A DNA stretch of 64,000 nt from NCBI RefSeq assembly GCF_010119205.1, contig NZ_WRXM01000002.1:798982-862981 (forward strand), in the 5' to 3' direction. The translations under genes were made by a program, and so were the position numbers. Of the stretch, positions 1-64,000 are shown piece after piece. The DNA comes from Haloarcula limicola. Lineage in GTDB: Archaea; Halobacteriota; Halobacteria; Halobacteriales; Haloarculaceae. Numbering within the stretch: position 1 is the first letter of the stretch; every line of letters begins with the position of its first letter. The notes below the pieces were generated by a model. That model saw nothing but the letters and a program-made list of their open reading frames with translations, did no database searches and was not told the DNA's origin.

Positions 1-1
1 C

Positions 2-253
2 CGCGACACCGAGCTGAGCGAGAAGAACCCGCTCACGGCCAAGGAGCGCAAGGAGCTCATCGACGAGGTGTACGGGGACCACCCCAACGTCGAGTCGACC
101 ATCATCCCGGACGTCGACACCGTCGCCATCGGGCGCGACGTCGGATACACGGTCGTCTCGGTCCCCGAGGAGGTCGCACAGATCAGCGGGACCGACACCC
201 GAGCGGAGTACGAGAAGAGCGAACTCCTCGCCGGTCAGCACTTCGGGGACTGA
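2..253 (+). CDS. C-terminal end of a nucleotidyltransferase-superfamily protein (partial)
   Basis: Only the last 83 residues are present; the gene runs off the left edge. The reading frame is open from base 2 and stops at 251-253. The fragment has the look of the cytidylyltransferase-like (HIGH-motif) nucleotidyltransferase fold: a basic segment around LTAKERKELI and, near the end, ISGTDTRAEY, which resembles the conserved ISxTxxR motif that contacts the nucleotide phosphates in that family. The HIGH motif would lie upstream. The exact substrate (NMN, FMN or another) cannot be told from this fragment. It lies 6 bp before argG and may be co-transcribed with it. Confidence 0.55.
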   Translation, partial: RDTELSEKNPLTAKERKELIDEVYGDHPNVESTIIPDVDTVAIGRDVGYTVVSVPEEVAQISGTDTRAEYEKSELLAGQHFGD

Positions 254-259
254 ACCGTC

Positions 260-1537
260 ATGTCAAGTACCACCGGAGACCGCGTCGCGCTCGCCTTCTC
301 CGGCGGGCTCGATACGACGGTCTGTGTCCCGCTGTTGAAAGAAGAGTACGACTTCGACGAGGTCGTCGGCATCACCGTCGACGTCGGCCAGCCCGACGAG
401 GAATTCGAGGAGGCCGAGGAGACCGCCGAAGCCCTCGACCTCGAACAGCACGTCGTCAGCGCCGAGGACGCCTTCGCGGACCTCTGTTTCGACGCCGTCC
501 GCGCGAACGCGACCTACCAGGGCTACCCGCTCGGCACGGCGCTGGCCCGGCCCGTCATCGCGGCACAGATACTCGAGACCGCCAAGGAGCAGGGCTGTAG
601 CGCCCTCGCTCACGGCTCGACCGGAAAGGGGAACGACCAGCTCCGGTTCGAGGCGGTCTGGCGCAAGTCCGACCTCGACGTCGTCGCCCCGGTCCGCGAA
701 CTCGGCCTCACCCGCGACTGGGAGCAGGAGTACGCCGAGGAGCGCGGGCTCCCGGTCGAGGGCGGCGACGAGGGCCGCTACAGCATCGACACGAACCTCT
801 GGACCCGCTCGGTCGAGGGCAGCGAACTCGAGGAGCCGGACCACGTTCCCGGCGAGGAGATCTACGAGTGGACCAGCGCTCCCGACGAGGAGACCGAGCG
901 CGTCGAAGTGACGTTCGAGGACGGCTATCCGACCGCCGTGAACGGCGACGAACTCGACCCGGTCGAACTCGTCGAGCGACTGAACGACCTCGCCGGCCCG
1001 TACGGCGTCGGTCGGACGGACGTGATGGAGGACCGGATGCTCGGGCTCAAGGTCCGCGAGAACTACGAGCACCCCGCGGCGACGGTGCTGCTGAACGCGC
1101 ACGAGGCCCTCGAAGACCTCGTCCTGACGAAGGCCGAGCGGTCGTTCAAGCGGCAGGTCGACGACCAGTGGGCCGAGTACGCCTACGAGGGGCTCGTCGA
1201 CGCGCCGCTGATGGAGGCGCTGGAAGGGTTCATCGACCGGACGAACGGGCGCGTGACCGGCACCGTGACGATGCGGTTCGAGGGCGGGCAGGCCCGGCCG
1301 GTGGGCCGCGAGAGCGAGTACGCCGTCTACTCCGCCGACGCCGCCTCGTTCGACACCGAGTCGGTCGGCGACATCTCGCAGGCCGACGCGACCGGCGTCG
1401 CGAAGTACCACGGGTTCCAGGAGCGCCTCGCCCGCGAGGCCAGAGAGAGCGCGATGGATCGAGCGGCCGCGAAGGGGATCGCGGACGGCGGGACGCCGAT
1501 CGACGATCCCTCGGCGACCGGCGACGACGCGTCGTGA
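260..1537 (+). CDS. argG: Argininosuccinate synthase
   Basis: Joins citrulline and aspartate using ATP to form argininosuccinate, the penultimate step of arginine synthesis (cytoplasm). The 425-residue protein opens with the PP-loop SGGLDTT (residues 14-20) that binds ATP, followed by the family motif around AHGSTGKGNDQLRFE (about 118-132) for ATP/substrate binding. Length is slightly above the usual 400 because of an Ala/Asp-rich C-terminal tail. The ATG at 260 places the PP-loop at the expected distance from the N terminus. No other arginine genes follow; downstream are small membrane-protein genes. Confidence 0.97.
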   Translation: MSSTTGDRVALAFSGGLDTTVCVPLLKEEYDFDEVVGITVDVGQPDEEFEEAEETAEALDLEQHVVSAEDAFADLCFDAVRANATYQGYPLGTALARPVIAAQILETAKEQGCSALAHGSTGKGNDQLRFEAVWRKSDLDVVAPVRELGLTRDWEQEYAEERGLPVEGGDEGRYSIDTNLWTRSVEGSELEEPDHVPGEEIYEWTSAPDEETERVEVTFEDGYPTAVNGDELDPVELVERLNDLAGPYGVGRTDVMEDRMLGLKVRENYEHPAATVLLNAHEALEDLVLTKAERSFKRQVDDQWAEYAYEGLVDAPLMEALEGFIDRTNGRVTGTVTMRFEGGQARPVGRESEYAVYSADAASFDTESVGDISQADATGVAKYHGFQERLAREARESAMDRAAAKGIADGGTPIDDPSATGDDAS

Positions 1538-1582
1538 CGCGGCCGTAGCCGAAATCACACCACGTCTCACCCGCTTTCGACT

Positions 1583-1750
1583 ATGCTCACGTACGACAGA
1601 CTCCTCGCTTCGATACCGATACCGCTCGTCGGCGGCGCGATAGCCGGCTGGATCGGCCTCATTCCCATCACGCTGGGAGTCATCACCGGCAGCCTCCTGG
1701 GCTGTGCCCTCATGTTCGTCTCGCTGTTCGTCGTGCCCCCGGAAACGTGA
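1583..1750 (+). CDS. Small two-helix membrane protein (55 aa)
   Basis: A short open frame from ATG 1583 to TGA 1750 encodes MLTYDRLLASIPIPLVGG and onward, with two hydrophobic segments (roughly residues 10-28 and 31-50) and few charges, so it should be an integral membrane protein. Codons are GC-ending as in real genes of this genome. I do not recognise the family. It sits alone between argG and another small membrane protein. The claim rests on hydrophobic pattern and codon use, so it is moderate. Confidence 0.6.
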   Translation: MLTYDRLLASIPIPLVGGAIAGWIGLIPITLGVITGSLLGCALMFVSLFVVPPET

Positions 1751-1820
1751 GCGCCCCGGTCGCAGCACAGTCAGTGAAACTGACCTTACACCTTTGTGGG
1801 AAGAACGCCCAGACACCGGC

Positions 1821-2138
1821 ATGGACAGGCGCGGGACCGCGGAGGTAGTCGGCTCGGCGCTGGTCAGCGGCGGCCTCGCCGTCGCGGGACTGCGGCTCTT
1901 CGCCGGCTCTATCGACTGGGTCCTGGTCGTCGGCCTCGTCGCCGGCGTCGCCATCGCGGCGGCGGCCAACTACCGCGGCCGAACCGGCCACGCCGACCGC
2001 GTCGCCGCCGAAGCCCCCGAAGTGACCGCCGACAACTACGAGGCGCACGCGGAGCGCGCGGCCAGCGACGGCGGCAGCGACCGGGAGAACGGCTCGAACG
2101 GCAACGAGCGGGAAACCGACGCCGATCGGGTCCGGTAA
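1821..2138 (+). CDS. Small membrane protein with acidic tail (105 aa)
   Basis: Starts MDRRGTAEVVGSALVSGG; two hydrophobic stretches (about residues 8-27 and 31-50) form a membrane hairpin, followed by a soluble, acidic Asn/Asp/Glu-rich tail of about 50 residues. I chose ATG 1821 because a TATA-like CCTTACACC at 1784-1792 lies about 30 bases upstream, as expected for a leaderless archaeal gene; the longer frame that begins upstream overlaps the previous gene and has an implausible Cys/Arg-rich N terminus. Function unknown. The next small gene begins on the base after this stop, implying translational coupling. Confidence 0.65.
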   Translation: MDRRGTAEVVGSALVSGGLAVAGLRLFAGSIDWVLVVGLVAGVAIAAAANYRGRTGHADRVAAEAPEVTADNYEAHAERAASDGGSDRENGSNGNERETDADRVR

Positions 2139-2336
2139 GTGGTCGCGGGGAGAGGACCGACCGTGGACCGACCGTGGGCGTATCCGGTCGTCGGCGGCGT
2201 CGCCGCCTTCCTCGTCGCGGCCAGCGGCGACCTCGTCGCGATGGGGACGGTCGCGTGGCGGCTGAACGCCGTCGTCGCCTTCGCCATCGCGCTGGCCGTC
2301 GACCACCAGATCCGCGTCAATCGCGGTCGTATCTGA
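2139..2336 (+). CDS. Small membrane protein, GTG start (65 aa)
   Basis: The frame starts with GTG immediately after the preceding TAA and ends one base before the convergent downstream gene. The product has two hydrophobic segments (about 14-30 and 36-55) and a basic C terminus (RVNRGRI). The tight packing between two genes supports a real coding sequence, but no family is recognised and the GTG start is inferred from the junction. Confidence 0.5.
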   Translation: MVAGRGPTVDRPWAYPVVGGVAAFLVAASGDLVAMGTVAWRLNAVVAFAIALAVDHQIRVNRGRI

Positions 2337-3308
2337 TCACCCGAACCGGTCGAGACCGGACTGCCGTCGCCGCCTGCCGTCGGGGTCGGAGTCCCACGGC
2401 GTGCGCTCGGCCCGGAGCGCCTCGCCGTCGATGGTCGGCGCGTCGGCTTCCTCGTGGCCCCCGCAGTCGGGGCCGCACTCCTCGCTCGCCCGAACCGGGC
2501 GGCCCTTCCACGTACAGTGAGGGATACCGTCGGCGTCGGGCGAGCAGTTCGTACACGACGGGTAGTCGAAGTTCCGCCACCCCTTGCCGTAGGCGCGCTC
2601 GGCGAGCCGGCGGCGGGCGCGGGCCTTCTCGGCGGCCGAGACGACGCGCACGTCCGTCCGCAGCGGCCGCTGGTCGAGGAGTTCGACGCCGGGTTCGTCG
2701 GTCGGGAGGTCAGTCGCCTCCCGCACTACCTCTCGGTCGCCCGTCTCGGGATCGAACCGCCAGACGCCGACTTCTTCGGGGATGCGATTGAGGTGGGCGC
2801 GCGTGACGTAGTCGGCCGTCGCCAGCACGACCCGGTCGGCGAGCGCCAGCGAGACGTCGGTTCGCAACTGCGTCTTCAGGTCCCCCGGTCGGTCCAGGTC
2901 CGGTTTGTTCTCGATGGCGGTGATACCCGCGACCCAGTCGGGATAGCGCGCGGTCTGGCGGACGTACGCGCGGCCGCCGCGGCGTTCGCGCTCGAAGAAG
3001 CCCCGCTCGACCGCGAGTTCGACGGCCTCCTCGGTCCACTCCGAGTGATCGTCGAAGGCGTCTTTCCAGTAGCGGGCTCGCCCCGGCCCCACGTCGGCCT
3101 CGATGGCCGCCGCGGGGATGCGCTCGGGCGTGATGGCCGCGCGGCGCTCGAACTCGTCGCTCGGGTGGACGAGAACGGTATCGAGGACCCGGCGGCCGCG
3201 GACGCCGCCGCCGAGCTGTCGGCTCACGAGGTGGCCCTCGCGTTCGAGGGCGGCACACAGCACCAGTTCGAAGCCGAACTCTCGCACGGCCACAGGCAGG
3301 AGCGGCAC
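2337..3308 (-). CDS. DUF5787-type protein, PD-(D/E)XK-like motif plus cysteine-rich tail
   Basis: A 323-residue cytoplasmic protein of a family found in haloarchaea (I believe DUF5787; memory only). Residues 123-135 read PD, eight residues, then E-N-K, the spacing of the PD-(D/E)XK nuclease active site, within a predicted strand (VAGITAIENK). The C-terminal third has a cysteine/histidine cluster (CTNC, HC, ECGPDC) that could bind zinc. Start: GTG 3308 follows a TATA box at 3334-3343 by about 26 bases; GTG 3293 or GTG 3287 (giving MREFGFEL) are alternatives, while the longer frame would begin upstream of the promoter. Function unproven; a nuclease role is inference. Confidence 0.75.
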   Translation of the reverse strand: MPLLPVAVREFGFELVLCAALEREGHLVSRQLGGGVRGRRVLDTVLVHPSDEFERRAAITPERIPAAAIEADVGPGRARYWKDAFDDHSEWTEEAVELAVERGFFERERRGGRAYVRQTARYPDWVAGITAIENKPDLDRPGDLKTQLRTDVSLALADRVVLATADYVTRAHLNRIPEEVGVWRFDPETGDREVVREATDLPTDEPGVELLDQRPLRTDVRVVSAAEKARARRRLAERAYGKGWRNFDYPSCTNCSPDADGIPHCTWKGRPVRASEECGPDCGGHEEADAPTIDGEALRAERTPWDSDPDGRRRRQSGLDRFG

Positions 3309-3333
3309 GGACAAAAGGGGCGCGCCTCCGTCG

Positions 3334-3343
3334 AAAGTATAAA
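3334..3343 (-). promoter_or_regulatory. TATA box for the DUF5787-type gene
   Basis: On the minus strand this reads TTTATACTTT, a good archaeal TATA element, 26-35 bases before GTG 3308. It argues against translation starting further upstream. Confidence 0.65.
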
Positions 3344-3423
3344 TCGCCGGCGGACGAATAGTGTGGTGAGTGTGTTCGTATGGCACGCTTTGGCGCTCTC
3401 ACGCATCGGCGGGAGGGGAGAGC

Positions 3424-4815
3424 ATGAGCCACGCCGGCGAGCGCTCGCCCGCGGCGACGCTCACGCTACTGGACGCGACGATGGTCGGTATCGGGGCGAT
3501 GATCGGCGCGGGCATCTTCGTGCTGACCGGCTTGGCCGTCGAGACGGCGGGGCCGGCGGCCATCCTCGTGTTCGCGCTCAACGGCGGCGTCACGACGTTC
3601 ACCGCGCTGTCGTACGCGGAACTCGCGTCCGCGATCCCGCGCAACGGCGGCGGCTACGCCTACGTCCGCGAGGTGTTCTCCGCGCCCGTCGCCTTCGTCA
3701 TGGGGTGGACGCGGTGGTTCACGTACATGATCGCCGGGGCGCTCTACGCGCTGGGGTTCGCCTCGAACTTCATCGAGTTCGGCCACATCTTCGGCGTCTC
3801 GCTGCCGGGCGGCGTGCTGTTCTGGGCGGGCTCGGTGGTCGTCGCCTTCGTAACGCTGAACGCCGTCTCGACGGCCGCCAGCGGGAGCGCGGAGACGCTC
3901 ATCACGCTCGTGAAGATACTCATCCTGCTGGTGTTCGTCGCCTTCGGCCTGCAGTTCGTCGACCTGGGCGAGTTCGAGCCGTTCTTCCGGCGCGGGAACC
4001 CGCTCACCGTCCTCCCGGCGATGGGGCTGACGTTCATCGCGTTTCAGGGCTACGACCTCATCGCCACCGTCACCGAGGAGGTCGAGGACCCCGAGAGAAA
4101 CATCCCGCGGGCGATCCTGCTGTCGGTGGCGACCACCGTCGTCGTCTACCTGTTAGTGGTGTTCGTCGCGCTGGGAACGCTCGGCGCGGAGGGGCTGGCC
4201 GGCGCGGGCGAGACGGCCATCGCGCAGGCGGCGGAGGGGTTCATGCCGCGGTTCGAGCCACTGGGCAGCGGCGCGGCGCTCATCGCCTTCGGCGCGGTGT
4301 TCTCAACCATCAGCGCGCTCAACGCCGTCGTCATCGGCTCCAGCCGAGTGGCCTTCGCCATGGGGCGGGAGGCGCAACTTCCGGTCGCGCTCGGCCGCCT
4401 CCACCACCGCTTCGGGACGCCGCTGGTCGCCATCGCCGCCTCCGCCGTCGTCATGCTCGTCGCGGTGGCCGTCGTCCCGATCCGCGTCGTCGGCAACCTC
4501 GCCAGTCTCTTCTCGCTTCTGGGGTTCGTCATCGTGAACCTGAGCGTGATTCGACTCCGCCGCCAGCAACCCGACCTGCGCCGGCCGTTCGAGGTGCCGT
4601 TCTACCCCGCGCCACCCGTCCTCGGCATCGTCCTCAACCTCCTGTTGGGGGCCTTCATCGACCTGACGACGTGGGCGCTCGCGGTGGGGTGGTTAGTCGT
4701 CGGCGCGGTCGTCTATCTGCTTCTCTCCCGGCGGCGCGGCGAACCCGCCGTCCCGACCGGCGAACCCGAGACGGAGATCAGCGACCCCGAAGTCACCGTT
4801 CCCACGGAGGACTGA
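3424..4815 (+). CDS. APC-superfamily amino acid permease
   Basis: A 463-residue, roughly 12-helix membrane transporter. The first helix carries the APC signature GIGAMIGAGIFVLTG, whose unwound glycine segment binds the amino-acid backbone in this superfamily; TM3 region FTALSYAELASAIPRNGGGYAYVREVF is also typical of cationic/neutral amino acid exchangers. ATG 3424 is preceded by a purine-rich GGGAGGGGAG (3411-3420) that can serve as ribosome site; the upstream in-frame start at 3370 adds a non-conserved leader. A TrkA-type regulatory protein follows after 3 bp, a pairing seen in haloarchaea. Substrate cannot be deduced. Confidence 0.9.
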   Translation: MSHAGERSPAATLTLLDATMVGIGAMIGAGIFVLTGLAVETAGPAAILVFALNGGVTTFTALSYAELASAIPRNGGGYAYVREVFSAPVAFVMGWTRWFTYMIAGALYALGFASNFIEFGHIFGVSLPGGVLFWAGSVVVAFVTLNAVSTAASGSAETLITLVKILILLVFVAFGLQFVDLGEFEPFFRRGNPLTVLPAMGLTFIAFQGYDLIATVTEEVEDPERNIPRAILLSVATTVVVYLLVVFVALGTLGAEGLAGAGETAIAQAAEGFMPRFEPLGSGAALIAFGAVFSTISALNAVVIGSSRVAFAMGREAQLPVALGRLHHRFGTPLVAIAASAVVMLVAVAVVPIRVVGNLASLFSLLGFVIVNLSVIRLRRQQPDLRRPFEVPFYPAPPVLGIVLNLLLGAFIDLTTWALAVGWLVVGAVVYLLLSRRRGEPAVPTGEPETEISDPEVTVPTED

Positions 4816-4818
4816 CAC

Positions 4819-5469
4819 ATGACAGAATCACTGCGCGTCATCGTCGCCGGCGGCGGCACCGTCGGCCTCAGAACTGCCGAACTGTTGGACGACCGGGGCC
4901 ACGACGTGGTCCTCATCGAGCGCGACCCCGACCGGAGCGAGCGGGTCGCCGCCGAGTACGTCGCCAGCATCATCGAGGGCGACGCGGCTCGACCGGCCGT
5001 GTTGCGACAGGCCCAGCCCGACCGCTGTGACGCGGTCGCGGCGGTGACCGACGACGAGGCGACCAACTTCGCCGTCTGCATGGCCGCCCAGCGGATGGCC
5101 GAGATCCGCACCGTCATGCGAATCGACGGCGACCCCGACGAGCTCTATCCCCAGTACGTCGACGGCATCGTCTCGACGGCGAGCCTCACCGCGCGGGTCA
5201 CGGTCAACGAAGTCGTCGGCGGCGGCGTCCGAAGCATCGAGGAGGTCGGCGGGCGAGTCGAGATTCTGGATATCGAAATCGCCGAGGACGCCCCGGCGGC
5301 CGGAAAGACGCTCGCCGAAGTGCGGCTCCCGGAGGGCAGCCTCATCATCGTCGACGCCGACGGGAACCGCATCGGCGGCCCGGAAACGGTGCTCGAACCG
5401 GGCGAGCGGTTCCTCGTCGCGGTCGAAGGGGCCGTCACGGACGAGGTGATGAACCTCTTGCGCGGCTGA
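4819..5469 (+). CDS. TrkA-family (RCK) nucleotide-binding regulatory protein
   Basis: 216 residues: an N-terminal Rossmann domain (RCK/TrkA-N) with GGGTVG at 11-16 and an acidic residue at the end of strand 2 (IERD), then a TrkA-C domain from about residue 145 (EILDIEIAEDAPAAGKTL). Such proteins gate or regulate transport proteins in response to NAD(H), ATP or cyclic dinucleotides. Here the partner is most likely the APC permease 3 bp upstream rather than a TrkH potassium channel, since none is nearby. Cytoplasmic, membrane-associated through the partner. Confidence 0.88.
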   Translation: MTESLRVIVAGGGTVGLRTAELLDDRGHDVVLIERDPDRSERVAAEYVASIIEGDAARPAVLRQAQPDRCDAVAAVTDDEATNFAVCMAAQRMAEIRTVMRIDGDPDELYPQYVDGIVSTASLTARVTVNEVVGGGVRSIEEVGGRVEILDIEIAEDAPAAGKTLAEVRLPEGSLIIVDADGNRIGGPETVLEPGERFLVAVEGAVTDEVMNLLRG

Positions 5470-5582
5470 GCGGCCGGGGCTCGTCGGTCCGGGAGTCGTG
5501 GTGAGCCGTCGCCGGCCCGCATTCCTATCTACAAACCGTACTTGTTTGCGGTCTTTTCAGCGAGTGAGAAACCGGCGCACGA

Positions 5583-5590
5583 TTTATACT
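5583..5590 (+). promoter_or_regulatory. TATA box for the response regulator gene
   Basis: TTTATACT at 5583-5590 lies 25 bases before ATG 5615, the spacing of a leaderless transcript, and fixes the start at 5615 rather than at the upstream in-frame codon. Confidence 0.65.
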
Positions 5591-5614
5591 GTCGAACGAT
5601 GTTGCTTCCATTGC

Positions 5615-6028
5615 ATGGGGATGGTGCATTCTGACACCAACGGGGAACGGGACCGGGCGACGGAGGGGGAGACGCGGTGCCGCGTGCTCCTCGTCGACGA
5701 CGAGCCGACGGTGGCGGCGCTCGTCGCGGAGTACCTCGAACACGTGGACGAGGGGCTGGACGTGACGTACACGACGGCCCCGACGGAGGCACTCGACAGA
5801 GTCGACGAGTTCGACTGCGTGGTGACCGACTACCGGCTGCCGAAACTGGACGGGATCTCCCTCGTCGAACGGGCCGACGGCGACGCCGGGTTCGTGCTCT
5901 ACACCGCCGCCAGAGACTACGGCGTCGCCGCCTCCGCCGACGAGGTCGGAGCGGCGTACATGCGCAAGCGGACCGACACCGACCAGTACGCGGCGCTCGC
6001 GGCGCTCATCAGGGCACAGGCCACATAG
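5615..6028 (+). CDS. Stand-alone response regulator receiver protein
   Basis: 137 residues consisting only of a receiver domain: acidic pocket D28/D29 (LLVDDEP), phosphoacceptor D72 ([12 protein letters not shown]), the switch Thr in LYTAARD and the conserved basic residue in MRKR near the end. No output domain follows, so it must act by protein contacts or as a phosphate relay, as is common for haloarchaeal single-domain regulators. No histidine kinase is adjacent. The lysine motif is weaker than usual (RKR after AYM). ATG 5615 or the second ATG 5621 could start it; the promoter favours 5615. Confidence 0.85.
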
Positions 6029-6137
6029 AGTCGCCGTCGACCGGAGCGACGCGTATTCGGTCGCGTGCGGTGACGAGCCGGGCCATAGGGCCGGATATGC
6101 GGCCCGGCCGAGGAGTGCCGACGGGCCGAAACAGTAG

Positions 6138-6145
6138 GTTTATCA
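6138..6145 (+). promoter_or_regulatory. Probable TATA box for the aIF2-gamma operon
   Basis: GTTTATCA at 6138-6145 is 39 bases upstream of ATG 6184, predicting a short leader of about 15 bases. It is the only TATA-like stretch in the gap before the five-gene operon. Confidence 0.45.
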
Positions 6146-6183
6146 GTCGCACGCGGCGAATCTCCACCAAGATTACTTTCGAA

Positions 6184-7416
6184 ATGACATCGAACAAACA
6201 ACCGGAGGTGAACATCGGACTCGTCGGTCACGTCGACCACGGCAAGACCACGCTCGTTCAGGCGTTGTCCGGCGAATGGACCGACCAGCACTCCGAGGAG
6301 ATGAAGCGCGGTATCTCTATCCGTCTCGGCTACGCCGACGCCACCTTCCGCCGCTGTCCGGAGGAGGAGGAGCCGGAGGCGTTCACCGTCTCCGAGCACT
6401 GCGAGGAACACGACGTGGACACCGACCACCTCCGGACGGTGTCATTCGTCGACGCTCCGGGTCACGAGACGCTGATGGCGACGATGCTCTCGGGCGCGGC
6501 CATCATGGACGGCGCGGTGCTGGTCGTCTCGGCCACCGAGCCCGTCCCGCAGGCCCAGACCGAGGAGCACCTCAGCGCGCTCGACATCATCGGCATCGAC
6601 AACATCGTCATCGCCCAGAACAAGGTCGACCTCGTCGACGAGGAGCGGGCGAAGCAGAACTACGAGCAGATCCAGGAGTTCGTCGCCGGCACCGTCGCCG
6701 AGGACGCCCCGGTCGTCCCCATCAGCGCCCAGCAGGAGGCCAACATCGACCTGCTCATCGACGCCATCGAGCGCGAGATCCCCACACCCGAACGGGATCC
6801 GAACGCCGACGCCCGCATGATGGTCGCGCGGTCGTTCGACATCAACCGCCCGGGCACGACGTGGGAGGACTTACTCGGCGGCGTGCTGGGCGGGTCGCTC
6901 GTCGAGGGGAAACTCGAAGTCGAGGACGAGATCGAGCTCCGCCCCGGCCGGGAGGTCGAAGAGGGCGGGAAGACCGAGTGGCGGCCGGTCACCACGGACG
7001 TCCGTTCGCTACAGGCCGGCGGCGACTTCGTCGACGAGGTCACCCCCGGCGGCCTCCTCGGCGTCGGGACGGGACTCGACCCCTCGATCACGAAGGGCGA
7101 CGCGCTGGCCGGACAGGTCGCCGGTCCGCCCGGCAGCCTCCCGCCGACCCGCGAGCAGTTCACGATGGACGTCGACCTGCTGGAGCGCATCGTCGGCGAC
7201 GACGGCGGCGAGGTCGAGGAGATCTCGACCGGCGAGCCGCTGATGCTGACCATCGGCACCGCCACCACCGTCGGCTCGGTCACCAGCGCCCGCGACGGCG
7301 AGTGCGAACTCGCGCTCAAGCGGCCGGTCTGCGCCGAAGACGGCGCGAAGATCGCCATCAACCGCCGCGTCGGCGCCCGGTGGCGACTCATCGGTGTCGG
7401 CACGCTGCGTGGATGA
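6184..7416 (+). CDS. eif2g: Translation initiation factor aIF2 subunit gamma
   Basis: The GTPase subunit of aIF2, which delivers initiator Met-tRNA to the small ribosomal subunit. 410 residues: G1 GHVDHGKT (15-22), G3 DAPGH, G4 NKVD, then two beta-barrel domains. The zinc-knuckle region between G2 and G3 keeps only two cysteines here (RRCPEEE and EHCEEH) and is acidic, as often in haloarchaea. ATG 6184 is the start that gives the normal N terminus; the frame is open upstream but not conserved. First gene of an operon with the PIN protein (stop/start overlap ATGA), Rpo7, Spt4 and dephospho-CoA kinase. Confidence 0.95.
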
Positions 7417-7793
7417 TCGTCTTGGACACGAACGCGCTCATGATGCCTATCGAATGTAACGTCCGGCTGTTCGAGGAACTGGACAGGGTCCTTGCAGCCG
7501 ACGCCGGCGACTACGTCGTCCCCGAAGCCGTCCGCGAGGAACTGGCGAAACTGGCGGACGGGGCCGGAGCGGAGGCGACGGCCGCGTCGGTCGGACGGGA
7601 CCTGCTCGACCGCTGTTCGGTCCGGGAAACCGACGCCGGCTACGCGGACGACGCCGTCCTCGAACTGGCGACCGGCGACGACGCGACGCACGCTGTAACG
7701 AACGACAAGCCCCTCAAACGCCGCCTGCTCGACGCAGGCGTTCCAGTAATTAGTTTAAGGGGCCGGAACAAACTGGGTATCACTCAACCATAA
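7413..7793 (+). CDS. PIN-domain protein (Fcf1/Utp24-like)
   Basis: 126 residues with the PIN nuclease pattern: VLDTN (Asp at 4-5), PEAVREEL (Glu) and [13 protein letters not shown] (Asp) that together bind metal. Its place between aIF2-gamma and the Rpo7/Spt4 genes is a conserved archaeal neighbourhood where the PIN protein resembles eukaryotic Fcf1/Utp24, an 18S rRNA processing nuclease; I infer a role in rRNA processing rather than as a VapC toxin, also because no antitoxin gene accompanies it. Starts within the aIF2-gamma stop (ATGA overlap). Confidence 0.88.
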
Positions 7794-7794
7794 C

Positions 7795-8373
7795 ATGTAC
7801 AAACGGGTACGTCTACGCGATACGGTCGAGGTGCCGCCGCGCCATCTGGCAGACGTCGGGTCGAAGATGGTCAAAACACTCCTGCAGGAGAAGCTAGAGG
7901 GCCGAATGGACGAGGACGTCGGGAGCGTCGTGAGCGTCGTCGAGATCCACGACATCGGCGACGGGGCCGTCCTGCCGAACAAGCCCGGCGTCTACTACGA
8001 GGTGGAGTTCGACGCCCTGACCTTCGACCCGCAGATGCAGGAGGTCGTCGACGGCGAGGTCGTCGAGGTCGTCAACTTCGGTGCCTTCGTGGGTATCGGC
8101 CCGGTGGACGGGCTGCTCCACGTCTCGCAGATCTCCGACGAGTATCTGGCCTACGACGAGGAGAACCAGCAACTCGCCTCCCGCGAGTCCAACCGGACGC
8201 TCGGCGTCGGCGACGCCGTCCGCGCCCGCATCGTCACCAAGAGCATCGACGAGCGCAACCCGCGGGACTCGAAGATCGGGCTCACGGCCAAACAGGTCGG
8301 GCTCGGCAAGCACGGCTGGCTCCAAGAGGAGCGAGAAAAGCGACAGAGCACGGCGGAAGCCGGTGAGAGCTGA
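7795..8373 (+). CDS. rpo7: DNA-directed RNA polymerase subunit Rpo7 (E')
   Basis: 192 residues homologous to eukaryotic Rpb7: an N-terminal tip domain (to about residue 80) and a C-terminal S1 RNA-binding domain (GEVVEVVNFGAFVGIGPVDGLLHVSQIS). It forms the stalk of archaeal RNA polymerase with Rpo4 and binds emerging transcript. Starts one base after the PIN gene stop and overlaps the spt4 start by one base (TGATGG), so the operon is tightly coupled. Confidence 0.95.
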   Translation: MYKRVRLRDTVEVPPRHLADVGSKMVKTLLQEKLEGRMDEDVGSVVSVVEIHDIGDGAVLPNKPGVYYEVEFDALTFDPQMQEVVDGEVVEVVNFGAFVGIGPVDGLLHVSQISDEYLAYDEENQQLASRESNRTLGVGDAVRARIVTKSIDERNPRDSKIGLTAKQVGLGKHGWLQEEREKRQSTAEAGES

Positions 8374-8570
8374 TGGCTGACCGACTCGTCTGCCGGGACT
8401 GTCACCGCGTCCAGAGCGCCGGCATCGAGAGCCAGTGCGAGGCCTGTGGCGGGACTGCCCTCACCGAGGACTGGGCGGGCTACGTCGTCATCGCCCACCC
8501 CGAGAAGTCCGAGATCGCCCGCGAGATGGAAGTGACCGAGGCCGGAACGTACGCGCTGAAAGTCAGATAA
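8373..8570 (+). CDS. spt4: Transcription elongation factor Spt4 (RpoE'')
   Basis: 65 residues with two CxxC knuckles (CRDC at 7-10, CEAC about 23-26) binding one zinc, followed by the Spt4 core WAGYVVIAHPEKSEIA. It pairs with Spt5 (not in this window) to hold RNA polymerase in a processive state. Overlaps rpo7 by one base; the next gene begins with GTG 2 bases later. Confidence 0.95.
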   Translation: MADRLVCRDCHRVQSAGIESQCEACGGTALTEDWAGYVVIAHPEKSEIAREMEVTEAGTYALKVR

Positions 8571-8571
8571 C

Positions 8572-9108
8572 GTGTCCGACGTTCTCCTCGAACTGCCGCC
8601 GTCGCTGCGGAGCGAGCTCAAAGAGCCGATGGGCCGTCTCTACACGGACGCCGACGCGCTTCTGGCCGACGCCGGCACCCCGCTCGTGGCCGTCGGCGAC
8701 ATCGTCACGTATCACTTGCTGGAGGCGGGAACGGTCCCGCGGCTCGCGCTGGTCGACGAACGCACCAAGCGCTCGGCCGTCGACAGCGAGGTGACGGCCG
8801 CTATCTCCGGGTTCGACCGGCGGATCACCGTCGAGAACCCGGCGGGGACGCTCACCCGCGCGCTGCTCGACGCCATGCGGGAGGCCCTTGACGGCGAGGC
8901 GACGACGCTGCTCGACGTCGAGGGCGAAGAGGACCTCGCGGCGCTCCCGGCGGTGCTCGCCGTCCCCGAGGACGGTGCCGTCGTCTACGGCCAACCGGAC
9001 GAGGGAATGGTCCTCGTCACGCCCGACGACGCGGCGCGCGAGCGGGTCCGGTCGCTGCTCTCGCGGATGGACGGCGACGCGGACGCGGCGCTCGCGGCGG
9101 TCCGGTAG
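8572..9108 (+). CDS. GTP-dependent dephospho-CoA kinase (DUF359 family)
   Basis: 178 residues matching the archaeal DUF359 family, shown in other archaea to be the GTP-dependent dephospho-CoA kinase that completes coenzyme A synthesis. Visible family marks: GRLY near the N terminus, PLVAVGDIVTYHLLEAG, LALVDERTKR and VENPAGTL, with VDVEGEEDLAALPAV near residue 120. GTG start, 1 base after the spt4 stop. Its stop (TAG 9106-9108) abuts the stop of a convergent small zinc-ribbon gene. Confidence 0.9.
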   Translation: MSDVLLELPPSLRSELKEPMGRLYTDADALLADAGTPLVAVGDIVTYHLLEAGTVPRLALVDERTKRSAVDSEVTAAISGFDRRITVENPAGTLTRALLDAMREALDGEATTLLDVEGEEDLAALPAVLAVPEDGAVVYGQPDEGMVLVTPDDAARERVRSLLSRMDGDADAALAAVR

Positions 9109-9261
9109 TCACTCCGGACGCGGCACGCTCAGGTTCCTCATCTCGCCGCCGCAGTCCTCGCATCGCGGCGGCGAGCGGGCCCGCGAGACGCGAGTCCCAC
9201 AGCCGAGACATTCGAAGAGCTGTTCCTCGCTCCGTGGTGCTGGGTCTGACCATCGGGGCAT
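9109..9261 (-). CDS. Small zinc-ribbon protein (50 aa), rubrerythrin-like fragment family
   Basis: MPRWSDPAPRSEEQLFECLG and onward; two paired-cysteine knuckles, CLGC (residues 18-21) and CEDC (34-37), spaced as in rubredoxin-like or zinc-ribbon domains. Small proteins like this are common in haloarchaea and are usually labelled rubrerythrin-like. Function unknown; binding one zinc or iron ion is inferred. A TATA-like CTATATGG on the minus strand near 9289-9296 fits a start at 9261. The stop is directly adjacent to the convergent dephospho-CoA kinase stop. Confidence 0.7.
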   Translation of the reverse strand: MPRWSDPAPRSEEQLFECLGCGTRVSRARSPPRCEDCGGEMRNLSVPRPE

Positions 9262-9350
9262 ATTTGGAGGGGTTTAGCACACTCTCGACCATATAGATTG
9301 CTGCTAGCGCAAAATATGCGTACGCTCGTCCAAATTATCTGGACGTTTGG

Positions 9351-10382
9351 TCACTTCAGGACGTGGACGTGGCGGACGAGCGAGCGATGGACGCGGCGTT
9401 CGAACCGCTCGGCGACCGTCCAGCCGGCCTCGCGGGCGGCGTCGCTCCACGTCCGGTCGGCGACGAGCACGCAGCGCGGTGCGACGCGTCGAGCCTCGCG
9501 TAGCGCACCGGAAACGAGGGGGCGGAGTTCGCCCTCGATGCGCGACTGTCTACCGTAGGGAGCGTCGAAGACGACGGCGTCCGCGCGGCCGTCGGCGAGC
9601 GGTAGGCGGGCCGCGTCCGACCGGAAGAGGTCCCAGCGGCCGCTCTCGGGGTACGCGGTGCGGTCGGGGTGACCCGTGCCGTCGAGAACGTATTCGAGGT
9701 TCTCCCGCGTCCCGCGGACCATCTTTTCCTGTGCGTCGCCGCCGACCACGCGCGCGCCGACCAGTCCGGCCTCCAGGAGGAGCCCGCCGGTCCCACACAT
9801 CGGGTCGACGACGGTCGCACCGGGTCGCGCCCCGGCGACATTGACCAGCGCGCGGGCCTCCAGCGGGTCCATGCTCCCGGGTTGGAAGAACGGCCGATTC
9901 GTCGGCTGCCGGTCGCCGAAGTCCCGCACCGACTCGGTTTCGAGCCAGCCGAGCGCACAGCGGGCCTCGCCGGAGCCGCCCTCGTCGTCGCCCGCCGGGT
10001 CCGCGAAGTAGGCGTAGAGCGTGTGCTCGGGCGCGTCGAGGTCGACGGCGAACCCGCGGTCGGTGAGGACGCCGCCGAGCGTTCGCTCCGCTCGCTGCGT
10101 GTCGATCCCGGTGCTCGCCCGCACGTCGACGGCCCGCACCGCGACCGTCCCCTCGCGGTCGATAGTCGCGGCGTCCAACAGCGCGCGGGCGCTCTCGACC
10201 GTCGGGTCCGCGGTCCCCACCAGTTCGCAGGCCCGGTGGGTGTAGGCGAGATAGCGCGCCCGCTCCGTGACGCCGCGGGCGGTGGCGAGGCCGGGCGCGA
10301 GCACCGACACGTCGCTGGCCGCGCTCGCGGCCTCACACGCCGCGAAGTCGTCGTCCTGTCCGCCGAGTTCGAGGACGTACAC
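9351..10382 (-). CDS. tRNA (guanine10-N2)-dimethyltransferase (TrmG10/Trm11 type)
   Basis: 343 residues: an N-terminal THUMP-type RNA-binding region (to about 160) and a Rossmann methyltransferase domain with VVDPMCGTGGLLLEAGL (SAM-binding) and FDAPYGR, a variant of the D/N-PPY catalytic motif in which the first Pro is Ala. This layout is that of archaeal Trm-G10, which dimethylates G10 of tRNA. GTG start at 10382; a TATA-like CCTAAAACG on the minus strand near 10441-10449 gives a leader of about 35 bases. Divergent from tbp. Confidence 0.85.
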   Translation of the reverse strand: MYVLELGGQDDDFAACEAASAASDVSVLAPGLATARGVTERARYLAYTHRACELVGTADPTVESARALLDAATIDREGTVAVRAVDVRASTGIDTQRAERTLGGVLTDRGFAVDLDAPEHTLYAYFADPAGDDEGGSGEARCALGWLETESVRDFGDRQPTNRPFFQPGSMDPLEARALVNVAGARPGATVVDPMCGTGGLLLEAGLVGARVVGGDAQEKMVRGTRENLEYVLDGTGHPDRTAYPESGRWDLFRSDAARLPLADGRADAVVFDAPYGRQSRIEGELRPLVSGALREARRVAPRCVLVADRTWSDAAREAGWTVAERFERRVHRSLVRHVHVLK

Positions 10383-10509
10383 GCCCGAGCGGTGTGGGCG
10401 CGCGGGTATGAGCGTGCCGGTCGCCGACGCCCCCGCCCCCCGTTTTAGGGCGAATCTGATAGACAGCCAATCGTTTCGGCGTGCTGACTGGCAGCCGATG
10501 CCATGAACC

Positions 10510-10517
10510 TTTATAAA
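10510..10517 (+). promoter_or_regulatory. TATA box of the tbp gene
   Basis: TTTATAAA at 10510-10517, near-consensus, ends 27 bases before ATG 10545, predicting a leaderless or nearly leaderless mRNA. A second AT-rich stretch (TTAAATA, 10520-10526) lies just downstream and might allow TBP to bind its own promoter twice; this last point is inference. Confidence 0.75.
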
Positions 10518-10544
10518 CCTTAAATACGTGCTTTAAGTCGAGAC

Positions 10545-11105
10545 ATGGTTGACCCCAAGGAAACCATCAACATCGAAAACGTCGTCGCCTCGACCGGAAT
10601 CGGCCAGGAGCTCGACCTTCAGAGCGTGGCGATGGACCTCGAGGGTGCCGACTACGACCCGGAGCAGTTCCCCGGACTCGTCTACCGCACGCAGGAGCCG
10701 AAGTCCGCGGCGCTCATCTTCCGTTCCGGGAAGATCGTCTGTACCGGCGCGAAGTCCACCGACGACGTCCACCAGAGCCTGCGCATCGTCTTCGATAAGC
10801 TCCGCGACCTGAACATCCAGGTGGACGACGACCCCGAGATCGTCGTCCAGAACATCGTCACGAGCGCGGACCTCGGGCGGAACCTCAACCTCAACGCCAT
10901 CGCCATCGGCCTCGGGCTGGAGAACATCGAGTACGAGCCCGAGCAGTTCCCCGGGCTGGTCTACCGCCTCGACGAACCCGACGTGGTGGCGCTGCTGTTC
11001 GGCTCCGGGAAGCTCGTCATCACCGGCGGGAAGAAGCCCGAGGACGCCGAGGAGGCCGTCGACAAGATCGTCTCCCGCCTCGAGGAGCTCGGCCTACTCG
11101 ACTGA
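10545..11105 (+). CDS. tbp: TATA-box-binding protein
   Basis: 186 residues built from two direct repeats of about 90 residues. Each has the pattern IENVVAST or VQNIVTSA, then YDPEQFPGLVYR or YEPEQFPGLVYR, and a SGKIVCTGAK or SGKLVITGGK strand, which form the saddle on TATA DNA. Acidic like other haloarchaeal TBPs. It acts with TFB, one copy of which is encoded at 56.3 kb in this window. Haloarchaea often carry several TBPs; this one has canonical repeats and a strong promoter, suggesting the housekeeping copy, though that is inference. Confidence 0.97.
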   Translation: MVDPKETINIENVVASTGIGQELDLQSVAMDLEGADYDPEQFPGLVYRTQEPKSAALIFRSGKIVCTGAKSTDDVHQSLRIVFDKLRDLNIQVDDDPEIVVQNIVTSADLGRNLNLNAIAIGLGLENIEYEPEQFPGLVYRLDEPDVVALLFGSGKLVITGGKKPEDAEEAVDKIVSRLEELGLLD

Positions 11106-11179
11106 ACTGCAGTCGGCCGGTCCGCGCCGTCTAGCCAGCAGAACACAACGCACAAGCGCCGCGGTTCCGAACCGCAGGT

Positions 11180-11569
11180 ATGTTTCAGGCCGGCACGCCG
11201 AGTCTGACCGGTGGCGGACTCCTCGCCATCGTCGTCACCCTGTTGCTGACGTGGGCGTTCTACGCCGTCACGCTCCACCTGGCGGCAACCTTCTTCATCG
11301 GCGAGACGCCGTCTCAGCTAGCGGCGAAGGCGGCGATCGTCCCCGCGATCGTCTCGCTGTTGCTCCAGTCCTACGGCGTCGAGACGGGCGTCGTCTCGCC
11401 GAGCCTGGGCGTCCTCGTGGTGATACTGGCCACGATGATCGCAGACGGCATCGCCATTAGCTTCGTCTACCGGCTCTCGACCCGGTCGACGGCCCCGCTG
11501 GTCGTCTTACACTTCGCCTTCGCGGCGGTGCTCGGGTTCGCGCTCAACAACATCTTCGGACTGATCTAA
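11180..11569 (+). CDS. Conserved haloarchaeal membrane protein (129 aa)
   Basis: Four hydrophobic helices (about 12-33, 47-68, 71-95, 103-125) separated by short loops; few charged residues. I do not recognise a functional family. It is separated by one base from the MFS transporter gene, so the two are almost surely one transcript and the small protein may assist or be incidental to transport. The sequence begins MFQAGTPSLTGGG. Confidence 0.75.
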   Translation: MFQAGTPSLTGGGLLAIVVTLLLTWAFYAVTLHLAATFFIGETPSQLAAKAAIVPAIVSLLLQSYGVETGVVSPSLGVLVVILATMIADGIAISFVYRLSTRSTAPLVVLHFAFAAVLGFALNNIFGLI

Positions 11570-11570
11570 G

Positions 11571-12860
11571 ATGCAGGGAAACGACCGCTCCATCGTCACG
11601 TTCACCGGCGTCTCGCACGCCCTCGTCCACACCTACGAACTCTCGATCCCGATCTTCGTCGTCGTCTGGCTGGAGACGCTGCCGGTGACGACGGCGCTGT
11701 TGGGCACCGTCACCGCTATCGGCTACGGCTTATTCGGCGCGGGGGCGCTCCCCGGCGGCATCCTCGCCGACCGCTACGGCGCGAACAGCCTCGTCACCGC
11801 GGGGCTGGTCGGGATGGGCGCGTCCTTCCTCCTGTTGAGCGTCGCGCCGGGCGTCCTCACCATCGCGGTCGCCCTGGGCCTGTGGGGCCTCTCGGCCAGC
11901 GTCTACCATCCCGCGGGACTGGCGCTCATCTCCACCGGCGTCGAGGAGCGGGGCACCGGCTTCGCCTACCACGGGATGGCCGGCAACGCCGGCATCGCCG
12001 CCGGCCCGCTCCTGACCGCGCTCCTCCTGTTGGCCTTCGACTGGCGACTCGTCGCCGCGTTACTCGTTCTGCCCGCCGTCGTCGCCGTCGCCTACGCCCG
12101 GACGGCGGAGTTCGACGAGATGGCCGCCGTCAGCGCCGACGGCGGTCCGTCGAGCGGCGCGAGAGGGACCTCGTCGGAACAGCGTTCCGACGGCGGCGAA
12201 TCGAGCGAGCCGCCGTCTTCGATCCGGGCGTTCCTCGCGGACACGCGGGCGCTGTTCACCGTCGGGTTCACCATCGTCATGCTCGTCGTGATGATGAACG
12301 GCCTGTTCTACCGCGGGACGCTGACCTTCCTCCCCGAGGTGCTCGGGGAGTTCCTCCCGCCGGTCGGCGAGCTCCTCGGCGTGTTCGAACCCGACAGCGC
12401 GCTGGCCGCGGAGTTCGACCTGGCGTACTACTTCTACGTCGGCCTGCTGTCGGTGGGTATCGCCGGCCAGTACGTCGGCGGGAAGCTCACCGACCGCATC
12501 TCCATCCCGGTCGGCCTGACTGCGGTGTTCGCCGGCCTCGCCGCCATCGCCGTCGTGTTCGTCCCCGCCGCGGAGGCCGGGCTGGGGCCGCTGCTGGCGA
12601 TCAGCGCTCTGCTGGGATTCGCCCTCTTCACCCTCCAGCCGATCTATCAGGCGTCCATCGCCGAGTACAGCCCGCCGGGCGACCGGGGGCTCTCGTACGG
12701 TTACACCTACCTGACGAACTTCGGCGTCGGGGCCGCCGGCGCGGCGATCGCGGGGTATCTCCTGTCGACCGTCGGCGCGGACGGCACCTTCCTCGGACTG
12801 GCCGCGTTCCCCGCGCTCGGGTTCGTCTTCGCGGCGACGCTCTGGTGGCTGGACGAGTGA
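11571..12860 (+). CDS. Major facilitator superfamily transporter
   Basis: 429 residues, about 12 transmembrane helices split by a central acidic/Ser-rich loop (residues about 190-220). The MFS motif A region appears as GGILADRYGANSLVTAG between helices 2 and 3, with a weaker copy GGKLTDRISIPVG in the second half. Substrate unknown. Follows the small membrane protein by one base. The YHPAGLALIS stretch in TM4-5 is often seen in haloarchaeal MFS proteins of unknown substrate. Confidence 0.88.
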   Translation: MQGNDRSIVTFTGVSHALVHTYELSIPIFVVVWLETLPVTTALLGTVTAIGYGLFGAGALPGGILADRYGANSLVTAGLVGMGASFLLLSVAPGVLTIAVALGLWGLSASVYHPAGLALISTGVEERGTGFAYHGMAGNAGIAAGPLLTALLLLAFDWRLVAALLVLPAVVAVAYARTAEFDEMAAVSADGGPSSGARGTSSEQRSDGGESSEPPSSIRAFLADTRALFTVGFTIVMLVVMMNGLFYRGTLTFLPEVLGEFLPPVGELLGVFEPDSALAAEFDLAYYFYVGLLSVGIAGQYVGGKLTDRISIPVGLTAVFAGLAAIAVVFVPAAEAGLGPLLAISALLGFALFTLQPIYQASIAEYSPPGDRGLSYGYTYLTNFGVGAAGAAIAGYLLSTVGADGTFLGLAAFPALGFVFAATLWWLDE

Positions 12861-12902
12861 GCGGGCCAAACAGTTTTCCGCGCCAGCCACCCGTATCCGC
12901 GC

Positions 12903-14528
12903 ATGGACAGCCAGCCGAATCTGGACCGGTTCGCCTCCCGCCGCTCGACGGCCTACGGGACGCGCGGCGTCGTCGCCACGAGCCAACCGCTCGCCGCCGA
13001 GGCGGGCATCGACGCGCTCCGAGCGGGCGGCAACGCCTTCGACGCGGCGGTGGCGACGGCGGCGACGCTCAACGTCGTCGAGCCGATGAGCACGGGACTG
13101 GGCGGCGACGCCTTCGCGCTCTACCGAACCGCCGAGGGCGACGTGGGCGCGATGCGGGCCTGCGGCGGCGCGCCCGAGGCGGCGACGCTCGAACGGACTC
13201 GCGAGGCCGTCGCCGAACAGGAGGGCGGCGACCCGAGCGACGCCGAGATGCCCGAACGCGGGCCGCTCCCGGTGACGGTGCCGGGCGCGCCCCGCGGGTG
13301 GGAGGCGACCGTCGAGCGCTTCGGCCGGCTCTCGCTCGCCGACGCGCTCGAAGACGCGATTCACCACGCCACCGAGGGGTTCCCGGTCAGCGAGGTCATC
13401 GCGTCGGCGTGGGCGCTCTGTGAGCCCGAGCTACGCAACGACGCCGCCCGCGAGCAGTACCTCGTCGACGGCGAACGAGCGCCGGAGGTGGGCGAGCGGA
13501 TGCGGCTGCCGGAGTTCGGCGAGACGCTGGAGACGCTGGCCGCCGAGGGCGCGGACCCGTTCTACGAGGGCGAGATCGCCGCACAGATCGCCGAGACGGT
13601 GCAGGACGCCGGCGGCCTGCTGGAACGCTCGGACCTCGAAGCCTTCGACGTGGAGTTTCCCGACCCGGTCTCGACGACCTACGGCGGTACAGAGGTGTAC
13701 GAGCTCCCGCCGAACAACCAGGGGCTCATCGCGCTGGAGGCGCTCAACGTCGCCGACGCGGTGGGCGCTCCCGAGACGGACGACCCCGTCGAGCGGACCC
13801 ACCTGCTCGCCGAGTCGATGAAGCTGGCCTTCACCGACGGGCACCGCTACATCACCGACCCCGACTACGAGGAGATCCCGCCGCTCCAGTCGAAACGGTG
13901 GGCCGAAGAGCGCGCCGAGGCCGTGGGCGAGGAGGTCATCGAGAGCCCCGACGTGGGCATGCTCGACTCGCCGGCGGAGGACGCCGACACCGTCCTGCTG
14001 ACCGTCGCCGACGGCGAGGGCAACGTCGTCTCCTTCATCAACTCGCTGTTCATGGGCTTCGGGAGCGGCCTCGTCGCCGGCGACACGGGCCTCACGCTCC
14101 AGAACCGCGGCGCATCGTTCTCGCTCGACGACTCCCATCCCAACCGCATCGAACCCGGCAAGCGGCCGTTCCACACGCTGATTCCCGGCCTCGCGCGGTT
14201 CGGCGAGGACGACTGGGCGGCCTTCGGCGTCATGGGCGGGTACATGCAACCGCAGGGCCACGTGCAGGTCCTCTCGAACCTGCTGGACCGCGAAATGCCC
14301 CTGCAGGCGGCGCTGGACGAACCGCGCTGGCGCTACCGTGAGGACGGGACGCTGGCCGTCGAAGCGCGTTTCGACGGCGACGTGACCTCGAAACTCGTCC
14401 GCCGCGGTCACGACGTGCGCGTGGACGTGCCGCTCCAGTTCGGCGGCGCACAGATCGCCCGGTGGAACGACGGCGTCCTCTCGGGGGCGACCGAGCCGCG
14501 GAAGGACGGGACCGTCGACGTGTACTGA
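12903..14528 (+). CDS. ggt: Gamma-glutamyltransferase family protein
   Basis: 541 residues of the Ntn-hydrolase family that cleaves or transfers gamma-glutamyl groups. N-terminal half carries GGNAFDAAVATAATLNVVEPMSTGLGGDAF; the predicted autoprocessing site and nucleophile is Thr at about 363 in DADTVLLTVADGEGNVVS, followed by SLFMGFGSGLV and GKRPFHTLIPG, all typical. No signal peptide is seen, so it appears cytoplasmic, unlike bacterial periplasmic enzymes. In haloarchaea the relevant thiol is gamma-glutamylcysteine, and a GCS2-type ligase is encoded at 54 kb; a link is possible but not shown. Confidence 0.9.
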   Translation: MDSQPNLDRFASRRSTAYGTRGVVATSQPLAAEAGIDALRAGGNAFDAAVATAATLNVVEPMSTGLGGDAFALYRTAEGDVGAMRACGGAPEAATLERTREAVAEQEGGDPSDAEMPERGPLPVTVPGAPRGWEATVERFGRLSLADALEDAIHHATEGFPVSEVIASAWALCEPELRNDAAREQYLVDGERAPEVGERMRLPEFGETLETLAAEGADPFYEGEIAAQIAETVQDAGGLLERSDLEAFDVEFPDPVSTTYGGTEVYELPPNNQGLIALEALNVADAVGAPETDDPVERTHLLAESMKLAFTDGHRYITDPDYEEIPPLQSKRWAEERAEAVGEEVIESPDVGMLDSPAEDADTVLLTVADGEGNVVSFINSLFMGFGSGLVAGDTGLTLQNRGASFSLDDSHPNRIEPGKRPFHTLIPGLARFGEDDWAAFGVMGGYMQPQGHVQVLSNLLDREMPLQAALDEPRWRYREDGTLAVEARFDGDVTSKLVRRGHDVRVDVPLQFGGAQIARWNDGVLSGATEPRKDGTVDVY

Positions 14529-14554
14529 GCGGAGAAGACGGGAAAGCCGCTACG

Positions 14555-15403
14555 TCACTCGACCAGACGCTCGATCTCGGTCACGAGCACGTCGCTCGCA
14601 CCCACTCCCTTGAGGTCGTTGATGGTCTCGAAGACGGCGCTGTCGTCGACGACGGCGTGGACCGCCACGTCGTCGGACCCGGCGATGTCCATCACCGTCG
14701 GTCCGCCCATCCCCGGCAGCACGTCTTTCACGTCGTCGAGCGCGGCCTCGGGGGCGTTCATCATCAGGTAGCGCTTGCCCTCCGCCGAGAGTACGGAGTG
14801 AAGCGCCATCTTGACCTGCTGCACCTTCTCGTCGTCGGCGACGTCCTCGCGGGCGAACAGGCGAACCGAGGATTTCAGCACCTCGTCGACGATCGCCAAC
14901 CGGTTCATCCGCAGGGTCGTCCCCGTCGAGGTGATGTCGATGATGCCGTCGGCGATGTCGACGTGCGGCGTGAGTTCCGTCGCGCCCGAGACCTCCGCGA
15001 TGTCGACCTCGACATCGAGTTCGGCGAAGTAGTTCCGGGCGATGTTGGGGAACTCCGTGGCGACGGTGCCGCCGTCCAAGTCGTAGACGGTCTCGATGTC
15101 GCCGTCTTCGGGCGCGGCCAGCACGAGGCGACAGCTCCCGAACTCCAAATCGAGCAGTTCTTCGAGGTTTCCGGGGTCGGCCTCCCGGACCTGGTCGAGG
15201 CCGGTGATACCCACGTCGGCGGCCCCGTCGGAGACGTACTCGGGGATGTCCGCGGCGCGAGCGTAGAGGACGGTCACCTCCGGGTCGACGGTATCGGCGT
15301 ACAGCTGTCGGTCCGCTCCGTCGACGATGTGGAGACCGGCCCGTTCGAGCAAGTCCTCCGCCGGGTCGTGCAGGCGGCCCTTGTTGGGGACGGCGATGCG
15401 CAT
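14555..15403 (-). CDS. hisG: ATP phosphoribosyltransferase, long form
   Basis: First enzyme of histidine synthesis: condenses ATP with PRPP. 282 residues: [11 protein letters not shown] at the N terminus, [18 protein letters not shown], and the PRPP loop [26 protein letters not shown] (about 158-183), then a C-terminal regulatory domain (about 210-282) that marks the long form, which binds histidine as feedback inhibitor and needs no HisZ. Convergent with ggt and divergent from the deaminase gene. Confidence 0.96.
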
Positions 15404-15492
15404 ACGCTCTCTGGGATGGCGCGGGCCAACTGTCTTTCCCCTCGCGGTTCGGGACCCGGCGAACTAAGAGCGGGGGCGTCCAACCCCGCGCC

Positions 15493-16791
15493 ATGACCGA
15501 ACTTCTCGTCACCGGCGGACAGGTCCTCCGCCCCGATATGACCGTCGAACGCGCCGACGTGCTCGTCGACCAGTCGAGCGGCGACATCGTGGCCGTCGAA
15601 TCGCCGGGCGAACTCGCTGGCGACGACGAACTCGACGCGAGCGACGGCCTCGTCGTCCCCGGGCTGGTCAACGCCCATACGCACGTCGCGATGACCCTAC
15701 TTCGAGGCTACGCCGACGACAAGCCGCTGGACGCGTGGCTGCAGGAGGACATCTGGCCCGTCGAGGGTGAGCTAACCCCCGAGGACGTGCGAGTCGGCGC
15801 GGAACTCGGACTCGTCGAGATGGTGAAGTCGGGGACGACGGCGCTCTCTGACATGTACTTCCACGTCGACGAGATCGCGGCGGCCGTCGAGCAGGCGGGT
15901 GTTCGAGCCGTGCTCGGCCACACCGCAGTCACCGTCGGCAAGGACGAGGAGGGCGCGCGCGAGGACGTTCGGCAGAGCCTGGAGACCGCCCGGGACCTCG
16001 ACGGCGCGGCCGACGGCCGAATCAGCACGACGTTCCAACCGCACAGCCTGACCACCGTCGGCGAGGAATACCTCCGCGAGTACGTTCCCGAGGCAGACGC
16101 CGCGGGGCTACCGATCCATCTCCACGCCAACGAGACGACCGACGAGGTCGAACCGCTCGTCGAGGAACACGGAATTCGACCGCTCGAATACGCCGACGAC
16201 GTGGGCCTGCTCGCCGAGGACACGTTCCTGGCTCACTGCGTCCACGTCGACGAGACCGAGATCGACCTGCTGGCCGAGACGGGGACCGGCGTCGCCCACT
16301 GCCCGGCCTCGAACATGAAGCTCGCCAGCGGGATGGCCCCCGTCCAGCGGCTCTTAGACGCGGGCGTCACCGTCGGCATCGGCACCGACGGCGCGGCCTC
16401 GAACAACGACCTCGACATGTTCGACGAGATGCGCGACGCCGCGATGGTCGGGAAACTCGCCGCCGACGACGCCAGCGCCGTCGCCGCCGAGACGGTCGTC
16501 GAGATGGCCACCGAGAACGGGGCCGAACTGCTCGGCATCGACAGCGGTCGCATCGAACCCGGCGCGAACGCCGACCTCGCGGTGCTCTCGCTCGACGCGC
16601 CGCGCCTGACGCCGGCCCACGACCTCGTCTCGCATCTCGCCTACGCCGCCACCGGGAGCGACGTCCGCCACACCGTCTGTGACGGCGAGGTGCTGATGCG
16701 CGATAGAGACGTGACGGTCTTCGACGAAGACGCGGTTCGGGAGCGTGCACAGGCGCACGCAGACGCGCTGGTCGACCGCGCGTCGAACTGA
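15493..16791 (+). CDS. mtaD: 5'-methylthioadenosine / S-adenosylhomocysteine deaminase family amidohydrolase
   Basis: 432-residue metal-dependent amidohydrolase. Zinc ligands appear in NAHTHVAM (His 62 and 64), HLHANET, LAHCVHV and GTDGAASNN; the PASNMKLASG segment and overall order match the MTA/SAH deaminase branch, which turns MTA, SAH or 5'-deoxyadenosine into inosine derivatives. SAH hydrolase is encoded 1 kb downstream on the same strand, supporting a role in SAM by-product disposal. A TATA-like AACTAAGAG at 15461-15469 precedes the start. Substrate choice within the family is inferred. Confidence 0.88.
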   Translation: MTELLVTGGQVLRPDMTVERADVLVDQSSGDIVAVESPGELAGDDELDASDGLVVPGLVNAHTHVAMTLLRGYADDKPLDAWLQEDIWPVEGELTPEDVRVGAELGLVEMVKSGTTALSDMYFHVDEIAAAVEQAGVRAVLGHTAVTVGKDEEGAREDVRQSLETARDLDGAADGRISTTFQPHSLTTVGEEYLREYVPEADAAGLPIHLHANETTDEVEPLVEEHGIRPLEYADDVGLLAEDTFLAHCVHVDETEIDLLAETGTGVAHCPASNMKLASGMAPVQRLLDAGVTVGIGTDGAASNNDLDMFDEMRDAAMVGKLAADDASAVAAETVVEMATENGAELLGIDSGRIEPGANADLAVLSLDAPRLTPAHDLVSHLAYAATGSDVRHTVCDGEVLMRDRDVTVFDEDAVRERAQAHADALVDRASN

Positions 16792-16924
16792 AAGATAAAC
16801 GTCCAGAATAGATTTTAAACGCTCTCGGTTGATTAGCGCCGTCGATATCACCGATGGAAACCCGGCTGAACGGAGTGAACGAGAGTCGGTGTTTAATCCC
16901 AACTACCGTCTCGCTACTGACGAG

Positions 16925-17770
16925 ATGCGTACCAAACTACTCGCATTGACTGCCGCGATCGGCATGGTCCTGTTCGCCGTCGGACCCGGCGTCGCCACCG
17001 CGACTGCCGGGACGACGGGCGACGGAACGCTGGCCGTCGGGGTCAGTCAGGCAGGGAATCAGGCGGCGACGGTGACGGTGACGGACAACGACACCGCCGT
17101 CGAGAACGCGTCGGTGAGCGTCGAAGCGCTCGACAACGGCACGTACGCGGGCACCGGCGACTACGCGACCGGCGAGAACGGCACGGTCGAGTTGGCCGCC
17201 CCCGAGGAGAACGTCACTATCGAGGTGACTGCGACCGTCGGCAACGAGACGTCGACGACGACGGCCGAGCTGACCGCCGACGCCGAGGAGGCGACCGAGA
17301 GCTTCGGCGCTCGCGTCTCGTCGTTCGTCCGGTACCTGCTCCAGCACGGGTCGACCAACATCGGTCCGGAGATCGCCGAGTTCGTGACCCAGAACAACCC
17401 CGGGAACGCTCCTGACCACGCCGGCCCGCCCGAAGACGCCGGGTCCGAACGCGCAGACGCTGCGGGCGAGAACGGTAGCGACGGGAACGAGGCCGCCGAA
17501 CGGAGCGGCGAGCGCGGCCCGTCGGAGCGCGCGAACGCACCCGAAGAGCGCGGACAGCGCGGCGAGCAGGCGAACGCCAGCGAAGACGAGGAGAGCGAGA
17601 CCGAGGAGATCGAAGCGGAGGAGACCGAAGAAGCAGACGCTGACGAAGAAGCGACCGAGGAAGAGACCGACGACGAGGAGAGCGAAACCGACAGCGAAGA
17701 CGCTGACGACGGCTCGGACGACGACGGCGGCCCGCCGGCCCACGCGAACGGGAACGGCGGCGGTCGCTGA
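16925..17770 (+). CDS. Secreted acidic low-complexity protein
   Basis: 281 residues. Begins with a Sec-type signal (MRTKLLALTAAIGMVLFAVG, then VATATAG). Residues about 30-120 look like a small beta-sandwich rich in Asn-x-Thr/Ser sites; the middle holds a short hydrophobic/amphipathic stretch (SSFVRYLLQHGSTNIG), and the last 110 residues are almost pure Glu/Asp/Ser/Thr/Ala, ending HANGNGGGR. No membrane anchor or PGF-CTERM is visible. The upstream in-frame extension to 16829 lacks the signal peptide context, so ATG 16925 is preferred; TTTAATCC at 16891-16898 is a possible promoter. Function unknown; it lies between two SAM-metabolism genes. Confidence 0.7.
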   Translation: MRTKLLALTAAIGMVLFAVGPGVATATAGTTGDGTLAVGVSQAGNQAATVTVTDNDTAVENASVSVEALDNGTYAGTGDYATGENGTVELAAPEENVTIEVTATVGNETSTTTAELTADAEEATESFGARVSSFVRYLLQHGSTNIGPEIAEFVTQNNPGNAPDHAGPPEDAGSERADAAGENGSDGNEAAERSGERGPSERANAPEERGQRGEQANASEDEESETEEIEAEETEEADADEEATEEETDDEESETDSEDADDGSDDDGGPPAHANGNGGGR

Positions 17771-17815
17771 ACCCGCTTCGGTACCGTTTTAGGAACACTG
17801 GCCGTTTTTCCGGGC

Positions 17816-19093
17816 ATGACAGCCCCCATTTCTGAGCGACTCGACGACGTAGAGTCGGCCCGCGAGTCGGGCCGGCGGAAGATGGACTGGGCGGCACAGC
17901 ACATGCCCATCTGCGCGTCGCTGCGCGAGGAGTTCGAGACCGACCGACCGTTCGCCGGCGAGCGGATCGGCATGGCGATGCACGTCGAAGCGAAGACGGC
18001 GGTGCTCGCCGAACTGCTGGCCCAGGGCGGCGCGGAAGTCGCCATCACCGGGTGTAACCCGCTCTCGACGCACGACGACGTGAGCGCGGCGCTCGACGCC
18101 GTCGACGGCGTCACCTCCTACGCCGAGCGCGGCGTCGACGACGAGGCGTACTACGCCGCCATCGAGGCCGTGCTCGAACACGAACCGACGATCACGGTGG
18201 ACGACGGGATGGACCTGGTGGCCGCGGTCCACGAGGACTACCCCGAACTCATCGACACCATCGTCGGCGGGGCCGAGGAGACCACCACCGGCGTCCACCG
18301 CCTGCGCGCGATGGACGCGGACGGCGAACTCGACTACCCGGTGTTCGCGGTCAACGACACGCCGATGAAACGGCTGTTCGACAACGTCCACGGCACCGGC
18401 GAGTCGTCGCTGGCCTCCATCGCCATGACGACGAATCTCTCGTGGGCCGGCAAGACCGTCGTCGTCGCCGGCTACGGCCACTGCGGGAAGGGCGTCGCGA
18501 AGAAGGCCAGCGGCCAGAACGCCGACGTGGTCGTCACCGAGGTCGAGCCCCGCCGCGCGCTCGAAGCCCACATGGAGGGCTACGACGTCATGCCGATGGC
18601 CGAAGCGGCCGAAGCGGGCGACGTCTTCATCACGACCACCGGAAATCGGGACGTCATCGTCGAAGACCACTTCGAGAACATGCAGGACGGCGTTCTCTTG
18701 GCGAACGCCGGCCACTTCGACGTGGAGATCGACCTCGACGCGCTCGCTTCGATAGCCGCCGACACCTACGAGGCCCGCGACGGCGTGCGGGCCTACGAGA
18801 TGGCCGACGGCCGCCGCCTGAACGTGCTGGCCGAAGGTCGACTCGTCAATCTGGCGACCCCCATCGCGCTGGGCCACCCGGTCGAAGTGATGGACCAGAG
18901 CTTCGGGATTCAGGCGGTCTGCGTGCGGGAACTGGTCGAGAACGGCGACGCCTACGACGCCGGCGTCCACGACGTGCCCGACCGGCTGGACAAGGAGGTC
19001 GCCGAGGTGAAGTTGGCCGCCGAAGGCGTCGATTTCGACGGGCTGACGGACGAACAGGCCGAGTATATGGATTCGTGGCAGCACGGGACGTAG
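17816..19093 (+). CDS. ahcY: Adenosylhomocysteinase
   Basis: Hydrolyses S-adenosylhomocysteine to adenosine and homocysteine, keeping methylation going. 425 residues; substrate domain with DWAAQHMPICASLREEF and NPLSTHDDVSAAL, catalytic VNDTPMKRLFDN, then the NAD-binding Rossmann domain with VVAGYGHCGKGVA and ITTTGNRDVI, and the NAGHFDVEID and C-terminal dimerisation parts. As in other archaeal enzymes the tail is shorter than in eukaryotes. Its TAG stop is the first base of a repeat-rich intergenic tract. Confidence 0.96.
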   Translation: MTAPISERLDDVESARESGRRKMDWAAQHMPICASLREEFETDRPFAGERIGMAMHVEAKTAVLAELLAQGGAEVAITGCNPLSTHDDVSAALDAVDGVTSYAERGVDDEAYYAAIEAVLEHEPTITVDDGMDLVAAVHEDYPELIDTIVGGAEETTTGVHRLRAMDADGELDYPVFAVNDTPMKRLFDNVHGTGESSLASIAMTTNLSWAGKTVVVAGYGHCGKGVAKKASGQNADVVVTEVEPRRALEAHMEGYDVMPMAEAAEAGDVFITTTGNRDVIVEDHFENMQDGVLLANAGHFDVEIDLDALASIAADTYEARDGVRAYEMADGRRLNVLAEGRLVNLATPIALGHPVEVMDQSFGIQAVCVRELVENGDAYDAGVHDVPDRLDKEVAEVKLAAEGVDFDGLTDEQAEYMDSWQHGT

Positions 19094-19443
19094 CGAGGCC
19101 GACCGTAGGGAGGCCTCGATACCCGAGCGGGGAGAGCGAGGCGCGAAGCGCCTCGGATGTGAGCGGCGCTAGCCGCGAACGAAGCGACCCGCGAGGGACG
19201 TAGGGAGATTCGGAGCGAGCAACGCGAGCGAGAATCTCCGAAAGCGACGCGGCGACCAGCGGGAGCCGCGGAGCAGTAGAGCGGTCTGAACGGAGTGAAG
19301 ACCGCCAGTTGCGAGTGGGGAGAGCGAGGAGCGAAGAACCTCGAATTGCGAGCGGCGCGAACTAAGCGAGTGAGAGCCGTCAAACTACGAGAACCCTCGG
19401 AATCACCCCATACGTCAAGGGAGATAGAGGACAGTCCACGAGC
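19094..19443 (+). repeat. Repeat-rich intergenic tract with hairpin elements (copy A)
   Basis: The gap of 450 bases between ahcY and the lipoprotein gene holds no gene. It is a string of purine-rich GC elements forming hairpins: CGAGGCC/GGCCTCG (19094-19118), GAGGCGC-GAA-GCGCCTC (19138-19154), GGAGATTC/GAATCTCC (19204-19239, 20-base loop), GCGGTCT/AGACCGC (19281-19305, 11-base loop) and CGAGG/CCTCG (19325-19343). Parts recur at 39982-40300 and, inverted, at 25285-25467. The first hairpin directly after the stop may also terminate ahcY. A T-run (19445-19454) follows the tract. Confidence 0.8.
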
Positions 19444-19444
19444 G

Positions 19445-19454
19445 TTTCTTTTTT
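19445..19454 (+). terminator. T-rich stretch, possible terminator
   Basis: TTTCTTTTTT at the end of the repeat tract and before the low-GC lipoprotein gene; archaeal RNA polymerase can terminate at such runs. It would end ahcY read-through. Confidence 0.35.
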
Positions 19455-19543
19455 CGAAGGAGCCGTGAATCAGCTGCTAAAGCGGACGTGCGTACTACCA
19501 ACCGGTGAGAAGGCTTTTCCAGATTCCAACTGGAATTTTATGC

Positions 19544-19936
19544 GTGAAACGACGTGCCCTCCTCTCCACCGCTCTTGGGTGCAGTCTCACAATAACTGGT
19601 TGCTTCGGCCTTGACGGAGAGCGGAGTGGAGAAGGAACGACCGTCGAAATCATCCCGAGGAACCACACTGATCAACAGGTCTCGCTTTCTGTAGCCGTCT
19701 ACGCGAGAGATGGCTCCCTGTTACTCGATCACTCGTACTCGTTGCCAGCGGGACACGGTAACGAATCAAAGGGTGTCGAAAATCGCGTTGACCATCTCGT
19801 TGTCTCACGAGATGGTGGAGACGAGCTAAGACACGAATACGAACCTGCCGGGGATGACCTTCTCTGTTCGCACGACGGGGAAGACGTTCAAATCTTAGTT
19901 GAACCAGAAGACATCAGATTCACGTACTCGTGTTAA
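19544..19936 (+). CDS. Tat-type lipoprotein of unknown function, low GC
   Basis: 130 residues. GTG 19544 gives MKRRALLSTALGCSLTITGC, a twin-arginine signal followed by a lipobox (ITGC) as in haloarchaeal lipoproteins; the longer frame from GTG 19505 would bury the signal. The mature part has a beta-rich pattern (EIIPRNHTDQQVSLSVAVYA) and ends with two cysteines (LLCSHDG and FTYSC). Base composition and codons are clearly less GC-rich than those of neighbouring genes, and the gene lies next to a repeat tract, both signs of recent acquisition. A 14-base dyad (ATTCCA-AC-TGGAAT, 19521-19534) lies just upstream. Function unknown. Confidence 0.7.
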   Translation: MKRRALLSTALGCSLTITGCFGLDGERSGEGTTVEIIPRNHTDQQVSLSVAVYARDGSLLLDHSYSLPAGHGNESKGVENRVDHLVVSRDGGDELRHEYEPAGDDLLCSHDGEDVQILVEPEDIRFTYSC

Positions 19937-20017
19937 CTCTCTCCTCTGTACCGAGCGATGCGTAGACGGCAGCGCCGAGGAAGCAACTATTCTCGATCAC
20001 GCTATCGCACTCAGTTT

Positions 20018-21514
20018 TCAGTCGGCCGGCGTCGCGACCTCGGTCGCGTCGGCGTCGCCGTCGTTCTCGACGACCCCGTCGAGCCAGCCGCCGTGGAGGA
20101 AGAAGGCGACGGCGGCGACGGTGGCGGCGACGTTGGAGGCGGCGATGCCGTACCACGCGCCCGTCGCGCCCATGCCGAGGACGACGACGAGGAACGCCGC
20201 GGCGGCGGCGCGGAAGCCCCACATCGTCAGCAGTCCGAGGCCCATCGAGAGGCGGGTGGAGCCGGCACCGTGGAACGCACCGTTGATCATGTGGAAGACG
20301 GCCATGACGGCCCACGTCGGGGCGACGATGCGGACGAACGTCGCGCCGTGGTTGACGACGCTTCCCGCTCGCTCGCCGGTGATGAACACGCCGACGATGG
20401 CGGGGGCGAAGTGGACGGCGAGCGCGCCAGCGACGACGAACGTCGCCACGAGGATGGCGCTGGCGAGCAGGACCGTCCTGCGGGCGCGCTCTCGCTTCCC
20501 CGCGCCGAGGTTCTGGCCGACCACCGTCTCGACGGCCATCCCCATGCCGATCATCGGGAGCCAGACGAGCGAGGTGAAGCGGCTGCCGATGCCGTAGGCG
20601 GCGACGGCGTCGGCGCTCACGAGGGCGACGAGCGCGGTCATGACGGTGACCGACAGCGCCTGCGTGCTCTGTTCGACGCTGAGCGGGCCGCCGACGCTGA
20701 CGAGCTTCCGCATGGTCTCGGGGTCGGGCCGGAGGTCCGACAGCGAGAGTTCGATGCCGACGCGGCCGGTGAAGAGGAGCCAGAAGCCGACGCCCGCGGC
20801 GAGGCCGCGGGAGAACACCGTCGCGATGGCCGCGCCCTCGACGCCCAGTCCCGTGAATCCGGTCGCGGCGAGCGCGCTGGCACCTAGCGCTTCGAGGCCG
20901 AGCCACGCCAGTAGCGGGTTGTCCGCGAAGCCGAGGATGAGGATCGGGTCTAAGACGACGTTGAGCGCGACGCTGCCGACCATCAGGTACATCGGCGTCT
21001 TCGTGTCGCCCCAGCCGCGGAGCAGGGCGTGGAAGATGAAGAAGCCGAAGAGGAAGTACAGGCCCAGGAAGACGTAGCGGGTGTACGTCACGGCCATCTC
21101 GTGGATTGCCGTGCCGGGCTGAGAGCCGATGAGCGCGAGCAGGTGCGGCGTCACCAGGTAGCCGACGACGGAGATGACCACCGAGAGGGCGGCGACGAAG
21201 ACGAACGTCTGGCCGGCGACGTGGCTGACCTGCGCGTCGTTCTCCGCGCCGGTGTGCTGGGAGATGAGGATCGTCCCCGCGGCGGCGATACCGCCGCCGA
21301 CGCTCACCAGCAGGAAGACGATGGGCCACGAGAACGAGAGCGCGCTCACGGCGTCGCGGCCGAGGCGGCCGACCCAGAAGGTGTCGGCGAGGTTGTACAT
21401 CGTCTGAAGGAGCTGCGTGGCGACTAACGGCGCGGCCAGCGCCAACAGCGGCCGGAGGAGACTGCCCCGTGTGAACCGCTCCGCCTGCTCGCTCGTGGCC
21501 GTCACGAACACCAC
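20018..21514 (-). CDS. MATE family multidrug exporter (paralogue 1)
   Basis: 498-residue, about 12-helix exporter of the multidrug and toxin extrusion family (DinF/NorM-like halves). Typical MATE features: PLVATQLLQTMYNLADTFWVGRLG in helix 1 and the paired GLGVEGAAIATV segment, with the inverted second half (AAYGIGSRFTSLVWLPMIGMGMAVETVVGQNLGAGKRE). Driven by Na+ or H+. GTG start at 21514; an inverted-repeat operator lies between its TATA-like element and the start. A second MATE gene lies immediately upstream on the same strand and the two share sequence throughout, suggesting local duplication. Confidence 0.92.
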   Translation of the reverse strand: MVFVTATSEQAERFTRGSLLRPLLALAAPLVATQLLQTMYNLADTFWVGRLGRDAVSALSFSWPIVFLLVSVGGGIAAAGTILISQHTGAENDAQVSHVAGQTFVFVAALSVVISVVGYLVTPHLLALIGSQPGTAIHEMAVTYTRYVFLGLYFLFGFFIFHALLRGWGDTKTPMYLMVGSVALNVVLDPILILGFADNPLLAWLGLEALGASALAATGFTGLGVEGAAIATVFSRGLAAGVGFWLLFTGRVGIELSLSDLRPDPETMRKLVSVGGPLSVEQSTQALSVTVMTALVALVSADAVAAYGIGSRFTSLVWLPMIGMGMAVETVVGQNLGAGKRERARRTVLLASAILVATFVVAGALAVHFAPAIVGVFITGERAGSVVNHGATFVRIVAPTWAVMAVFHMINGAFHGAGSTRLSMGLGLLTMWGFRAAAAAFLVVVLGMGATGAWYGIAASNVAATVAAVAFFLHGGWLDGVVENDGDADATEVATPAD

Positions 21515-21543
21515 CGCCGAGGAGAGAGGGGACCGAACATGGT

Positions 21544-21565
21544 ACTGACTGGTCGGTCAGTCAGT
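21544..21565. promoter_or_regulatory. Perfect 22-bp inverted repeat, TetR-like operator
   Basis: Arms ACTGACTG (21544-21551) and CAGTCAGT (21558-21565) are exact reverse complements around the 6-base spacer GTCGGT. It overlaps the minus-strand TATA-like CTATAC (21565-21570) and the predicted transcription start of the MATE gene, the place where a repressor would block transcription. Arm sequence and length resemble TetR/AcrR-family sites. No regulator gene is adjacent, so the binding protein would be encoded elsewhere. Confidence 0.6.
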
Positions 21566-21609
21566 ATAGCCGTTGCGTGAGTACGGTACGCTCTCACACA
21601 CAAGGGATT

Positions 21610-23121
21610 TCAGTCGGCGGAAGCAGGCGATTCGCGGTCGTCCGCATCGCCCGCCTCGTCCGCGTCGTTCGCGTCGCCTTCCCCGACGACGGAGTCGTCC
21701 CAGTTCCCGAAGATGAACCACGCGGCGACGACGGCGGCGGCCGCGAGGTGCGAGACGGCGATTCCCCACCAGACGCCGGCCGCACCTATGCCGAAGACGG
21801 TGATGAACAGGAGCGTCGGCGGGATGCGAAAGAGCCACTGGGAGGTGATCGAGAACGCGAGCGCGGTCCGCGTGCTGCCGGCCCCGCGGAAGGCGGCGTT
21901 GAAGAGGTGGAACAGCCCCATGAACACGTACGTCGGACCGATGATGCGGAAGTAGTCGGCCCCCATCGACAGGATCTCGGGGTCGGTCCGGGCCGCGTCG
22001 AAGAACGAGGCGACGATGGCCGCGGCGAAGGCGTAGGCCCCGGCGCTGGCGAGCAGGAAGAGACCGCCGCCGAGGCCGGCCGCCAAGAGGACAGATCGCC
22101 GGGCGCGTCCCGCTTGGTCCGCGCCGAGATTCTGCCCCACCGCCGTCTCGACGCCCTGTGCGAGCCCGACCGCGGGGAGGTAGACCAGCGTGTTGATGCG
22201 GTTGCCGACGCCGTAGGCCGCGACGGCGTTGGTGCCGACCATCGCCACGAGGACCGTCATCCCGGTGTAGGCCAGCGAGTCCGCCGACCGTTCGAGACCG
22301 GCGGGACCGCCCACGTCGAGTATCTTCCGGACCGTTTCGCGGTCCGGCCGGAGGTCCGAGAACGAGAGGGCGATGCCCAGTCGACCGGAGAAGAGGAGCC
22401 AGAAGCCCGCGACCGCCGCCCCGCCGCGGGCGATGACGGTGGCGATCGCCGCCCCCTCGACGCCCATCCCGGCGAAGCCCGTCAGGTCGTACAGCGTCGC
22501 TTCGAGACCCGTCAGCCCGGCCATTTCAAAGACGACGTTCTCGTCGAACCCGAGGACGAAGAAGGGGTCGAGCACGGCGTTGGCGAGGACGCTGCCGAGC
22601 ATCAGGTACATCGGCGTCTTCGTGTCGCCCCAGCCCCGCAGGATGGCCTGAAACGCGAACGCGCCGAACATGAACGCCGTCCCGGCGAAGACGATGCGGG
22701 TGTAGTCGACGGCCATCGCGTGGATGGCCGACCCCGGCGTCGTCCCGACGTAGGGCAGCAGGATCGGTGCGACGAGAAACCCGACCGCGGAGAGCAGGCC
22801 TGAGACGGCGGCCGTCACCGCGATGGTCTGTCCGGCGACGGTCCGCACTCGCTCGTCGTTGCCCGCCCCGCGGTGTTGGGAGACGAGGACCGTTCCGGCG
22901 ATAGTCAGCCCGCTCCCGAGCGAGATGGTCACGAAGATGAAGGGCAGCGAGTAGGTCAGCGCCGCCACCGCCTCGCCGCCCAGCTGCCCGACGACGAACG
23001 TGTCGACGAGGTTGTACGCGACCTGGAGGAGCTGCGTGCCCACGAGCGGCAGGGAGAGGGCCAACAGCGGACGCAGGAGTGGCCCCTCGGTCAGGTCCAC
23101 GGAGCGGTCGGTCTCTGGCAC
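21610..23121 (-). CDS. MATE family multidrug exporter (paralogue 2)
   Basis: 503 residues, about 12 helices; close paralogue of the next gene (for instance LPLVGTQLLQVAYNLVDTFVVGQLGGEAVAAL and GMGVEGAAIATVIARGGAAV). C-terminal tail is acidic. GTG 23121 (MPETDRSVDLTEGPLLRPLL) matches the N terminus of paralogue 1; the very long frame extending to 24195 runs antisense to the primase gene and is not real. It ends about 95 bases before the other MATE gene, which has its own promoter. Substrate unknown. Confidence 0.9.
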   Translation of the reverse strand: MPETDRSVDLTEGPLLRPLLALSLPLVGTQLLQVAYNLVDTFVVGQLGGEAVAALTYSLPFIFVTISLGSGLTIAGTVLVSQHRGAGNDERVRTVAGQTIAVTAAVSGLLSAVGFLVAPILLPYVGTTPGSAIHAMAVDYTRIVFAGTAFMFGAFAFQAILRGWGDTKTPMYLMLGSVLANAVLDPFFVLGFDENVVFEMAGLTGLEATLYDLTGFAGMGVEGAAIATVIARGGAAVAGFWLLFSGRLGIALSFSDLRPDRETVRKILDVGGPAGLERSADSLAYTGMTVLVAMVGTNAVAAYGVGNRINTLVYLPAVGLAQGVETAVGQNLGADQAGRARRSVLLAAGLGGGLFLLASAGAYAFAAAIVASFFDAARTDPEILSMGADYFRIIGPTYVFMGLFHLFNAAFRGAGSTRTALAFSITSQWLFRIPPTLLFITVFGIGAAGVWWGIAVSHLAAAAVVAAWFIFGNWDDSVVGEGDANDADEAGDADDRESPASAD

Positions 23122-23181
23122 GTCCCACCCTACATAGACGCGAAGTGATAATTCATCTGGATTGGTCCGAGCCGGGACGGC

Positions 23182-23190
23182 AAATTTATT
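23182..23190 (+). promoter_or_regulatory. TATA box of priL
   Basis: AAATTTATT, 24 bases before ATG 23215, predicting a leaderless priL transcript. The region is the divergent promoter between priL and the MATE gene. Confidence 0.65.
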
Positions 23191-23214
23191 CGCCCACGTC
23201 CGAAACGCCAGTCC

Positions 23215-24297
23215 ATGCAGCCGCTCCACGCACGCTATCCGTTCCTCGAAGGGGCACGCGAGGCCGTCGAGGCCGCTGCGGTCGATCTGAGCGAGGTCGT
23301 CGCCACCGACGAGACCGTCGTGCAGCGGGCGCTGGAGCGGGTCGAACGCGCCATCACGGACGGCACCGTCGGCGAGCCGCACCGCCGGACCCGCGTCGAA
23401 CTGCTCTCCTATCCGGTCGCGCGCGTTCTCGTCTCGCTGGTCGACCAGCACGTCTGCACCCGCAAGTACGCCCGCGCGGAGGCCGAGACGGCCCACGAGC
23501 GGTTCGCCGCGGAGTTCGAACAGACGACGGAGTTCAAGTCCACGCGGAGCGAGCGCGTCGAGTTGCGCGACCTCCTCGCGGAGTTCGACCTCTCGTCGTC
23601 GGTCCACGAGGCCGAGACGGGCTACTGGGTGGACGTCGGGACGTACCTCGACTTGGCGGCCGACCAGCGGGGCGACGAGTGGCGGTTGGTCAACCGCCCG
23701 CTCGCCGACGGCCGGGTTCGCGTCGCCGCCGCCGACCTCCACGTCCTGTTGAAGCAAGCCATCCGTCACCGCGTCGAGGACGGGTTGCCCTTCGACGTGC
23801 CCGACGTCATCGCCGACGAACTCGACGAGGAGGTCGAACGGCTCCGGGAGGTGCTCGCCGACCTCGACCTGACCCGCGAGATCGACACCGTCGTCCCCGA
23901 GATGTTCCCGCCCTGTATGCAGGCGCTGCTCGACCAGGTCCAGAAGGGCGAGCACCTCGAACACCACTCCCGGTTCGCCATCGCCGCCTTCCTCACCAGC
24001 ATCGGGATGACGACCGACGAGATCGTCGACCTCTTTCAGGTCAACCCCGGCTTCGGCGAGGAGGCGACCCGCTATCAGGTCGACCACATCCGCGGCGACA
24101 CCAGTCCGACGGAGTACTCGACGCCAGCCTGTTCGACCATGAAGTCCTACGGCGACTGCGTCAACATGGACGACCTCTGTAAGCGCATCTCGCACCCGAT
24201 GGCGTACTACGAGAAGAAACTGGACGACGCCGACGACGACGAACTGGTGGACTGGCGAGAGGAGAACGGCGAGGACGAGGCCGAGGCCGACGCTTAG
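23215..24297 (+). CDS. priL: DNA primase large subunit PriL
   Basis: Regulatory subunit of the archaeal/eukaryotic primase; with catalytic PriS (not here) it makes RNA primers. 360 residues. N-terminal helical domain (LSYPVARVLVSL, residues 63-76), and the C-terminal domain with four cysteines, C234, C306, C315 and C322, spaced as the [4Fe-4S] ligands of PriL. Ends in an acidic tail. ATG 23215 has a TATA box at the right spacing. Its stop overlaps the stop of a convergent small membrane gene by 4 bases. Confidence 0.95.
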   Translation: MQPLHARYPFLEGAREAVEAAAVDLSEVVATDETVVQRALERVERAITDGTVGEPHRRTRVELLSYPVARVLVSLVDQHVCTRKYARAEAETAHERFAAEFEQTTEFKSTRSERVELRDLLAEFDLSSSVHEAETGYWVDVGTYLDLAADQRGDEWRLVNRPLADGRVRVAAADLHVLLKQAIRHRVEDGLPFDVPDVIADELDEEVERLREVLADLDLTREIDTVVPEMFPPCMQALLDQVQKGEHLEHHSRFAIAAFLTSIGMTTDEIVDLFQVNPGFGEEATRYQVDHIRGDTSPTEYSTPACSTMKSYGDCVNMDDLCKRISHPMAYYEKKLDDADDDELVDWREENGEDEAEADA

Positions 24298-24503
24298 AAC
24301 TGCTGTCGTTCCATCCAGACGCCGGCGGCGAGCATCACGACAATGAACAGCCCGATAGCCCCGACGATCGCGACGCCGCCCTGGTCGGTCAGCCCCCCGT
24401 TGCTCGCATAGTTCGTGGAGACGAAGACGGCGGCGGCGACGAAGACGACCAGCGCGACGCCGGAGATGACGATCTGCATAACTGCCTCCCGATCGAGTTC
24501 CAT
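24294..24503 (-). CDS. Small membrane protein (69 aa)
   Basis: MELDREAVMQIVISGVALVV and onward: two transmembrane helices (about 8-29 and 41-62) with a Gly/Asn-rich loop. ATG 24503 gives a normal acidic N terminus; the longer frame overlaps the divergent SWIM gene promoter. Small two-helix proteins of this kind are conserved in haloarchaea but I cannot name a function. Convergent with priL with overlapping stops. Confidence 0.7.
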   Translation of the reverse strand: MELDREAVMQIVISGVALVVFVAAAVFVSTNYASNGGLTDQGGVAIVGAIGLFIVVMLAAGVWMERQQF

Positions 24504-24651
24504 GTGGCGCGCTACCTCCGGCCCGGCCAAAAGAGTGTCGAAGCGGCCCGGAGAGAGGCGTTCTACCGCTCGCCCGGGCGAGAGATTTACGTCTCTGGAG
24601 ACCCTACGTTTCGACTGGACACACCGAGAAAAACAGCCGTGTCCGACCGCC

Positions 24652-25284
24652 ATGACACTCATTAAGCCAGCTTCAGATTCGGAGCCGACTGCACTCGCAC
24701 CGGACCCCAGCACGCTCTCCTCACGCGCCGTCCGCGCCTGGACCGAGCGGATGGCCGTCCGGAAGCAGCGAGACGAGACGTACGCGGTCACGACCGAGAG
24801 CGGCCACACGTACGTCGTCGACCTGCGCGAGCACTCCTGTACCTGTCCCGACTACGAGATCCGCGGCGAGCGGTGCAAACACCTCCGCCGGGTCGCCATC
24901 GAGATTACCGCCCGCCGAATCGCCCCGCCGGGCCGCCAGCGCGCCCGCTGTGACGTCTGCGAGGCGGTGACGTTCGTCCCTCAGGCGGCCGACCCGCCGC
25001 ATCTCTGTGGCGACTGCCGCGTCGCGCCGGGCGACATCGTCGTCGACCGCGAGACCGGCGACAGCCTCGTCGTCGCCGAAGTGCTGACCGAGAGAGCGGA
25101 CGAGCACGTCATCGAAGCCACCGGGAAGACCGTCGCCGAGCACGACACCAACGACGGCTATCCCGGAGACGACGTCGTGGTCGAAGTGACGTATCTCGGC
25201 GACGCCACACGGAACGAGAACCCGCGCCGCTACGCGTTCCCGTACTCGCGGTTGAACCGCACGGACGCGGAACTGGTCGGGTAG
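24652..25284 (+). CDS. SWIM zinc-finger protein
   Basis: 210 residues. A SWIM motif CxCx(n)CxH is clear at CTCPDYEIRGERCKHLRRV (about residues 64-82), followed by a second zinc-ribbon-like set (CDVCEAV and CGDC, about 101-122) and a beta-rich acidic C-terminal domain. SWIM domains bind DNA or protein; archaeal cases are linked to recombination (Sws1/RecA-paralogue partners) or are uncharacterised. Convergent with the Hjc resolvase gene. ATG 24652 chosen because the upstream frame is promoter and antisense sequence. The gene ends GGG-TAG-GCGAGGG, joining the repeat tract. Confidence 0.82.
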   Translation: MTLIKPASDSEPTALAPDPSTLSSRAVRAWTERMAVRKQRDETYAVTTESGHTYVVDLREHSCTCPDYEIRGERCKHLRRVAIEITARRIAPPGRQRARCDVCEAVTFVPQAADPPHLCGDCRVAPGDIVVDRETGDSLVVAEVLTERADEHVIEATGKTVAEHDTNDGYPGDDVVVEVTYLGDATRNENPRRYAFPYSRLNRTDAELVG

Positions 25285-25467
25285 GCGAGGGACTTCGCGC
25301 CGCTCAGACACTCGTTGCCGCTCGCGGCTTCGCCGTCGTCGGGCGGCAACGCCGCCCGGCCGCCTGAGGGACCTCCGGTCGTCGCCGTTCGCTCTCCACG
25401 GCTCCCTGCGGTCGCCGTTTCGGTACGAGGGCCGACTCCCTCACTATCGTTCGATCGTCGCCCCTCG
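25285..25467 (-). repeat. Repeat-rich convergent spacer (copy B, mostly inverted)
   Basis: The 183 bases between the SWIM and Hjc genes resemble the tracts at 19.1 and 40.0 kb. Read on the minus strand they contain GGCGACCGCAGGGAGCCG then TGGAGAGCG, closely like GGTGACCGCAGGGAACCG then CGGAGCAG at 40175-40200, and begin TAGCGAGGGGCG at the hjc stop. The plus-strand end also starts with TAG-GCGAGGG at the SWIM stop. No gene seen. Confidence 0.7.
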
Positions 25468-25986
25468 CTACTCCAACATCTGGGCCGCTTCGTCTTTCTC
25501 CAGATCGCCGCGCTCGAACGCCGAGAGGACGTCCAGCACCGCCTGGTCGGGCCCGTCGTCGGCCACCTCATCCAGTGTAACCTTCCGCGTGTCGCCGACG
25601 AACTCCGCGAAGTCCGTTCCCTCGGCGATGGCCGTCTCCTTCTTGACGCGGTAGTTGCCGCCGTCGGTCGTGTAGAGGTCGCCCGGGTGAAAGAAGTACC
25701 AGTCCTCGCGGTCGAAGCGGACGCCGACGCGGGGCTTCGCGCCGAAGTTCCGCGCGAAGAACAGCAGCGCCTCGATCTCCTCGCCGGTCAGATAGATCGG
25801 GTCGCCGGCGCTGGATTTCGCCTCGATCGCGTAGAACGTCTCGCCGTCGCCGGTCAGCACGTCGGGCAGTTCGCGTTCGGTCGCGCTCCCGCTGGCCGGC
25901 GCTCGCATCACCGCGAATCCCGCCTCGTCCAAGGCGTTGACCAGCTCCCGCTCGCGGCGGTCCCCCTTCGCGTTCGAATTTGCCAT
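25468..25986 (-). CDS. hjc: Holliday junction resolvase Hjc
   Basis: 172 residues. Archaeal resolvase of the PD-(D/E)XK fold: basic N terminus GDRRERELV with the conserved Glu 12, the catalytic P41-D42, and E55-A-K57 (YAIEAKSS). It cuts four-way junctions made during recombination and fork repair. Family length is about 130; the extra C-terminal segment of about 40 residues is acidic ([11 protein letters not shown]...KDEAAQMLE), a haloarchaeal feature. Start ATG 25986 gives the standard N terminus. The TAG stop begins a repeat tract. Confidence 0.93.
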
Positions 25987-26084
25987 TAGCGTCCGTTTAT
26001 CGGTCGCGGGTAAAAATGGCTCGCGGCTGGCGGAAGTGATCGTTCGAGAGAGGTGTTACTCGTAGGTCACACTACGTCCCCTCG

Positions 26085-26696
26085 CTACTCCTTCGCTCTC
26101 TCCTCTAACTCCCGGATGACTTCCTCGGTCTCGCCGCCGTCGCTTCGCACCGCCTCCGCGTAGCGGCGGTACTCCCGCGGTGAGACCTGCACCGTCTTGG
26201 ACTCGCCCTTGTGGGTGAGTTCCAGTCGGACCATCCCCTGCGGGTTGTTCCGGGTGCGGAAACTCGCCATCGCGGTGAAGACGAACCAGAAGGACAGCGA
26301 CGCGCCGACGAAGTACGCCATCGCCGTCTCGAAGGCCAGCGTCTCCGCGCCGGTCGTCCAGCGGCCGGGATAGGCGTACTGAAAGATGCCGATGCCGACC
26401 AGACAGCAGAGGGTGCCGACGCCGACGCCGATCTGCTCGCGGCGACTCGACGGGAGGACGGCGACGACGGCGAGGAACATCGCCGGGATCCCCAGGCCCC
26501 CGAGCGTCCCGGCGAGTTTCTCGGCGGTCCGGATGTCGGTGGCTCCGACCCAGTCCGACAGCGGCGTCGTCACCAGCAAGACGCCGACGACGACGGCGGT
26601 CGCTCCGAGGAGTCCGAGGGCGACCCCGGCGAAGACGCGGCGCGGGTCCCGCCCCTCGAAGCGGGGAGTGCCGTAGGCGTCGCCGAGGTTCTCCAT
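26085..26696 (-). CDS. Conserved haloarchaeal four-helix membrane protein
   Basis: 203 residues: four hydrophobic segments (about 20-42, 60-82, 88-108, 122-145) and a cytoplasmic C-terminal domain (VRLELTHKGESKTVQVSPREYRRYAEAV...) ending in a charged helix. I think this is a haloarchaeal DUF (DUF7139 from memory). ATG 26696 (MENLGDAYGTPRFEG) is preferred to the start 27 bases upstream. Function unknown. Its TAG stop is followed by CGAGGGGAC, as in the repeat-linked genes. Confidence 0.75.
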   Translation of the reverse strand: MENLGDAYGTPRFEGRDPRRVFAGVALGLLGATAVVVGVLLVTTPLSDWVGATDIRTAEKLAGTLGGLGIPAMFLAVVAVLPSSRREQIGVGVGTLCCLVGIGIFQYAYPGRWTTGAETLAFETAMAYFVGASLSFWFVFTAMASFRTRNNPQGMVRLELTHKGESKTVQVSPREYRRYAEAVRSDGGETEEVIRELEERAKE

Positions 26697-26732
26697 GGCA
26701 CGGGATTGGTCCCCGACCCACAAAACGATGCG

Positions 26733-27620
26733 TCAGACGCGCGTCGGACTGGAGACGGCCCGTAGGGCGTCGTTACCGGCTCGACACAGCGTTCCGAGGT
26801 GGTCCGCGTCGACCGTTTCGAGCGTCGCCTCGGGAAGGGCCGCGGCCAGTCGTTCGCCGGTCGAGGGGGCGACGTTCGTGTCACGCTGCCCTTGAAAGAC
26901 GGTCACCGGAACGGTCACGTCTTCGAGAGCGAACGGCCACGGTCGGTCGAGCAGCCCCAGCTCTCGCACGACGCCGTCGGGACCGTCGGTCATCGCTTCC
27001 AGTACGTCGGCCCGGACGAGGCGGGCGACCTCGTCGGCCGACAGCGCGTCCGTCGCGGGATCGCCGTCGGCGACGAGCGAGCGGGCGAACGACGGGTCGC
27101 GGCGGGCGAGCGCCCACCGCTGGCCTCGAAGGAGGAGCGAGACCGCCGGCGGGGCGTATCGGGCTAGCATGCCGAGAAGCCGCTGTGTCCGACCGGTGTC
27201 CCCAATCCCCGGCGGCCCGCTCCCGCCGAGCAGCGCGACGCGCTCGACGCGCTCCAGTCGGTGACAGGCCAGCGCGAACGGCGCGCCGCCGGAGAAGCCG
27301 ACGACCGCCGCCCGGTCGGCGTCGAGGTGGTCCAACAGCGCCGCGACGTCGGCCGGCCACCCCTCGATACCGACGCTCGCGTCGTCCGAGCGGCCGATTC
27401 CCGGTCGGTCGGGAGCGACGAGACAGATGCCCCGCTCGGCGGCGGGCTCGTCGAGCAGTCGGCCCAGCAGTCGCGATCCGGGCGTGCCGTGTGCGAACAG
27501 GACCGGCGGGCCGCTGGGGTCGCCGTAGGTCGCGTAAGCGACCCGTCGACCGTCGAGAGCGAGAGTGGAAGGGGAAGGGGAAGGGGCGTCGGCCGGCGTC
27601 CAGTCGCTGGCGGGGAGCAT
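26733..27620 (-). CDS. Alpha/beta-fold hydrolase
   Basis: 295 residues with the hydrolase triad visible: oxyanion motif HGTPGSR, nucleophile Ser in GFSGGAP (about residue 107), acid Asp in FQGQRDTNVAP and His in DADHLG. Similar to haloarchaeal esterase/haloperoxidase-like proteins; substrate unknown. ATG 27620 gives MLPASDWTPADAP and a normal length; the 649-residue open frame that contains it runs antisense across the PCNA gene. Lies 23 bases downstream of pcn on the same strand. Confidence 0.85.
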   Translation of the reverse strand: MLPASDWTPADAPSPSPSTLALDGRRVAYATYGDPSGPPVLFAHGTPGSRLLGRLLDEPAAERGICLVAPDRPGIGRSDDASVGIEGWPADVAALLDHLDADRAAVVGFSGGAPFALACHRLERVERVALLGGSGPPGIGDTGRTQRLLGMLARYAPPAVSLLLRGQRWALARRDPSFARSLVADGDPATDALSADEVARLVRADVLEAMTDGPDGVVRELGLLDRPWPFALEDVTVPVTVFQGQRDTNVAPSTGERLAAALPEATLETVDADHLGTLCRAGNDALRAVSSPTRV

Positions 27621-27643
27621 CGGAACCTCTCGAACGCGGGAAG

Positions 27644-28387
27644 TTACTCGCTCTGGATGCGCGGCGCGAGCATGTAGGTGACGCGGCCCTCGCCCTCGGC
27701 GAAGTTGAAGTGCATCTTGACAGGGAACTCCTCGCCCAGTTCCATCTCGACTTCCGCGTCTTTCGGGATGGCCTTGTTCATGTTCTTCAGGTAGTCGAGC
27801 GAGAACAGGGAGTGGGCGTCGCCGGCGGTGAGGTCGACGAGGTCGTCCCGGGTGAGTTCGAGGTGGACGTCGTCGGTGTCGCCCTCGGCGTCGACGTAGA
27901 ACAGCTCGTCGGTGGCGTCGACGCCCAGCGCGATGTGGTCCGAGACCATGTCCGCGGCGGTGACCGCGCGGTCGATGTCGCGGCCCTCGACGACGATGTG
28001 AGCCGGCAGGTCGAGGTCGGGCAGGTCCGGTTCCTGCCGGATGGAGTCGGGGTCGATGAGCGCGAGCGTGTACTCGAGCCCGTCGATGGCGATGTGGAGC
28101 TTGCGCGTCTCCTCGTCCAGGTCGAGGTGAACCAGCTGGCCGGAGTCGGCCATGCCGGCGATGTCTTCCAGCCGAGAGAGATTGACACCGATGAGTCCGC
28201 CGTCCGTCTCGTAGGATTCGAACGCCGCCGCGTCCAGCCGGAGGTCGACCATGCCGACATTGGCCGGGTCGACCGCCCGGATCTCCAGCCCGTCGTCTTC
28301 GAGGTGGATCTTGCACTCGTCCACCAGCACGCTCACAGAGTCGAGAGCCGCCTGGAGCGTGTCCGCGCTCACAATGGCGTTGAACAT
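27644..28387 (-). CDS. pcn: DNA polymerase sliding clamp PCNA
   Basis: 247-residue homotrimeric clamp that encircles DNA and tethers polymerase, FEN1, ligase and helicase partners. Family hallmarks: [20 protein letters not shown] at the N terminus, [12 protein letters not shown], the interdomain connector [20 protein letters not shown] and the C-terminal MLAPRIQSE. Highly acidic, as known for haloarchaeal PCNA. ATG 28387 lies 26 bases after a TATA box; the in-frame GTG/ATG 24 bases upstream would not. Hel308 at 44 kb ends in a likely PCNA-binding motif. Confidence 0.97.
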
Positions 28388-28412
28388 CTTGAACCGGGCT
28401 ACGCCCCCCATG

Positions 28413-28420
28413 CATTAAAA
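28413..28420 (-). promoter_or_regulatory. TATA box of the PCNA gene
   Basis: Minus strand TTTTAATG, 26-33 bases before ATG 28387, predicting a leaderless transcript and supporting that start. Confidence 0.65.
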
Positions 28421-28573
28421 AGCCCCTCATTGAATCCGCGTGCGCGTGCGACCCCCAATCGGGCGATGGCGGGCAGTCTCGGTTGATGCGACTACCGGCG
28501 GAAAACTCGCTACGGGGGCCTTGCAAGTGCAGTTCCCGGACTTTTCCGAGCGGAGGCGTAAGCTGTCGCCAGC

Positions 28574-29173
28574 ATGACGACAACGGACGACTCCTCGCGG
28601 TCTTACTCGCGTCGTGACGTGTTGGCTGCAACCGGAACCGTCGTCGGCGGGACGCTGGTCGCGTCCGGGCAGGCGGCGGCACAGTCGACGAGGAAGGCCG
28701 TCATCACCGACGGGTCGGCGACCGAGAACGACATGACCGGCTTCTTCGTCCACGTCGGTCAGACCACCGACCCGGCGGACGCCCAGGTCGCCGATAGCTG
28801 CGAGTTCGCCGACTGGCCGGCCGACGAGACGCGGACGTACGACGTGAAGCTCATCGACCGGGGGCGGCCCGACTACGAACAGTACTCGCGGTCGCTGTAC
28901 GTCGACAACTCGACGGAGGTCCCGCCCGGCAGCCTCTTCGTCATCAACTCGCAGGAGCAGTGTACGGAGGGGTACGTCGGCATTCGCCTCGAAAAGCTCG
29001 GCTCCGACCAACTCGAAGCCGCCGTCAGCGGCGGCGCCCGTACCACAACGCCCTCGGGCGGCGGAGGCGGCGGGGGCGGCGACGATGGCGGGAGCGGCGC
29101 GGCCGGGCCGGGTTTCGGCGTCGTCGCTACCGTCGCCGCCGCGCTCGGCTACGGCGCGCTCCGCGGCGAGTAG
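28574..29173 (+). CDS. Tat-exported surface protein with PGF-CTERM-like anchor
   Basis: 199 residues. A twin-arginine signal (SRRDVLAATG, residues about 12-21) with cleavage after AAAQA. The mature domain (about 40-150) has four conserved-looking Cys/aromatic positions and is of unknown fold. Then a Thr/Gly-rich linker with a run of eight Gly and a C-terminal GPGFGVVATVAAALGYGALR, which resembles the PGF-CTERM signal processed by archaeosortase A and replaced by a lipid anchor. The terminal basic residues are weak (LRGE rather than RRR). Expected on the cell surface. Divergent from pcn. Confidence 0.75.
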   Translation: MTTTDDSSRSYSRRDVLAATGTVVGGTLVASGQAAAQSTRKAVITDGSATENDMTGFFVHVGQTTDPADAQVADSCEFADWPADETRTYDVKLIDRGRPDYEQYSRSLYVDNSTEVPPGSLFVINSQEQCTEGYVGIRLEKLGSDQLEAAVSGGARTTTPSGGGGGGGGDDGGSGAAGPGFGVVATVAAALGYGALRGE

Positions 29174-29222
29174 AACCCGGAGAACGACACCCATAACCGC
29201 CTCGGCGGGCTATGCGTGGCAA

Positions 29223-30017
29223 ATGAGCCGGAAAGACGAGTACTACAACAAGGCCAAACAGCAGGGCTATCGCGCCCGCTCGGCCTACAAGCTCCAGCAG
29301 CTCGACGAGACGGCCGGACTGTTAGGCGAAGGCCGCACCGTCGTAGACCTGGGAGCCGCGCCGGGCGGCTGGCTACAGGTCGCCGCCGAGCGCGTCGGCG
29401 AACGCGGGACCGTCGTCGGCGTCGACCGCCAGCGGATCGACCCGCTCTCGGACCCCGAACCCGCCGTCGAGTACGTCCGCGGCGACATGACCGACGAGAG
29501 CACGAAGGACCAGATCCGTGACGTGGTCGGCGGCGCGGACGGCGGACGCGGCGGCCCCGTCGACGTGGTCGTCTCCGACATGGCCCCGAACATGACCGGC
29601 GAGTACGACTTAGACCACGCTCGCTCGGTCCACCTCGTGCGGCAGGCCTTCGAGGTAGCGACGGACCTCCTCGACTCGGGCGGGGACTTCGCCGCGAAGG
29701 TGTTCGACGGCCAGGACTTAGACGACCTGATAGCCGACATCGAACCGGAGTTCGAGTACGTCCGCGAGGTCCGCCCGGACGCCTCCCGGGACTCCTCCTC
29801 GGAGCTGTATCTGGTGGCGAAACACCGCCTGACAGCGCCCGTCCGCGAGGGCGACGTGGTCGAGGTGACGATCGAGGACATCGGCGAGGAGGGCGACGGC
29901 ATCGCCAAGGTCGAGGGGTTCACCGTCTTCGTCAGCGGCGTCGAGGAAGGCGAGACGCTCGACGTGCGCGTCGGCGACGTGAAGCCGCGCTACGCGTTCG
30001 CACAGCCGGCGGAGTAG
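29223..30017 (+). CDS. rlmE: 23S rRNA (uridine-2'-O-) methyltransferase RlmE with TRAM domain
   Basis: 264 residues. FtsJ/RrmJ domain: basic N terminus MSRKDEYYNKAKQQGYRARS, SAM site VVDLGAAPGGWLQV, catalytic K-D-K-E set including SDMAPNMTG and FAAKVFDGQD, KHRL. From about 205 a TRAM RNA-binding domain (GDVVEVTIEDIGEEGDGIAKVEGFTVFVSG), the usual archaeal fusion. It methylates U2552-equivalent in 23S rRNA. ATG 29223 gives the family N terminus. Confidence 0.94.
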   Translation: MSRKDEYYNKAKQQGYRARSAYKLQQLDETAGLLGEGRTVVDLGAAPGGWLQVAAERVGERGTVVGVDRQRIDPLSDPEPAVEYVRGDMTDESTKDQIRDVVGGADGGRGGPVDVVVSDMAPNMTGEYDLDHARSVHLVRQAFEVATDLLDSGGDFAAKVFDGQDLDDLIADIEPEFEYVREVRPDASRDSSSELYLVAKHRLTAPVREGDVVEVTIEDIGEEGDGIAKVEGFTVFVSGVEEGETLDVRVGDVKPRYAFAQPAE

Positions 30018-30036
30018 GGACGTGCGATTTTCCGCC

Positions 30037-30999
30037 CTACTCTTTCAGCGTCCGGTTCAGGAAGTCTAACGTCTTCGACCAGGCGTCTCTGGTCGCTTCC
30101 GGCCGGAAGCTCTCGCCGCTCGGGTTGGCGAAGGCGTGCCCCGCCCCCTCGTAGACGTAGATCTCCCGCTCGACGCCGAGGTCGCCCAGCGTCCGGTTGA
30201 ACTCCCGCACCGTCTCGACGGGGACGACTTGGTCCTCCGCGCCGAAGATGCCGAGCACCGGGCCGTCGATACTCCGGAGCGTCGACTCGTTCGTCGTCAG
30301 CGTCCCGTAGTAGACGACCGTCGCGTTCAGGTCGGCGTCGCTCAGGCTCAACTGGAGGCTCTGGCCGCCGCCGAAACACCAGCCGAGGCTGGCGACGCGG
30401 TCGGTCGTGTACGGCAGGGAGCGCAGACCGGCGGTCGCGTTGCTCATCTTCGCCACCGCCTCGTCGGGGTCGCTCCGCACCTCGCCCGACAACTGGGCGG
30501 CCTCCGAGGAGTTCGTCGCCACGCGGCCGTCGTAGAGGTCGACGGCGAAGACGACGTAGCCGTGGCCCGCGAGGATGTCGGCCATGTGCCTGATGTTCTC
30601 GTTGAGTCCCCACCACTCGTGGATCATGACGACGGCGGGGTAGGTCCCGTTGTCGGCCGGCCGAGCGAGATAGCCCGAGGTGCCGTTTATCGTCGTGTTC
30701 TTGGCGGTGATCGCCGAGAGGTTCTCGGCGCTGAAGATGTCGGCGTTCGACCCGTTCGTGACCGCGCGGCAGGTCCCGTTCTTCTCGATTGCACCCGGTT
30801 GACACCCCATGTGCGGCGTCTGGGTGTACGATGCGGTCGGCGCGTCCGTGGAACTCGGCGTCGCGGTGGCCGCTGTCGCGGTAGCCGGCGTCGCGGTGGC
30901 GTTCGTCTGCGCGGCCGCCTCGCTCCCTTGGAGCGCGCCGGTGCAGCCGCTCAGGAGTAGCAGTACGGCCAGCGCCGACGCGAGAGCTGTGGTTCGCAT
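30037..30999 (-). CDS. Dienelactone hydrolase family lipoprotein
   Basis: 320 residues. Signal with lipobox LLLLSGC, an Ala/Thr-rich linker likely O-glycosylated, then a DLH-type alpha/beta hydrolase: VVMIHEWWGLNENIR, nucleophile Cys in GWCFGGG, Asp in GAEDQVVP and His in EGAGHAF. DLH enzymes cleave dienelactone or related esters; here the enzyme is exported and membrane-anchored, so the substrate is probably extracellular. Several N-glycosylation sequons. Convergent with rlmE. Confidence 0.88.
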   Translation of the reverse strand: MRTTALASALAVLLLLSGCTGALQGSEAAAQTNATATPATATAATATPSSTDAPTASYTQTPHMGCQPGAIEKNGTCRAVTNGSNADIFSAENLSAITAKNTTINGTSGYLARPADNGTYPAVVMIHEWWGLNENIRHMADILAGHGYVVFAVDLYDGRVATNSSEAAQLSGEVRSDPDEAVAKMSNATAGLRSLPYTTDRVASLGWCFGGGQSLQLSLSDADLNATVVYYGTLTTNESTLRSIDGPVLGIFGAEDQVVPVETVREFNRTLGDLGVEREIYVYEGAGHAFANPSGESFRPEATRDAWSKTLDFLNRTLKE

Positions 31000-31065
31000 A
31001 TCCTGTTGGATAGGCTATACGAATCAAAGCCGTTGTGACGAGTTGCCCCGCAGATACTGGTCAGG

Positions 31066-31782
31066 TCAGTCGGCCCGTGCGGGCTCGCTACCGACGCCGT
31101 TCCCGCGAGCGAACCCGACGACGGCGTAGACGAACGGCGTGTCGACCAGCGCGATGGTGAGTTTCAGGAGGTACTGACCGACGACGAGCGAGAGCGCTCC
31201 GGCCGGCCCCATCCCCTGAAAGAGGACGAAGCCGACGCCGACGAAGATGACCGTATCGACGAGCTGGCTCGTCGCCGTCGACCCGACGTTGCGGAGCCAG
31301 AGGGCGTCGCCGTCGGTCGCGTCTCGCAGCGCGTGAAAGAGGAAGACGTCGAGGTTCTGGCTGACGACGTAGGCCGCGAGGCTGGCGACGACGATGCCGG
31401 TGCTGGCCGCCAGCACGTTCCGGAACGCCGTCGGGTCCACGGGCTGGGCCGGTGCGGGCAGGCCGGGCGCGAGGATCGTGCTCCAGACCAGTGCCAACAG
31501 GACGAAGTTCATCGCGAAGCCGACGTTGACGACGACGGTCGCGGCCCGCCGGCCGTACAGTTCGGCGTAGCAGTCCGACGCGAAGAACGTCAGCGCGTAG
31601 GCCAGCGCCGCGCCGGGGAGCACGAGCGTGTCGCCGGCGACGGGCAGCGAGAAGGGCAGGCCGAAGGCGAGCAGTTTCGACGCGGTGACCTGCGAGACGA
31701 CCAGCGCCGTCACGAACAGCGCGACGAGGGCGATCCGGACCGGTTGGCCCTCATCGCGCGTCGTCCGGCCATCACTGCTCAT
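31066..31782 (-). CDS. Queuosine/archaeosine precursor transporter (YhhQ/VUT family)
   Basis: 238 residues, six or seven helices. The DUF165/YhhQ pattern is visible: VVSQVTASKLLAFG in helix 1, YALTFFASDCYAELYGRRAA, NLDVFLFHALRDATDG and LWLRNVGSTATSQLVDTVIFVGVGF. The family imports 7-deazaguanine precursors such as preQ0, used in archaea for archaeosine in tRNA. Its start lies inside the end of a ribbon-helix-helix gene (11-base overlap), so the two are co-expressed. Confidence 0.9.
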   Translation of the reverse strand: MSSDGRTTRDEGQPVRIALVALFVTALVVSQVTASKLLAFGLPFSLPVAGDTLVLPGAALAYALTFFASDCYAELYGRRAATVVVNVGFAMNFVLLALVWSTILAPGLPAPAQPVDPTAFRNVLAASTGIVVASLAAYVVSQNLDVFLFHALRDATDGDALWLRNVGSTATSQLVDTVIFVGVGFVLFQGMGPAGALSLVVGQYLLKLTIALVDTPFVYAVVGFARGNGVGSEPARAD

Positions 31783-31948
31783 CGTCCAGCCGTCCCTGTC
31801 GCTCGTCGATATCGTCCAGCAGGTCGAGGGTCTTGCGGATGGAGGCGCGGATCGCCTCGCTCCGGTTGACGAACTTCCCGTCCTCGCCGACGTGTTCGTC
31901 CAGGTCCCCCAGTAGCTCGGCGGGCACTTCGACGCTTATCTTGGGCAT
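31772..31948 (-). CDS. Ribbon-helix-helix (CopG-like) protein, 58 aa
   Basis: MPKISVEVPAELLGDLDEHV and onward. An N-terminal strand (KISVEVP) followed by two helices with the turn FVNRSEAIRASIRKTL is the ribbon-helix-helix DNA-binding fold. The gene overlaps the start of the precursor transporter by 11 bases. It could regulate its own operon. Too short for many annotations but strongly patterned; TATA-like sequence is weak. Confidence 0.8.
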   Translation of the reverse strand: MPKISVEVPAELLGDLDEHVGEDGKFVNRSEAIRASIRKTLDLLDDIDERQGRLDDEQ

Positions 31949-31995
31949 ATCTGGAGAATACCGACAGGCCCGCTTAAATCAGTCGGCTCGCCGCC

Positions 31996-34221
31996 TCAGT
32001 CCGCGGGGTCGCTCCGGCCCTTCGGCGTCCGCCGGCCGCCGAGCGTGTACACCCAGAGGATGCCCAGTCCGACGAGGTACGCGAGCGACACCGGGATGCC
32101 GACCAGCAGCATCGTGAAGATGCCGCTGGGCGAGAGGATGGCCGAGAGCGCGACGATGGCGATGATCACCTCGCGCCAGCGCTCGTACATCAGCTCGAAG
32201 GGGACGATGCCGCCCCGGTGGAACAGGAACATCGTCACGGGGATCTCCACGAGCAGGCCGATACCGATGGTGAGGAAGAACACCAGCCATCCGAACTTGC
32301 TGATGCGGTAGGCGATGACCATGTTGGCCTGCAACTGGTCGTAGGCGATCGCCGAGATGGTCATCGGCGCGACGTAGAGGAAGCCGAGCAGGCTCCCGCC
32401 GATAAGCGCCGCAAACACCGTCCCGCCCCAGAGGAGCAGGACGTTGCGGTCGCCGACGACGAAGCCGCGCTCGCGCAGCGCCGGCCACGCGAAGTACAGC
32501 AACAGCGGGACGACGGAGACGAATCCGAGGATGGTCGAGAACTTCACGATGAAGACGAGGTGTTCGACCGGATGGAGCGTGACGATGTCGAACCCCTCGG
32601 CCATTCCCGGCGGCAGGCGGCTGACGAAGGTCCGCTGTAGCCGCTCGATGCCGCCCGAGTAGAGGAAGAAGAACGCGCCGGCGAGGACGGCGCCGAACAC
32701 GCCCATGATCCAGAACGCCTTGGAGGCGATCGAGTCGAAGATGAAGCGCAGGTCGTAGTAGTATCCGCCCACGTCGTCCTCGGTCGTCTCCTCCTCGGAG
32801 AAGGCGCTCATCATGCCGGCGGTGGTCGACGCGAGGACGTTCTCGCCCTCACTGCCGCCCTGACCGCTCTCGGCCGTCGCGGCTTCGGCGTCGGCGGCCT
32901 GAGAGTCCTCCTGATCTGACTCGTCGGCCTCGTTGGCCATGTCCCAGCGGTCGAGGATGAGTTGGGCCTTCTCCTGGTCGCCCTCCGAGAGCGCGGTGTC
33001 GGCGTGGGCCAGCGCCTGTTCCTCGCTCATCTCCTCGAAGACCTCCGGCGGCGCGACTTCGACGGCCGCTCCGTCGATCTCGTCGATGTCGATGGCCGTC
33101 GGGTCGCCGTGTCGTCGGCCCGAGGGGGCGGCGCTCTGGCCCAGCGCCTGCAGGACGTAGTAGTAGAGGACGCCGACGGCGACGAGGAGGCCGAGCGCCG
33201 CGCCGAGGACGATGGCCGTCGTCTCCGTCGTGAGGCCGAACAGCGCGGGACGCGAGAGGGCGCCGGGGAGCCGCGAGGAGTACTGCGCGAGGAAGGCGAC
33301 GGTCGCCCGCACGTACTCGAAGGCCGACGTGGTCAAGACGAGGTACACCGCGCCGCCGACGGCGACGACGACGCCCAGCAGGACGTTCCAGTGACTCGCG
33401 GCGACCCGGCGCGTGCTGATGAGGTCCGAGGAGCGTTTGACCGTGACCGCGAGCTTCGAGAGCGCGAGGCTCAGCGCGTAGAGCCCGCACAGCGGCGCGG
33501 CCCACATGATCTGGGTGAAGGGGTCCGGCGGCGAGAACAGCGCCCCGAAGGCGAAGATGATGACCACGGCGTAGCGCCACTTGTCACGGAACGTCTCGTA
33601 GGGGACGATCCCGGTGTAGGAGAGGACGGTCATCAGCAGCGGCAACTGCGCGGCCAGCCCGAACGACGCCGCCAGCAGGAAGACGAACTGCGCCCACTTG
33701 ACGATGGAGTACTGGGGCTTGAACCCGGCGGCGATCGCGTTGCCCGCCAGGAAGTTGAACATCATCGGGAAGAACAGTTCGTAGGCGTAGGCGACGCCGA
33801 CGGTGAACAGCCCCAGACTGGTGAGGACGAACAGCGCCCCCTTCCAGACCGGGACGTGCTCGGCGGGCCACCAGCCCCGCTGGCGCAGTCCGTCCCGACC
33901 GAAGTAGACGAGCAGCGGCAGGGCCAGGAGGATGCCGACGACGGCCCCGATCTTCACCTGCAGGAGGATGACGTCGAAGGGCGTGACCGCGACGATGTTC
34001 GCGGCCTCCTGCGTCGTGAGGTCCATCTTCGAGTAGAGGAGGTCCTGCTTGAGGCGGTCCCAGACCCCGTACTGCAGGCCCATGATGGTCCCCATCATTC
34101 CGATCACGAAGACGATGAACACCTTCTGGAGGTGCGTCTGTGCGGTGCCGAGCATCGCCCCCAGTGTCGCCCGACCGCTCTGGACAGTCTGGACGGTGTC
34201 CTCGTCTATCGCACTCGCCAT
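31996..34221 (-). CDS. tatC2: TatC translocase, duplicated form (TatCt)
   Basis: 741 residues, two TatC domains fused: domain 1 (residues about 20-280, with HLQKVFIVFVIG, WWPAEHVPVWKGALF, FSPPDPFTQIMWA) and domain 2 (about 490-735, with LRFIFDSIASKAFWIMG, LSPSGIFTMLLVGIPV), joined by two extra helices and an acidic loop. Such fused TatC with about 14 helices is known from haloarchaea as TatCt and works in Tat export, the main secretion route there. ATG 34221 (MASAIDEDTVQTVQ) is the sensible start. Divergent from the second tatC. Confidence 0.92.
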   Translation of the reverse strand: MASAIDEDTVQTVQSGRATLGAMLGTAQTHLQKVFIVFVIGMMGTIMGLQYGVWDRLKQDLLYSKMDLTTQEAANIVAVTPFDVILLQVKIGAVVGILLALPLLVYFGRDGLRQRGWWPAEHVPVWKGALFVLTSLGLFTVGVAYAYELFFPMMFNFLAGNAIAAGFKPQYSIVKWAQFVFLLAASFGLAAQLPLLMTVLSYTGIVPYETFRDKWRYAVVIIFAFGALFSPPDPFTQIMWAAPLCGLYALSLALSKLAVTVKRSSDLISTRRVAASHWNVLLGVVVAVGGAVYLVLTTSAFEYVRATVAFLAQYSSRLPGALSRPALFGLTTETTAIVLGAALGLLVAVGVLYYYVLQALGQSAAPSGRRHGDPTAIDIDEIDGAAVEVAPPEVFEEMSEEQALAHADTALSEGDQEKAQLILDRWDMANEADESDQEDSQAADAEAATAESGQGGSEGENVLASTTAGMMSAFSEEETTEDDVGGYYYDLRFIFDSIASKAFWIMGVFGAVLAGAFFFLYSGGIERLQRTFVSRLPPGMAEGFDIVTLHPVEHLVFIVKFSTILGFVSVVPLLLYFAWPALRERGFVVGDRNVLLLWGGTVFAALIGGSLLGFLYVAPMTISAIAYDQLQANMVIAYRISKFGWLVFFLTIGIGLLVEIPVTMFLFHRGGIVPFELMYERWREVIIAIVALSAILSPSGIFTMLLVGIPVSLAYLVGLGILWVYTLGGRRTPKGRSDPAD

Positions 34222-34341
34222 GTCCCCTGAGAGTAACCGAGTCGTCGTTATCAATTTGTCCATCACGCGAGCGTCCGAATCCCCTGAGCGCGGCCGCTCG
34301 AAAAGAAAGTTTACAACTACCACCCCCAAATGCAGTGTCAG

Positions 34342-36387
34342 ATGGTGGACGGCGACGAGGACGAGGAGCGCTCCGACCCCGATGAGCCGCGCGACCCGCC
34401 GACGCTGGACGACAACGAAGCCGAAGTCAATCCGCAGGACGACGAGGAGGCGTCCGACGACGAACTCGCGGTCGAGGACGAATCGACGGCCGAGGAGTGG
34501 TTCGGTTCCGAGACCGACGAGGACGGACCGTCCGCGTCGTCCGATAGCGGCGATGACCGGGGCGAGTCCCCTTCGGCGGCGAACGAGGAGGGAACGGGGG
34601 GCTCGGACGGCGAGTTCGACGACGCCGCCGTCGACGACTCGGCGGCGTCGGGGCTCGGTCCCCGCGCCCCCGAGGACGACGAGGCGCTCTCTCCGCCCGA
34701 GGAAGACGACAACGAAGCCGAGGTCAACCCGCCGACGCGCGAGGGCGACGGGGACCGAGACGCGGAGCCCGAAGCGGACCTGCCGGGAACTGACGCGATG
34801 GAGTCCGGCGGGCTCGACTCCGAGCGCGTCGAGCGCGACGACGACCTCGAACCCATAAGCGACGACCTCGACCCGATCGGCGACGCGCCCGCCGGTGGCG
34901 ACGAGGCGACCACCGGGGCACACGCCCTGCCGGGCCCGACGCGGCCCGGCCTGTTCGACCGCGACCCCGCCGACGTGGACGCCGCCGTCCCGGCCGACGT
35001 CCCCGTCGACCGGGGGATCCCGCCGACGCCGAGTCACGGCTCGGAAGCCGGCGGCGCACCGGCGACCGGCCCCGGCGACCCCGGAGACGGCACCGGCGGC
35101 GAAGCCGGGTTCGGCGGCGCGCCCGACGACCAGGAGATGCCGCTGGCCGACCACGTCGAGGAGATGGCGATGCGGCTGTTCGTCGTCGTCGGCGTGATGT
35201 CCGTCGTCGCCGTCCTCACGCTCCCCGTCTCGGACGAACTCATCAACTTCCTCTGGTACTCCTTCCTCGACGGTCCCGCCGAGGCCTGCGGGCAGGTCGC
35301 CGTCGAGGCCCAGCAGGGCGGCGCGGCCGCCGGGCCGTCCGGCGTGGACTGCCCGCACGTCTACAGCCCGCTGGCGCTGATATTCGCGCGACTGAAAGTC
35401 GCGTCGCTAGTGGGCATGATCGTCGCTCTGCCGGTCTTCGTCTACGAGACGTACCTGTTCATGCGCCCCGGGCTGTACCCCCGCGAGCGCCGCTACTACC
35501 TCGCCGCGGTCCCGACCAGCCTCGTGCTCGCGGCCATCGGCGTCAGCTTCGCGTACTTCGCCGTCCTGCGGGCGATGTTCGATTACTTCAGCGTCTACTC
35601 CGACCGAGCCGCCGACCTGGCGTTCGGGCTGGGCGATACGTTCAGCCTCATGGTCCTGATGCTCGGCTTCTTCGCGCTGGTCTTCCAGATCCCGCTGTTC
35701 GTGATGCTCGCCATCATGATGGGCGTGACGACCCGCCGGTGGCTCGTCGAGCGCCGCCTCTACTTCTGGGGCGGGTTCGCCGCCGTCGCGTTCGTCTTCA
35801 GCCCCGACCCGACCGGGATGGCCCCGCTGATGGTCGCGGTGACGATGATCGGCCTCTTCGAGGGGACGCTCCTGCTGTTGAAGTGGACCGGGAGCAGTTC
35901 GCCGATCCCGAGCATCGACGACCTCACCGACCGCCGGCCGACCATCTACGCGCTGTTCGCGCTGGTCGGCTACGTCGTGAGCCCCCTGCCGGTGCCCACC
36001 GGCTACTACGAGGAGCTGCCCGCGACCGTCACGGACACGCTGGCGACGGTGGGACTCGCCCCGCCGATACTCGTCGGCGGCGGCCTCATCGTCCTCTTCG
36101 AGCTGACGGCGTACCTCAACAAGAACTACTACGGCAGCGTCCGCCTCTGGCGGGGCCTCCGCCGGGCCCGCCTGCCGCTCTGGGCGGTCGCCATCGTCGT
36201 CGGCTACCTCTCTAGCCCCGACCCCGCGCTGTTCCGCCTGGTCCAGCAGTTCAGCGTCGAACCGACCGTCGCGGCCGCCGTCGCCGTCGGCCTCGTCGTC
36301 CTCTTCGAGGGGACGCTCGCGCTCGCCCGCTGGCGGAGCGGCGACCCCGAGGACGACCGCGATGCGGAGTTCGAGGCCGAGACATGA
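34342..36387 (+). CDS. tatC1: TatC translocase with long acidic N-terminal extension (TatCo)
   Basis: 681 residues. The TatC domain begins near residue 264 (EMPLADHVEEMAMRLF) with the family patterns YLFMRPGLYPRERR and FSPDPTGMAPLM; several extra hydrophobic segments follow to the C terminus. The first 260 residues are disordered and acidic and contain the motif DDNEAEVNP twice (23-31 and 122-130). I chose ATG 34342 because TTTACAAC at 34308-34315 is about 27 bases upstream; ATG 34330 is an alternative. Divergent from tatCt; overlaps the phosphatase gene by 4 bases. Confidence 0.88.
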   Translation: MVDGDEDEERSDPDEPRDPPTLDDNEAEVNPQDDEEASDDELAVEDESTAEEWFGSETDEDGPSASSDSGDDRGESPSAANEEGTGGSDGEFDDAAVDDSAASGLGPRAPEDDEALSPPEEDDNEAEVNPPTREGDGDRDAEPEADLPGTDAMESGGLDSERVERDDDLEPISDDLDPIGDAPAGGDEATTGAHALPGPTRPGLFDRDPADVDAAVPADVPVDRGIPPTPSHGSEAGGAPATGPGDPGDGTGGEAGFGGAPDDQEMPLADHVEEMAMRLFVVVGVMSVVAVLTLPVSDELINFLWYSFLDGPAEACGQVAVEAQQGGAAAGPSGVDCPHVYSPLALIFARLKVASLVGMIVALPVFVYETYLFMRPGLYPRERRYYLAAVPTSLVLAAIGVSFAYFAVLRAMFDYFSVYSDRAADLAFGLGDTFSLMVLMLGFFALVFQIPLFVMLAIMMGVTTRRWLVERRLYFWGGFAAVAFVFSPDPTGMAPLMVAVTMIGLFEGTLLLLKWTGSSSPIPSIDDLTDRRPTIYALFALVGYVVSPLPVPTGYYEELPATVTDTLATVGLAPPILVGGGLIVLFELTAYLNKNYYGSVRLWRGLRRARLPLWAVAIVVGYLSSPDPALFRLVQQFSVEPTVAAAVAVGLVVLFEGTLALARWRSGDPEDDRDAEFEAET

Positions 36388-37001
36388 GCACGGTGCTGGT
36401 CGTCCGTCACGGCGAGACCGCCTGGAACCGCGAGGGCCGCGTGCAGGGCTGGGCACCGACCGAACTGACCGAACGGGGCCGCGAGCAGGCGAGGAGAGTC
36501 GGCTCGTGGCTCGACGAGAACTACGACGTGGACCGCGTCCGCTCGTCGGACCTCCGGCGGACCCGCGAGACGGCCGAGAGAGCCGTCGACGCCGCCGAGG
36601 GCCTCCCCGACCCGACGCTCGACGAATCGTGGCGCGAGCGCGGCTTCGGCGTCTATCAGGGCTTTCTCGCCGAGGACCTCTTCGACCGCCACCCCGACCA
36701 CGAACCGGAGGCGAGCGTCTCGATTCTCGACACCGACCCCGAGGGCGGCGAGAGCGTCGCCGACTTCTGCGGCCGCGTCGAATCGGCGTGGACCGACTTC
36801 CGCCAGACGATCGACGAGGACGAGACGGTGCTGCTGGTCACCCACGGTGGCGTGATCAAGGTCCTGCTCTCGACTGTGGCCGACCGCGGCCGCGAACGGA
36901 CGCTCTCGGGACACTCGCCGCCGAACTGTTCGGTGACGGAGATACGTCTCGACGGCGAGCGCTCGGAGGTCGTCAGAGAAGGGGAACGGCCCGAGAACTG
37001 A
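36384..37001 (+). CDS. Histidine phosphatase superfamily protein
   Basis: 205 residues of the phosphoglycerate mutase-like clan: catalytic His in VVRHGETAWNREGRVQGW (residues about 8-10), Arg in RVRSSDLRRTRETAE, acid in SWRERGFG, and second His in LLVTHGGVIKVLL. Such proteins remove phosphates from sugars, cobalamin intermediates or proteins; no specific role is evident. Starts inside the TatC stop (ATGA), so it is translated with tatC1, an odd pairing of secretion and a phosphatase. Confidence 0.9.
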   Translation: MSTVLVVRHGETAWNREGRVQGWAPTELTERGREQARRVGSWLDENYDVDRVRSSDLRRTRETAERAVDAAEGLPDPTLDESWRERGFGVYQGFLAEDLFDRHPDHEPEASVSILDTDPEGGESVADFCGRVESAWTDFRQTIDEDETVLLVTHGGVIKVLLSTVADRGRERTLSGHSPPNCSVTEIRLDGERSEVVREGERPEN

Positions 37002-37010
37002 GCGGCGCCC

Positions 37011-37886
37011 TCAGTCGTCGACGCTGGGATACTCGGTATCGAAGACGTTCGAGACGACGTCGTCCTCGCTCTGTTCCTCCTCTTCGGGGCTGACGCTGCC
37101 GGTCTGGTAGCCGTGGAGGTCGAGCGTGACGTGGTCGAAGCCGCAGTCTTCGACGTGGTCGCGGGCCGCCCGGACGAAGTCGGGGTCCAGCGCCGCCTCC
37201 AGTTCCTCCTCGCCGACCTCGATGCGGGCCAGGCCGTCGTGGTCGCGCACGCGGAACTGCTCGAAGCCCCACGTCCGGAGCAGGCGCTCGGCCTTCTCGA
37301 CGCGGGAGAGGCGGTCCTCGGTCACTTCGAGGCCGGTCGGGATGCGCGAGGAGAGGCAGGCCATCGAGGGCTTGTCGGCGACCGAGAGGTCGTACTCGCG
37401 GGCGATCTCTCTGACTTCGGACTTCTCGACGTCGTGTTCCAAGAGCGGTGAGTAGGCGTCCAGTTCCTCGACGGCGCGGAGGCCGGGGCGGTGACCCTCG
37501 CCCACGTCGGAGGCGTTGGTGCCGTCACAGACGACGTCGATGCCCAGTTCTCGGGCGCGGTCGTACATCGCTCCGAGTCGCATCGACCGGCAGTGGTAAC
37601 ACCGCATGTCGTCGTTCTCGATGAACTCCCGACTGTCGAGTTCGGAGAACTCCACGATCTCGTGGCGGATGCCGATCTCCTCGGCGACCCGGGTGGCGTC
37701 CTCCAGCTCGGCGGCGGGCAGCGTCTCGGACTTCGCGGTGCAGGCGACGGCGTCCTCGCCGAGGGCGTCGTGGGCCAGCGCCGCGACGACGCTCGAATCG
37801 ACGCCGCCGGAGAACGCGACGAGCACGCCGTCGCGCGATCGTAGGTCCTCGCGGGCGGCGGACAGTTTCTCCGCGACAGGGGGCAT
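37011..37886 (-). CDS. larE: LarE-type ATP-dependent sulfur transferase
   Basis: 291 residues. PP-loop SGGVDSS (26-32) for ATP, then RCYHCRS (C96, C99) and PSMACLSSRIPTG (C177). LarE makes the thiocarboxylated pyridine of the nickel-pincer nucleotide cofactor. In one class a single cysteine is sacrificed as sulfur donor; in another three cysteines hold an Fe-S cluster. All three cysteine positions exist here, favouring the cluster class (inference). LarB and LarC are not in the window, so the target could be another reaction. Convergent with the phosphatase gene. Confidence 0.85.
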   Translation of the reverse strand: MPPVAEKLSAAREDLRSRDGVLVAFSGGVDSSVVAALAHDALGEDAVACTAKSETLPAAELEDATRVAEEIGIRHEIVEFSELDSREFIENDDMRCYHCRSMRLGAMYDRARELGIDVVCDGTNASDVGEGHRPGLRAVEELDAYSPLLEHDVEKSEVREIAREYDLSVADKPSMACLSSRIPTGLEVTEDRLSRVEKAERLLRTWGFEQFRVRDHDGLARIEVGEEELEAALDPDFVRAARDHVEDCGFDHVTLDLHGYQTGSVSPEEEEQSEDDVVSNVFDTEYPSVDD

Positions 37887-37983
37887 GGACTCCCCTATCG
37901 GGCCGACGGCAAAAACGCCTTCGCGTCCGCCCGCCGGGAAACACGTCAGCGAGCGACAACGGGTTTTTTCTCGTCGGCCTCGA

Positions 37984-39981
37984 ATGAGTCGGCAGATGGA
38001 ACTGGAATCGGTGCCCGGCGTCGGGGCGAAGACGGCCGCCGCCCTGCGCGAGTTAGACGACCCCGAACGGGCGCTCAGCGAGGGCGACGTGACGACGCTC
38101 GCGCGGGCTCCGGGCATCAGCGAGGGCCGGGCCGCCCGCATCGCCCGCGGCGCGATTCGGGCCGAGCACGGCGACCCCGGCGGGTTCGCCGCGACGCCGC
38201 GCGCCCGCGAGATCTTCGGCGAGGCGCTCGGTCTCCTCCAGGAGCGAACGGTCACCGACTACGCCGCGAAGCGACTGGAGACGCTGTATCCCAGCGGCGT
38301 GCGAGAGCGAATCGAGGAGGTCCGGTCGTTCACCGAGCGAGCGATGGAGCGAGAGCCGGACCCGGACGTCCGGGCGGCGCTGGCCGGCGTCGAACCGCTC
38401 TCGGAACCGGGAGACGTCCGAGTGCGGGACCGCTGTCTCGCCACGAGCGACGCCGAGCGGTATGCGGAAGCGCAGGAGGCCATCCCGGAGGTCAGCGTGG
38501 AAGTGGTCGACGACGCCCGCCAGCTGGCCGAGCTCGCCCGCTCGTACTCGACGGTCGTGGCGCTGGACGAGGCCTTCGCCGGCGTCGACGTCGAGGGCGA
38601 CGTGCGGGTCGAACCCGACGCGCTTTCCGAACCGGCGTCGGTCGTCCCCGAGCGCGTCCTGACCTTCTTCGCGCGGAACCGCGACCGGGTGCGGGCGGCC
38701 GCCGAGGTCCACCGCGTCGCCGGCCTCGACGCGCCGTGTGATCTGGGAACGCTCGCCGACGCGCTCGAACAGCTCGACGCCGACGGCAGCGTGCGGGGCG
38801 ACGACGAGCTCGACCGCCTCTCGACGGCCGTCGACGACCTCGACGCGGCCGTCTCGACCGCCGAGAGCGTCGCCAACGACCACCTGCGGGACGCCATCGA
38901 GGAGCGCGACGTGACCATCGAGGGGACGGATCTCCTCTCGCTGGTCGAGCGCGGCGCGGGCGTGGACTCGCTGCTCCAGCGCGAACTGGCCGACGAGTAC
39001 GCCGCCGCCGTCGAGAAGGCCCGCGACCACCTCGTCGACGCCCTGCGGCTGCGGGACACGGAGGCGACGGCCCGGCGAGCCTTCCCCGACGAACCCGCCT
39101 ACCCCGTCGAGCGACAGGAGGACGTGGTGAGCCGACTGCGCGAGGAACTGACCGCCGCGCGGGACCGCCGCGCGACCCGACGGAAGCGCGAACTTGCCGA
39201 CGACTTAGCGGAGATGCGCTCGGACGCGGAGTCGCTCGTCACCGCCGCCCTCGAACTGGACGTGGAACTCGCCGTCGCCCGCTTCGCCGCCGACTTCGAG
39301 TGTACGCTCCCCGAGGTGACCGACGAGGGCGGCTTCGAGATCGAGGGCGGGCGCTCGCCGCTACTCGACGTGGCCTTCGAAGAGGTGGAGCCGGTCGACT
39401 ACGGCGTGTCCGGCGTCACCGTCCTCTCGGGGGTCAACAGCGGCGGGAAAACGTCGACGCTCGACCTGGTGGCGCTCGTGACGACGCTCGCGCACATGGG
39501 CCTGCCCGTCCCCGCCGAGTCGGCCCGCATCGGCCGCGTCGCGGAACTGCACTACCACGCGAAGACGCAGGGGACGCTGGACGCCGGCGCGTTCGAGGCC
39601 ACCCTCCGGGAGTTCGGCGGGCTCGTGACCGACGTGGCCGCCGACCGCCCGGTGATGGTGCTCGTCGACGAACTCGAGTCGATCACGGAGCCCGGCGCGG
39701 CGGCGACCATCATCGCCGGCATCCTCGAATCGCTGGCCGAGCGCGAGGTGACGGCCGTCTTCGTCTCCCATCTGGCCGACGATATTCTGGAAGCGTCCGA
39801 CGCCGACCTCGCCATCGACGGCATCCAAGCCGAGGGGCTGGTCGACGGCGAACTGCGGGTGAATCGCTCCCCGGTCAAGGGGAAACTCGCCCGCTCGACG
39901 CCGGAGCTCATCGTCGAGAAACTGGCCGACGACGGCGGCGACGAGGGGTTCTATTCGGGGTTGTTGGGGAAGTTCGAGTAG
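37984..39981 (+). CDS. MutS-like ATPase with N-terminal helix-hairpin-helix
   Basis: 665 residues. N-terminal helix-hairpin-helix DNA-binding pair (LESVPGVGAKTAAALREL, APGISEGRAARIARGA), a long helical lever region (about 270-460), and a C-terminal MutS-type ABC ATPase: Walker A GVNSGGKTST (about 487-496), DELESI Walker B and VFVSHL. It lacks the mismatch-recognition domain I and resembles MutS5/MutS2-type proteins seen in archaea; a role in recombination or DNA-structure processing is likely but unproved. ATG 37984 (or 37996) is favoured since the upstream frame crosses larE. Its TAG stop begins a repeat tract. Confidence 0.85.
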   Translation: MSRQMELESVPGVGAKTAAALRELDDPERALSEGDVTTLARAPGISEGRAARIARGAIRAEHGDPGGFAATPRAREIFGEALGLLQERTVTDYAAKRLETLYPSGVRERIEEVRSFTERAMEREPDPDVRAALAGVEPLSEPGDVRVRDRCLATSDAERYAEAQEAIPEVSVEVVDDARQLAELARSYSTVVALDEAFAGVDVEGDVRVEPDALSEPASVVPERVLTFFARNRDRVRAAAEVHRVAGLDAPCDLGTLADALEQLDADGSVRGDDELDRLSTAVDDLDAAVSTAESVANDHLRDAIEERDVTIEGTDLLSLVERGAGVDSLLQRELADEYAAAVEKARDHLVDALRLRDTEATARRAFPDEPAYPVERQEDVVSRLREELTAARDRRATRRKRELADDLAEMRSDAESLVTAALELDVELAVARFAADFECTLPEVTDEGGFEIEGGRSPLLDVAFEEVEPVDYGVSGVTVLSGVNSGGKTSTLDLVALVTTLAHMGLPVPAESARIGRVAELHYHAKTQGTLDAGAFEATLREFGGLVTDVAADRPVMVLVDELESITEPGAAATIIAGILESLAEREVTAVFVSHLADDILEASDADLAIDGIQAEGLVDGELRVNRSPVKGKLARSTPELIVEKLADDGGDEGFYSGLLGKFE

Positions 39982-40330
39982 CGAGGGGCGCGCGACCAGC
40001 GGGAGCGCGGCCCTCGAAGCGACGCGGTGACCGCAGGGAACCGCGGAGCGGTCGCGAGGGGCCGCCGGAACGAAGCGACGGCGGGCCCTCGGCGGAGCGG
40101 TGAGTGGAACGAACCGCGGAGTAGTAGCGTGGTTCGGAGCGAGCGCTGCGAGCGAGAACCACGAAAGCGACGCGGTGACCGCAGGGAACCGCGGAGCAGC
40201 AGCGAGGGGTTGAGCGAAGCGAAGGTCCTCGAATAGCGAACGAGGAGCGTAGCGACTCGTGAGCAGTAGCGTAGTTCGGAGCGAGCGTCACGACAGCGAG
40301 CCGTCGCACGACAGCGGGACGCGTCCCGAC
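39982..40330 (+). repeat. Repeat-rich intergenic tract with hairpin elements (copy C)
   Basis: The 419 bases before the orc gene hold no gene. The tract starts at the stop codon (TAG-CGAGGGGCG). It contains two near-identical blocks GACGCGGTGACCGCAGGGAA plus CCGCGGAGC (starting 40021 and 40169), a hairpin GTGGTTC/GAACCAC (40129-40162) with a 20-base loop differing at only three central bases from the loop at 19212-19231, and ACGAG/CTCGT (40240-40260, 11-base loop). A 14-base palindrome CGGGACGCGTCCCG lies at 40315-40328. Same family as copy A (19.1 kb) and inverted copy B (25.3 kb). Confidence 0.82.
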
Positions 40331-40400
40331 GCCCGCGTGCGGTTTCACTTCCGCCGTCGGTGGCAAATGGTTAAGTGGTCCGGGAAGCTCGGTGAAAGTG

Positions 40401-41528
40401 ATGAGCGACGACCCCGAGGAGGGGATGCTCGGCTGGGACGAGTCGGTGTTCCGGGACGAGCACGTCTTCGAGATCGACTGGCTCCCGGAGACGTTCAAGC
40501 ACCGGGAGACCCAGATGGAGACGCTGAAGTACTCGCTCCGGCCCGCCGTTCGGGGCTCGCGGCCGCTGAACGTCATCGCGCGCGGGCCGCCGGGCACCGG
40601 GAAGACGACGGCCTCGCAGATCCTCTTCGACGAACTGACCGCCCAGACGGACGTACAGGCGGTGCGGGTCAACTGCCAGGTCGACTCGACGCGCTACGCC
40701 GTCTTCTCGCGGCTGTTCGCCGAGATATTCGAGTACGAACCGCCCTCCTCGGGGATCTCCTTCAAGAAGCTCTTCTCGCAGATCACGGACAAACTCGTCG
40801 AGGAAGACGAGGTGCTGGTGGTGGCGCTCGACGACGTGAACTACCTCTTCTACGAGAGCGAGGCCAGCGACACGCTGTACTCCCTGTTGCGCGCCCACGA
40901 GGCCCACTCGGGGGCGAAGATCGGCGTCATCTGCATCTCCTCGGACCTCGAACTCGACGTCATCGAGGCGCTGGACACCCGCGTCCAGTCGGTGTTCCGG
41001 CCCGAGGAAGTCTACTTCAACAAGTACGACCAGGCCGAGATCGTCGGTATCCTCGAAGAGCGGGTCGAGCGCGGGTTCAACGAGGGCGTCGTCGGACCCG
41101 ACGTGCTCGACCGCGTCGCCGAGTACACCGAGGAGCAGGGCGGCGACCTGCGGGTGGGCATCGACCTCCTGCGGCGGGCCGGGATGAACGCCGAGATGCG
41201 CGCCTCTCGCGCCGTCGAGCTCGAAGACGTCGAGTCGGCCTACGACAAATCGAAGTACGTCCACCTCTCGCGTCGGCTGCGGGAGCTCTCCGACTCCGAG
41301 GCGGCGCTTGCGGAGGTCATCGCCGCGCACGACGGCCAGCGCGCCGGCGACATCTACGATGCGTTCAACGACGCGACCGGCCTCGGCTACACCCGCTACT
41401 CGGAGATAATCAACAAGCTCGACCAGTTGGACATCATCGACGCCGACTACACCGAGGTCGAAGGCAGGGGCCGATCGCGGCGACTGACGCTCAACTACGA
41501 CGCCGACGCGGTGTTGGAACGGCTGTAA
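40401..41528 (+). CDS. Orc1/Cdc6-family replication initiator AAA+ ATPase
   Basis: 375 residues. AAA+ domain: Walker A RGPPGTGKTTAS, Walker B VVALDDVNYLF, sensor-1-like ICISSDLEL, sensor 2 GGDLRVGIDLLRRAG; then a winged-helix domain ending (DAFNDATGLGYTRYSEIINKLDQLDIID). This divergent branch (GWDESVFRDEHVFEIDWLPETFKHRE) is found singly in haloarchaea apart from origin-linked copies. No origin recognition boxes were visible in the upstream gap. ATG 40401 fits a TATA-like GGTTAAGT at 40369-40376; GTG 40392 is an alternative. Confidence 0.92.
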   Translation: MSDDPEEGMLGWDESVFRDEHVFEIDWLPETFKHRETQMETLKYSLRPAVRGSRPLNVIARGPPGTGKTTASQILFDELTAQTDVQAVRVNCQVDSTRYAVFSRLFAEIFEYEPPSSGISFKKLFSQITDKLVEEDEVLVVALDDVNYLFYESEASDTLYSLLRAHEAHSGAKIGVICISSDLELDVIEALDTRVQSVFRPEEVYFNKYDQAEIVGILEERVERGFNEGVVGPDVLDRVAEYTEEQGGDLRVGIDLLRRAGMNAEMRASRAVELEDVESAYDKSKYVHLSRRLRELSDSEAALAEVIAAHDGQRAGDIYDAFNDATGLGYTRYSEIINKLDQLDIIDADYTEVEGRGRSRRLTLNYDADAVLERL

Positions 41529-41529
41529 G

Positions 41530-42315
41530 TCAGCCCATCTTCTCGAAGGTCGTCTCGGCCCACTGGACGGCGTAGTCGGCTCCGTGCTCCCGGTAGGCGT
41601 CGGTGTCCAGCGCGGCGAACGGCGCGGGGAGGGAGAGTCCGTGTTTGACCCCGCTACAGGCCAGCTCCGCCGCGGCGGCGAACTCCGTCTGCCCGCGAGC
41701 GACCTCGCCCGCGAGGTCCGAGAGGCGGGGTTCGAGACGCTCGCCGGCGTCGGCCCAGGCGTCGTAGAGGTCGGGGTAGTCCTCTCCCCACGTCTCGAAC
41801 GCGGCGCGTGTCTGGAGACCGAGGTAGGCGTCGTACAGCGCCGCGGCGAGCTGATAGGTGTCCACGGGACCCAGTCGATCGCCGACGACGCGGGCGAACT
41901 CGGGGTAGCGCTCGCCGAAGAAGCCCAGGAAGTGCTCCGGCTCGTCGAGACTCACCTCGACCAGCGCCTCGGCGATGAGGAACTCGACGAACGGGGTCGG
42001 CGACGTCTCCAGTCGCGGCTTGACGAACACGCAGGGCGGCTCGGTCTGGTGGGTCCACGCGACGCCGCCGTCGCCGGGCATCCCGACGGTGAGGTCGCTC
42101 CCCGCGAAGCGGTGCAGCTCCTCGGGCGCGTCGTCGGGGACCCACGACGGGTCGTAGGCGAGGGGGTCCACGGAGTCGGTGACCAACAGCAGTTGCTCCG
42201 CGACCGCCGAGTCCAGCGTCTCGAAGTCGCGCTCGCAGTTCAACACGAGCGCGTCGGGGGCGTACGCCGACCGGACCGCGGCCGGTTCCCCGGAGAGCGA
42301 GCGCTCCGTGAACAT
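41530..42315 (-). CDS. Conserved haloarchaeal protein of unknown function (261 aa)
   Basis: 261 residues, acidic, no membrane segment or signal. Recognisable only as a haloarchaeal protein (for instance LVLNCERDFETLDSAVAEQL near residue 25 and FVEFLIAEALVEVSLDEPEHFLGFF in the middle). The fold may be alpha-helical; no catalytic motif found. Begins with ATG immediately after the stop of a 31-residue membrane microprotein, so they form an operon. Convergent with the orc gene (1-base gap). Confidence 0.8.
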   Translation of the reverse strand: MFTERSLSGEPAAVRSAYAPDALVLNCERDFETLDSAVAEQLLLVTDSVDPLAYDPSWVPDDAPEELHRFAGSDLTVGMPGDGGVAWTHQTEPPCVFVKPRLETSPTPFVEFLIAEALVEVSLDEPEHFLGFFGERYPEFARVVGDRLGPVDTYQLAAALYDAYLGLQTRAAFETWGEDYPDLYDAWADAGERLEPRLSDLAGEVARGQTEFAAAAELACSGVKHGLSLPAPFAALDTDAYREHGADYAVQWAETTFEKMG

Positions 42316-42411
42316 CTACGCCGTGAACACGATGAGGTTGGCGATGATGGCGACCGAGAGGATAGTCGATACGGCGAGCGTTCCGAGGACGATCTTCGTT
42401 GCCGTGCTCAT
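42316..42411 (-). CDS. Membrane microprotein (31 aa)
   Basis: ATG 42411 to TAG 42316: MSTATKIVLGTLAVSTILSV plus eleven residues, one transmembrane helix with a short polar N terminus. A TATA-like CTTAATGC on the minus strand near 42437-42444 gives a start spacing of about 26 bases, and the next gene's ATG follows its stop with no gap. Short genes are uncertain, but promoter position and tight coupling support it. Function unknown. Confidence 0.6.
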   Translation of the reverse strand: MSTATKIVLGTLAVSTILSVAIIANLIVFTA

Positions 42412-42480
42412 GTGAGTCCGTATCGCAGGCCCCGCATTAAGTGTTGAGAAACGACTACTGCTTGCCGGACGACAGACCCG

Positions 42481-43947
42481 TCAGTCGTCGGCCACGCCGA
42501 CGGTGGAGCGACGGGCCACGTCGCGCCACTTGCCAGTCCAGAAGCGGCCGGTGTTGACCGCCGCCTTCACGTAGTAGCTGCCGACGACGGCGACGAAGAC
42601 GGCCGGCAGACCGAGTCCCAGACCGGGCGCGATGCTGATGCCGACGAGCGGTATCGTCACCGCGAACGTCGTCGGGAGCGCGACCGCCGCGACCGGGAGG
42701 CGAAAGCAGTAGTCGCCGAGGACCGAGCCGTAGAGCGGCCAGCGGGTGTCGCCAGCGCCGCGCAGGCTTCCACGCATCGTCCGCGAGACGGAGAATCCGG
42801 CAACGCCCAGTCCGAAGACGCGGACGAACCGGGTCGCGAGGCCGGGATACTCGGTGCCGAAGAGCGAGACGACGGGCCGGGCGAAGACGACGAGGACGGC
42901 GGCGACGGTCAGTTGCACCGCCAGCGCCACGCGCAGGGTCTGCCACCCGTAATCGGCCGCCGAGGACTCGTCGCCGGCCCCGAGGTGTTGGCCGACAAGC
43001 GTCGAGGCGGCGGTGGAGTACCCCCACGCGGGCATCAGCGCCAGTAGCATCACCCGCCGGCCGATGGCGTAGGCCGCGAGCGTCGGCGTCCCGAGGACGC
43101 CGAGAACGAACAGGAACGGGAAGCGCGCGAACGTCTGCAGCAGGCGCATCCCGGCCAGCGGGAGCGCCACGCGGACGATCTCGGCCGCGAGCCCGCGGTC
43201 GAACTGTGGTCCGGCGAACGACAACTGGACGGCGTACCGCCCGGAGACCAGCAGCGCGAGGAAGATGACGGCCGCGAGCGTGTTCGCGATCGCGGTCCCC
43301 CAGGCCGCCCCGGCGATGCCCAGTTCCGGGAACGGCCCCAGGCCGAAGATGAGGAGCGCGTTGAGCGCGACGTTGGTCGGCAGCGTCAGTAGGCGGACGT
43401 ACATCGGCGTCCGCGTGTCCGCACTGCCGGCGAGCGCCCGCGAGGCGATCATGCTCCAGAAGCGCGGGGCCAGCGACAGCATCACGATGCTGAGGTACGT
43501 CGCGCCGTAGTCGATGGTCGTCGGGTCGTTCGTGAGGACGTCGACGAGCGCGTCGGGATACGTCCACGAGACGGCGGTCAGCGGAACCGACAACAGGAGC
43601 GCCAGCCACAGCGACTGCTTGACGGCGAGGTTCGCGCGAGCCGGCTGGTCGCTGCCCTGTAGCCGGGAGACGACGCTGATCGTCCCCGAGGAGACCGCCA
43701 GCGAGAGCCCGAAGCCGACGAAGTAGTACTGAAAACCCAGTTCCAGTCCCGCGATGGCGGCGTCGCCGAGCGCGACACCGACCATCAGGAAGTCCGCGAG
43801 CCTGAGGAGGATGCGCAGGCCGCCGGTGACCATCACCGGCGCGGCCAGGTCCGTCGCTTCGGTCGCCTTCTGTCGGTCGACCAGCCCCAGGCGGGCCAAG
43901 ACGGCCGGCACGCCCTTCACGAACCGCTGGAGGAGGCGGCGGACCAT
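42481..43947 (-). CDS. MATE family multidrug exporter (paralogue 3)
   Basis: 488 residues, about 12 helices, a more distant MATE than the two at 20-23 kb: LRLADFLMVGVALGDAAIAGLELG in helix 1-2, GIAGAAWGTAIANTLAAVIF and the second-half SRTMRGSLRGAGDTRWPLYGS. N-terminal tail of about 30 residues is basic (MVRRLLQRFVKGVPAVL). Substrate unknown. Not adjacent to a regulator gene. Confidence 0.9.
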   Translation of the reverse strand: MVRRLLQRFVKGVPAVLARLGLVDRQKATEATDLAAPVMVTGGLRILLRLADFLMVGVALGDAAIAGLELGFQYYFVGFGLSLAVSSGTISVVSRLQGSDQPARANLAVKQSLWLALLLSVPLTAVSWTYPDALVDVLTNDPTTIDYGATYLSIVMLSLAPRFWSMIASRALAGSADTRTPMYVRLLTLPTNVALNALLIFGLGPFPELGIAGAAWGTAIANTLAAVIFLALLVSGRYAVQLSFAGPQFDRGLAAEIVRVALPLAGMRLLQTFARFPFLFVLGVLGTPTLAAYAIGRRVMLLALMPAWGYSTAASTLVGQHLGAGDESSAADYGWQTLRVALAVQLTVAAVLVVFARPVVSLFGTEYPGLATRFVRVFGLGVAGFSVSRTMRGSLRGAGDTRWPLYGSVLGDYCFRLPVAAVALPTTFAVTIPLVGISIAPGLGLGLPAVFVAVVGSYYVKAAVNTGRFWTGKWRDVARRSTVGVADD

Positions 43948-44011
43948 TTACGGGGCCCTGACGGGGGAACGCACGCTCGGAGTCGGGGCGGCAGCGCCGT
44001 GCATGGCGGCG

Positions 44012-44257
44012 CTAAGGGATCAGCTGCTCGCCGTTGTCGTCGTAGACGGCGATGGCCTCGACCGGACACGCGCGGGCCGCGAACTTCGCGTCGAACTCGG
44101 CGTCTTCGGGAACCTCCCGCACGAACAGGTCCTCCTCCCGCTCCTCGCTGTCCGCGAGCACCGCCTTGCCGGCGTCCTCGTCCTTCTCGAAGGCGTCCCA
44201 CTCCGCGACGCACTGGAACATCCCGATGCAGGTGTCGCGGTCGTACTCGATGTGCAT
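44012..44257 (-). CDS. Small acidic ferredoxin, three-cysteine type
   Basis: 81 residues. Only three cysteines: C10 and C16 (DTCIGMFQCVAEW) and C64 (ARACPVEAI), the pattern of ferredoxins with a [3Fe-4S] cluster (or [4Fe-4S] with one non-Cys ligand), as used with cytochrome P450s. ATG 44257 gives the standard MHIEYDRDTC start. Low-potential electron carrier in the cytoplasm; its partner is not evident since the neighbours are a MATE exporter and a helicase. Confidence 0.88.
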   Translation of the reverse strand: MHIEYDRDTCIGMFQCVAEWDAFEKDEDAGKAVLADSEEREEDLFVREVPEDAEFDAKFAARACPVEAIAVYDDNGEQLIP

Positions 44258-44336
44258 ACGGTCGGGTTGGCCCGTGACGGCCAAAGGCGTTCCCCTCGGT
44301 CGCTCGGCGGACGGCGAGCGAAGACGGAGACAACAG

Positions 44337-44343
44337 TTTAAAT
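44337..44343 (+). promoter_or_regulatory. TATA box of hel308
   Basis: TTTAAAT, 25 bases before ATG 44369, consistent with a leaderless transcript of the hel308-cgi121 operon. Confidence 0.6.
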
Positions 44344-44368
44344 CGGAGCGGGCCCCAACGGAGGGACA

Positions 44369-46777
44369 ATGGACGTTGCGGACCTGCCGGGTGTCCCCGA
44401 GTGGCTCCCGGACCATCTACGCGAGGACGGCATCGAGGAACTGTACCCGCCACAGGGCGAGGCCGTCGAAGCGGGCGTCACCGAGGGGCAGAACCTCGTC
44501 GCCGCCATCCCCACCGCCAGTGGCAAGACCCTCGTCGCCGAGCTGGCGATGCTCTCGTCGGTCGCGCGGGGCGGCAAGGCGCTCTACATCGTGCCGCTTC
44601 GCGCCCTCGCCAGCGAGAAGCAGGCCGAGTTCGAGCAGTTCGAGCAGTACGGTCTGGACGTCGGCGTCTCGACGGGCAACTACGAGTCCGAGGGCGGTTG
44701 GCTGGCCGATAAGGACATCGTCGTCGCCACCAGCGAGAAGGTCGACTCGCTCGTGCGCAACGACGCGCCGTGGATCGAGGAGCTGACCTGCGTCGTCAGC
44801 GACGAGGTCCACCTCGTCGACGACGGCCAGCGCGGCCCCACGCTCGAAGTCACGCTGGCGAAACTCCGCCGGCTCAACCCCGACCTACAGACGGTCGCGC
44901 TCTCGGCGACCATCGGCAACGCCGACGAGCTGGCGGGGTGGCTGGACGCCGAACTCGTCGACTCAGATTGGCGGCCCATCGAGTTGCAGAAGGGCGTCCA
45001 CTACGGGCAGGCGCTTCACTTGGAGGACGGCCAGCAGAAGCGACTGGCCGTGAAGAACAACGAGAAGGCGACCGCCGCCGTCGTCCGCGACACGCTGCAG
45101 GACGACTACGACGACGACGGGAACCTCGAAGAGGAGGGCGGCTCCTCGCTCGTGTTCGTCAACTCCCGGCGAAACGCCGAGGCCGCCGCCGGGCGGCTGG
45201 CGAGCACCGTCCGTCCCCATCTCACCGGCGAAGAGCGGGAACGTCTCGCCGACGTGGCCGCCGAGATACGGGACGTGAGCGACACCGAGACGAGCGACGA
45301 CCTCGCCGACGCCGTCGCCGATGGTGCGGCGTTCCACCACGCCGGCCTCGCGCGGGGTCACCGCGAACTCGTCGAGGACGCCTTCCGGGACCGCCTCGTC
45401 AAGGTGGTCTGTGCGACGCCGACGCTCGCCGCCGGCGTCAACACTCCCTCGCGGCGGGTCGTGGTTCGGGACTGGCGGCGCTACGACGGCACCGCGGGCG
45501 GAATGCAACCGCTCTCCGTGCTGGAGGTCCACCAGATGATGGGGCGAGCGGGCCGACCGGGGCTGGACCCCTACGGCGAGGCCGTCCTCGTGGCCAACAG
45601 CCACGACGAACTCGACGAGCTGTTCGAGCGGTACGTCTGGGCCGACCCCGAGCCGGTGCGCTCGAAGCTCGCGGCCGAGCCGGCGCTTCGCACGCACATC
45701 CTCGCCACCGTCTCATCCGGGTTCGCCCGCTCCCGAGAGGGGTTGCTGGAGTTCCTGGAACAGACGCTGTACGCCAGCCAGACCGACGAGAGCGGCCGCC
45801 TCGAGAACGTCACCGACGACGTGCTGACGTATCTGGAGCGCAACGGCTTCCTGGAGATAGAGGCGGGTGAACTCGACGCCACCTCGCTCGGCCACACCGT
45901 CTCCCGGCTCTACCTCGACCCGATGAGCGCCGCCGAGATCATCGACGGCCTCGAACACTGGCAGCGCCACGCCGGAGACGCCGATAGCGGAACCGACGAA
46001 CGCGACGCCGCCGAGGGCGGCTTCACGACCGCGAGCGAACTGGCGAGCGAACGGGCGGAAGCGAGCGGCGACGCCGACCCCGACGAGATCTCGGCGCTCG
46101 GCCTCTACCACCTCGTCTCACGCACGCCGGACATGTACCAGCTCTACCTCCGCTCGGGCGACCGCGAGGAGTTCGAGATGGAGCTGTACGAGCGCGAGGA
46201 CGAACTGCTCGGCCCGACGCCCTCGGAGTTCGAGGACAGCCGCTTCGAGGACTGGCTCTCGGCGCTGAAGACCGCGCGGCTGCTCGAAGACTGGGCCGAG
46301 GAGGTCGACGAGGAGACAATCACCGAGCGCTACGGCGTCGGCCCGGGCGACATCCGCGGGAAGGTCGAGACCGCCCAGTGGCTGCTGGGGGCCGCCGAGT
46401 CGCTGGCGAACGAGGTCGACGCCGACGTGGCCCGGGCCATCAGCGAGGCCCGCATCCGCGTCGAACACGGCGTCCGGGAGGAACTGGTCGAGCTCGCGGG
46501 CGTCCGCGGCGTCGGCCGCAAGCGCGCGCGACGCCTGTTCGAGGCCGGCATCGCCGACCGCGCCGAGCTTCGCGACGCCGCGAAGCCAGTCGTATTAGCG
46601 GCCCTTCGGGGCCGCCGGAAGACCGCCGAGAACGTCCTCGAAAACGCCGGCCATCGGGACCCCTCGATGGAGGGCGTCGAGCCCGACCCCGACGTCGAGG
46701 TGGACACCGCCGATCCGCGAGACGGAAGGGAAGACGACGACACGAGCGAGGACCAGTCGAGCCTGGGTGACTTCTGA
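44369..46777 (+). CDS. hel308: ATP-dependent DNA helicase Hel308
   Basis: 802-residue superfamily 2 helicase that unwinds lagging strands at stalled forks. Walker A IPTASGKT (47-54), DEVH box (145-148), ALSATIGN motif [17 protein letters not shown] motif, [12 protein letters not shown] motif VI, then ratchet and helix-hairpin-helix ([17 protein letters not shown], about 711-727). The C terminus ends QSSLGDF, a PCNA-interacting motif as in other archaeal Hel308. An acidic insertion near 250-270 is haloarchaeal. Overlaps cgi121 by one base. Confidence 0.95.
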
Positions 46778-47289
46778 TGGAGGTGGTCGAAGGGATTGCG
46801 GACATCGATGACGTCGGTGCGTTCGTCGAGCGTCTCGACGCCATTGGGGAGCGACACGACGCGACGATACAGGTGTTCGACGCCCGCTACGTCGTCGACC
46901 GCGCGCACCTCGAACGAGCGGTCGAGCTGGCGACGCGCGCCCGGTCGCGGGACGACGCCATCGCCGAGGACTTCGGGGTCGAGATCCTGCTGTACGCGGC
47001 CGGCCGCCGGCAGATCAACCGCGCGCTGGAGATGGGCGTCAGCGAGGGTGAGACGCCCGTCGTCGCGGCGCTAGTCACCGACGGAGCGAGCGACGCGAGC
47101 GCCGACCGCGAGGGTGCCGCCGCCGCCGACCTCCGGGAACTGCTCGCGCCCGGAGAGACCCTCGGTGAGTACGACCCCGAACGAGTGCGTTCGTTCTTCG
47201 ACGTGTCCGACACCGAACTGGCGGCCACCGACGGCACGCTCGCCGACGCCGTCCGCGAGCGAGTGGCGCTCCTCGTCGTCGAGAAGTAG
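46777..47289 (+). CDS. cgi121: KEOPS complex subunit Cgi121
   Basis: 170 residues. Cgi121 helps the KEOPS complex bind tRNA for t6A37 synthesis. Features: IQVFDARYVVDRAHLERAVELATRARSR and the AEDFGVEILLYAAGRRQINRALEMGVS core. Archaeal cgi121 is commonly next to hel308; here the ATG shares one base with the hel308 stop. Other KEOPS subunits (Kae1-Bud32, Pcc1) are elsewhere. A run of T follows (47299-47302). Confidence 0.93.
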   Translation: MEVVEGIADIDDVGAFVERLDAIGERHDATIQVFDARYVVDRAHLERAVELATRARSRDDAIAEDFGVEILLYAAGRRQINRALEMGVSEGETPVVAALVTDGASDASADREGAAAADLRELLAPGETLGEYDPERVRSFFDVSDTELAATDGTLADAVRERVALLVVEK

Positions 47290-47370
47290 CGGCAAGCGTT
47301 TTCCCGCAGAGCGCCCTAGAGCCACGCGAATGAGTCCGCGAGCCGACCACCCGTCGCGTCCCGCCCGACA

Positions 47371-48684
47371 GTGACAGCGCTCGAAGCGCCGGTCGACATC
47401 GGCGGCGTCACCGTGCCGAACCGACTGTATCGCGCACCGGTCCTCGAATGCGCCGGCAGCGGCGACGAGGCCGCCGTCGACGCGCTCGTCGACGAACTCG
47501 AACCGACCGCCGAGTCGGGCGTCGGCCTCGTCTTTCAGGGGGCCAGCGTCGTCACGGAGACGGGCGGATTCGCCGCCCCGAACATGACGCGGATGCACGA
47601 CCCCGAGTTCGTCGCCCGCCTGGAACGGCTGACCGACGCGATTCATGCACACGAGGGCAAAATATTCGTCCAGCTCGCACACGGCGGGCTCCGGAGCCTC
47701 TCGCTGTGGCACGGCGAGTACCGCGAGCGGTACCCGGACCGGCGACAGCTCGCCGTCTCCCGGCCGCCGCGCGCCCTCCGGCTGCTCGACCGCGCGGGCA
47801 TCCTCTCGTTGAAACCGCACGTCCTCTCGACCGAGGAGGTGTACGACCTCGCCGAGAAGTTCGGTCGCTCGGCCGGCTACGCCGTCGACGCCGGCTACGA
47901 CGGCATCCACCTATCGGCGGCCAACATGGGCATCATCCAGCAGTTCCTCTCGCCGTACTACAACCGCCGGGACGACGAATTCGGCGACGGCGTCCGCTTC
48001 CTGGAGGTCGTTCACGACGCCGTCCGCGACCACGCCGGCGACGTCCCGCTGATCACGAAGGTCCCGGTCGAGACGGATTCCCCCCCGTTCGTCCGGCGAC
48101 GCGTCTCCCGTGCCTCGGGCCTCGACATGGCACAGCGTCTCGAATCGGTTGGCTACGACGCGCTTGCACCCGTCCTGGTGTCCGTGTTCTGGGACATGAG
48201 CATCATCCGCGGCGCGTTCCCCGACCGAGCGTGGGCGGCGGCCGACCTCCAGTCGGCCTACGAGACGGCGTTCGGCGGGCCGGTGCGAGCGCGCGCGGTG
48301 GAACTGCTCAACCGGCTCCAGGCTCGACAGTTCGACCGCGAGCCGGGCTGGAACGCCGACTTCTGTCGACAGGTCCGGCGGCGCGTCGACGTTCCGGTAC
48401 TACTCGAAGGTGGGCTTCGGGCGCGGGCCGACTGCGACCGCTATCTGGGCGCTGACGGCGACGCGCCCGCCGCCGACATGGTCGGCATGGCCCGGCCCTT
48501 CTACGCCGAACCGCGACTCGGCGCGCGCCTGCTGGAGGGCCACGACGCGCTCTGTGCGAGTTGCAACAACTGCACGATTCCGCAGGTGGCCGGCGAGCCC
48601 GGCCGCTGTCGAACGCCGTCGGTCGTTCGGGCGCAGGCGCGACTCGACGCAGATAATGCCTACGAGAGAAACAGCGAGCAGTAG
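47371..48684 (+). CDS. Old-yellow-enzyme family oxidoreductase with Fe-S cysteines, short form
   Basis: 437 residues. FMN-binding TIM barrel of the NADH:flavin oxidoreductase family: PNRLYRAPVLECAGSGDE at the start, FVQLAHGG, GYDGIHLSAANMGIIQQFLSPYYNRRDDEFG, and VLLEGGLR, MVGMARPF. The tail has CASCNNCTIPQ then GRCRTP, four cysteines that hold a [4Fe-4S] cluster in 2,4-dienoyl-CoA reductase and trimethylamine dehydrogenase. The flavodoxin-like FAD/NADPH domains of those enzymes are missing, so an external electron donor is needed. GTG start 47371. Confidence 0.87.
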   Translation: MTALEAPVDIGGVTVPNRLYRAPVLECAGSGDEAAVDALVDELEPTAESGVGLVFQGASVVTETGGFAAPNMTRMHDPEFVARLERLTDAIHAHEGKIFVQLAHGGLRSLSLWHGEYRERYPDRRQLAVSRPPRALRLLDRAGILSLKPHVLSTEEVYDLAEKFGRSAGYAVDAGYDGIHLSAANMGIIQQFLSPYYNRRDDEFGDGVRFLEVVHDAVRDHAGDVPLITKVPVETDSPPFVRRRVSRASGLDMAQRLESVGYDALAPVLVSVFWDMSIIRGAFPDRAWAAADLQSAYETAFGGPVRARAVELLNRLQARQFDREPGWNADFCRQVRRRVDVPVLLEGGLRARADCDRYLGADGDAPAADMVGMARPFYAEPRLGARLLEGHDALCASCNNCTIPQVAGEPGRCRTPSVVRAQARLDADNAYERNSEQ

Positions 48685-48746
48685 CCGAGTTAGCGAGCCC
48701 AGAGACGTGAGTTGCAACCAGCACACTCATCCGCGTCGAAGCCCGA

Positions 48747-49598
48747 ATGACTCCAATGACTCCCGAGATCGCGTCGGACCGCGTCGAGGTGACGGTCGAC
48801 GGCGACGACGTGGACCTCCACTATCGAACCGGCGGCGACGGACCGCCGATGGTGTTTCTGCACGGTATCGGACTTGACGCCGCCACGGTGTCCTGGCGAC
48901 ACGCGCTGCCCGCGCTGGCCGAGGAACGCACCGTCTACGCGCCCGATCTGCCGGGCCACGGAGAGAGCGACAAACCGGACCGCGAGTACACGACCGAGTT
49001 CTACTTAGAGACCGTCGAGGCGTTCCTCGACGCGCTCGATATCGACGAGCCCGCGATGGCGGGCCTCTCGATGGGCGGCGCGCTGGCGCTCGGTCACGCA
49101 CTCGACGGCCGCGCGATCGAGCGGCTCGTGCTCGTCGATAGCTACGGGCTGGGCGCGGACGCCTACTGGCGAACGGCCGCCAACGGCATCTTTCAGACCC
49201 CGGTACTCGGTAACATGCTCTGGCAGGGCGTGAGCGTCTCGAAGCCGGCCATTCGGACCGGACTTCGCGGGATGGGCGCAGTGGAACCGTCACAGGAACT
49301 CGTCGACGACGTGAACGCGGTCGTCGACCGTCGCACCGTGCGGGCGATGCGTCGCTGGCAACGCAGCGAGTTCCAGCAGAACGGCTTCCGGACCAACTAC
49401 GCCGACCGGCTGGCGGAGATCGGCGTGCCGACGATGCTGATCCACGGCAAAGAGGACCCCCTGCTCCCCGAATCGTGGTCCAAGCGAGCGGCCGCGTCGC
49501 TCGGCGAGAGCCGGCTGGAGATATTCGAGAACTGCGGCCACTGCCCGCCGCGCGAACAACCGGAGCGGTTCAATCGCGTCGTGCGGTCGTTCTGTTGA
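48747..49598 (+). CDS. Alpha/beta hydrolase
   Basis: 283 residues with HGIGLD oxyanion loop, nucleophile Ser in GLSMGGALA (about residue 110), Asp in HGKEDPLLPE and His in ENCGHCPPRE. Similar to bacterial meta-cleavage or epoxide-type hydrolases; substrate unknown. ATG 48747 or 48756. Follows the oxidoreductase by about 60 bases and may be co-transcribed. Its final codons (TCG TTC TGT TGA) are part of an 11-bp tandem repeat running past the stop. Confidence 0.86.
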   Translation: MTPMTPEIASDRVEVTVDGDDVDLHYRTGGDGPPMVFLHGIGLDAATVSWRHALPALAEERTVYAPDLPGHGESDKPDREYTTEFYLETVEAFLDALDIDEPAMAGLSMGGALALGHALDGRAIERLVLVDSYGLGADAYWRTAANGIFQTPVLGNMLWQGVSVSKPAIRTGLRGMGAVEPSQELVDDVNAVVDRRTVRAMRRWQRSEFQQNGFRTNYADRLAEIGVPTMLIHGKEDPLLPESWSKRAAASLGESRLEIFENCGHCPPREQPERFNRVVRSFC

Positions 49599-49631
49599 CG
49601 TTCTGTTGACGCTCTGCTGACGTTCTGTCGA
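49588..49631 (+). repeat. Four 11-bp tandem repeats over a gene 3' end
   Basis: Units CGTTCTGTTGA (49588-49598), CGTTCTGTTGA (49599-49609), CGCTCTGCTGA (49610-49620) and CGTTCTGTCGA (49621-49631). The first covers the last codons and stop of the hydrolase gene. The opposing phaJ stop lies 5 bases beyond. Confidence 0.85.
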
Positions 49632-49635
49632 GGCC

Positions 49636-50253
49636 TCAGTTCGGCAGTTCGTCGATGAGGACGACGGCCTCGCCGTCGATGACGACCTCGTCGTCGCTCT
49701 TTACGCGCGTCGTGAGACGATACTGTTCGTCGCCGAGGTCCTCGACGATCTCGCACTCGGCGGTGAGTCGGTCACCGATGCGGACCGGGTTGTGAAACTC
49801 CAGATCCTGCGAGAGGTAGATGGTCAGGCCGGGGAGGCGAGCGAGTCCGGCGCTGATGAGCGACCCCACGAGTGTGCCGTGGGCGATGCGGCCGCGAAAG
49901 CGCGTCTGCTCTGCGAACTCGTCGTCTAAGTGGAGCGGGTTCGTGTCGCCGCTGGCGGCGGCGAACTGGCGGACGTCGTCGTCGGAGATCGTCTTCGTGA
50001 ACTCGACGCGGTCGCCGACGCCGAGGTGGTCGGGGTGGTCCTCGGAGATCGTGACGTGCCACTCCGGCAAGTCTTCGTTCGGCTCGATACGCTCCGCGGG
50101 CGGTTCGGTGACGTCCTCGTCCTCGCCGTTGTCGTGTTGCACGCCGAAGGCCGCGAAGGCGGCCCGGTTGGCAGCGACGACGCTGTTGAACATGTGCGAG
50201 GAGGTTTCGGTCCACGTATCGAGCAGTGGGTTCCGAGGCGATTCAGAACTCAT
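49636..50253 (-). CDS. phaJ: (R)-specific enoyl-CoA hydratase, MaoC family (PhaJ)
   Basis: 205 residues. C-terminal MaoC hot-dog domain with the hydratase 2 motif FAAASGDTNPLHLDDEFA...FRGRIAHGTLVGSL (catalytic Asp and His). It supplies (R)-3-hydroxyacyl-CoA to PHA synthase. The N-terminal 75 residues are extra and may bind the granule. ATG 50253 lies 27 bases from a TATA box (50280-50287); the longer frame is promoter DNA. Divergent from the phaRPEC operon, which supports the assignment. Confidence 0.88.
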   Translation of the reverse strand: MSSESPRNPLLDTWTETSSHMFNSVVAANRAAFAAFGVQHDNGEDEDVTEPPAERIEPNEDLPEWHVTISEDHPDHLGVGDRVEFTKTISDDDVRQFAAASGDTNPLHLDDEFAEQTRFRGRIAHGTLVGSLISAGLARLPGLTIYLSQDLEFHNPVRIGDRLTAECEIVEDLGDEQYRLTTRVKSDDEVVIDGEAVVLIDELPN

Positions 50254-50279
50254 TGATGAGTCGTATTTAGTGGTCCGGC

Positions 50280-50287
50280 TATTAAGT
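50280..50287 (-). promoter_or_regulatory. TATA box of phaJ
   Basis: Minus strand ACTTAATA, 27-34 bases before ATG 50253, predicting a leaderless phaJ transcript. Confidence 0.65.
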
Positions 50288-50408
50288 CTTGGCGTTGTTC
50301 CGAGTTCTATACGCCCGAGACGGCTTCTACCCCGCGAGGACGCGGATTTCACGATTCTGTGACGACACGTAGCGCGGCGAGCGTATCGTTCGCCGTCGCT
50401 CAGTCCGT

Positions 50409-50443
50409 TACCATTCTATGCCATTCAATGGTAGCAGATGGTA
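50409..50443. promoter_or_regulatory. Cluster of TACCAT half-sites, candidate PhaR operator
   Basis: TACCATT (50409-50415) and AATGGTA (50427-50433) form a perfect 7-base inverted repeat; GCCATTC (50420-50426) and GATGGTA (50437-50443) are two further partial copies. Spacing between same-strand copies is 11 and 10 bases, one helical turn. The cluster lies just upstream of the phaR TATA box, where an AbrB-type protein such as PhaR could autoregulate. Confidence 0.5.
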
Positions 50444-50454
50444 TTCGACGGAAG

Positions 50455-50461
50455 TTTTAAG
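50455..50461 (+). promoter_or_regulatory. TATA box of the phaRPEC operon
   Basis: TTTTAAG, 28 bases before ATG 50490, supporting that codon rather than ATG 50478 as the phaR start. Confidence 0.6.
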
Positions 50462-50489
50462 TCGTTGAAGGGTGTAGATGGAGGTACCG

Positions 50490-50789
50490 ATGGCCGACGA
50501 GGACGACGGTCTGATGTGGCCCCCGATGTTCAAGGGGATGCAGCAGGCGAGCGAGAACGCGATGGAACAGCAGCAACAGATGATGAAGCAGTTGTTCGCC
50601 GGCGGCGGCATGCCGAGCTTCGATATGAATCAGCTCGGCGCGATGAGCCAGATGGCGACGTTCAAGACGCGCGTCCAGAGCGGTGGCCGTATCAGCATTC
50701 CCGACGCCGAACGCGAAGCGCTCGGCATCGAGGAAGGCGATATCGTCCAGACAGTCGTCCTCCCGGTCAAGACAAACGACACGGAGTAA
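50490..50789 (+). CDS. phaR: PHA granule-associated regulator PhaR (AbrB family)
   Basis: 99 residues. N terminus is Met/Gln-rich (WPPMFKGMQQASENAMEQQQ), probably the granule-binding part; the C-terminal 45 residues form an AbrB/SpoVT swapped-hairpin DNA-binding domain (KTRVQSGGRISIPDAEREALGIEEGDIVQ). In Haloferax mediterranei a homologous PhaR with the same layout represses phaRP and binds granules; I infer the same role. First gene of phaRPEC, 6 bases before phaP. Confidence 0.87.
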   Translation: MADEDDGLMWPPMFKGMQQASENAMEQQQQMMKQLFAGGGMPSFDMNQLGAMSQMATFKTRVQSGGRISIPDAEREALGIEEGDIVQTVVLPVKTNDTE

Positions 50790-50795
50790 TCAACA

Positions 50796-51347
50796 ATGGT
50801 AGACTACACAACCCCCGTCACGACCGCTTTCGAGATGCAGCGTGCGACGATCGAACAGAGCCAGAAGGCCCTCGAACAGAGCGTCTCCTTCCAGAAGAAC
50901 GTCAACAGCGCCGTCATCGACAGCCTCGACACGCAGGAGTCGGCCCAGCGCCGCGGCGTCGAGCTCTCGAAGACCGCCTTCCACAGCTACCTCGACGCCG
51001 TCGAGACGACCGTCCCCGGCATGGCCGGCCCGATCAACGAGATCCGACAGGCCGTCGACGAGCAGTACGACTTCCTGCTCGAGAACCACGCGGAAGTCTT
51101 CGACAACCTCGAGAGCGAGATGACCGAGGGCGCCGACGCCTACGACGAACTGACCGAGGACTACCTCAACGCCGTCGAGGAGCAAGTCGACATGCTCGTC
51201 GAGGCCCACGAGGAACTCGAGTCCCAGTCCGTCGAGGTGGCCCAGCAGTACGGCGACCAGCTCGAAGAGGTCCAGGAGCAGGTCGAGGAGATCCAAGAGC
51301 AGGTCGAGGAAGTGCAGTCCCAGGCCGCCGACGCCGTCGAGGCGTAA
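50796..51347 (+). CDS. phaP: PHA granule structural protein PhaP (phasin)
   Basis: 183 residues, almost entirely helical and without a hydrophobic core sequence, rich in Glu/Gln/Ala; the C terminus is a heptad coiled coil (EEVQEQVEEIQEQVEEVQSQ). Phasins coat PHA granules and limit their size. Sits between phaR and phaE in the usual haloarchaeal order. A T-run (51359-51364) follows, so some transcripts probably end here, giving an excess of phaP mRNA over phaEC. Confidence 0.88.
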   Translation: MVDYTTPVTTAFEMQRATIEQSQKALEQSVSFQKNVNSAVIDSLDTQESAQRRGVELSKTAFHSYLDAVETTVPGMAGPINEIRQAVDEQYDFLLENHAEVFDNLESEMTEGADAYDELTEDYLNAVEEQVDMLVEAHEELESQSVEVAQQYGDQLEEVQEQVEEIQEQVEEVQSQAADAVEA

Positions 51348-51358
51348 CGAACCAGCCG

Positions 51359-51364
51359 TTTTTT
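51359..51364 (+). terminator. T-run between phaP and phaE
   Basis: Six T within CCGTTTTTTGTG, a typical archaeal partial terminator. It would raise granule-coat relative to synthase expression. Confidence 0.4.
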
Positions 51365-51394
51365 GTGCGTTACAGCGCGAGTTACTACACACCA

Positions 51395-51940
51395 ATGAGC
51401 GATACCAACCAGATGCAGGACAATTGGGCGGAGATGGTCGAACAGATGAACGACGCGGTCGCCGATTCGATGGAGCAGAACATGAAGGCACAGGCCGCCT
51501 TCGTCGAGTCGTGGGCCGACGCCGTCGAGGACTCCCTCCCGAAGGAAGACGAGCTCTCCGAGGGGCTACAGGGCTACAACCAGGCCTACGAGGAGTGGAT
51601 GAACGCGGCAGAGCAGATGGTCGAGCGCTCGGCGGACGCCGCACAGGGCGAGGACGTCGACCCCTCGGAGTTCCGCGACATCTGGCTCCAGTCGGCCAAC
51701 GAGGCGTTCAAACACGTCATGGGCACCTCGGCCTTCGCGGCCGCCAACGGCCAGCTCGTCGAGTCCATGATGGAGATGCAACAGGAGGCCGACGAACTCA
51801 ACCAGGACGCCATCGCTCAGATGGGCTTCCCGACCCGCGACGACATGGACGAGGTCGCGGAGCGCCTCCTCGAAGTCGAGCGCCGTCAGCACGCCGTCGA
51901 AGAGAAGCTCGACCGCGTCCTCGAACACCTAGAAGAGTAA
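51395..51940 (+). CDS. phaE: PHA synthase subunit PhaE
   Basis: 181 residues, shorter than bacterial PhaE but of haloarchaeal length. Contains the patterns WADAVEDSLP, EEWMNAAEQMVE, FRDIWLQSANEAFKHVM and a C-terminal helix (LLEVERRQHAVEEKLDRVLEHL) thought to contact PhaC. Subunit of class III PHA synthase, needed for PhaC activity. 3 bases before phaC. Confidence 0.92.
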   Translation: MSDTNQMQDNWAEMVEQMNDAVADSMEQNMKAQAAFVESWADAVEDSLPKEDELSEGLQGYNQAYEEWMNAAEQMVERSADAAQGEDVDPSEFRDIWLQSANEAFKHVMGTSAFAAANGQLVESMMEMQQEADELNQDAIAQMGFPTRDDMDEVAERLLEVERRQHAVEEKLDRVLEHLEE

Positions 51941-51943
51941 CTC

Positions 51944-53365
51944 ATGTCCAGTAACCAATTCAACCCGTTCGCGGCCGCGCTCGACTGGCAGACCAAGACG
52001 CTCGAATCCATGTCCGAGGCCGCAGAGACGAGCCAGATCGCCGACGAGCGACTCGAGCTGATGGAGTCCGTCGAAGTCGGCCAGACGCCGAGCGAAGTCG
52101 TCTACGAGGAGAACAAGCTCGAGCTCCTCCACTACGACGCCGAGGCCGCCGGTATCGAGGTCGACGAGGAGGACAAGGAGTCGGTCCCTATCCTCATCGT
52201 CTACGCGCTCATCAACCGGCCGTACATCCTCGACCTACAGGAGGAGCGCTCGGTCGTGCGCCGCCTGCTCGAAGCGGGCCACGACGTCTACCTCCTCGAC
52301 TGGAACGAGCCCTCGCGCCTCGACCAGCACCTGACCCTCGACGACTACGTCAACCGCTACATCGACAACTGCGTCGACGTCGTCCGCGAGCGCTCCGGCC
52401 AGGATAGGATCAACATTCTCGGCTACTGCATGGGCGGCACCATGTCGGTGATGTACGCCGCGCTCCACCGGGAGAAGGTGAACGCGCTCGGTCTCATGGC
52501 CGCAGGACTCTGTTTCGACCAGACCGGCGGCGTCCTCGAAGAGTGGGGCTCCGATGAGTACTACGACCCCGAGGACGTCGTCGAGACGTTCGGCAACGTC
52601 CCCGCGGACATGCTCGACATCGGCTTCGCGCTGATGGACCCCGTCGACAACTACGTCTCGAAGTACATCCGCCTCGCGGAGAACTTAGAGAACGAGGCGT
52701 TCGTCGAGAACTTCGGCCGGATGGAGAAGTGGCTCGGCGACGGCATCGACATGGCCGGAGACACCTACGTCCAGTTCCTCAAAGACGTCTATCAGGACAA
52801 CAAACTGTACAAGAACGAACTGGAAGTCGGCGGTGAACACGTCGACCTCGATAATCTCGACATGCCCGTCCTCCAGTTGATGGGCGAGTACGACCACCTC
52901 ATCCCACCGGAGGCCTCGAAGCCGTTCAACGACGTCATCCCGAGCGAGGACACGCGGACCATCGAGTTCTCGACGGGTCACATCGGCCTCTCGGTCTCCT
53001 CGTCGACCCACGCCGACCTCTGGCCCGAGGTCGCCGAGTGGTACAAGGAGCGCAACCGGCAGGACGAAGAGGACGAAGAGGTCGACATCGAGGTCGAATC
53101 GCCCGACGAGGTCGCCGAGGAAGCCGTCGAAGACGTCGCGGAAGACGTCGACGAGGCCACCGACGCGGCCGCCACCGAGGACGTCGGCACCGAGCCCGCC
53201 GCCGACGTCGAGACCGTCGACGGCATCGGCCCGACCTACGCCGACCGCCTCCACGAGGCCGGCGTCGACACCGTGGACGACCTGAAGGGATACGACGCCG
53301 CCGAGATCGCCGAACTGGCCGAGACGACCGAGTCTCGCGCCCAGGAGTGGCTCGACCAGCTGTAA
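51944..53365 (+). CDS. phaC: Class III PHA synthase PhaC with C-terminal helix-hairpin-helix
   Basis: 473 residues. Polymerises 3-hydroxyacyl-CoA. Lipase-like box GYCMGGTMS with catalytic C162, D317 (GEYDHLIPP) and H346 (STGHIGLS). After residue 370 comes an acidic linker, then residues 424-473 form a helix-hairpin-helix ([27 protein letters not shown]), a fold that usually binds DNA; bacterial PhaC lacks it, whereas haloarchaeal PhaC are known to have a longer C terminus. Last gene of the operon; a T-run at 53381-53385 follows. Confidence 0.95.
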
Positions 53366-53380
53366 CTCGATCGGCGACTC

Positions 53381-53385
53381 TTTTT
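53381..53385 (+). terminator. T-run ending the phaRPEC operon
   Basis: CTCTTTTTCC, 15 bases after the phaC stop and upstream of the next gene; probable terminator. Confidence 0.4.
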
Positions 53386-53409
53386 CCTCGCGCTCGCCCA
53401 AGGAGAGCC

Positions 53410-53859
53410 ATGCGCGTCTCCGTCATCGGCGGTTCGAGAGTGTCCGACGATCAGTACCGAGAAGCACGCACCGTCGGCCGACTGCTCGCTAAAGCGGGCC
53501 ACGAAGTCGTCTGCGGTGGGCTGACCGGCGTCATGGAAGCGGTCTGTCGCGGCGCGAGCGACGAGGGCGGCCACACTATCGGCATCCTCCCCGGCGAGCG
53601 CCGCGCCGCCGCCAACGACTACGTGGACACCGTCGTCGCCACCGGCCTCGGGAACGCCCGGAACGTCCTCGTCGTGATGAACGGCGCGGCGGTCATCGCC
53701 ATCGACGGCAAGGCCGGAACGCTCTCGGAACTTGGCCACGCGCTCGATCTGGGCCGGCCGGTCGCGGGGCTGGGCACGCACGAACTCGACGAACTGGACG
53801 GCATCGAACACGTCGACAGCCCGGAGGCGGCCGTCGAGCACGTCGAATCGACGGTGTAG
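53410..53859 (+). CDS. SLOG/TIGR00725-type Rossmann protein
   Basis: 149 residues. MRVSVIGGSRVSDDQY, CGGLTGVMEAVCRGASDEGGHTIGILPG, and AVIAIDGKAGTLSELGHALDLG are typical of the TIGR00725 branch of the LOG/SLOG (DprA-like) superfamily, whose members bind nucleotides. The catalytic PGGxGTxxE of true LOG phosphoribohydrolases is altered to DGKAGTLSE. Function uncertain. ATG 53410. Confidence 0.85.
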   Translation: MRVSVIGGSRVSDDQYREARTVGRLLAKAGHEVVCGGLTGVMEAVCRGASDEGGHTIGILPGERRAAANDYVDTVVATGLGNARNVLVVMNGAAVIAIDGKAGTLSELGHALDLGRPVAGLGTHELDELDGIEHVDSPEAAVEHVESTV

Positions 53860-53870
53860 CCGCCGACGGA

Positions 53871-55391
53871 TCACTCCAGCCAGTCGACGAAACTGCCGTC
53901 GAGAAGCGTCTCGCGCTGGTGGCGGATGTACGCCGACTGCATCCCCCAGATGGCCTCCGCCAGCGGGACCTTCTCCTCGACGCGCCGGCGGACGTACTCG
54001 TGTTTCCAGCGGGCCGGAGTGAGCCGCCGGTCGGCGCGTTCGCGCAGCGGTCGGATGTACTCGTGGGCCTCCTCCGTCGAGAGGCCGTGCAGCTCCAGTC
54101 CCTCGCGGGCCAGTTCGAACAGCTCGCCGTAGATCTCGTCGGTCGCCGTCGTCGTCTCGCCGTCGGCGGTTATCCACTCGATGTCCGCCCGTAGTCCGTC
54201 CTCGACGGCGGCGTAGAAGTTGTCCTCGGCGGTCTCCCACTCCTGTGACTGGATCGGGTGTTCGAGTTTCGGCAGGCTCTCCATCAGCCCCGCGAAGAGC
54301 GCCTCGAAGGCGATGGCGTCGTCGACGGTGGGCTGGGCCGGGAGCGGGCGGAACTCGATGCGGGCGTTGGCCGCCGAACGGGTCGCTCCCTCGAAGACCG
54401 GGCGAACCCACCGCCAGTACGAGCCGTGTTTGTGTCGCAGGTGAACGAAGCCGTCGTCGAAGCGCGTCCCGGACTGGAGTTCCATCGGGACGATGGTGTC
54501 GTCCTCGACGATGTCGTCGATGGCGTCCTCGACGGTCTCGAAATCTGGCGGGAAACAGACCTTCGGCGGCGTCGGGTCGTCTTCCGGCGGGTTGAGAACG
54601 GACTCGAAGACGCCGATGCGGTTCTCCATGTGCGCGTCGTCGACGATCTCCTCGTCGGGCGCGTCGTCGTAGAGGTCCGGCGGGAAGAACGGGGCGTTGA
54701 CGCCGAGTGCCAGCACCGGCCCGGCGACGCGCAGCGCGTAGCTGAAGTACTCGGGGAGGTCCGGCGCGTGGGGGATCTGGTAGTGGGGCTGGATAGAGGT
54801 GATGAGCGCCTCGGGCATCACCGACTCCGCCCGCAGCGAGACGTGGGGCGCATCGAGTTCGAACGCCGACGGGTAGTCGGTGTTGGCCATCGTGTGATAG
54901 CGCACCGAATCGGACATGTTGGTCCCGATGCAGATGCCGTCCTCCTCGACGGCGTCACAGAGGTACTCGCGGGCGGTCTCGCCGGTCGGCGGCACCGTCC
55001 ACATCCCGTCGGAGACGAGCCGGATCCCCTCGGTGCCGAGCCGTTCCTGGGCCGGCATCAGCGACGACTTCAGTTCGTGGCGCTGGGCCGCGAGCCCGTG
55101 GGAGTTCAGCGGCACGGGGCTGGTCTGCATCTCCGCGTTGTGGAGGCCGAGTTCCTTCTCGAAGCCGACGAGTTCGAGTAACTGTCTGGGCACGCGACGG
55201 AGGGCATCGGTCTGGTCGTCGACGGCGTACAGCTCCAATTCCATCCCGACGATGGCCTCGGTGTTGTCGAACGTCCCCGACCGGACCTCCTCTTTGAGCA
55301 ACTCGGCCTCTTCGCGCGCTCGCGTCTGGAACGCCTCGGCGTCCACGTCGAGCGCCTGCGCGACCGCCGCGGCCAGTTCCGATGCCGACAT
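53871..55391 (-). CDS. GCS2-type glutamate-cysteine ligase-like protein
   Basis: 506 residues related to the carboxylate-amine ligase GCS2 family: IVGMELELYAVDD, HNAEMQTSPVPL, DAPHVSLRAESVMPEALITSIQPHYQI and ARIEFRPLPAQPT are typical of ATP-grasp-like GCS2 enzymes. Haloarchaea make gamma-glutamylcysteine with GshA, which is shorter (about 360), so this longer paralogue may act on another amine. No gene partner in the operon. ATG 55391. Confidence 0.78.
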   Translation of the reverse strand: MSASELAAAVAQALDVDAEAFQTRAREEAELLKEEVRSGTFDNTEAIVGMELELYAVDDQTDALRRVPRQLLELVGFEKELGLHNAEMQTSPVPLNSHGLAAQRHELKSSLMPAQERLGTEGIRLVSDGMWTVPPTGETAREYLCDAVEEDGICIGTNMSDSVRYHTMANTDYPSAFELDAPHVSLRAESVMPEALITSIQPHYQIPHAPDLPEYFSYALRVAGPVLALGVNAPFFPPDLYDDAPDEEIVDDAHMENRIGVFESVLNPPEDDPTPPKVCFPPDFETVEDAIDDIVEDDTIVPMELQSGTRFDDGFVHLRHKHGSYWRWVRPVFEGATRSAANARIEFRPLPAQPTVDDAIAFEALFAGLMESLPKLEHPIQSQEWETAEDNFYAAVEDGLRADIEWITADGETTTATDEIYGELFELAREGLELHGLSTEEAHEYIRPLRERADRRLTPARWKHEYVRRRVEEKVPLAEAIWGMQSAYIRHQRETLLDGSFVDWLE

Positions 55392-55464
55392 AGCCGCCGG
55401 TTCACGGCGCGAGGTGTTAAGCGTGGCCCAGTCGCTTCGCCCGGTCGCATAGCGTCACGGAGCT

Positions 55465-55610
55465 ACAGTAGCTCGCCGACGTCGCTCATCCCGACGTCCC
55501 CGAGATTCCAGTAACGCTTTCAGTCACAGTAGCTCGCCGACGTCGCTCACTCCCGACGTCCCCGAAATTACAGTGACACCTCGAATCACAGTAGCTCGCC
55601 GACGTCGCTC
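55465..55610 (-). repeat. Tandem duplication of a gene 3' end (about 61-bp period)
   Basis: The 23-base sequence that ends in the codons ...DVGELL-stop occurs three times: 55588-55610 (in the gene), 55526-55548 and 55465-55487, at steps of 62 and 61 bases. The first 20 bases are ACAGTAGCTCGCCGACGTCG on the plus strand. Between copies, the sequence CCCGACGTCCCCGA is also repeated. It seems to be 2.4 copies of a unit that has spread from the gene end into the spacer. Confidence 0.9.
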
Positions 55611-56086
55611 CGCGCCTCGCCCAGCGGGTCCGTCTCGCCGAGCGGCGACGACAGCGCCCCCTCGACGGCGTCTCGGGCCGCCGGGAGCGGGTCGTGGCTC
55701 TCGACGTACGCCGCCAGCGCGAAGGTCCGCTCGCCGACGCCGGTCAGTTCCATCGCGTCGCGTCGCGAGAGATCACCGGTCAACCAGTCGCGGACGATCT
55801 CGCGTCCCCGAGGCCCGACCGGCGAGACCTGCTCGCCGAGCAGGTGAAGCGTCTTGGCGGCGGTCACCGGCGGCACCTCCGCGGCGTGGCCGCAGGCGTC
55901 GACGGCGGTCCCGCCCGCGTACGCCTCGACGACGGTCGCCGCCTCGCTCGCCGAACACGGCAACGACTCCTCGAACGGGCACAGCCGCTCAGTCAGCGAC
56001 GCGTCAGTGTCGTCGACGGCCGCGACCCCACACTCCCGCTGGCGTTCGGTCACCTCGATGCCAGCGGCGATTTCCGATAGCCCCAT
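55586..56086 (-). CDS. Conserved haloarchaeal protein of unknown function (166 aa)
   Basis: 166 residues, acidic, with four or five cysteines (RECGV, ERLCPFEESLPCS, DACGH) in the N-terminal half and helices in the C-terminal half ending ARSDVGELL. Divergent from tfb with a 23-bp palindrome midway. Possibly a DUF7858-type family (memory only). No catalytic motif identified. A TATA box at 56111-56120 fits ATG 56086. The 3' end has been duplicated downstream. Confidence 0.72.
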   Translation of the reverse strand: MGLSEIAAGIEVTERQRECGVAAVDDTDASLTERLCPFEESLPCSASEAATVVEAYAGGTAVDACGHAAEVPPVTAAKTLHLLGEQVSPVGPRGREIVRDWLTGDLSRRDAMELTGVGERTFALAAYVESHDPLPAARDAVEGALSSPLGETDPLGEARSDVGELL

Positions 56087-56110
56087 TGGAATAAATTCCT
56101 TCCTTTTTGG

Positions 56111-56120
56111 ATTTAATACT
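56111..56120 (-). promoter_or_regulatory. TATA box for the 166-aa unknown gene
   Basis: Minus strand AGTATTAAAT, 25-34 bases before ATG 56086, with an A/G-rich stretch following; leaderless transcript predicted. Confidence 0.6.
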
Positions 56121-56161
56121 GCCGGCTTCTCGGCGGGAGCGGAGCCGTTGCCGATCCTCGA

Positions 56162-56184
56162 TACCTACCGGTTACCGGTAGGTA
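56162..56184. promoter_or_regulatory. Perfect 23-bp palindrome between tfb and a conserved unknown
   Basis: TACCTACCGGT (56162-56172) and ACCGGTAGGTA (56174-56184) are exact reverse complements around one central T. It lies about 40 bases from both TATA boxes, central in the divergent promoter region, so one bound regulator could control both genes. No adjacent regulator gene; identity of binder unknown. Confidence 0.6.
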
Positions 56185-56224
56185 GATTGCGCCGAAAACC
56201 GCCGCACAACCGCCGTAGCATCGG

Positions 56225-56234
56225 TTTTTTAACC
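56225..56234 (+). promoter_or_regulatory. TATA box of the tfb gene
   Basis: TTTTTTAACC, about 27 bases before ATG 56262; short or no leader predicted. Confidence 0.55.
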
Positions 56235-56261
56235 CCCTCGCCGGTCGTAGCTCGAAGTACG

Positions 56262-57122
56262 ATGAGCGCAACGACGGCAGGCTGCCCCGAATGTGACGGA
56301 TCGCTTCGAAAAGACGGCTGTGAGACGGTGTGTTCTCACTGCGGGCTCGTGGTCAGCGAGGACGCCATCGACCGCGGTCCCGAGTGGCGCAGCTTCGAGG
56401 ACGACGACACCGAACGCGCCCGCACCGGCGCGCCGCTGACCCGGTCTCGCCACGACCGCGGTCTCTCGACGGAGATCGGTCGCTCGACGCGTCTCAAGGG
56501 GCGCAAGCGCCGCCAGTTCGCCCGGCTTCGCCGCGAGCACCGGCGTGCGCAGGTGAGTTCGAAACGCGAGCGAAATCAGATATACGCCTTCACCGAGATC
56601 CGGCGCGTCGTCGGCTCGCTGGGGCTCTCGAAGAATATCCGCGACCGGGCCTGCGTGTTGTTCGAGTCCGCACAGAACGCGGACCTCCTGCAGGGGCGGT
56701 CCCTGGAGGGATTCGCCGCCGCCACGGTGTACGCCACCTGTCGGACGGAGGGCGTCGCCAGAACCGTCGAGGAGCTGTGTCGGGCCGCGCGGGCCGACCC
56801 GAGCGAACTCCGGGCGGCCTACGACGCGCTCAACCGCGACCTCGGACTGCCGACGGGACCGATCGACCCCCGCGAGTACGTCCCCCGGTTCGCCACGGCG
56901 CTCGACCTCCCCGATCCGGTTCGCACTCGCGCGGAACGGCTGGTCGATGAGGCACGCGAGCGGGGGATCGTCGGCGGTCGCAACCCCGCCGGCGTCGCCG
57001 CGGCCTGTCTATATACCGCCGCCCGCGAACGGGGCGTCGAGCTAACCCAGGCAGAAGCGGCCGACGCCGCGGACGTGACGCCGGTGACGCTGCGCGGGAC
57101 CTACACCGACCTACAGGAGTGA
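56262..57122 (+). CDS. tfb: Transcription initiation factor TFB
   Basis: 286 residues. Zinc ribbon with C8, C11, C24 and C27; B-finger region with RTGAPLTRSRHDRGLSTEIG; then two cyclin folds (about 105-190 and 200-286). It recruits RNA polymerase with TBP. Haloarchaea carry several TFBs; this one is slightly shorter than usual (about 300-320) and has a basic linker (LKGRKRRQFARLRREHRRAQ). ATG 56262; the frame is open far upstream but antisense to the unknown gene. Ends overlapping a convergent MinD gene by 22 bases. Confidence 0.93.
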   Translation: MSATTAGCPECDGSLRKDGCETVCSHCGLVVSEDAIDRGPEWRSFEDDDTERARTGAPLTRSRHDRGLSTEIGRSTRLKGRKRRQFARLRREHRRAQVSSKRERNQIYAFTEIRRVVGSLGLSKNIRDRACVLFESAQNADLLQGRSLEGFAAATVYATCRTEGVARTVEELCRAARADPSELRAAYDALNRDLGLPTGPIDPREYVPRFATALDLPDPVRTRAERLVDEARERGIVGGRNPAGVAAACLYTAARERGVELTQAEAADAADVTPVTLRGTYTDLQE

Positions 57123-57766
57123 ACCGCGTCGGCGAGCGCCTCGAAGGCGGCGGTCGCGGGGGCGTCGGGTGCCGTCTCGCTGACGGGGTGACCGTGGCGC
57201 TGCGCCGCGGCGAGGGGCTCGCTGTTGGGGACCGGGACGACCGGTGCGCCGAACCGATCGGCGATCGCGTGGGTCGTCGGGTCGGGTCCCGACCGGTTGA
57301 GAACCACGCGACAGAGCCCCGCGTCCAGTTCCCGCGCGAGTTCGCGGACCCGCAACGCATCTGCGAGCGCCGCGGCTCCGGGAGCGGTGACCAAAATCGC
57401 CGCGTCGGCGACGGCGAGCGGTAGCCCGACGTCGGCGCGGAGCCCCGCGGGCGAGTCGACGACCACCCAGCGGTACGCTCGGTCCAACTCGGTCAGCGCG
57501 TCGGCGAGCGCCGTCGGGTCGGCCGCCCGCGCCCCCGCGAGCGTCCGACCGCAGGGAACCGTCGTCACCGGCCCGTCCGACCGGACGGCCTCGTGGGGGG
57601 TCGCCCGCCCCGCGAGCACGTCGTGGAGGTCCGGGCCGCGACTCGCCGGGAGGTCGGCCATCGCGAGGTCGCCGTCCACGACGACGCCGCGGAGTTCGGA
57701 GGCCAGATTGTACGCGACCGTCGACTTCCCGACGCCGCCTTTGCCGCCGGTGACTGTCAGGATCAT
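57101..57766 (-). CDS. MinD/ParA-type P-loop ATPase
   Basis: 221 residues. Deviant Walker A GGKGGVGKST (7-16), VVDGD (switch I region) and WVVVDSPAG Walker B, as in MinD/ParA. The C terminus lacks an obvious amphipathic membrane-targeting helix. Last gene of a minus-strand operon with three unknowns (59.6 to 57.1 kb) and adjacent to mcm; starts inside the end of the previous gene (4-base overlap). Role unknown: positioning of a structure is inferred from the family. Confidence 0.88.
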   Translation of the reverse strand: MILTVTGGKGGVGKSTVAYNLASELRGVVVDGDLAMADLPASRGPDLHDVLAGRATPHEAVRSDGPVTTVPCGRTLAGARAADPTALADALTELDRAYRWVVVDSPAGLRADVGLPLAVADAAILVTAPGAAALADALRVRELARELDAGLCRVVLNRSGPDPTTHAIADRFGAPVVPVPNSEPLAAAQRHGHPVSETAPDAPATAAFEALADAVHSCRSV

Positions 57767-58461
57767 GCGAGCCGAGCCAGCGTCTCGACGGGGACGCCGG
57801 CAGCCGCGCGACGGTCCGCGAGCGTCTCGGCGCGCGCTGCCACCGCTCGGAGGCGTCTTTCATCGCGTTCCGCCGCGTTCGCGAGCGCTCTGACCTCGGC
57901 TAGCCCGCCCGCGTCCCCGACCGCAGTCGTCGCTTCCCGGAGCGTCTCGGCGGCGGCCAGCGCCTCGGCGCGGTCGACCCGACGAGTCATCTCGGCGAGC
58001 CACGAATCGACGGCGTCCGGTAGTCGAACCGACGACTCCGGTGACGGAGTCGATGCTGGAGATTGCGGCTCAGACGGCTCGTTGATAGCTCCGTCGACCG
58101 GGACGGCGTCCGCCGGCGGCGACGGGTCGCCGAGTTCGCGCACGACGTCGGCGGCGGTTTCGGTTCGGTCGTCGACCGGAACGGCGTCGGGAGCCGGCGT
58201 CGCGTCGCGGAGTTCGGCGGCGGGGTCTGCCGGCGGCGCGGGCGTCGCGTAGCCCAGCGCGTGCGATCCCGGCCCGACGACGGCCTCGAACCCCGAGTCG
58301 GTCCATCCCGCTTCCGGCATGCCCTGTCGGCGCGGCGGCCACACCGGCCCGTCGAGGCGATTCCGGACCCGAACGCGCGTCGGTTCGTCGATCTCCCACA
58401 GCCGGGCGGTGACCAGCGTCACCCCGTCGCGTCGGGTAGTCGCGCAGTCGAAGCTGACCAT
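57763..58461 (-). CDS. Unknown haloarchaeal protein, partner of MinD-like ATPase (232 aa)
   Basis: 232 residues. N-terminal about 75 residues look like a beta-sandwich (FDCATTRRDGVTLVTARLWE and GPGSHALGYATPAP), then a long Pro/Asp-rich linker (about 80-150), then a helical C-terminal domain (VDSWLAEMTRRVDRAEALAAAETLREA). I recall it as a haloarchaeal DUF (about DUF7857) but cannot check. Its stop overlaps the MinD start. Confidence 0.72.
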   Translation of the reverse strand: MVSFDCATTRRDGVTLVTARLWEIDEPTRVRVRNRLDGPVWPPRRQGMPEAGWTDSGFEAVVGPGSHALGYATPAPPADPAAELRDATPAPDAVPVDDRTETAADVVRELGDPSPPADAVPVDGAINEPSEPQSPASTPSPESSVRLPDAVDSWLAEMTRRVDRAEALAAAETLREATTAVGDAGGLAEVRALANAAERDERRLRAVAARAETLADRRAAAGVPVETLARLA

Positions 58462-58494
58462 GCCTCGACCTGGTCCCGCGTTCCGATTTAAAGC

Positions 58495-59304
58495 TCAGCA
58501 ACGGATAACCGGCGCGTCGAGCGCCGCGGCGGCGGCCGCCGGATGTTCGAAGCGGTCGACTTCGAGGACCACCGGCGCGTCGGTTCGTGCGACCCGGAGT
58601 ATCGAGAGCGCCGCGGGCACCGGCGACGCGTCGAACGGGTCCGTCGGCGTCGAACCGGGGAGCGCGTCGAGCGCCGCGACGAACCGCCCTCGTAGCCGGT
58701 CGACGAGCACCGCTCGGGCGTCGCGCCGGCGATTGGCCAGCCGGTCGGCCACTCGTCGTCGCTCGGCGCGGCGGTCCCGGTACGAGCGTGCGACCGCTCG
58801 CCGCCGCTCCCGGCTCTGGGCTGCGGCCGTCCGCTCGGTCTCCCGTTCGCTGAGCGCGCCGGTCGCCTCCCGAACGGACCGTCGTGCATCGTCGGTGTCC
58901 GCTCCCAGCGCCTCTCGCGCGGCCAGTCGACCGCGCGCCGTCGCGGCGTCCTCCCGGAGCGCCGCGATCGCCGATTCGGCCACCGGATCGTGGGCCGGTG
59001 GTAACGACGGCTCATCGGGGTCGAGCGACGCCAACTTCTCTCGGAGCGCGGCGATCTCGCCGTCGTGTGGCGTCCCGATGCCGCGGGACCGGGCGGCGGC
59101 CGCGAGCGCCGTCCGCGTACGGAGCCCCATCTCCGGAGAGACGCGCCCGCAGTAGTCGTAGACCGGCGTCGGACCGGGAGCGGAAAGCGCGGGTAGACAC
59201 CGTTCACCGCGAACCGCCGCGGCGATGGCCGCCCCGCTGACCCCCCTCGCGCGGAGATCGACGACGCGACCCTCGTACGTAGTCCCGCCGACGGTCAGTC
59301 TCAC
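58495..59304 (-). CDS. Unknown haloarchaeal coiled-coil protein (269 aa)
   Basis: 269 residues. N-terminal globular part (VGGTTYEGRVVDLRARGVSG, then YDYCGRVSPEMGLRTRTALA), a basic coiled coil of about 100 residues (SERETERTAAAQSRERRRAV...RRRDARAVLV) and a short C-terminal strand-helix (PVVLEVDRFEHPAAAAAALDAP). Overlaps the upstream gene by 4 bases. I do not know a function; the DUF number 7856 is from memory only. Confidence 0.72.
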   Translation of the reverse strand: MRLTVGGTTYEGRVVDLRARGVSGAAIAAAVRGERCLPALSAPGPTPVYDYCGRVSPEMGLRTRTALAAAARSRGIGTPHDGEIAALREKLASLDPDEPSLPPAHDPVAESAIAALREDAATARGRLAAREALGADTDDARRSVREATGALSERETERTAAAQSRERRRAVARSYRDRRAERRRVADRLANRRRDARAVLVDRLRGRFVAALDALPGSTPTDPFDASPVPAALSILRVARTDAPVVLEVDRFEHPAAAAAALDAPVIRC

Positions 59305-59636
59305 AGCTTCTCACCTCGCATCGCCGCCGGATCGGGGAAGTCCCGGCCCGACGCGAACCGCTCGTATGGCGTCGAGGGCTGATCGCGCGACTCGTAGGCG
59401 CTCGCGGCCTTGCGGACGTGTTCGGGCGCGTCCGCGGGTTCGAACGGCACGACGCGCTCTAGCTGGACGTCCAGTCCGTGTTTCTCCTGGAGTCTGAGCG
59501 CCTGGAACGCGCCGAACTCCGTCCACTCCAGCAGCGCCGCTCGACCGAACTGACGGACCACGCACCCCTCGTGTGCCCGACAGACGTTCCGCAGGTCGCG
59601 TCGAGCCCCCCGCGAGTAGGTTACGACCAGTAGCAC
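59301..59636 (-). CDS. Unknown haloarchaeal protein (111 aa), first gene of MinD-like operon
   Basis: 111 residues: MLLVVTYSRGARRDLRNVCR, a small alpha/beta domain (CVVRQFGRAALLEWTEFGAFQALRLQEKHGLDVQLERVVPFEP) and a polar tail. GTG start, leaderless, 21 bases from a strong TATA box. Heads the operon that ends with the MinD-like ATPase. Unknown function (DUF7855 from memory). Confidence 0.75.
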   Translation of the reverse strand: MLLVVTYSRGARRDLRNVCRAHEGCVVRQFGRAALLEWTEFGAFQALRLQEKHGLDVQLERVVPFEPADAPEHVRKAASAYESRDQPSTPYERFASGRDFPDPAAMRGEKL

Positions 59637-59656
59637 CGAGCGTGGGGACCCGCCAT

Positions 59657-59668
59657 AATTATATAAAA
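59657..59668 (-). promoter_or_regulatory. Strong TATA box for the MinD-like operon
   Basis: Minus strand TTTTATATAATT, about 21-32 bases before GTG 59636; the strongest TATA element in the window. The stretch AATTATATAAAA is nearly symmetrical, so weak plus-strand initiation is conceivable, but no plus gene follows. Confidence 0.7.
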
Positions 59669-59809
59669 TTTACCAATTCAGTCCTGCAACATCCCGCGCG
59701 TGCGAACCGTGCGTTCCCCGTCGCGGCACTCGATGCTGGCGGCGACCCCGTCGAGACGGTCGATCATGGAGTTCCGGCCTCCGTCGCCGCGTGGAAGGGT
59801 CCTTTCACC

Positions 59810-60082
59810 TCACTCGACGGCAACGACGGTGAACGAGCCGGGATCGTCAAGGAGCGCCTCGACTCGGTCTCGGGCGTCGGGACCGGACGAGGCGAGGACG
59901 ACGACGCCGTCGGCCGGGCCGTCGCCGCTCGCTCGATACGCTTGCAGGTCTCCCTCGAAGTCCGCGGCGTAGGTCCGCAGTACGCCGCGTACCGTCGCTT
60001 CGAGGTCCGAGAGCGAGCACTCGCCGGCCTCGAAGGTCGCGAGCGCGTCCTCGACGTTCCGGAGTGCGGAGATGCGGTCCAT
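59810..60082 (-). CDS. Small unknown haloarchaeal protein (90 aa) directly behind mcm
   Basis: 90 residues: MDRISALRNVEDALATFEAG, helical N-terminal half and a beta-rich C-terminal half (ADGVVVLASSGPDARDRVEALLDDPGSFTVVAVE). The ATG follows the mcm stop with no gap, so it is co-translated with MCM and may be its partner. DUF7854 is my recollection only. Between it and the next operon is a gap of 170 bases with the strong TATA box. Confidence 0.75.
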   Translation of the reverse strand: MDRISALRNVEDALATFEAGECSLSDLEATVRGVLRTYAADFEGDLQAYRASGDGPADGVVVLASSGPDARDRVEALLDDPGSFTVVAVE

Positions 60083-62179
60083 CTACGTCGTCCTGAGGTG
60101 GTCGGTGCGGGGCTCGTACACCTCGCCTTTCTGCTTGAGCTTCTCGATCTCGTGTTCGGCCTTCGACTCGTCGATGCCGACCTCCTCGGCGCGTTCGACG
60201 ACGACGTCGATGGGCGCGCCCTCGTCGTACTCGTCCTCGATGTCGGCGATGATCCCCCGGATGTTCTGGATGCGGTCGCGCTGGCTCTTCGAGGTGCCGG
60301 TCTCGACCACGTCGGCGTCGAACTCCCCGGTCTCGGGGTCCACGCCGATTTCTTTGAGACAGTAGTGAGCGATGTCGACCGCGCGGTCGGCGTCCTCTTT
60401 CTCGACGGTGTCGGCGAGTCGGATGCGCGCCGAGGCCTCCGCGAGGCGGACGAGCGCTTCGAGTTTCCGGGCGGTCACCGGCACCGGCGCGTCCTCGTCC
60501 TGTCCCTTCAACCGGAGGTCGACGTAGAAGTCCTCGATGACCGATTTCGCCTCCTCGGTCATCGTCGGGAAGCAGTTTCGCTTCGCGTAGGCGATGTACT
60601 TCCGCAGGAGGTCGGGTTCGATGGTCGGTGCGACCTCGTCCGTGACGGTGTCGACCTCTTCCTCGGAGAAGTTCGAAGTGGCGTTCTCGACCCGGTGGGT
60701 GTTCAGTTCGCCCGCGTAGTTCGTCTGAATGATGTGCTGAGCGAGGTTGCGGTCCTCCTCCTCGTCGGGCTGGTCGGTGACCGTGAAGATGAGGTCGAAC
60801 CGCGAGATGAGCGCCGGCTCTAAGTCTATCTGCTCGCCGATGGGTTCGTACTGGTCGAAGCGACCGTACTTGGGGTTGGCCGCACCCAGCAGCGAACAGC
60901 GACTCTTGAGCGTGGCGTTTATTCCGGCTTTAGAGACGCTGATACGCTGTTGTTCGAGCGCCTCGTGCATGGCCGAACGGTCTTCCGACGACATCTTATC
61001 CAGCTCGTCGACAGCGGCGATGCCTTGGTCGGCCAGCACGAGCGCCCCCGCTTCGAGCGTCCACTGCTGGCCGTCGCCGAAGTCGTCTCGGACCGCTGCC
61101 GCCGTGAGCCCTGCCGAACTGGACCCTTTCCCCGAGGTGTAGACCGAGCGCGGCGCTATTTCTCTGATATATGACAACATCTGCGATTTGCCGGTTCCGG
61201 GGTCCCCTATCAGCAACATATGGAGGTCTCCACGTATCCGAGAACCGTCAGGAAGCTCCTTGGTGACCCCCGAGAAGAGCTGGAGCATCATGGCGAGTTT
61301 CTCCTTCTCGTAGCCGTAGATGGAGGGGGCGATGGCACCGACCATCTTCTCGTAGATGTCGGGTTCGTTGGAGAGTTCGACGATCTCCTTCTTGTCGGCG
61401 TCGGTGATCTCCATGTCCTCGAACTGCTCGTCCTCGATGACAATGCTGATACCGTCCATGTAGATGTCGAACATCGGGGACTTGTCCTGGTCCGACCCCT
61501 GCTGATCGAGTTTGAGGATGCCGGTGGCGCGGACGTGGTCGCCGGCGGTGACCTTCCCCGTGATGTCGTCCTCGATATTGATGTCGATCGACTGGGGTGT
61601 CTCCCCGCCGCGCAGTCCCTCCGGCGATTCCTGCACCCGTATCTTCTGGGCGTCGATGAACTCCGACTGGTCGGTGTTTAAGCGGAACGGGCCCTGTCGC
61701 TCACAGCCCTGACACTCGTGGGGTTCCTGGAAGTCGCCGGCGGCCTGCGGGATGCGGGTGAGCGTCCCACAGCGCTGGCACTCGAAGGCGGCGGTGAGGA
61801 CCTTCGGGCGCACGTCCGTCGCCTTGCGGACGATGCCCTGGACGGCGATGAGGTTACCGTGGTGTTCGTGGCGGATCTCGCGGATGTCCTCGGACTCGGG
61901 GAGGTTCTGAACGCGGACGTGGGCCTGTCCGAGCGAGACGTCGACCGGGAGGTCGTAGAGGCGAAGCGCCTCCTCGGCGAACTCCTGTAACTGCTCGGGC
62001 TTGGTCCGGTAGTCGTCGGCGAGGTCCGGGTCGAACCGATAGAGGTCCTGCCAGTCGACGTAGAGCGATTTCTGATCGTTCGGATATTTCTGGGCGAGTT
62101 CACCGATCTCGTTGCGGTAGTAGTTGCGGTAGAACTCCTCGAAGCGGTCGATGAGTTCGGTGTTCTCGGCGGTCGCCAT
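60083..62179 (-). CDS. mcm: Replicative DNA helicase MCM
   Basis: 698 residues. N-terminal domain with zinc cysteines (CQRC and CQGC, about 134-161), AAA+ domain with Walker A GDPGTGKSQ, Walker B AAVDELDKM, sensor 1 GAANPKYGR and arginine finger SRFDLIF, then a C-terminal winged helix. No intein interrupts it. A stretch at about 61079-61255 (Walker A and nearby) and on to 60815 has many A/T-ending codons (ATA, AGA, TTG, TCA, GGA), unlike the rest of the gene. ATG 62179 gives the usual N terminus. Confidence 0.96.
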   Translation of the reverse strand: MATAENTELIDRFEEFYRNYYRNEIGELAQKYPNDQKSLYVDWQDLYRFDPDLADDYRTKPEQLQEFAEEALRLYDLPVDVSLGQAHVRVQNLPESEDIREIRHEHHGNLIAVQGIVRKATDVRPKVLTAAFECQRCGTLTRIPQAAGDFQEPHECQGCERQGPFRLNTDQSEFIDAQKIRVQESPEGLRGGETPQSIDINIEDDITGKVTAGDHVRATGILKLDQQGSDQDKSPMFDIYMDGISIVIEDEQFEDMEITDADKKEIVELSNEPDIYEKMVGAIAPSIYGYEKEKLAMMLQLFSGVTKELPDGSRIRGDLHMLLIGDPGTGKSQMLSYIREIAPRSVYTSGKGSSSAGLTAAAVRDDFGDGQQWTLEAGALVLADQGIAAVDELDKMSSEDRSAMHEALEQQRISVSKAGINATLKSRCSLLGAANPKYGRFDQYEPIGEQIDLEPALISRFDLIFTVTDQPDEEEDRNLAQHIIQTNYAGELNTHRVENATSNFSEEEVDTVTDEVAPTIEPDLLRKYIAYAKRNCFPTMTEEAKSVIEDFYVDLRLKGQDEDAPVPVTARKLEALVRLAEASARIRLADTVEKEDADRAVDIAHYCLKEIGVDPETGEFDADVVETGTSKSQRDRIQNIRGIIADIEDEYDEGAPIDVVVERAEEVGIDESKAEHEIEKLKQKGEVYEPRTDHLRTT

Positions 62180-62328
62180 TTGAGTGCACAGAGGTAACGC
62201 CCACTCGCCTAAGAAGGTTCGCAAAGGATGGTGAAAGTGGTCGACGGCGGGAGCGAACTCGGGGGCGACAGATGGGTCGACCGCGAAACGAGGGGGTGGG
62301 GTCGGTCTATTCGAATTCTCGAAGTGAG

Positions 62329-63507
62329 TTACTCACCGAGGCTGCGAAGCCCCTCGTAACACGCCCCGATGGGGTGATAGCCCGGCTCGACCTCCGGGCC
62401 GTCGCCGGTCGGGTACACCTCGTTGTCGGCGTCGACGCGTTCGTACCAGTTGCCCGCCGGCGCGACCATCGTATCGAGGGCATACGTCCAGAAGCGGTCG
62501 TACCACTCCCGGTAGCGTTCGTCGCCGGTGCGTTCCGCGAGCGCGGCGGCGGCCCCAATGGCCTCTGCGACTTCCCAACTGTACTTATCGTCGACGACCG
62601 GGTCGCCGTCCTCGTCAAGCGAGTAGTAGAAGCCGCCGCGGTCGTCGTCCCAGCCGTCCAGCGCCGTCTCGAACAGCTCGGTCGCTCGCTCGCGCGGCCA
62701 CTCGGCGTCGTGGTGGCGGTCGAGGACCGAGAGGAGTTTCGCCCACTCGGCGTGGTGACCGGGCTGGTACCCCCACGGTCGGAACTGGTGGGCCGGCTCG
62801 TCGCGGTTGTACGCGAAGTCCTGCGTCCAGTCGGCGTCGTAGTGCTCCCAGACGCGGCCGTCGGTCGCCGCCGCCAGGTCGACGCACAGCGACTCGGCGA
62901 TGGTCGCCGCCCGGTCGAGGTAGCGGCCCTCGCCGGTGACCTCGTGGGCGACCAGCGACGCCTCGCAGGCGTGCATGTTGGCGTTCTGCCCGCGGTAGGG
63001 CTCGGCCTCGGTCCAGTCGGCGTCGTAGGCGCTCCGATAGAGACCGTGATCGGGCTCGTAGAACCGGTCGTCGAGGAGCTCCCACACCTCGTCGAGATAC
63101 GTTTCGGCGTTCGGCACGCCCGCCTCGGCCGCGCGAGCGTACGCGAGGACGACGAACGCGTGGCCGTAACAGATTCGCCGCGACTCGGCGGGCGTGGTGC
63201 CCTCCAAGAGCCAGTGATAGCCGCCGCGCTCGGCGTCTCTGAACTCGCCGTGGAGGAACTCGACGCCGCGCTCGGCGGCCTCGAACCACCGCTCGTCGCC
63301 GAACAGCTCGCTCGCCAGCGCGAAGTTTCGCGTGAAACGCGCAGTCGCCACGAGGTGCTTGCTATCGGCGTCGTACACCTCGCCGGTCTCGTAGTCCAGT
63401 TGCGCGACGAAGCCGCCGTGTTCCTCGTCGATGCAGGCGGGGTAGTAGAAGTCGAGGACCGCCCGAATGCGCTCGCGGAGCCAGTCGGCGTCGGCGTAGT
63501 CGGTCAT
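62329..63507 (-). CDS. AGE-family sugar epimerase/isomerase
   Basis: 392 residues, an (alpha/alpha)6-barrel N-acylglucosamine 2-epimerase-like enzyme. Active-site patterns RFTRNFALASELFG, CYGHAFVVLAYARAAEAG, QNANMHACEASLVAHEVTG and QPGHHAEWAKLL; WYDRFWTYALDTMVAP near the end. Members interconvert aldose and ketose sugars (mannose/fructose) or GlcNAc epimers. Cytoplasmic. Unlinked to known sugar genes in the window. Confidence 0.87.
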   Translation of the reverse strand: MTDYADADWLRERIRAVLDFYYPACIDEEHGGFVAQLDYETGEVYDADSKHLVATARFTRNFALASELFGDERWFEAAERGVEFLHGEFRDAERGGYHWLLEGTTPAESRRICYGHAFVVLAYARAAEAGVPNAETYLDEVWELLDDRFYEPDHGLYRSAYDADWTEAEPYRGQNANMHACEASLVAHEVTGEGRYLDRAATIAESLCVDLAAATDGRVWEHYDADWTQDFAYNRDEPAHQFRPWGYQPGHHAEWAKLLSVLDRHHDAEWPRERATELFETALDGWDDDRGGFYYSLDEDGDPVVDDKYSWEVAEAIGAAAALAERTGDERYREWYDRFWTYALDTMVAPAGNWYERVDADNEVYPTGDGPEVEPGYHPIGACYEGLRSLGE

Positions 63508-63582
63508 GGGTCGGCTAATCGCGGGGGGCCGGCAAGAGCGTTGTGCCGGCGGAAGAAGCGAACGCGCCGGGCCGCTCGCCGG

Positions 63583-63924
63583 TCACTCCTCCTCGTCTTC
63601 GGTCGGCCAGGTGACGCTCCCGAGGAAGGGGACGCCGATGCGCTGGGCCGAGCGCGCGATCATGTGCGCGCCGGTCGGCACCGTCAGGAAGAGGAAGACG
63701 ATGCCGATGAGCGACGGCAGGCCGGCTCCGCCCGGCCCGAAGTGGACGAAGCCGGCGAGGAAGACGGAGGCGGTCCCGAGCGTCGTCGGCTTGCTGGTGG
63801 CGTGCATCCGGTTGTAGACGTTCGGGAGGCGGATGAGCCCGACGGTGCCGACCAGCAGGAAGAAACAGCCGACGGCGATCAGCCCAACGACGACCCACTG
63901 CCGGAGGAGCGCGACGGTTACCAC
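63583..63924 (-). CDS. mnhG: Mrp-type Na+/H+ antiporter subunit G
   Basis: 113 residues, three transmembrane helices: VVGLIAVGCFFLLVGTVGLIRLPNVYNRMHATSKPTTLG is the MnhG/PhaG signature. Part of the multisubunit cation/proton antiporter Mrp, important for haloarchaeal Na+ extrusion. GTG start overlapping the end of the preceding open frame; acidic tail TEDEEE. Confidence 0.92.
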   Translation of the reverse strand: MVTVALLRQWVVVGLIAVGCFFLLVGTVGLIRLPNVYNRMHATSKPTTLGTASVFLAGFVHFGPGGAGLPSLIGIVFLFLTVPTGAHMIARSAQRIGVPFLGSVTWPTEDEEE

Positions 63925-64000
63925 GGGCGCTCACCTCCCGCCGGTGTGGAGTTCGTATCGGAGTTCGCGCGGTCGAGCGGTCGCGAACGCTCGGCGAGCG
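63918..64000 (-). CDS. End of upstream Mrp operon gene, probably mnhF (partial)
   Basis: In the frame ending TAA at 63918-63920 the last 26 residues read LAERSRPLDRANSDTNSTPA and GGERPW, which overlaps the mnhG start by 7 bases, as is usual in Mrp operons where subunit F precedes G. The alternative frame, stopping at 63931, is also open, so the reading is uncertain. The gene continues beyond the right edge. Confidence 0.4.
   Translation of the reverse strand, partial: LAERSRPLDRANSDTNSTPAGGERPW

Follow-up and report, generated by a model that had tools for sequence, protein, structure and literature searches.

Why do several genes in the window, the whole 64,000-nucleotide stretch of Haloarcula limicola DNA analysed here, end in an amber stop that is followed at once by the same few bases? 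An earlier note had listed five gene ends with TAG followed by CGAGG (once GCGAGG), and all of these sites were confirmed at the stops of called genes, whose Pfam domains are AdoHcyase (ahcY), MutS domain V, Hjc, DUF7139 (a membrane gene) and SWIM. Two entries of the list need correction: the copy at 26085 is decayed, and the SWIM case, which reads TAG-GCGAGGG at the stop (25282), is by inspection the distal end of the hjc array on the opposite strand. The bare 8-mer TAGCGAGG was enriched neither in the window (4 observed versus 2.1 expected) nor genome-wide (141 versus 150 for the reversed control). The position of TAGCGAGG, not its frequency, is the informative feature.

Stop statistics were obtained with a codon-model gene caller on 864 kb of the genome studied here (G000), comprising 814 genes in sampled stretches. 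For spacers of at least 20 nt, CGAGG lay directly 3' of 16 of 184 TAG stops, compared with 0/318 TGA and 0/80 TAA stops, and the enrichment after TAG formed a peak confined to offset 0. Part of the 864-kb sample was picked once the genome-wide match list was known; in the unselected subset, which consists of a regular 80-kb grid of G000 and contiguous stretches of two other genomes (G026 and G009), the element occupied offset 0 after 15 of 180 TAG stops and after none of 371 TGA or TAA stops (p = 3.4e-8). The earlier note had suggested that the position of the element is tied to the stop codon instead of falling anywhere in the spacer, and had proposed comparing TAG with TGA and TAA stops; the offset-0 peak and the unselected counts bear the anchoring out, and since 15/180 stands against 0/371, the equal frequencies that the note named as contrary evidence are not what is found. 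A first hairpin was present at 13 of 240 stop TAGs, but at only 4 of the 2611 intergenic TAGs that are not stops (p = 1.4e-11). The TAG trinucleotide by itself is insufficient for a hairpin. The base preceding an element-bearing stop TAG was G in 25 of 41 cases and otherwise A or C, and the last codon was GAG or GAA in 22/41 element-bearing TAG genes versus 56/322 TAG genes without the element (p = 1.3e-6), which agrees with the GAGTAG and GAATAG found between units.

The sequence after the stop is a hairpin of the form CGAGG-N...core...N-CCTCG, in which the core, GA-NN-NNN-NN-GA, places tandem G.A mismatches around a 2-bp stem and a triloop that is often GNA (GAA, GGA, GCA or GTA); an extended version of the core repeats the GA-NN step. 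Hairpin A, with TAG immediately 5', is 25-42 nt long and has an outer stem of about 5-9 bp that may take nearly any sequence. Thus, CGAGG, present at the sites as the earlier note described, is merely one stem variant, and what is conserved is the hairpin. A complete unit of about 60-75 nt consists of TAG, hairpin A, a short linker, hairpin B with the same core, and AG, with both hairpins on one strand, head to tail, and it repeats in tandem, the next unit often opening with a new TAG. A view of the tract as a plain sequence repeat, formed from the window only, was rejected, as it overlooked the variable stems. A permissive finder that allowed bulges gave an excess of chance matches, and a strict hairpin grammar was used instead. 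With this grammar, 93 strict hairpins were counted in the sampled spacers against 7.3 expected under a third-order Markov model, and TAG stood directly before 26 of the 93.

Pairing is supported by covariation. Among 22 different 29-nt hairpins, 96.3% of the cells were paired, compensatory double changes occurred in 9 of the 11 stem pairs, and the covariation score was 0.652, compared with 0.208 for shuffled rows and 0.03-0.12 with slid partners. As these 22 rows were picked by hairpin score, two unselected checks matter, namely the stop TAGCGAGG sites and the orthologs chosen by protein. The CCTCG arm was present at 17 of 21 stop TAGCGAGG sites, and at least two extra pairs within this arm were found at 9/21, as against 1.4% of control CGAGG sites; orthologs picked by protein alone carried many different stems behind the same stop. 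When wobbles were weighted like Watson-Crick pairs, G.T accounted for only 13 of 512 pairs. Stems that drift under RNA selection would not be expected to show so few G.U pairs, and the scarcity hints at whole-stem replacement or a DNA-level process. Directly after hairpin A there is mostly AA or the short linker to hairpin B, and the T tract directly after the hairpin that marks an intrinsic terminator was absent. A search of Rfam with positions 39900-40400 gave no family match up to E = 1.

The placement of the tracts follows the genes. Of 20 tracts with at least two hairpins, 19 sit downstream of a same-strand gene; none lies in the 136 divergent spacers, and tandem spacers hold 14 sense tracts versus 1 antisense tract. 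Over the first 40 nt past the stop, the predicted folding energy averaged -18.9 kcal/mol with the element versus about -10 kcal/mol without it. In the window, the tract behind the MutS-like gene starts at distance 0 from the gene, and one internal unit of the ahcY array opens with GGGACGTAG, a copy of the end of ahcY itself. The features of the window are collected in Table 1.

Table 1. Stop-anchored hairpins and arrays in the window (positions count from its first letter).
Feature	Position	Strand	Remark
TAGCGAGG sites	19091 (+), 25463-25470 (-), 26080-26087 (-), 39979 (+)		all four coincide with stops of called genes
Hairpin array behind ahcY	19091..19385	+	from stop TAG 19091-19093; 3' limit approximate
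ahcY unit 1, hairpin A	19094..19118	+	CGAGGCC-GA-CC-GTA-GG-GA-GGCCTCG
SWIM stop TAG and GCGAGG	25282..25290	+	by inspection the distal, palindromic end of the hjc array; no array of its own
hjc hairpin array	25285..25470	-	from stop TAG 25468-25470; fills the convergent spacer to the SWIM stop 25282-25284
hjc array, hairpin A	25426..25467	-	near-identical copy behind the MutS-like gene in G026
DUF7139 membrane gene, stop TAG 26085-26087 and decayed copy	26042..26087	-	TAGCGAGGGGACG...CTCTCG; extent approximate
Hairpin array behind MutS-like gene	39979..40300	+	from stop TAG 39979-39981; about five two-hairpin units; 3' limit approximate
Hairpins called in MutS-like array	39982-40016, 40019-40049, 40097-40117, 40167-40197, 40236-40264	+	
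MutS-like unit 1, hairpin A	39982..40016	+	CGAGGGGCGCG-GA-CC-AGC-GG-GA-GCGCGGCCCTCG as called; core closed by the C before GA
MutS-like unit 1, hairpin B	40019..40049	+	GC-GA-CGCGGT-GA-CC-GCA-GG-GA-ACCGCG-GA-GC

A second palindromic module, GGGACC-N4-GGTCCC-NCAGNCAGTCGGGCGG-NNN-CCGCCCGACGACG, was seen nested in hairpin B stems or in arrays (L002:5745-5835; window 25320-25390, minus strand, as a variant; the carA arrays L273-L291). Its 16 exact matches fell within 8 of the 41 genomes, every one of these 8 a Haloarcula, and the reversed control gave 0.

Orthologous sites were compared at several genes. At ahcY, a strict hairpin lies no more than 2 nt after TAG in 12 of the 17 nearest orthologs, chosen by protein, and their stems are of many different kinds; one of the 12 (L064) is a weak match. 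By eye, L052, L057 and L063 carry variants. In more distant families, ahcY ends in TAA, TGA or TAG and carries no hairpin. At carA, with orthologs likewise picked by protein alone, TAG is followed by a hairpin no more than 1 nt away in about 21 of 30 Haloarcula species, a hand count of the listed outer stems, since the automatic relaxed count was too strict on inner mismatches. Several unrelated stem families occur there among species with about 92% protein identity, and the arrays share modules in differing order, the second unit of one species being the first of another. In one carA spacer (L297, from G012), the stop reads TAA-G and is followed by a CGAGG hairpin; this is apparently a TAG unit whose stop has become TAA through an additional A.

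Empty and filled sites were found at the methyltransferase gene, the MutS-like gene and hjc. Arrays at the methyltransferase gene are confined to G000 and G026, and relatives have an empty site (L239 and L240 compared with L243 and L258), the empty site of L243 reading TGA-CGAGCGCGGAACAGGCAGTGGGTTTTTC and the filled site of G000 TAG-array-TTAGGCACGGGGTTTTTC. At hjc, the element is present in G000 and a few others, and the same codon ends as TAA in G026 and TGA in G009. The gene at 36384-37001 has no element in G000; in G026 it has TAG and the element, and the last four residues differ. A distinctive hairpin variant sits at hjc in G000 and behind the MutS-like gene in G026. The comparison of these sequences shows recent gain and loss of the element at orthologous sites, with protein length generally unchanged. 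The suggestion of the earlier note that the element may supply the stop therefore finds little support, because the proteins of ahcY, carA, hjc, the MutS-like gene and the methyltransferase gene generally end at the same codon with or without it.

There is one apparent exception, at L027:17656-17912 (minus strand), where the final codons of a called gene are repeat sequence (ACCCGCGAG-TAG) and an exact tandem copy lies 155 nt away; at this locus, the C-terminus and the stop may indeed come from the repeat. Behind the MutS-like gene in L307 (G009), L309 (G025) and L312 (G024), the hairpin begins 2 nt past TAG (TAG-TG-CGAGG, TAG-GG-CGAGG), so that zero spacing is not absolute. By inspection, the hjc/SWIM convergent spacer of G026 (L130) holds a seemingly decayed array on the SWIM strand, while the G000 array is that of hjc; between close relatives, an array can apparently switch strand.

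The ends of genes and the boundaries within arrays resemble each other. In ahcY arrays, the internal boundary ACG-TAG, like the gene's own end, occurs in 5 of 12 cases versus 1 of 43 elsewhere, and agreement between gene ends and internal boundaries had a mean of 4.95 across all loci, whereas none of 200 permutations gave more than 4.42, a significant but modest effect.

The distribution of the element was estimated with a covariance model of hairpin A; as 117 candidates were scored per genome, all counts are lower bounds. G000 gave at least 68 matches, and each of the 31 other Haloarcula genomes scored (31/31) had model matches, from at least 4 to at least 101 at E up to 0.1. Three of four sister genera had at least about 20, and most other families of the order gave zero or few weak matches, with two giving 12-15 (again lower bounds). 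Stop-anchored hairpins were recovered in G001 (from stretches picked close to model matches), G026, G009 and G034, with TAG every time. No similar DNA was found in plasmid records. On the evidence of these comparisons, the element is probably a REP/BIME-like family of stop-anchored arrays in Haloarcula and some related genera.

The nearest described relatives in design are bacterial. GTAG REPs (PMC3733652, Di Nocera et al. 2013) are short hairpins, palindromes of 20-40 nt whose 5' foot bears an unpaired (G)TAG; they lie mostly 3' of genes in unidirectional and convergent spacers, and are reported to "often provide" a flanking ORF with its TAG stop. The Haloarcula element shares with them the downstream placement, and its TAG directly 5' of a 25-42 nt hairpin, preceded by G in 25 of 41 cases at stops, resembles their foot in part; it is likewise extragenic and of high copy number (at least 68 matches, 19/20 tracts behind a same-strand gene), and the TAG of the repeat is the stop of the flanking gene. 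The anchoring as such therefore has a bacterial precedent, and the statement of the earlier note that no haloarchaeal element with this property is described holds as far as the literature searches reached. A search of the open-access literature, which is weak evidence of absence, found no described haloarchaeal element of this kind, and as far as our literature searches reached, GTAG-REP-like stop-anchored arrays are so far undescribed in archaea. Unlike GTAG REPs, the element has an archaeal host, shows many stem families that share the tandem-GA/triloop core in place of a single consensus, leaves the base before TAG unfixed and has no RAYT partner found in G000.

BIMEs were seen to contain a copied rayt gene end together with the stretch past the stop of that gene (PMC2817692, Nunvar et al. 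2010), and both systems are hairpin arrays with copied gene ends, of rayt there and of ahcY here. However, BIME REPs alternate in orientation, whereas hairpins A and B keep one orientation, head to tail, and REP/RAYT systems have a RAYT (Y1 HUH) transposase, whereas G000 has no PF01797 match. Because both the transposase partner and the inverted arrangement were looked for and neither was found, we do not class the element as a member of the REP/RAYT systems. In Haloferax volcanii, hairpins were reported near transcript 3' ends, and one tested hairpin, located in a coding region, gave 59% termination (PMC7237163, Berkemer et al. 2020). The likeness lies in hairpins near 3' ends in a haloarchaeon; stop-codon anchoring, tandem arrays and a repeat family are not reported in the part of that paper considered here.

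We consider it probable, at roughly 0.6, that the element is an archaeal analogue of the bacterial GTAG-REP/BIME arrays, which would grow in place and exchange units in register at TAG. The first TAG of the array is the amber stop of the gene. Arrays would grow via tandem duplications in which the stop region is included, and units would be lost or swapped by recombination in register at TAG. If duplication and exchange respect the TAG boundary, the gene end would always retain TAG. Such TAG-bounded exchange would explain why the anchoring is exact, why TAG is the only stop involved, why gene ends are copied and why modules are reordered. Hairpins would also spread from gene to gene. A likely role for the array would be that of a structured 3' UTR, which would fold immediately in the wake of the terminating ribosome and shield or insulate the mRNA. 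Such a 3'-end function in RNA, predicted from sense orientation, position and folding energy, is plausible.

As for a mobilizing enzyme, the search of G000 for a Y1 (RAYT-type) transposase gave no PF01797 match, no TAG-hairpin was found at eight IS200-type (Y1) loci (L041-L048), and element numbers across the genus do not track the presence of Y1 genes. These negative results, the non-inverted arrangement of hairpins A and B, the scarcity of G.U pairs and the modest size of the gene-end excess count against the array reading. A bolder and distinctly doubtful proposal is that the amber stop is the first triplet of a modular hairpin unit whose arrays are built, exchanged and kept without RAYT as a programmable mRNA 3' end. 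One such RAYT-free route might be template switching, another recombination on single strands that form hairpins, with a coupling to the gene end.

Other explanations have to be weighed against the array reading. That GC-rich purine spacers simply read CGAGG after TAG by composition agrees with the lack of genome-wide enrichment of the bare 8-mer; the offset-0 peak, its absence after TGA and TAA, the compensatory stems, the sense bias and the recurrence in other Haloarcula genomes speak against chance, which the unselected counts (15/180 for TAG, 0/371 for the others) refute, leaving it a negligible probability. Viral readthrough contexts resemble UAG-C with a 3' hairpin, which counts for a readthrough signal that extends the protein. 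Such a signal is nevertheless highly improbable, and it was rejected as a candidate: no open conserved frame follows the stop and no frame is preferred, as stops within 70 nt downstream number 14, 14 and 15 by frame, and internal TAG-hairpins 5, 6 and 5, and the tract sequences are wholly different between species.

A selfish insertion element that targets TAG, with 5' target retention like that of IS200/IS605 and survivors only behind stops, would fit the observations that element-less orthologs often end in TAG already (most hjc, MutS-like and methyltransferase genes) and that copies vary between close species. Its target choice does not fit, since harmless spacer TAGs are abundant and only 4/2611 of them carry a hairpin compared with 13/240 stop TAGs, and neither the lack of a Y1 transposase match in G000 nor the 14 sense tracts versus 1 antisense tract in tandem spacers is as such an element would have it; we therefore regard it as unlikely. 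A purely functional RNA element, whether terminator, exonuclease block or insulator, which is selected gene by gene and spread by ordinary recombination, is conceivable but still on the improbable side. The sense orientation directly after the stop, the long persistence at ahcY and carA while stems change, the folding energy (-18.9 versus about -10 kcal/mol) and the termination of 59% of transcripts by a T-tract-less hairpin motif in Haloferax volcanii (PMC7237163) argue for it. On the other hand, just about 8% of TAG stops carry the element, hjc of the nearest relatives lacks it, G.U pairs are nearly absent, multi-unit arrays are more than a terminator requires, and no U tract lies directly 3' of the hairpins.

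On the array reading, the purine-rich GAGCGAAGCGAG spacer sequence would be, at least in part, an ordered hairpin family with a grammar of its own, and palindromes collecting behind stops would have a second, apparently independent case, in another domain and without the usual transposase. The share of TAG in Haloarcula stop-codon usage would be partly shaped by a repeat, and both the spread of the element and its 3'-end role become testable. If the bolder proposal of an amber-stop unit, RAYT-free arrays and a programmable 3' end were true, it would amount to an archaeal REP-like system of separate origin.

Finally, GA-core-like hairpins with a TTTCA flank and a T tract were observed at L011:18752-18780, L033:10522-10550, L034:15864-15890 and L039:18451-18495. 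These look like classical intrinsic terminators and form a class apart from the stop-anchored arrays.
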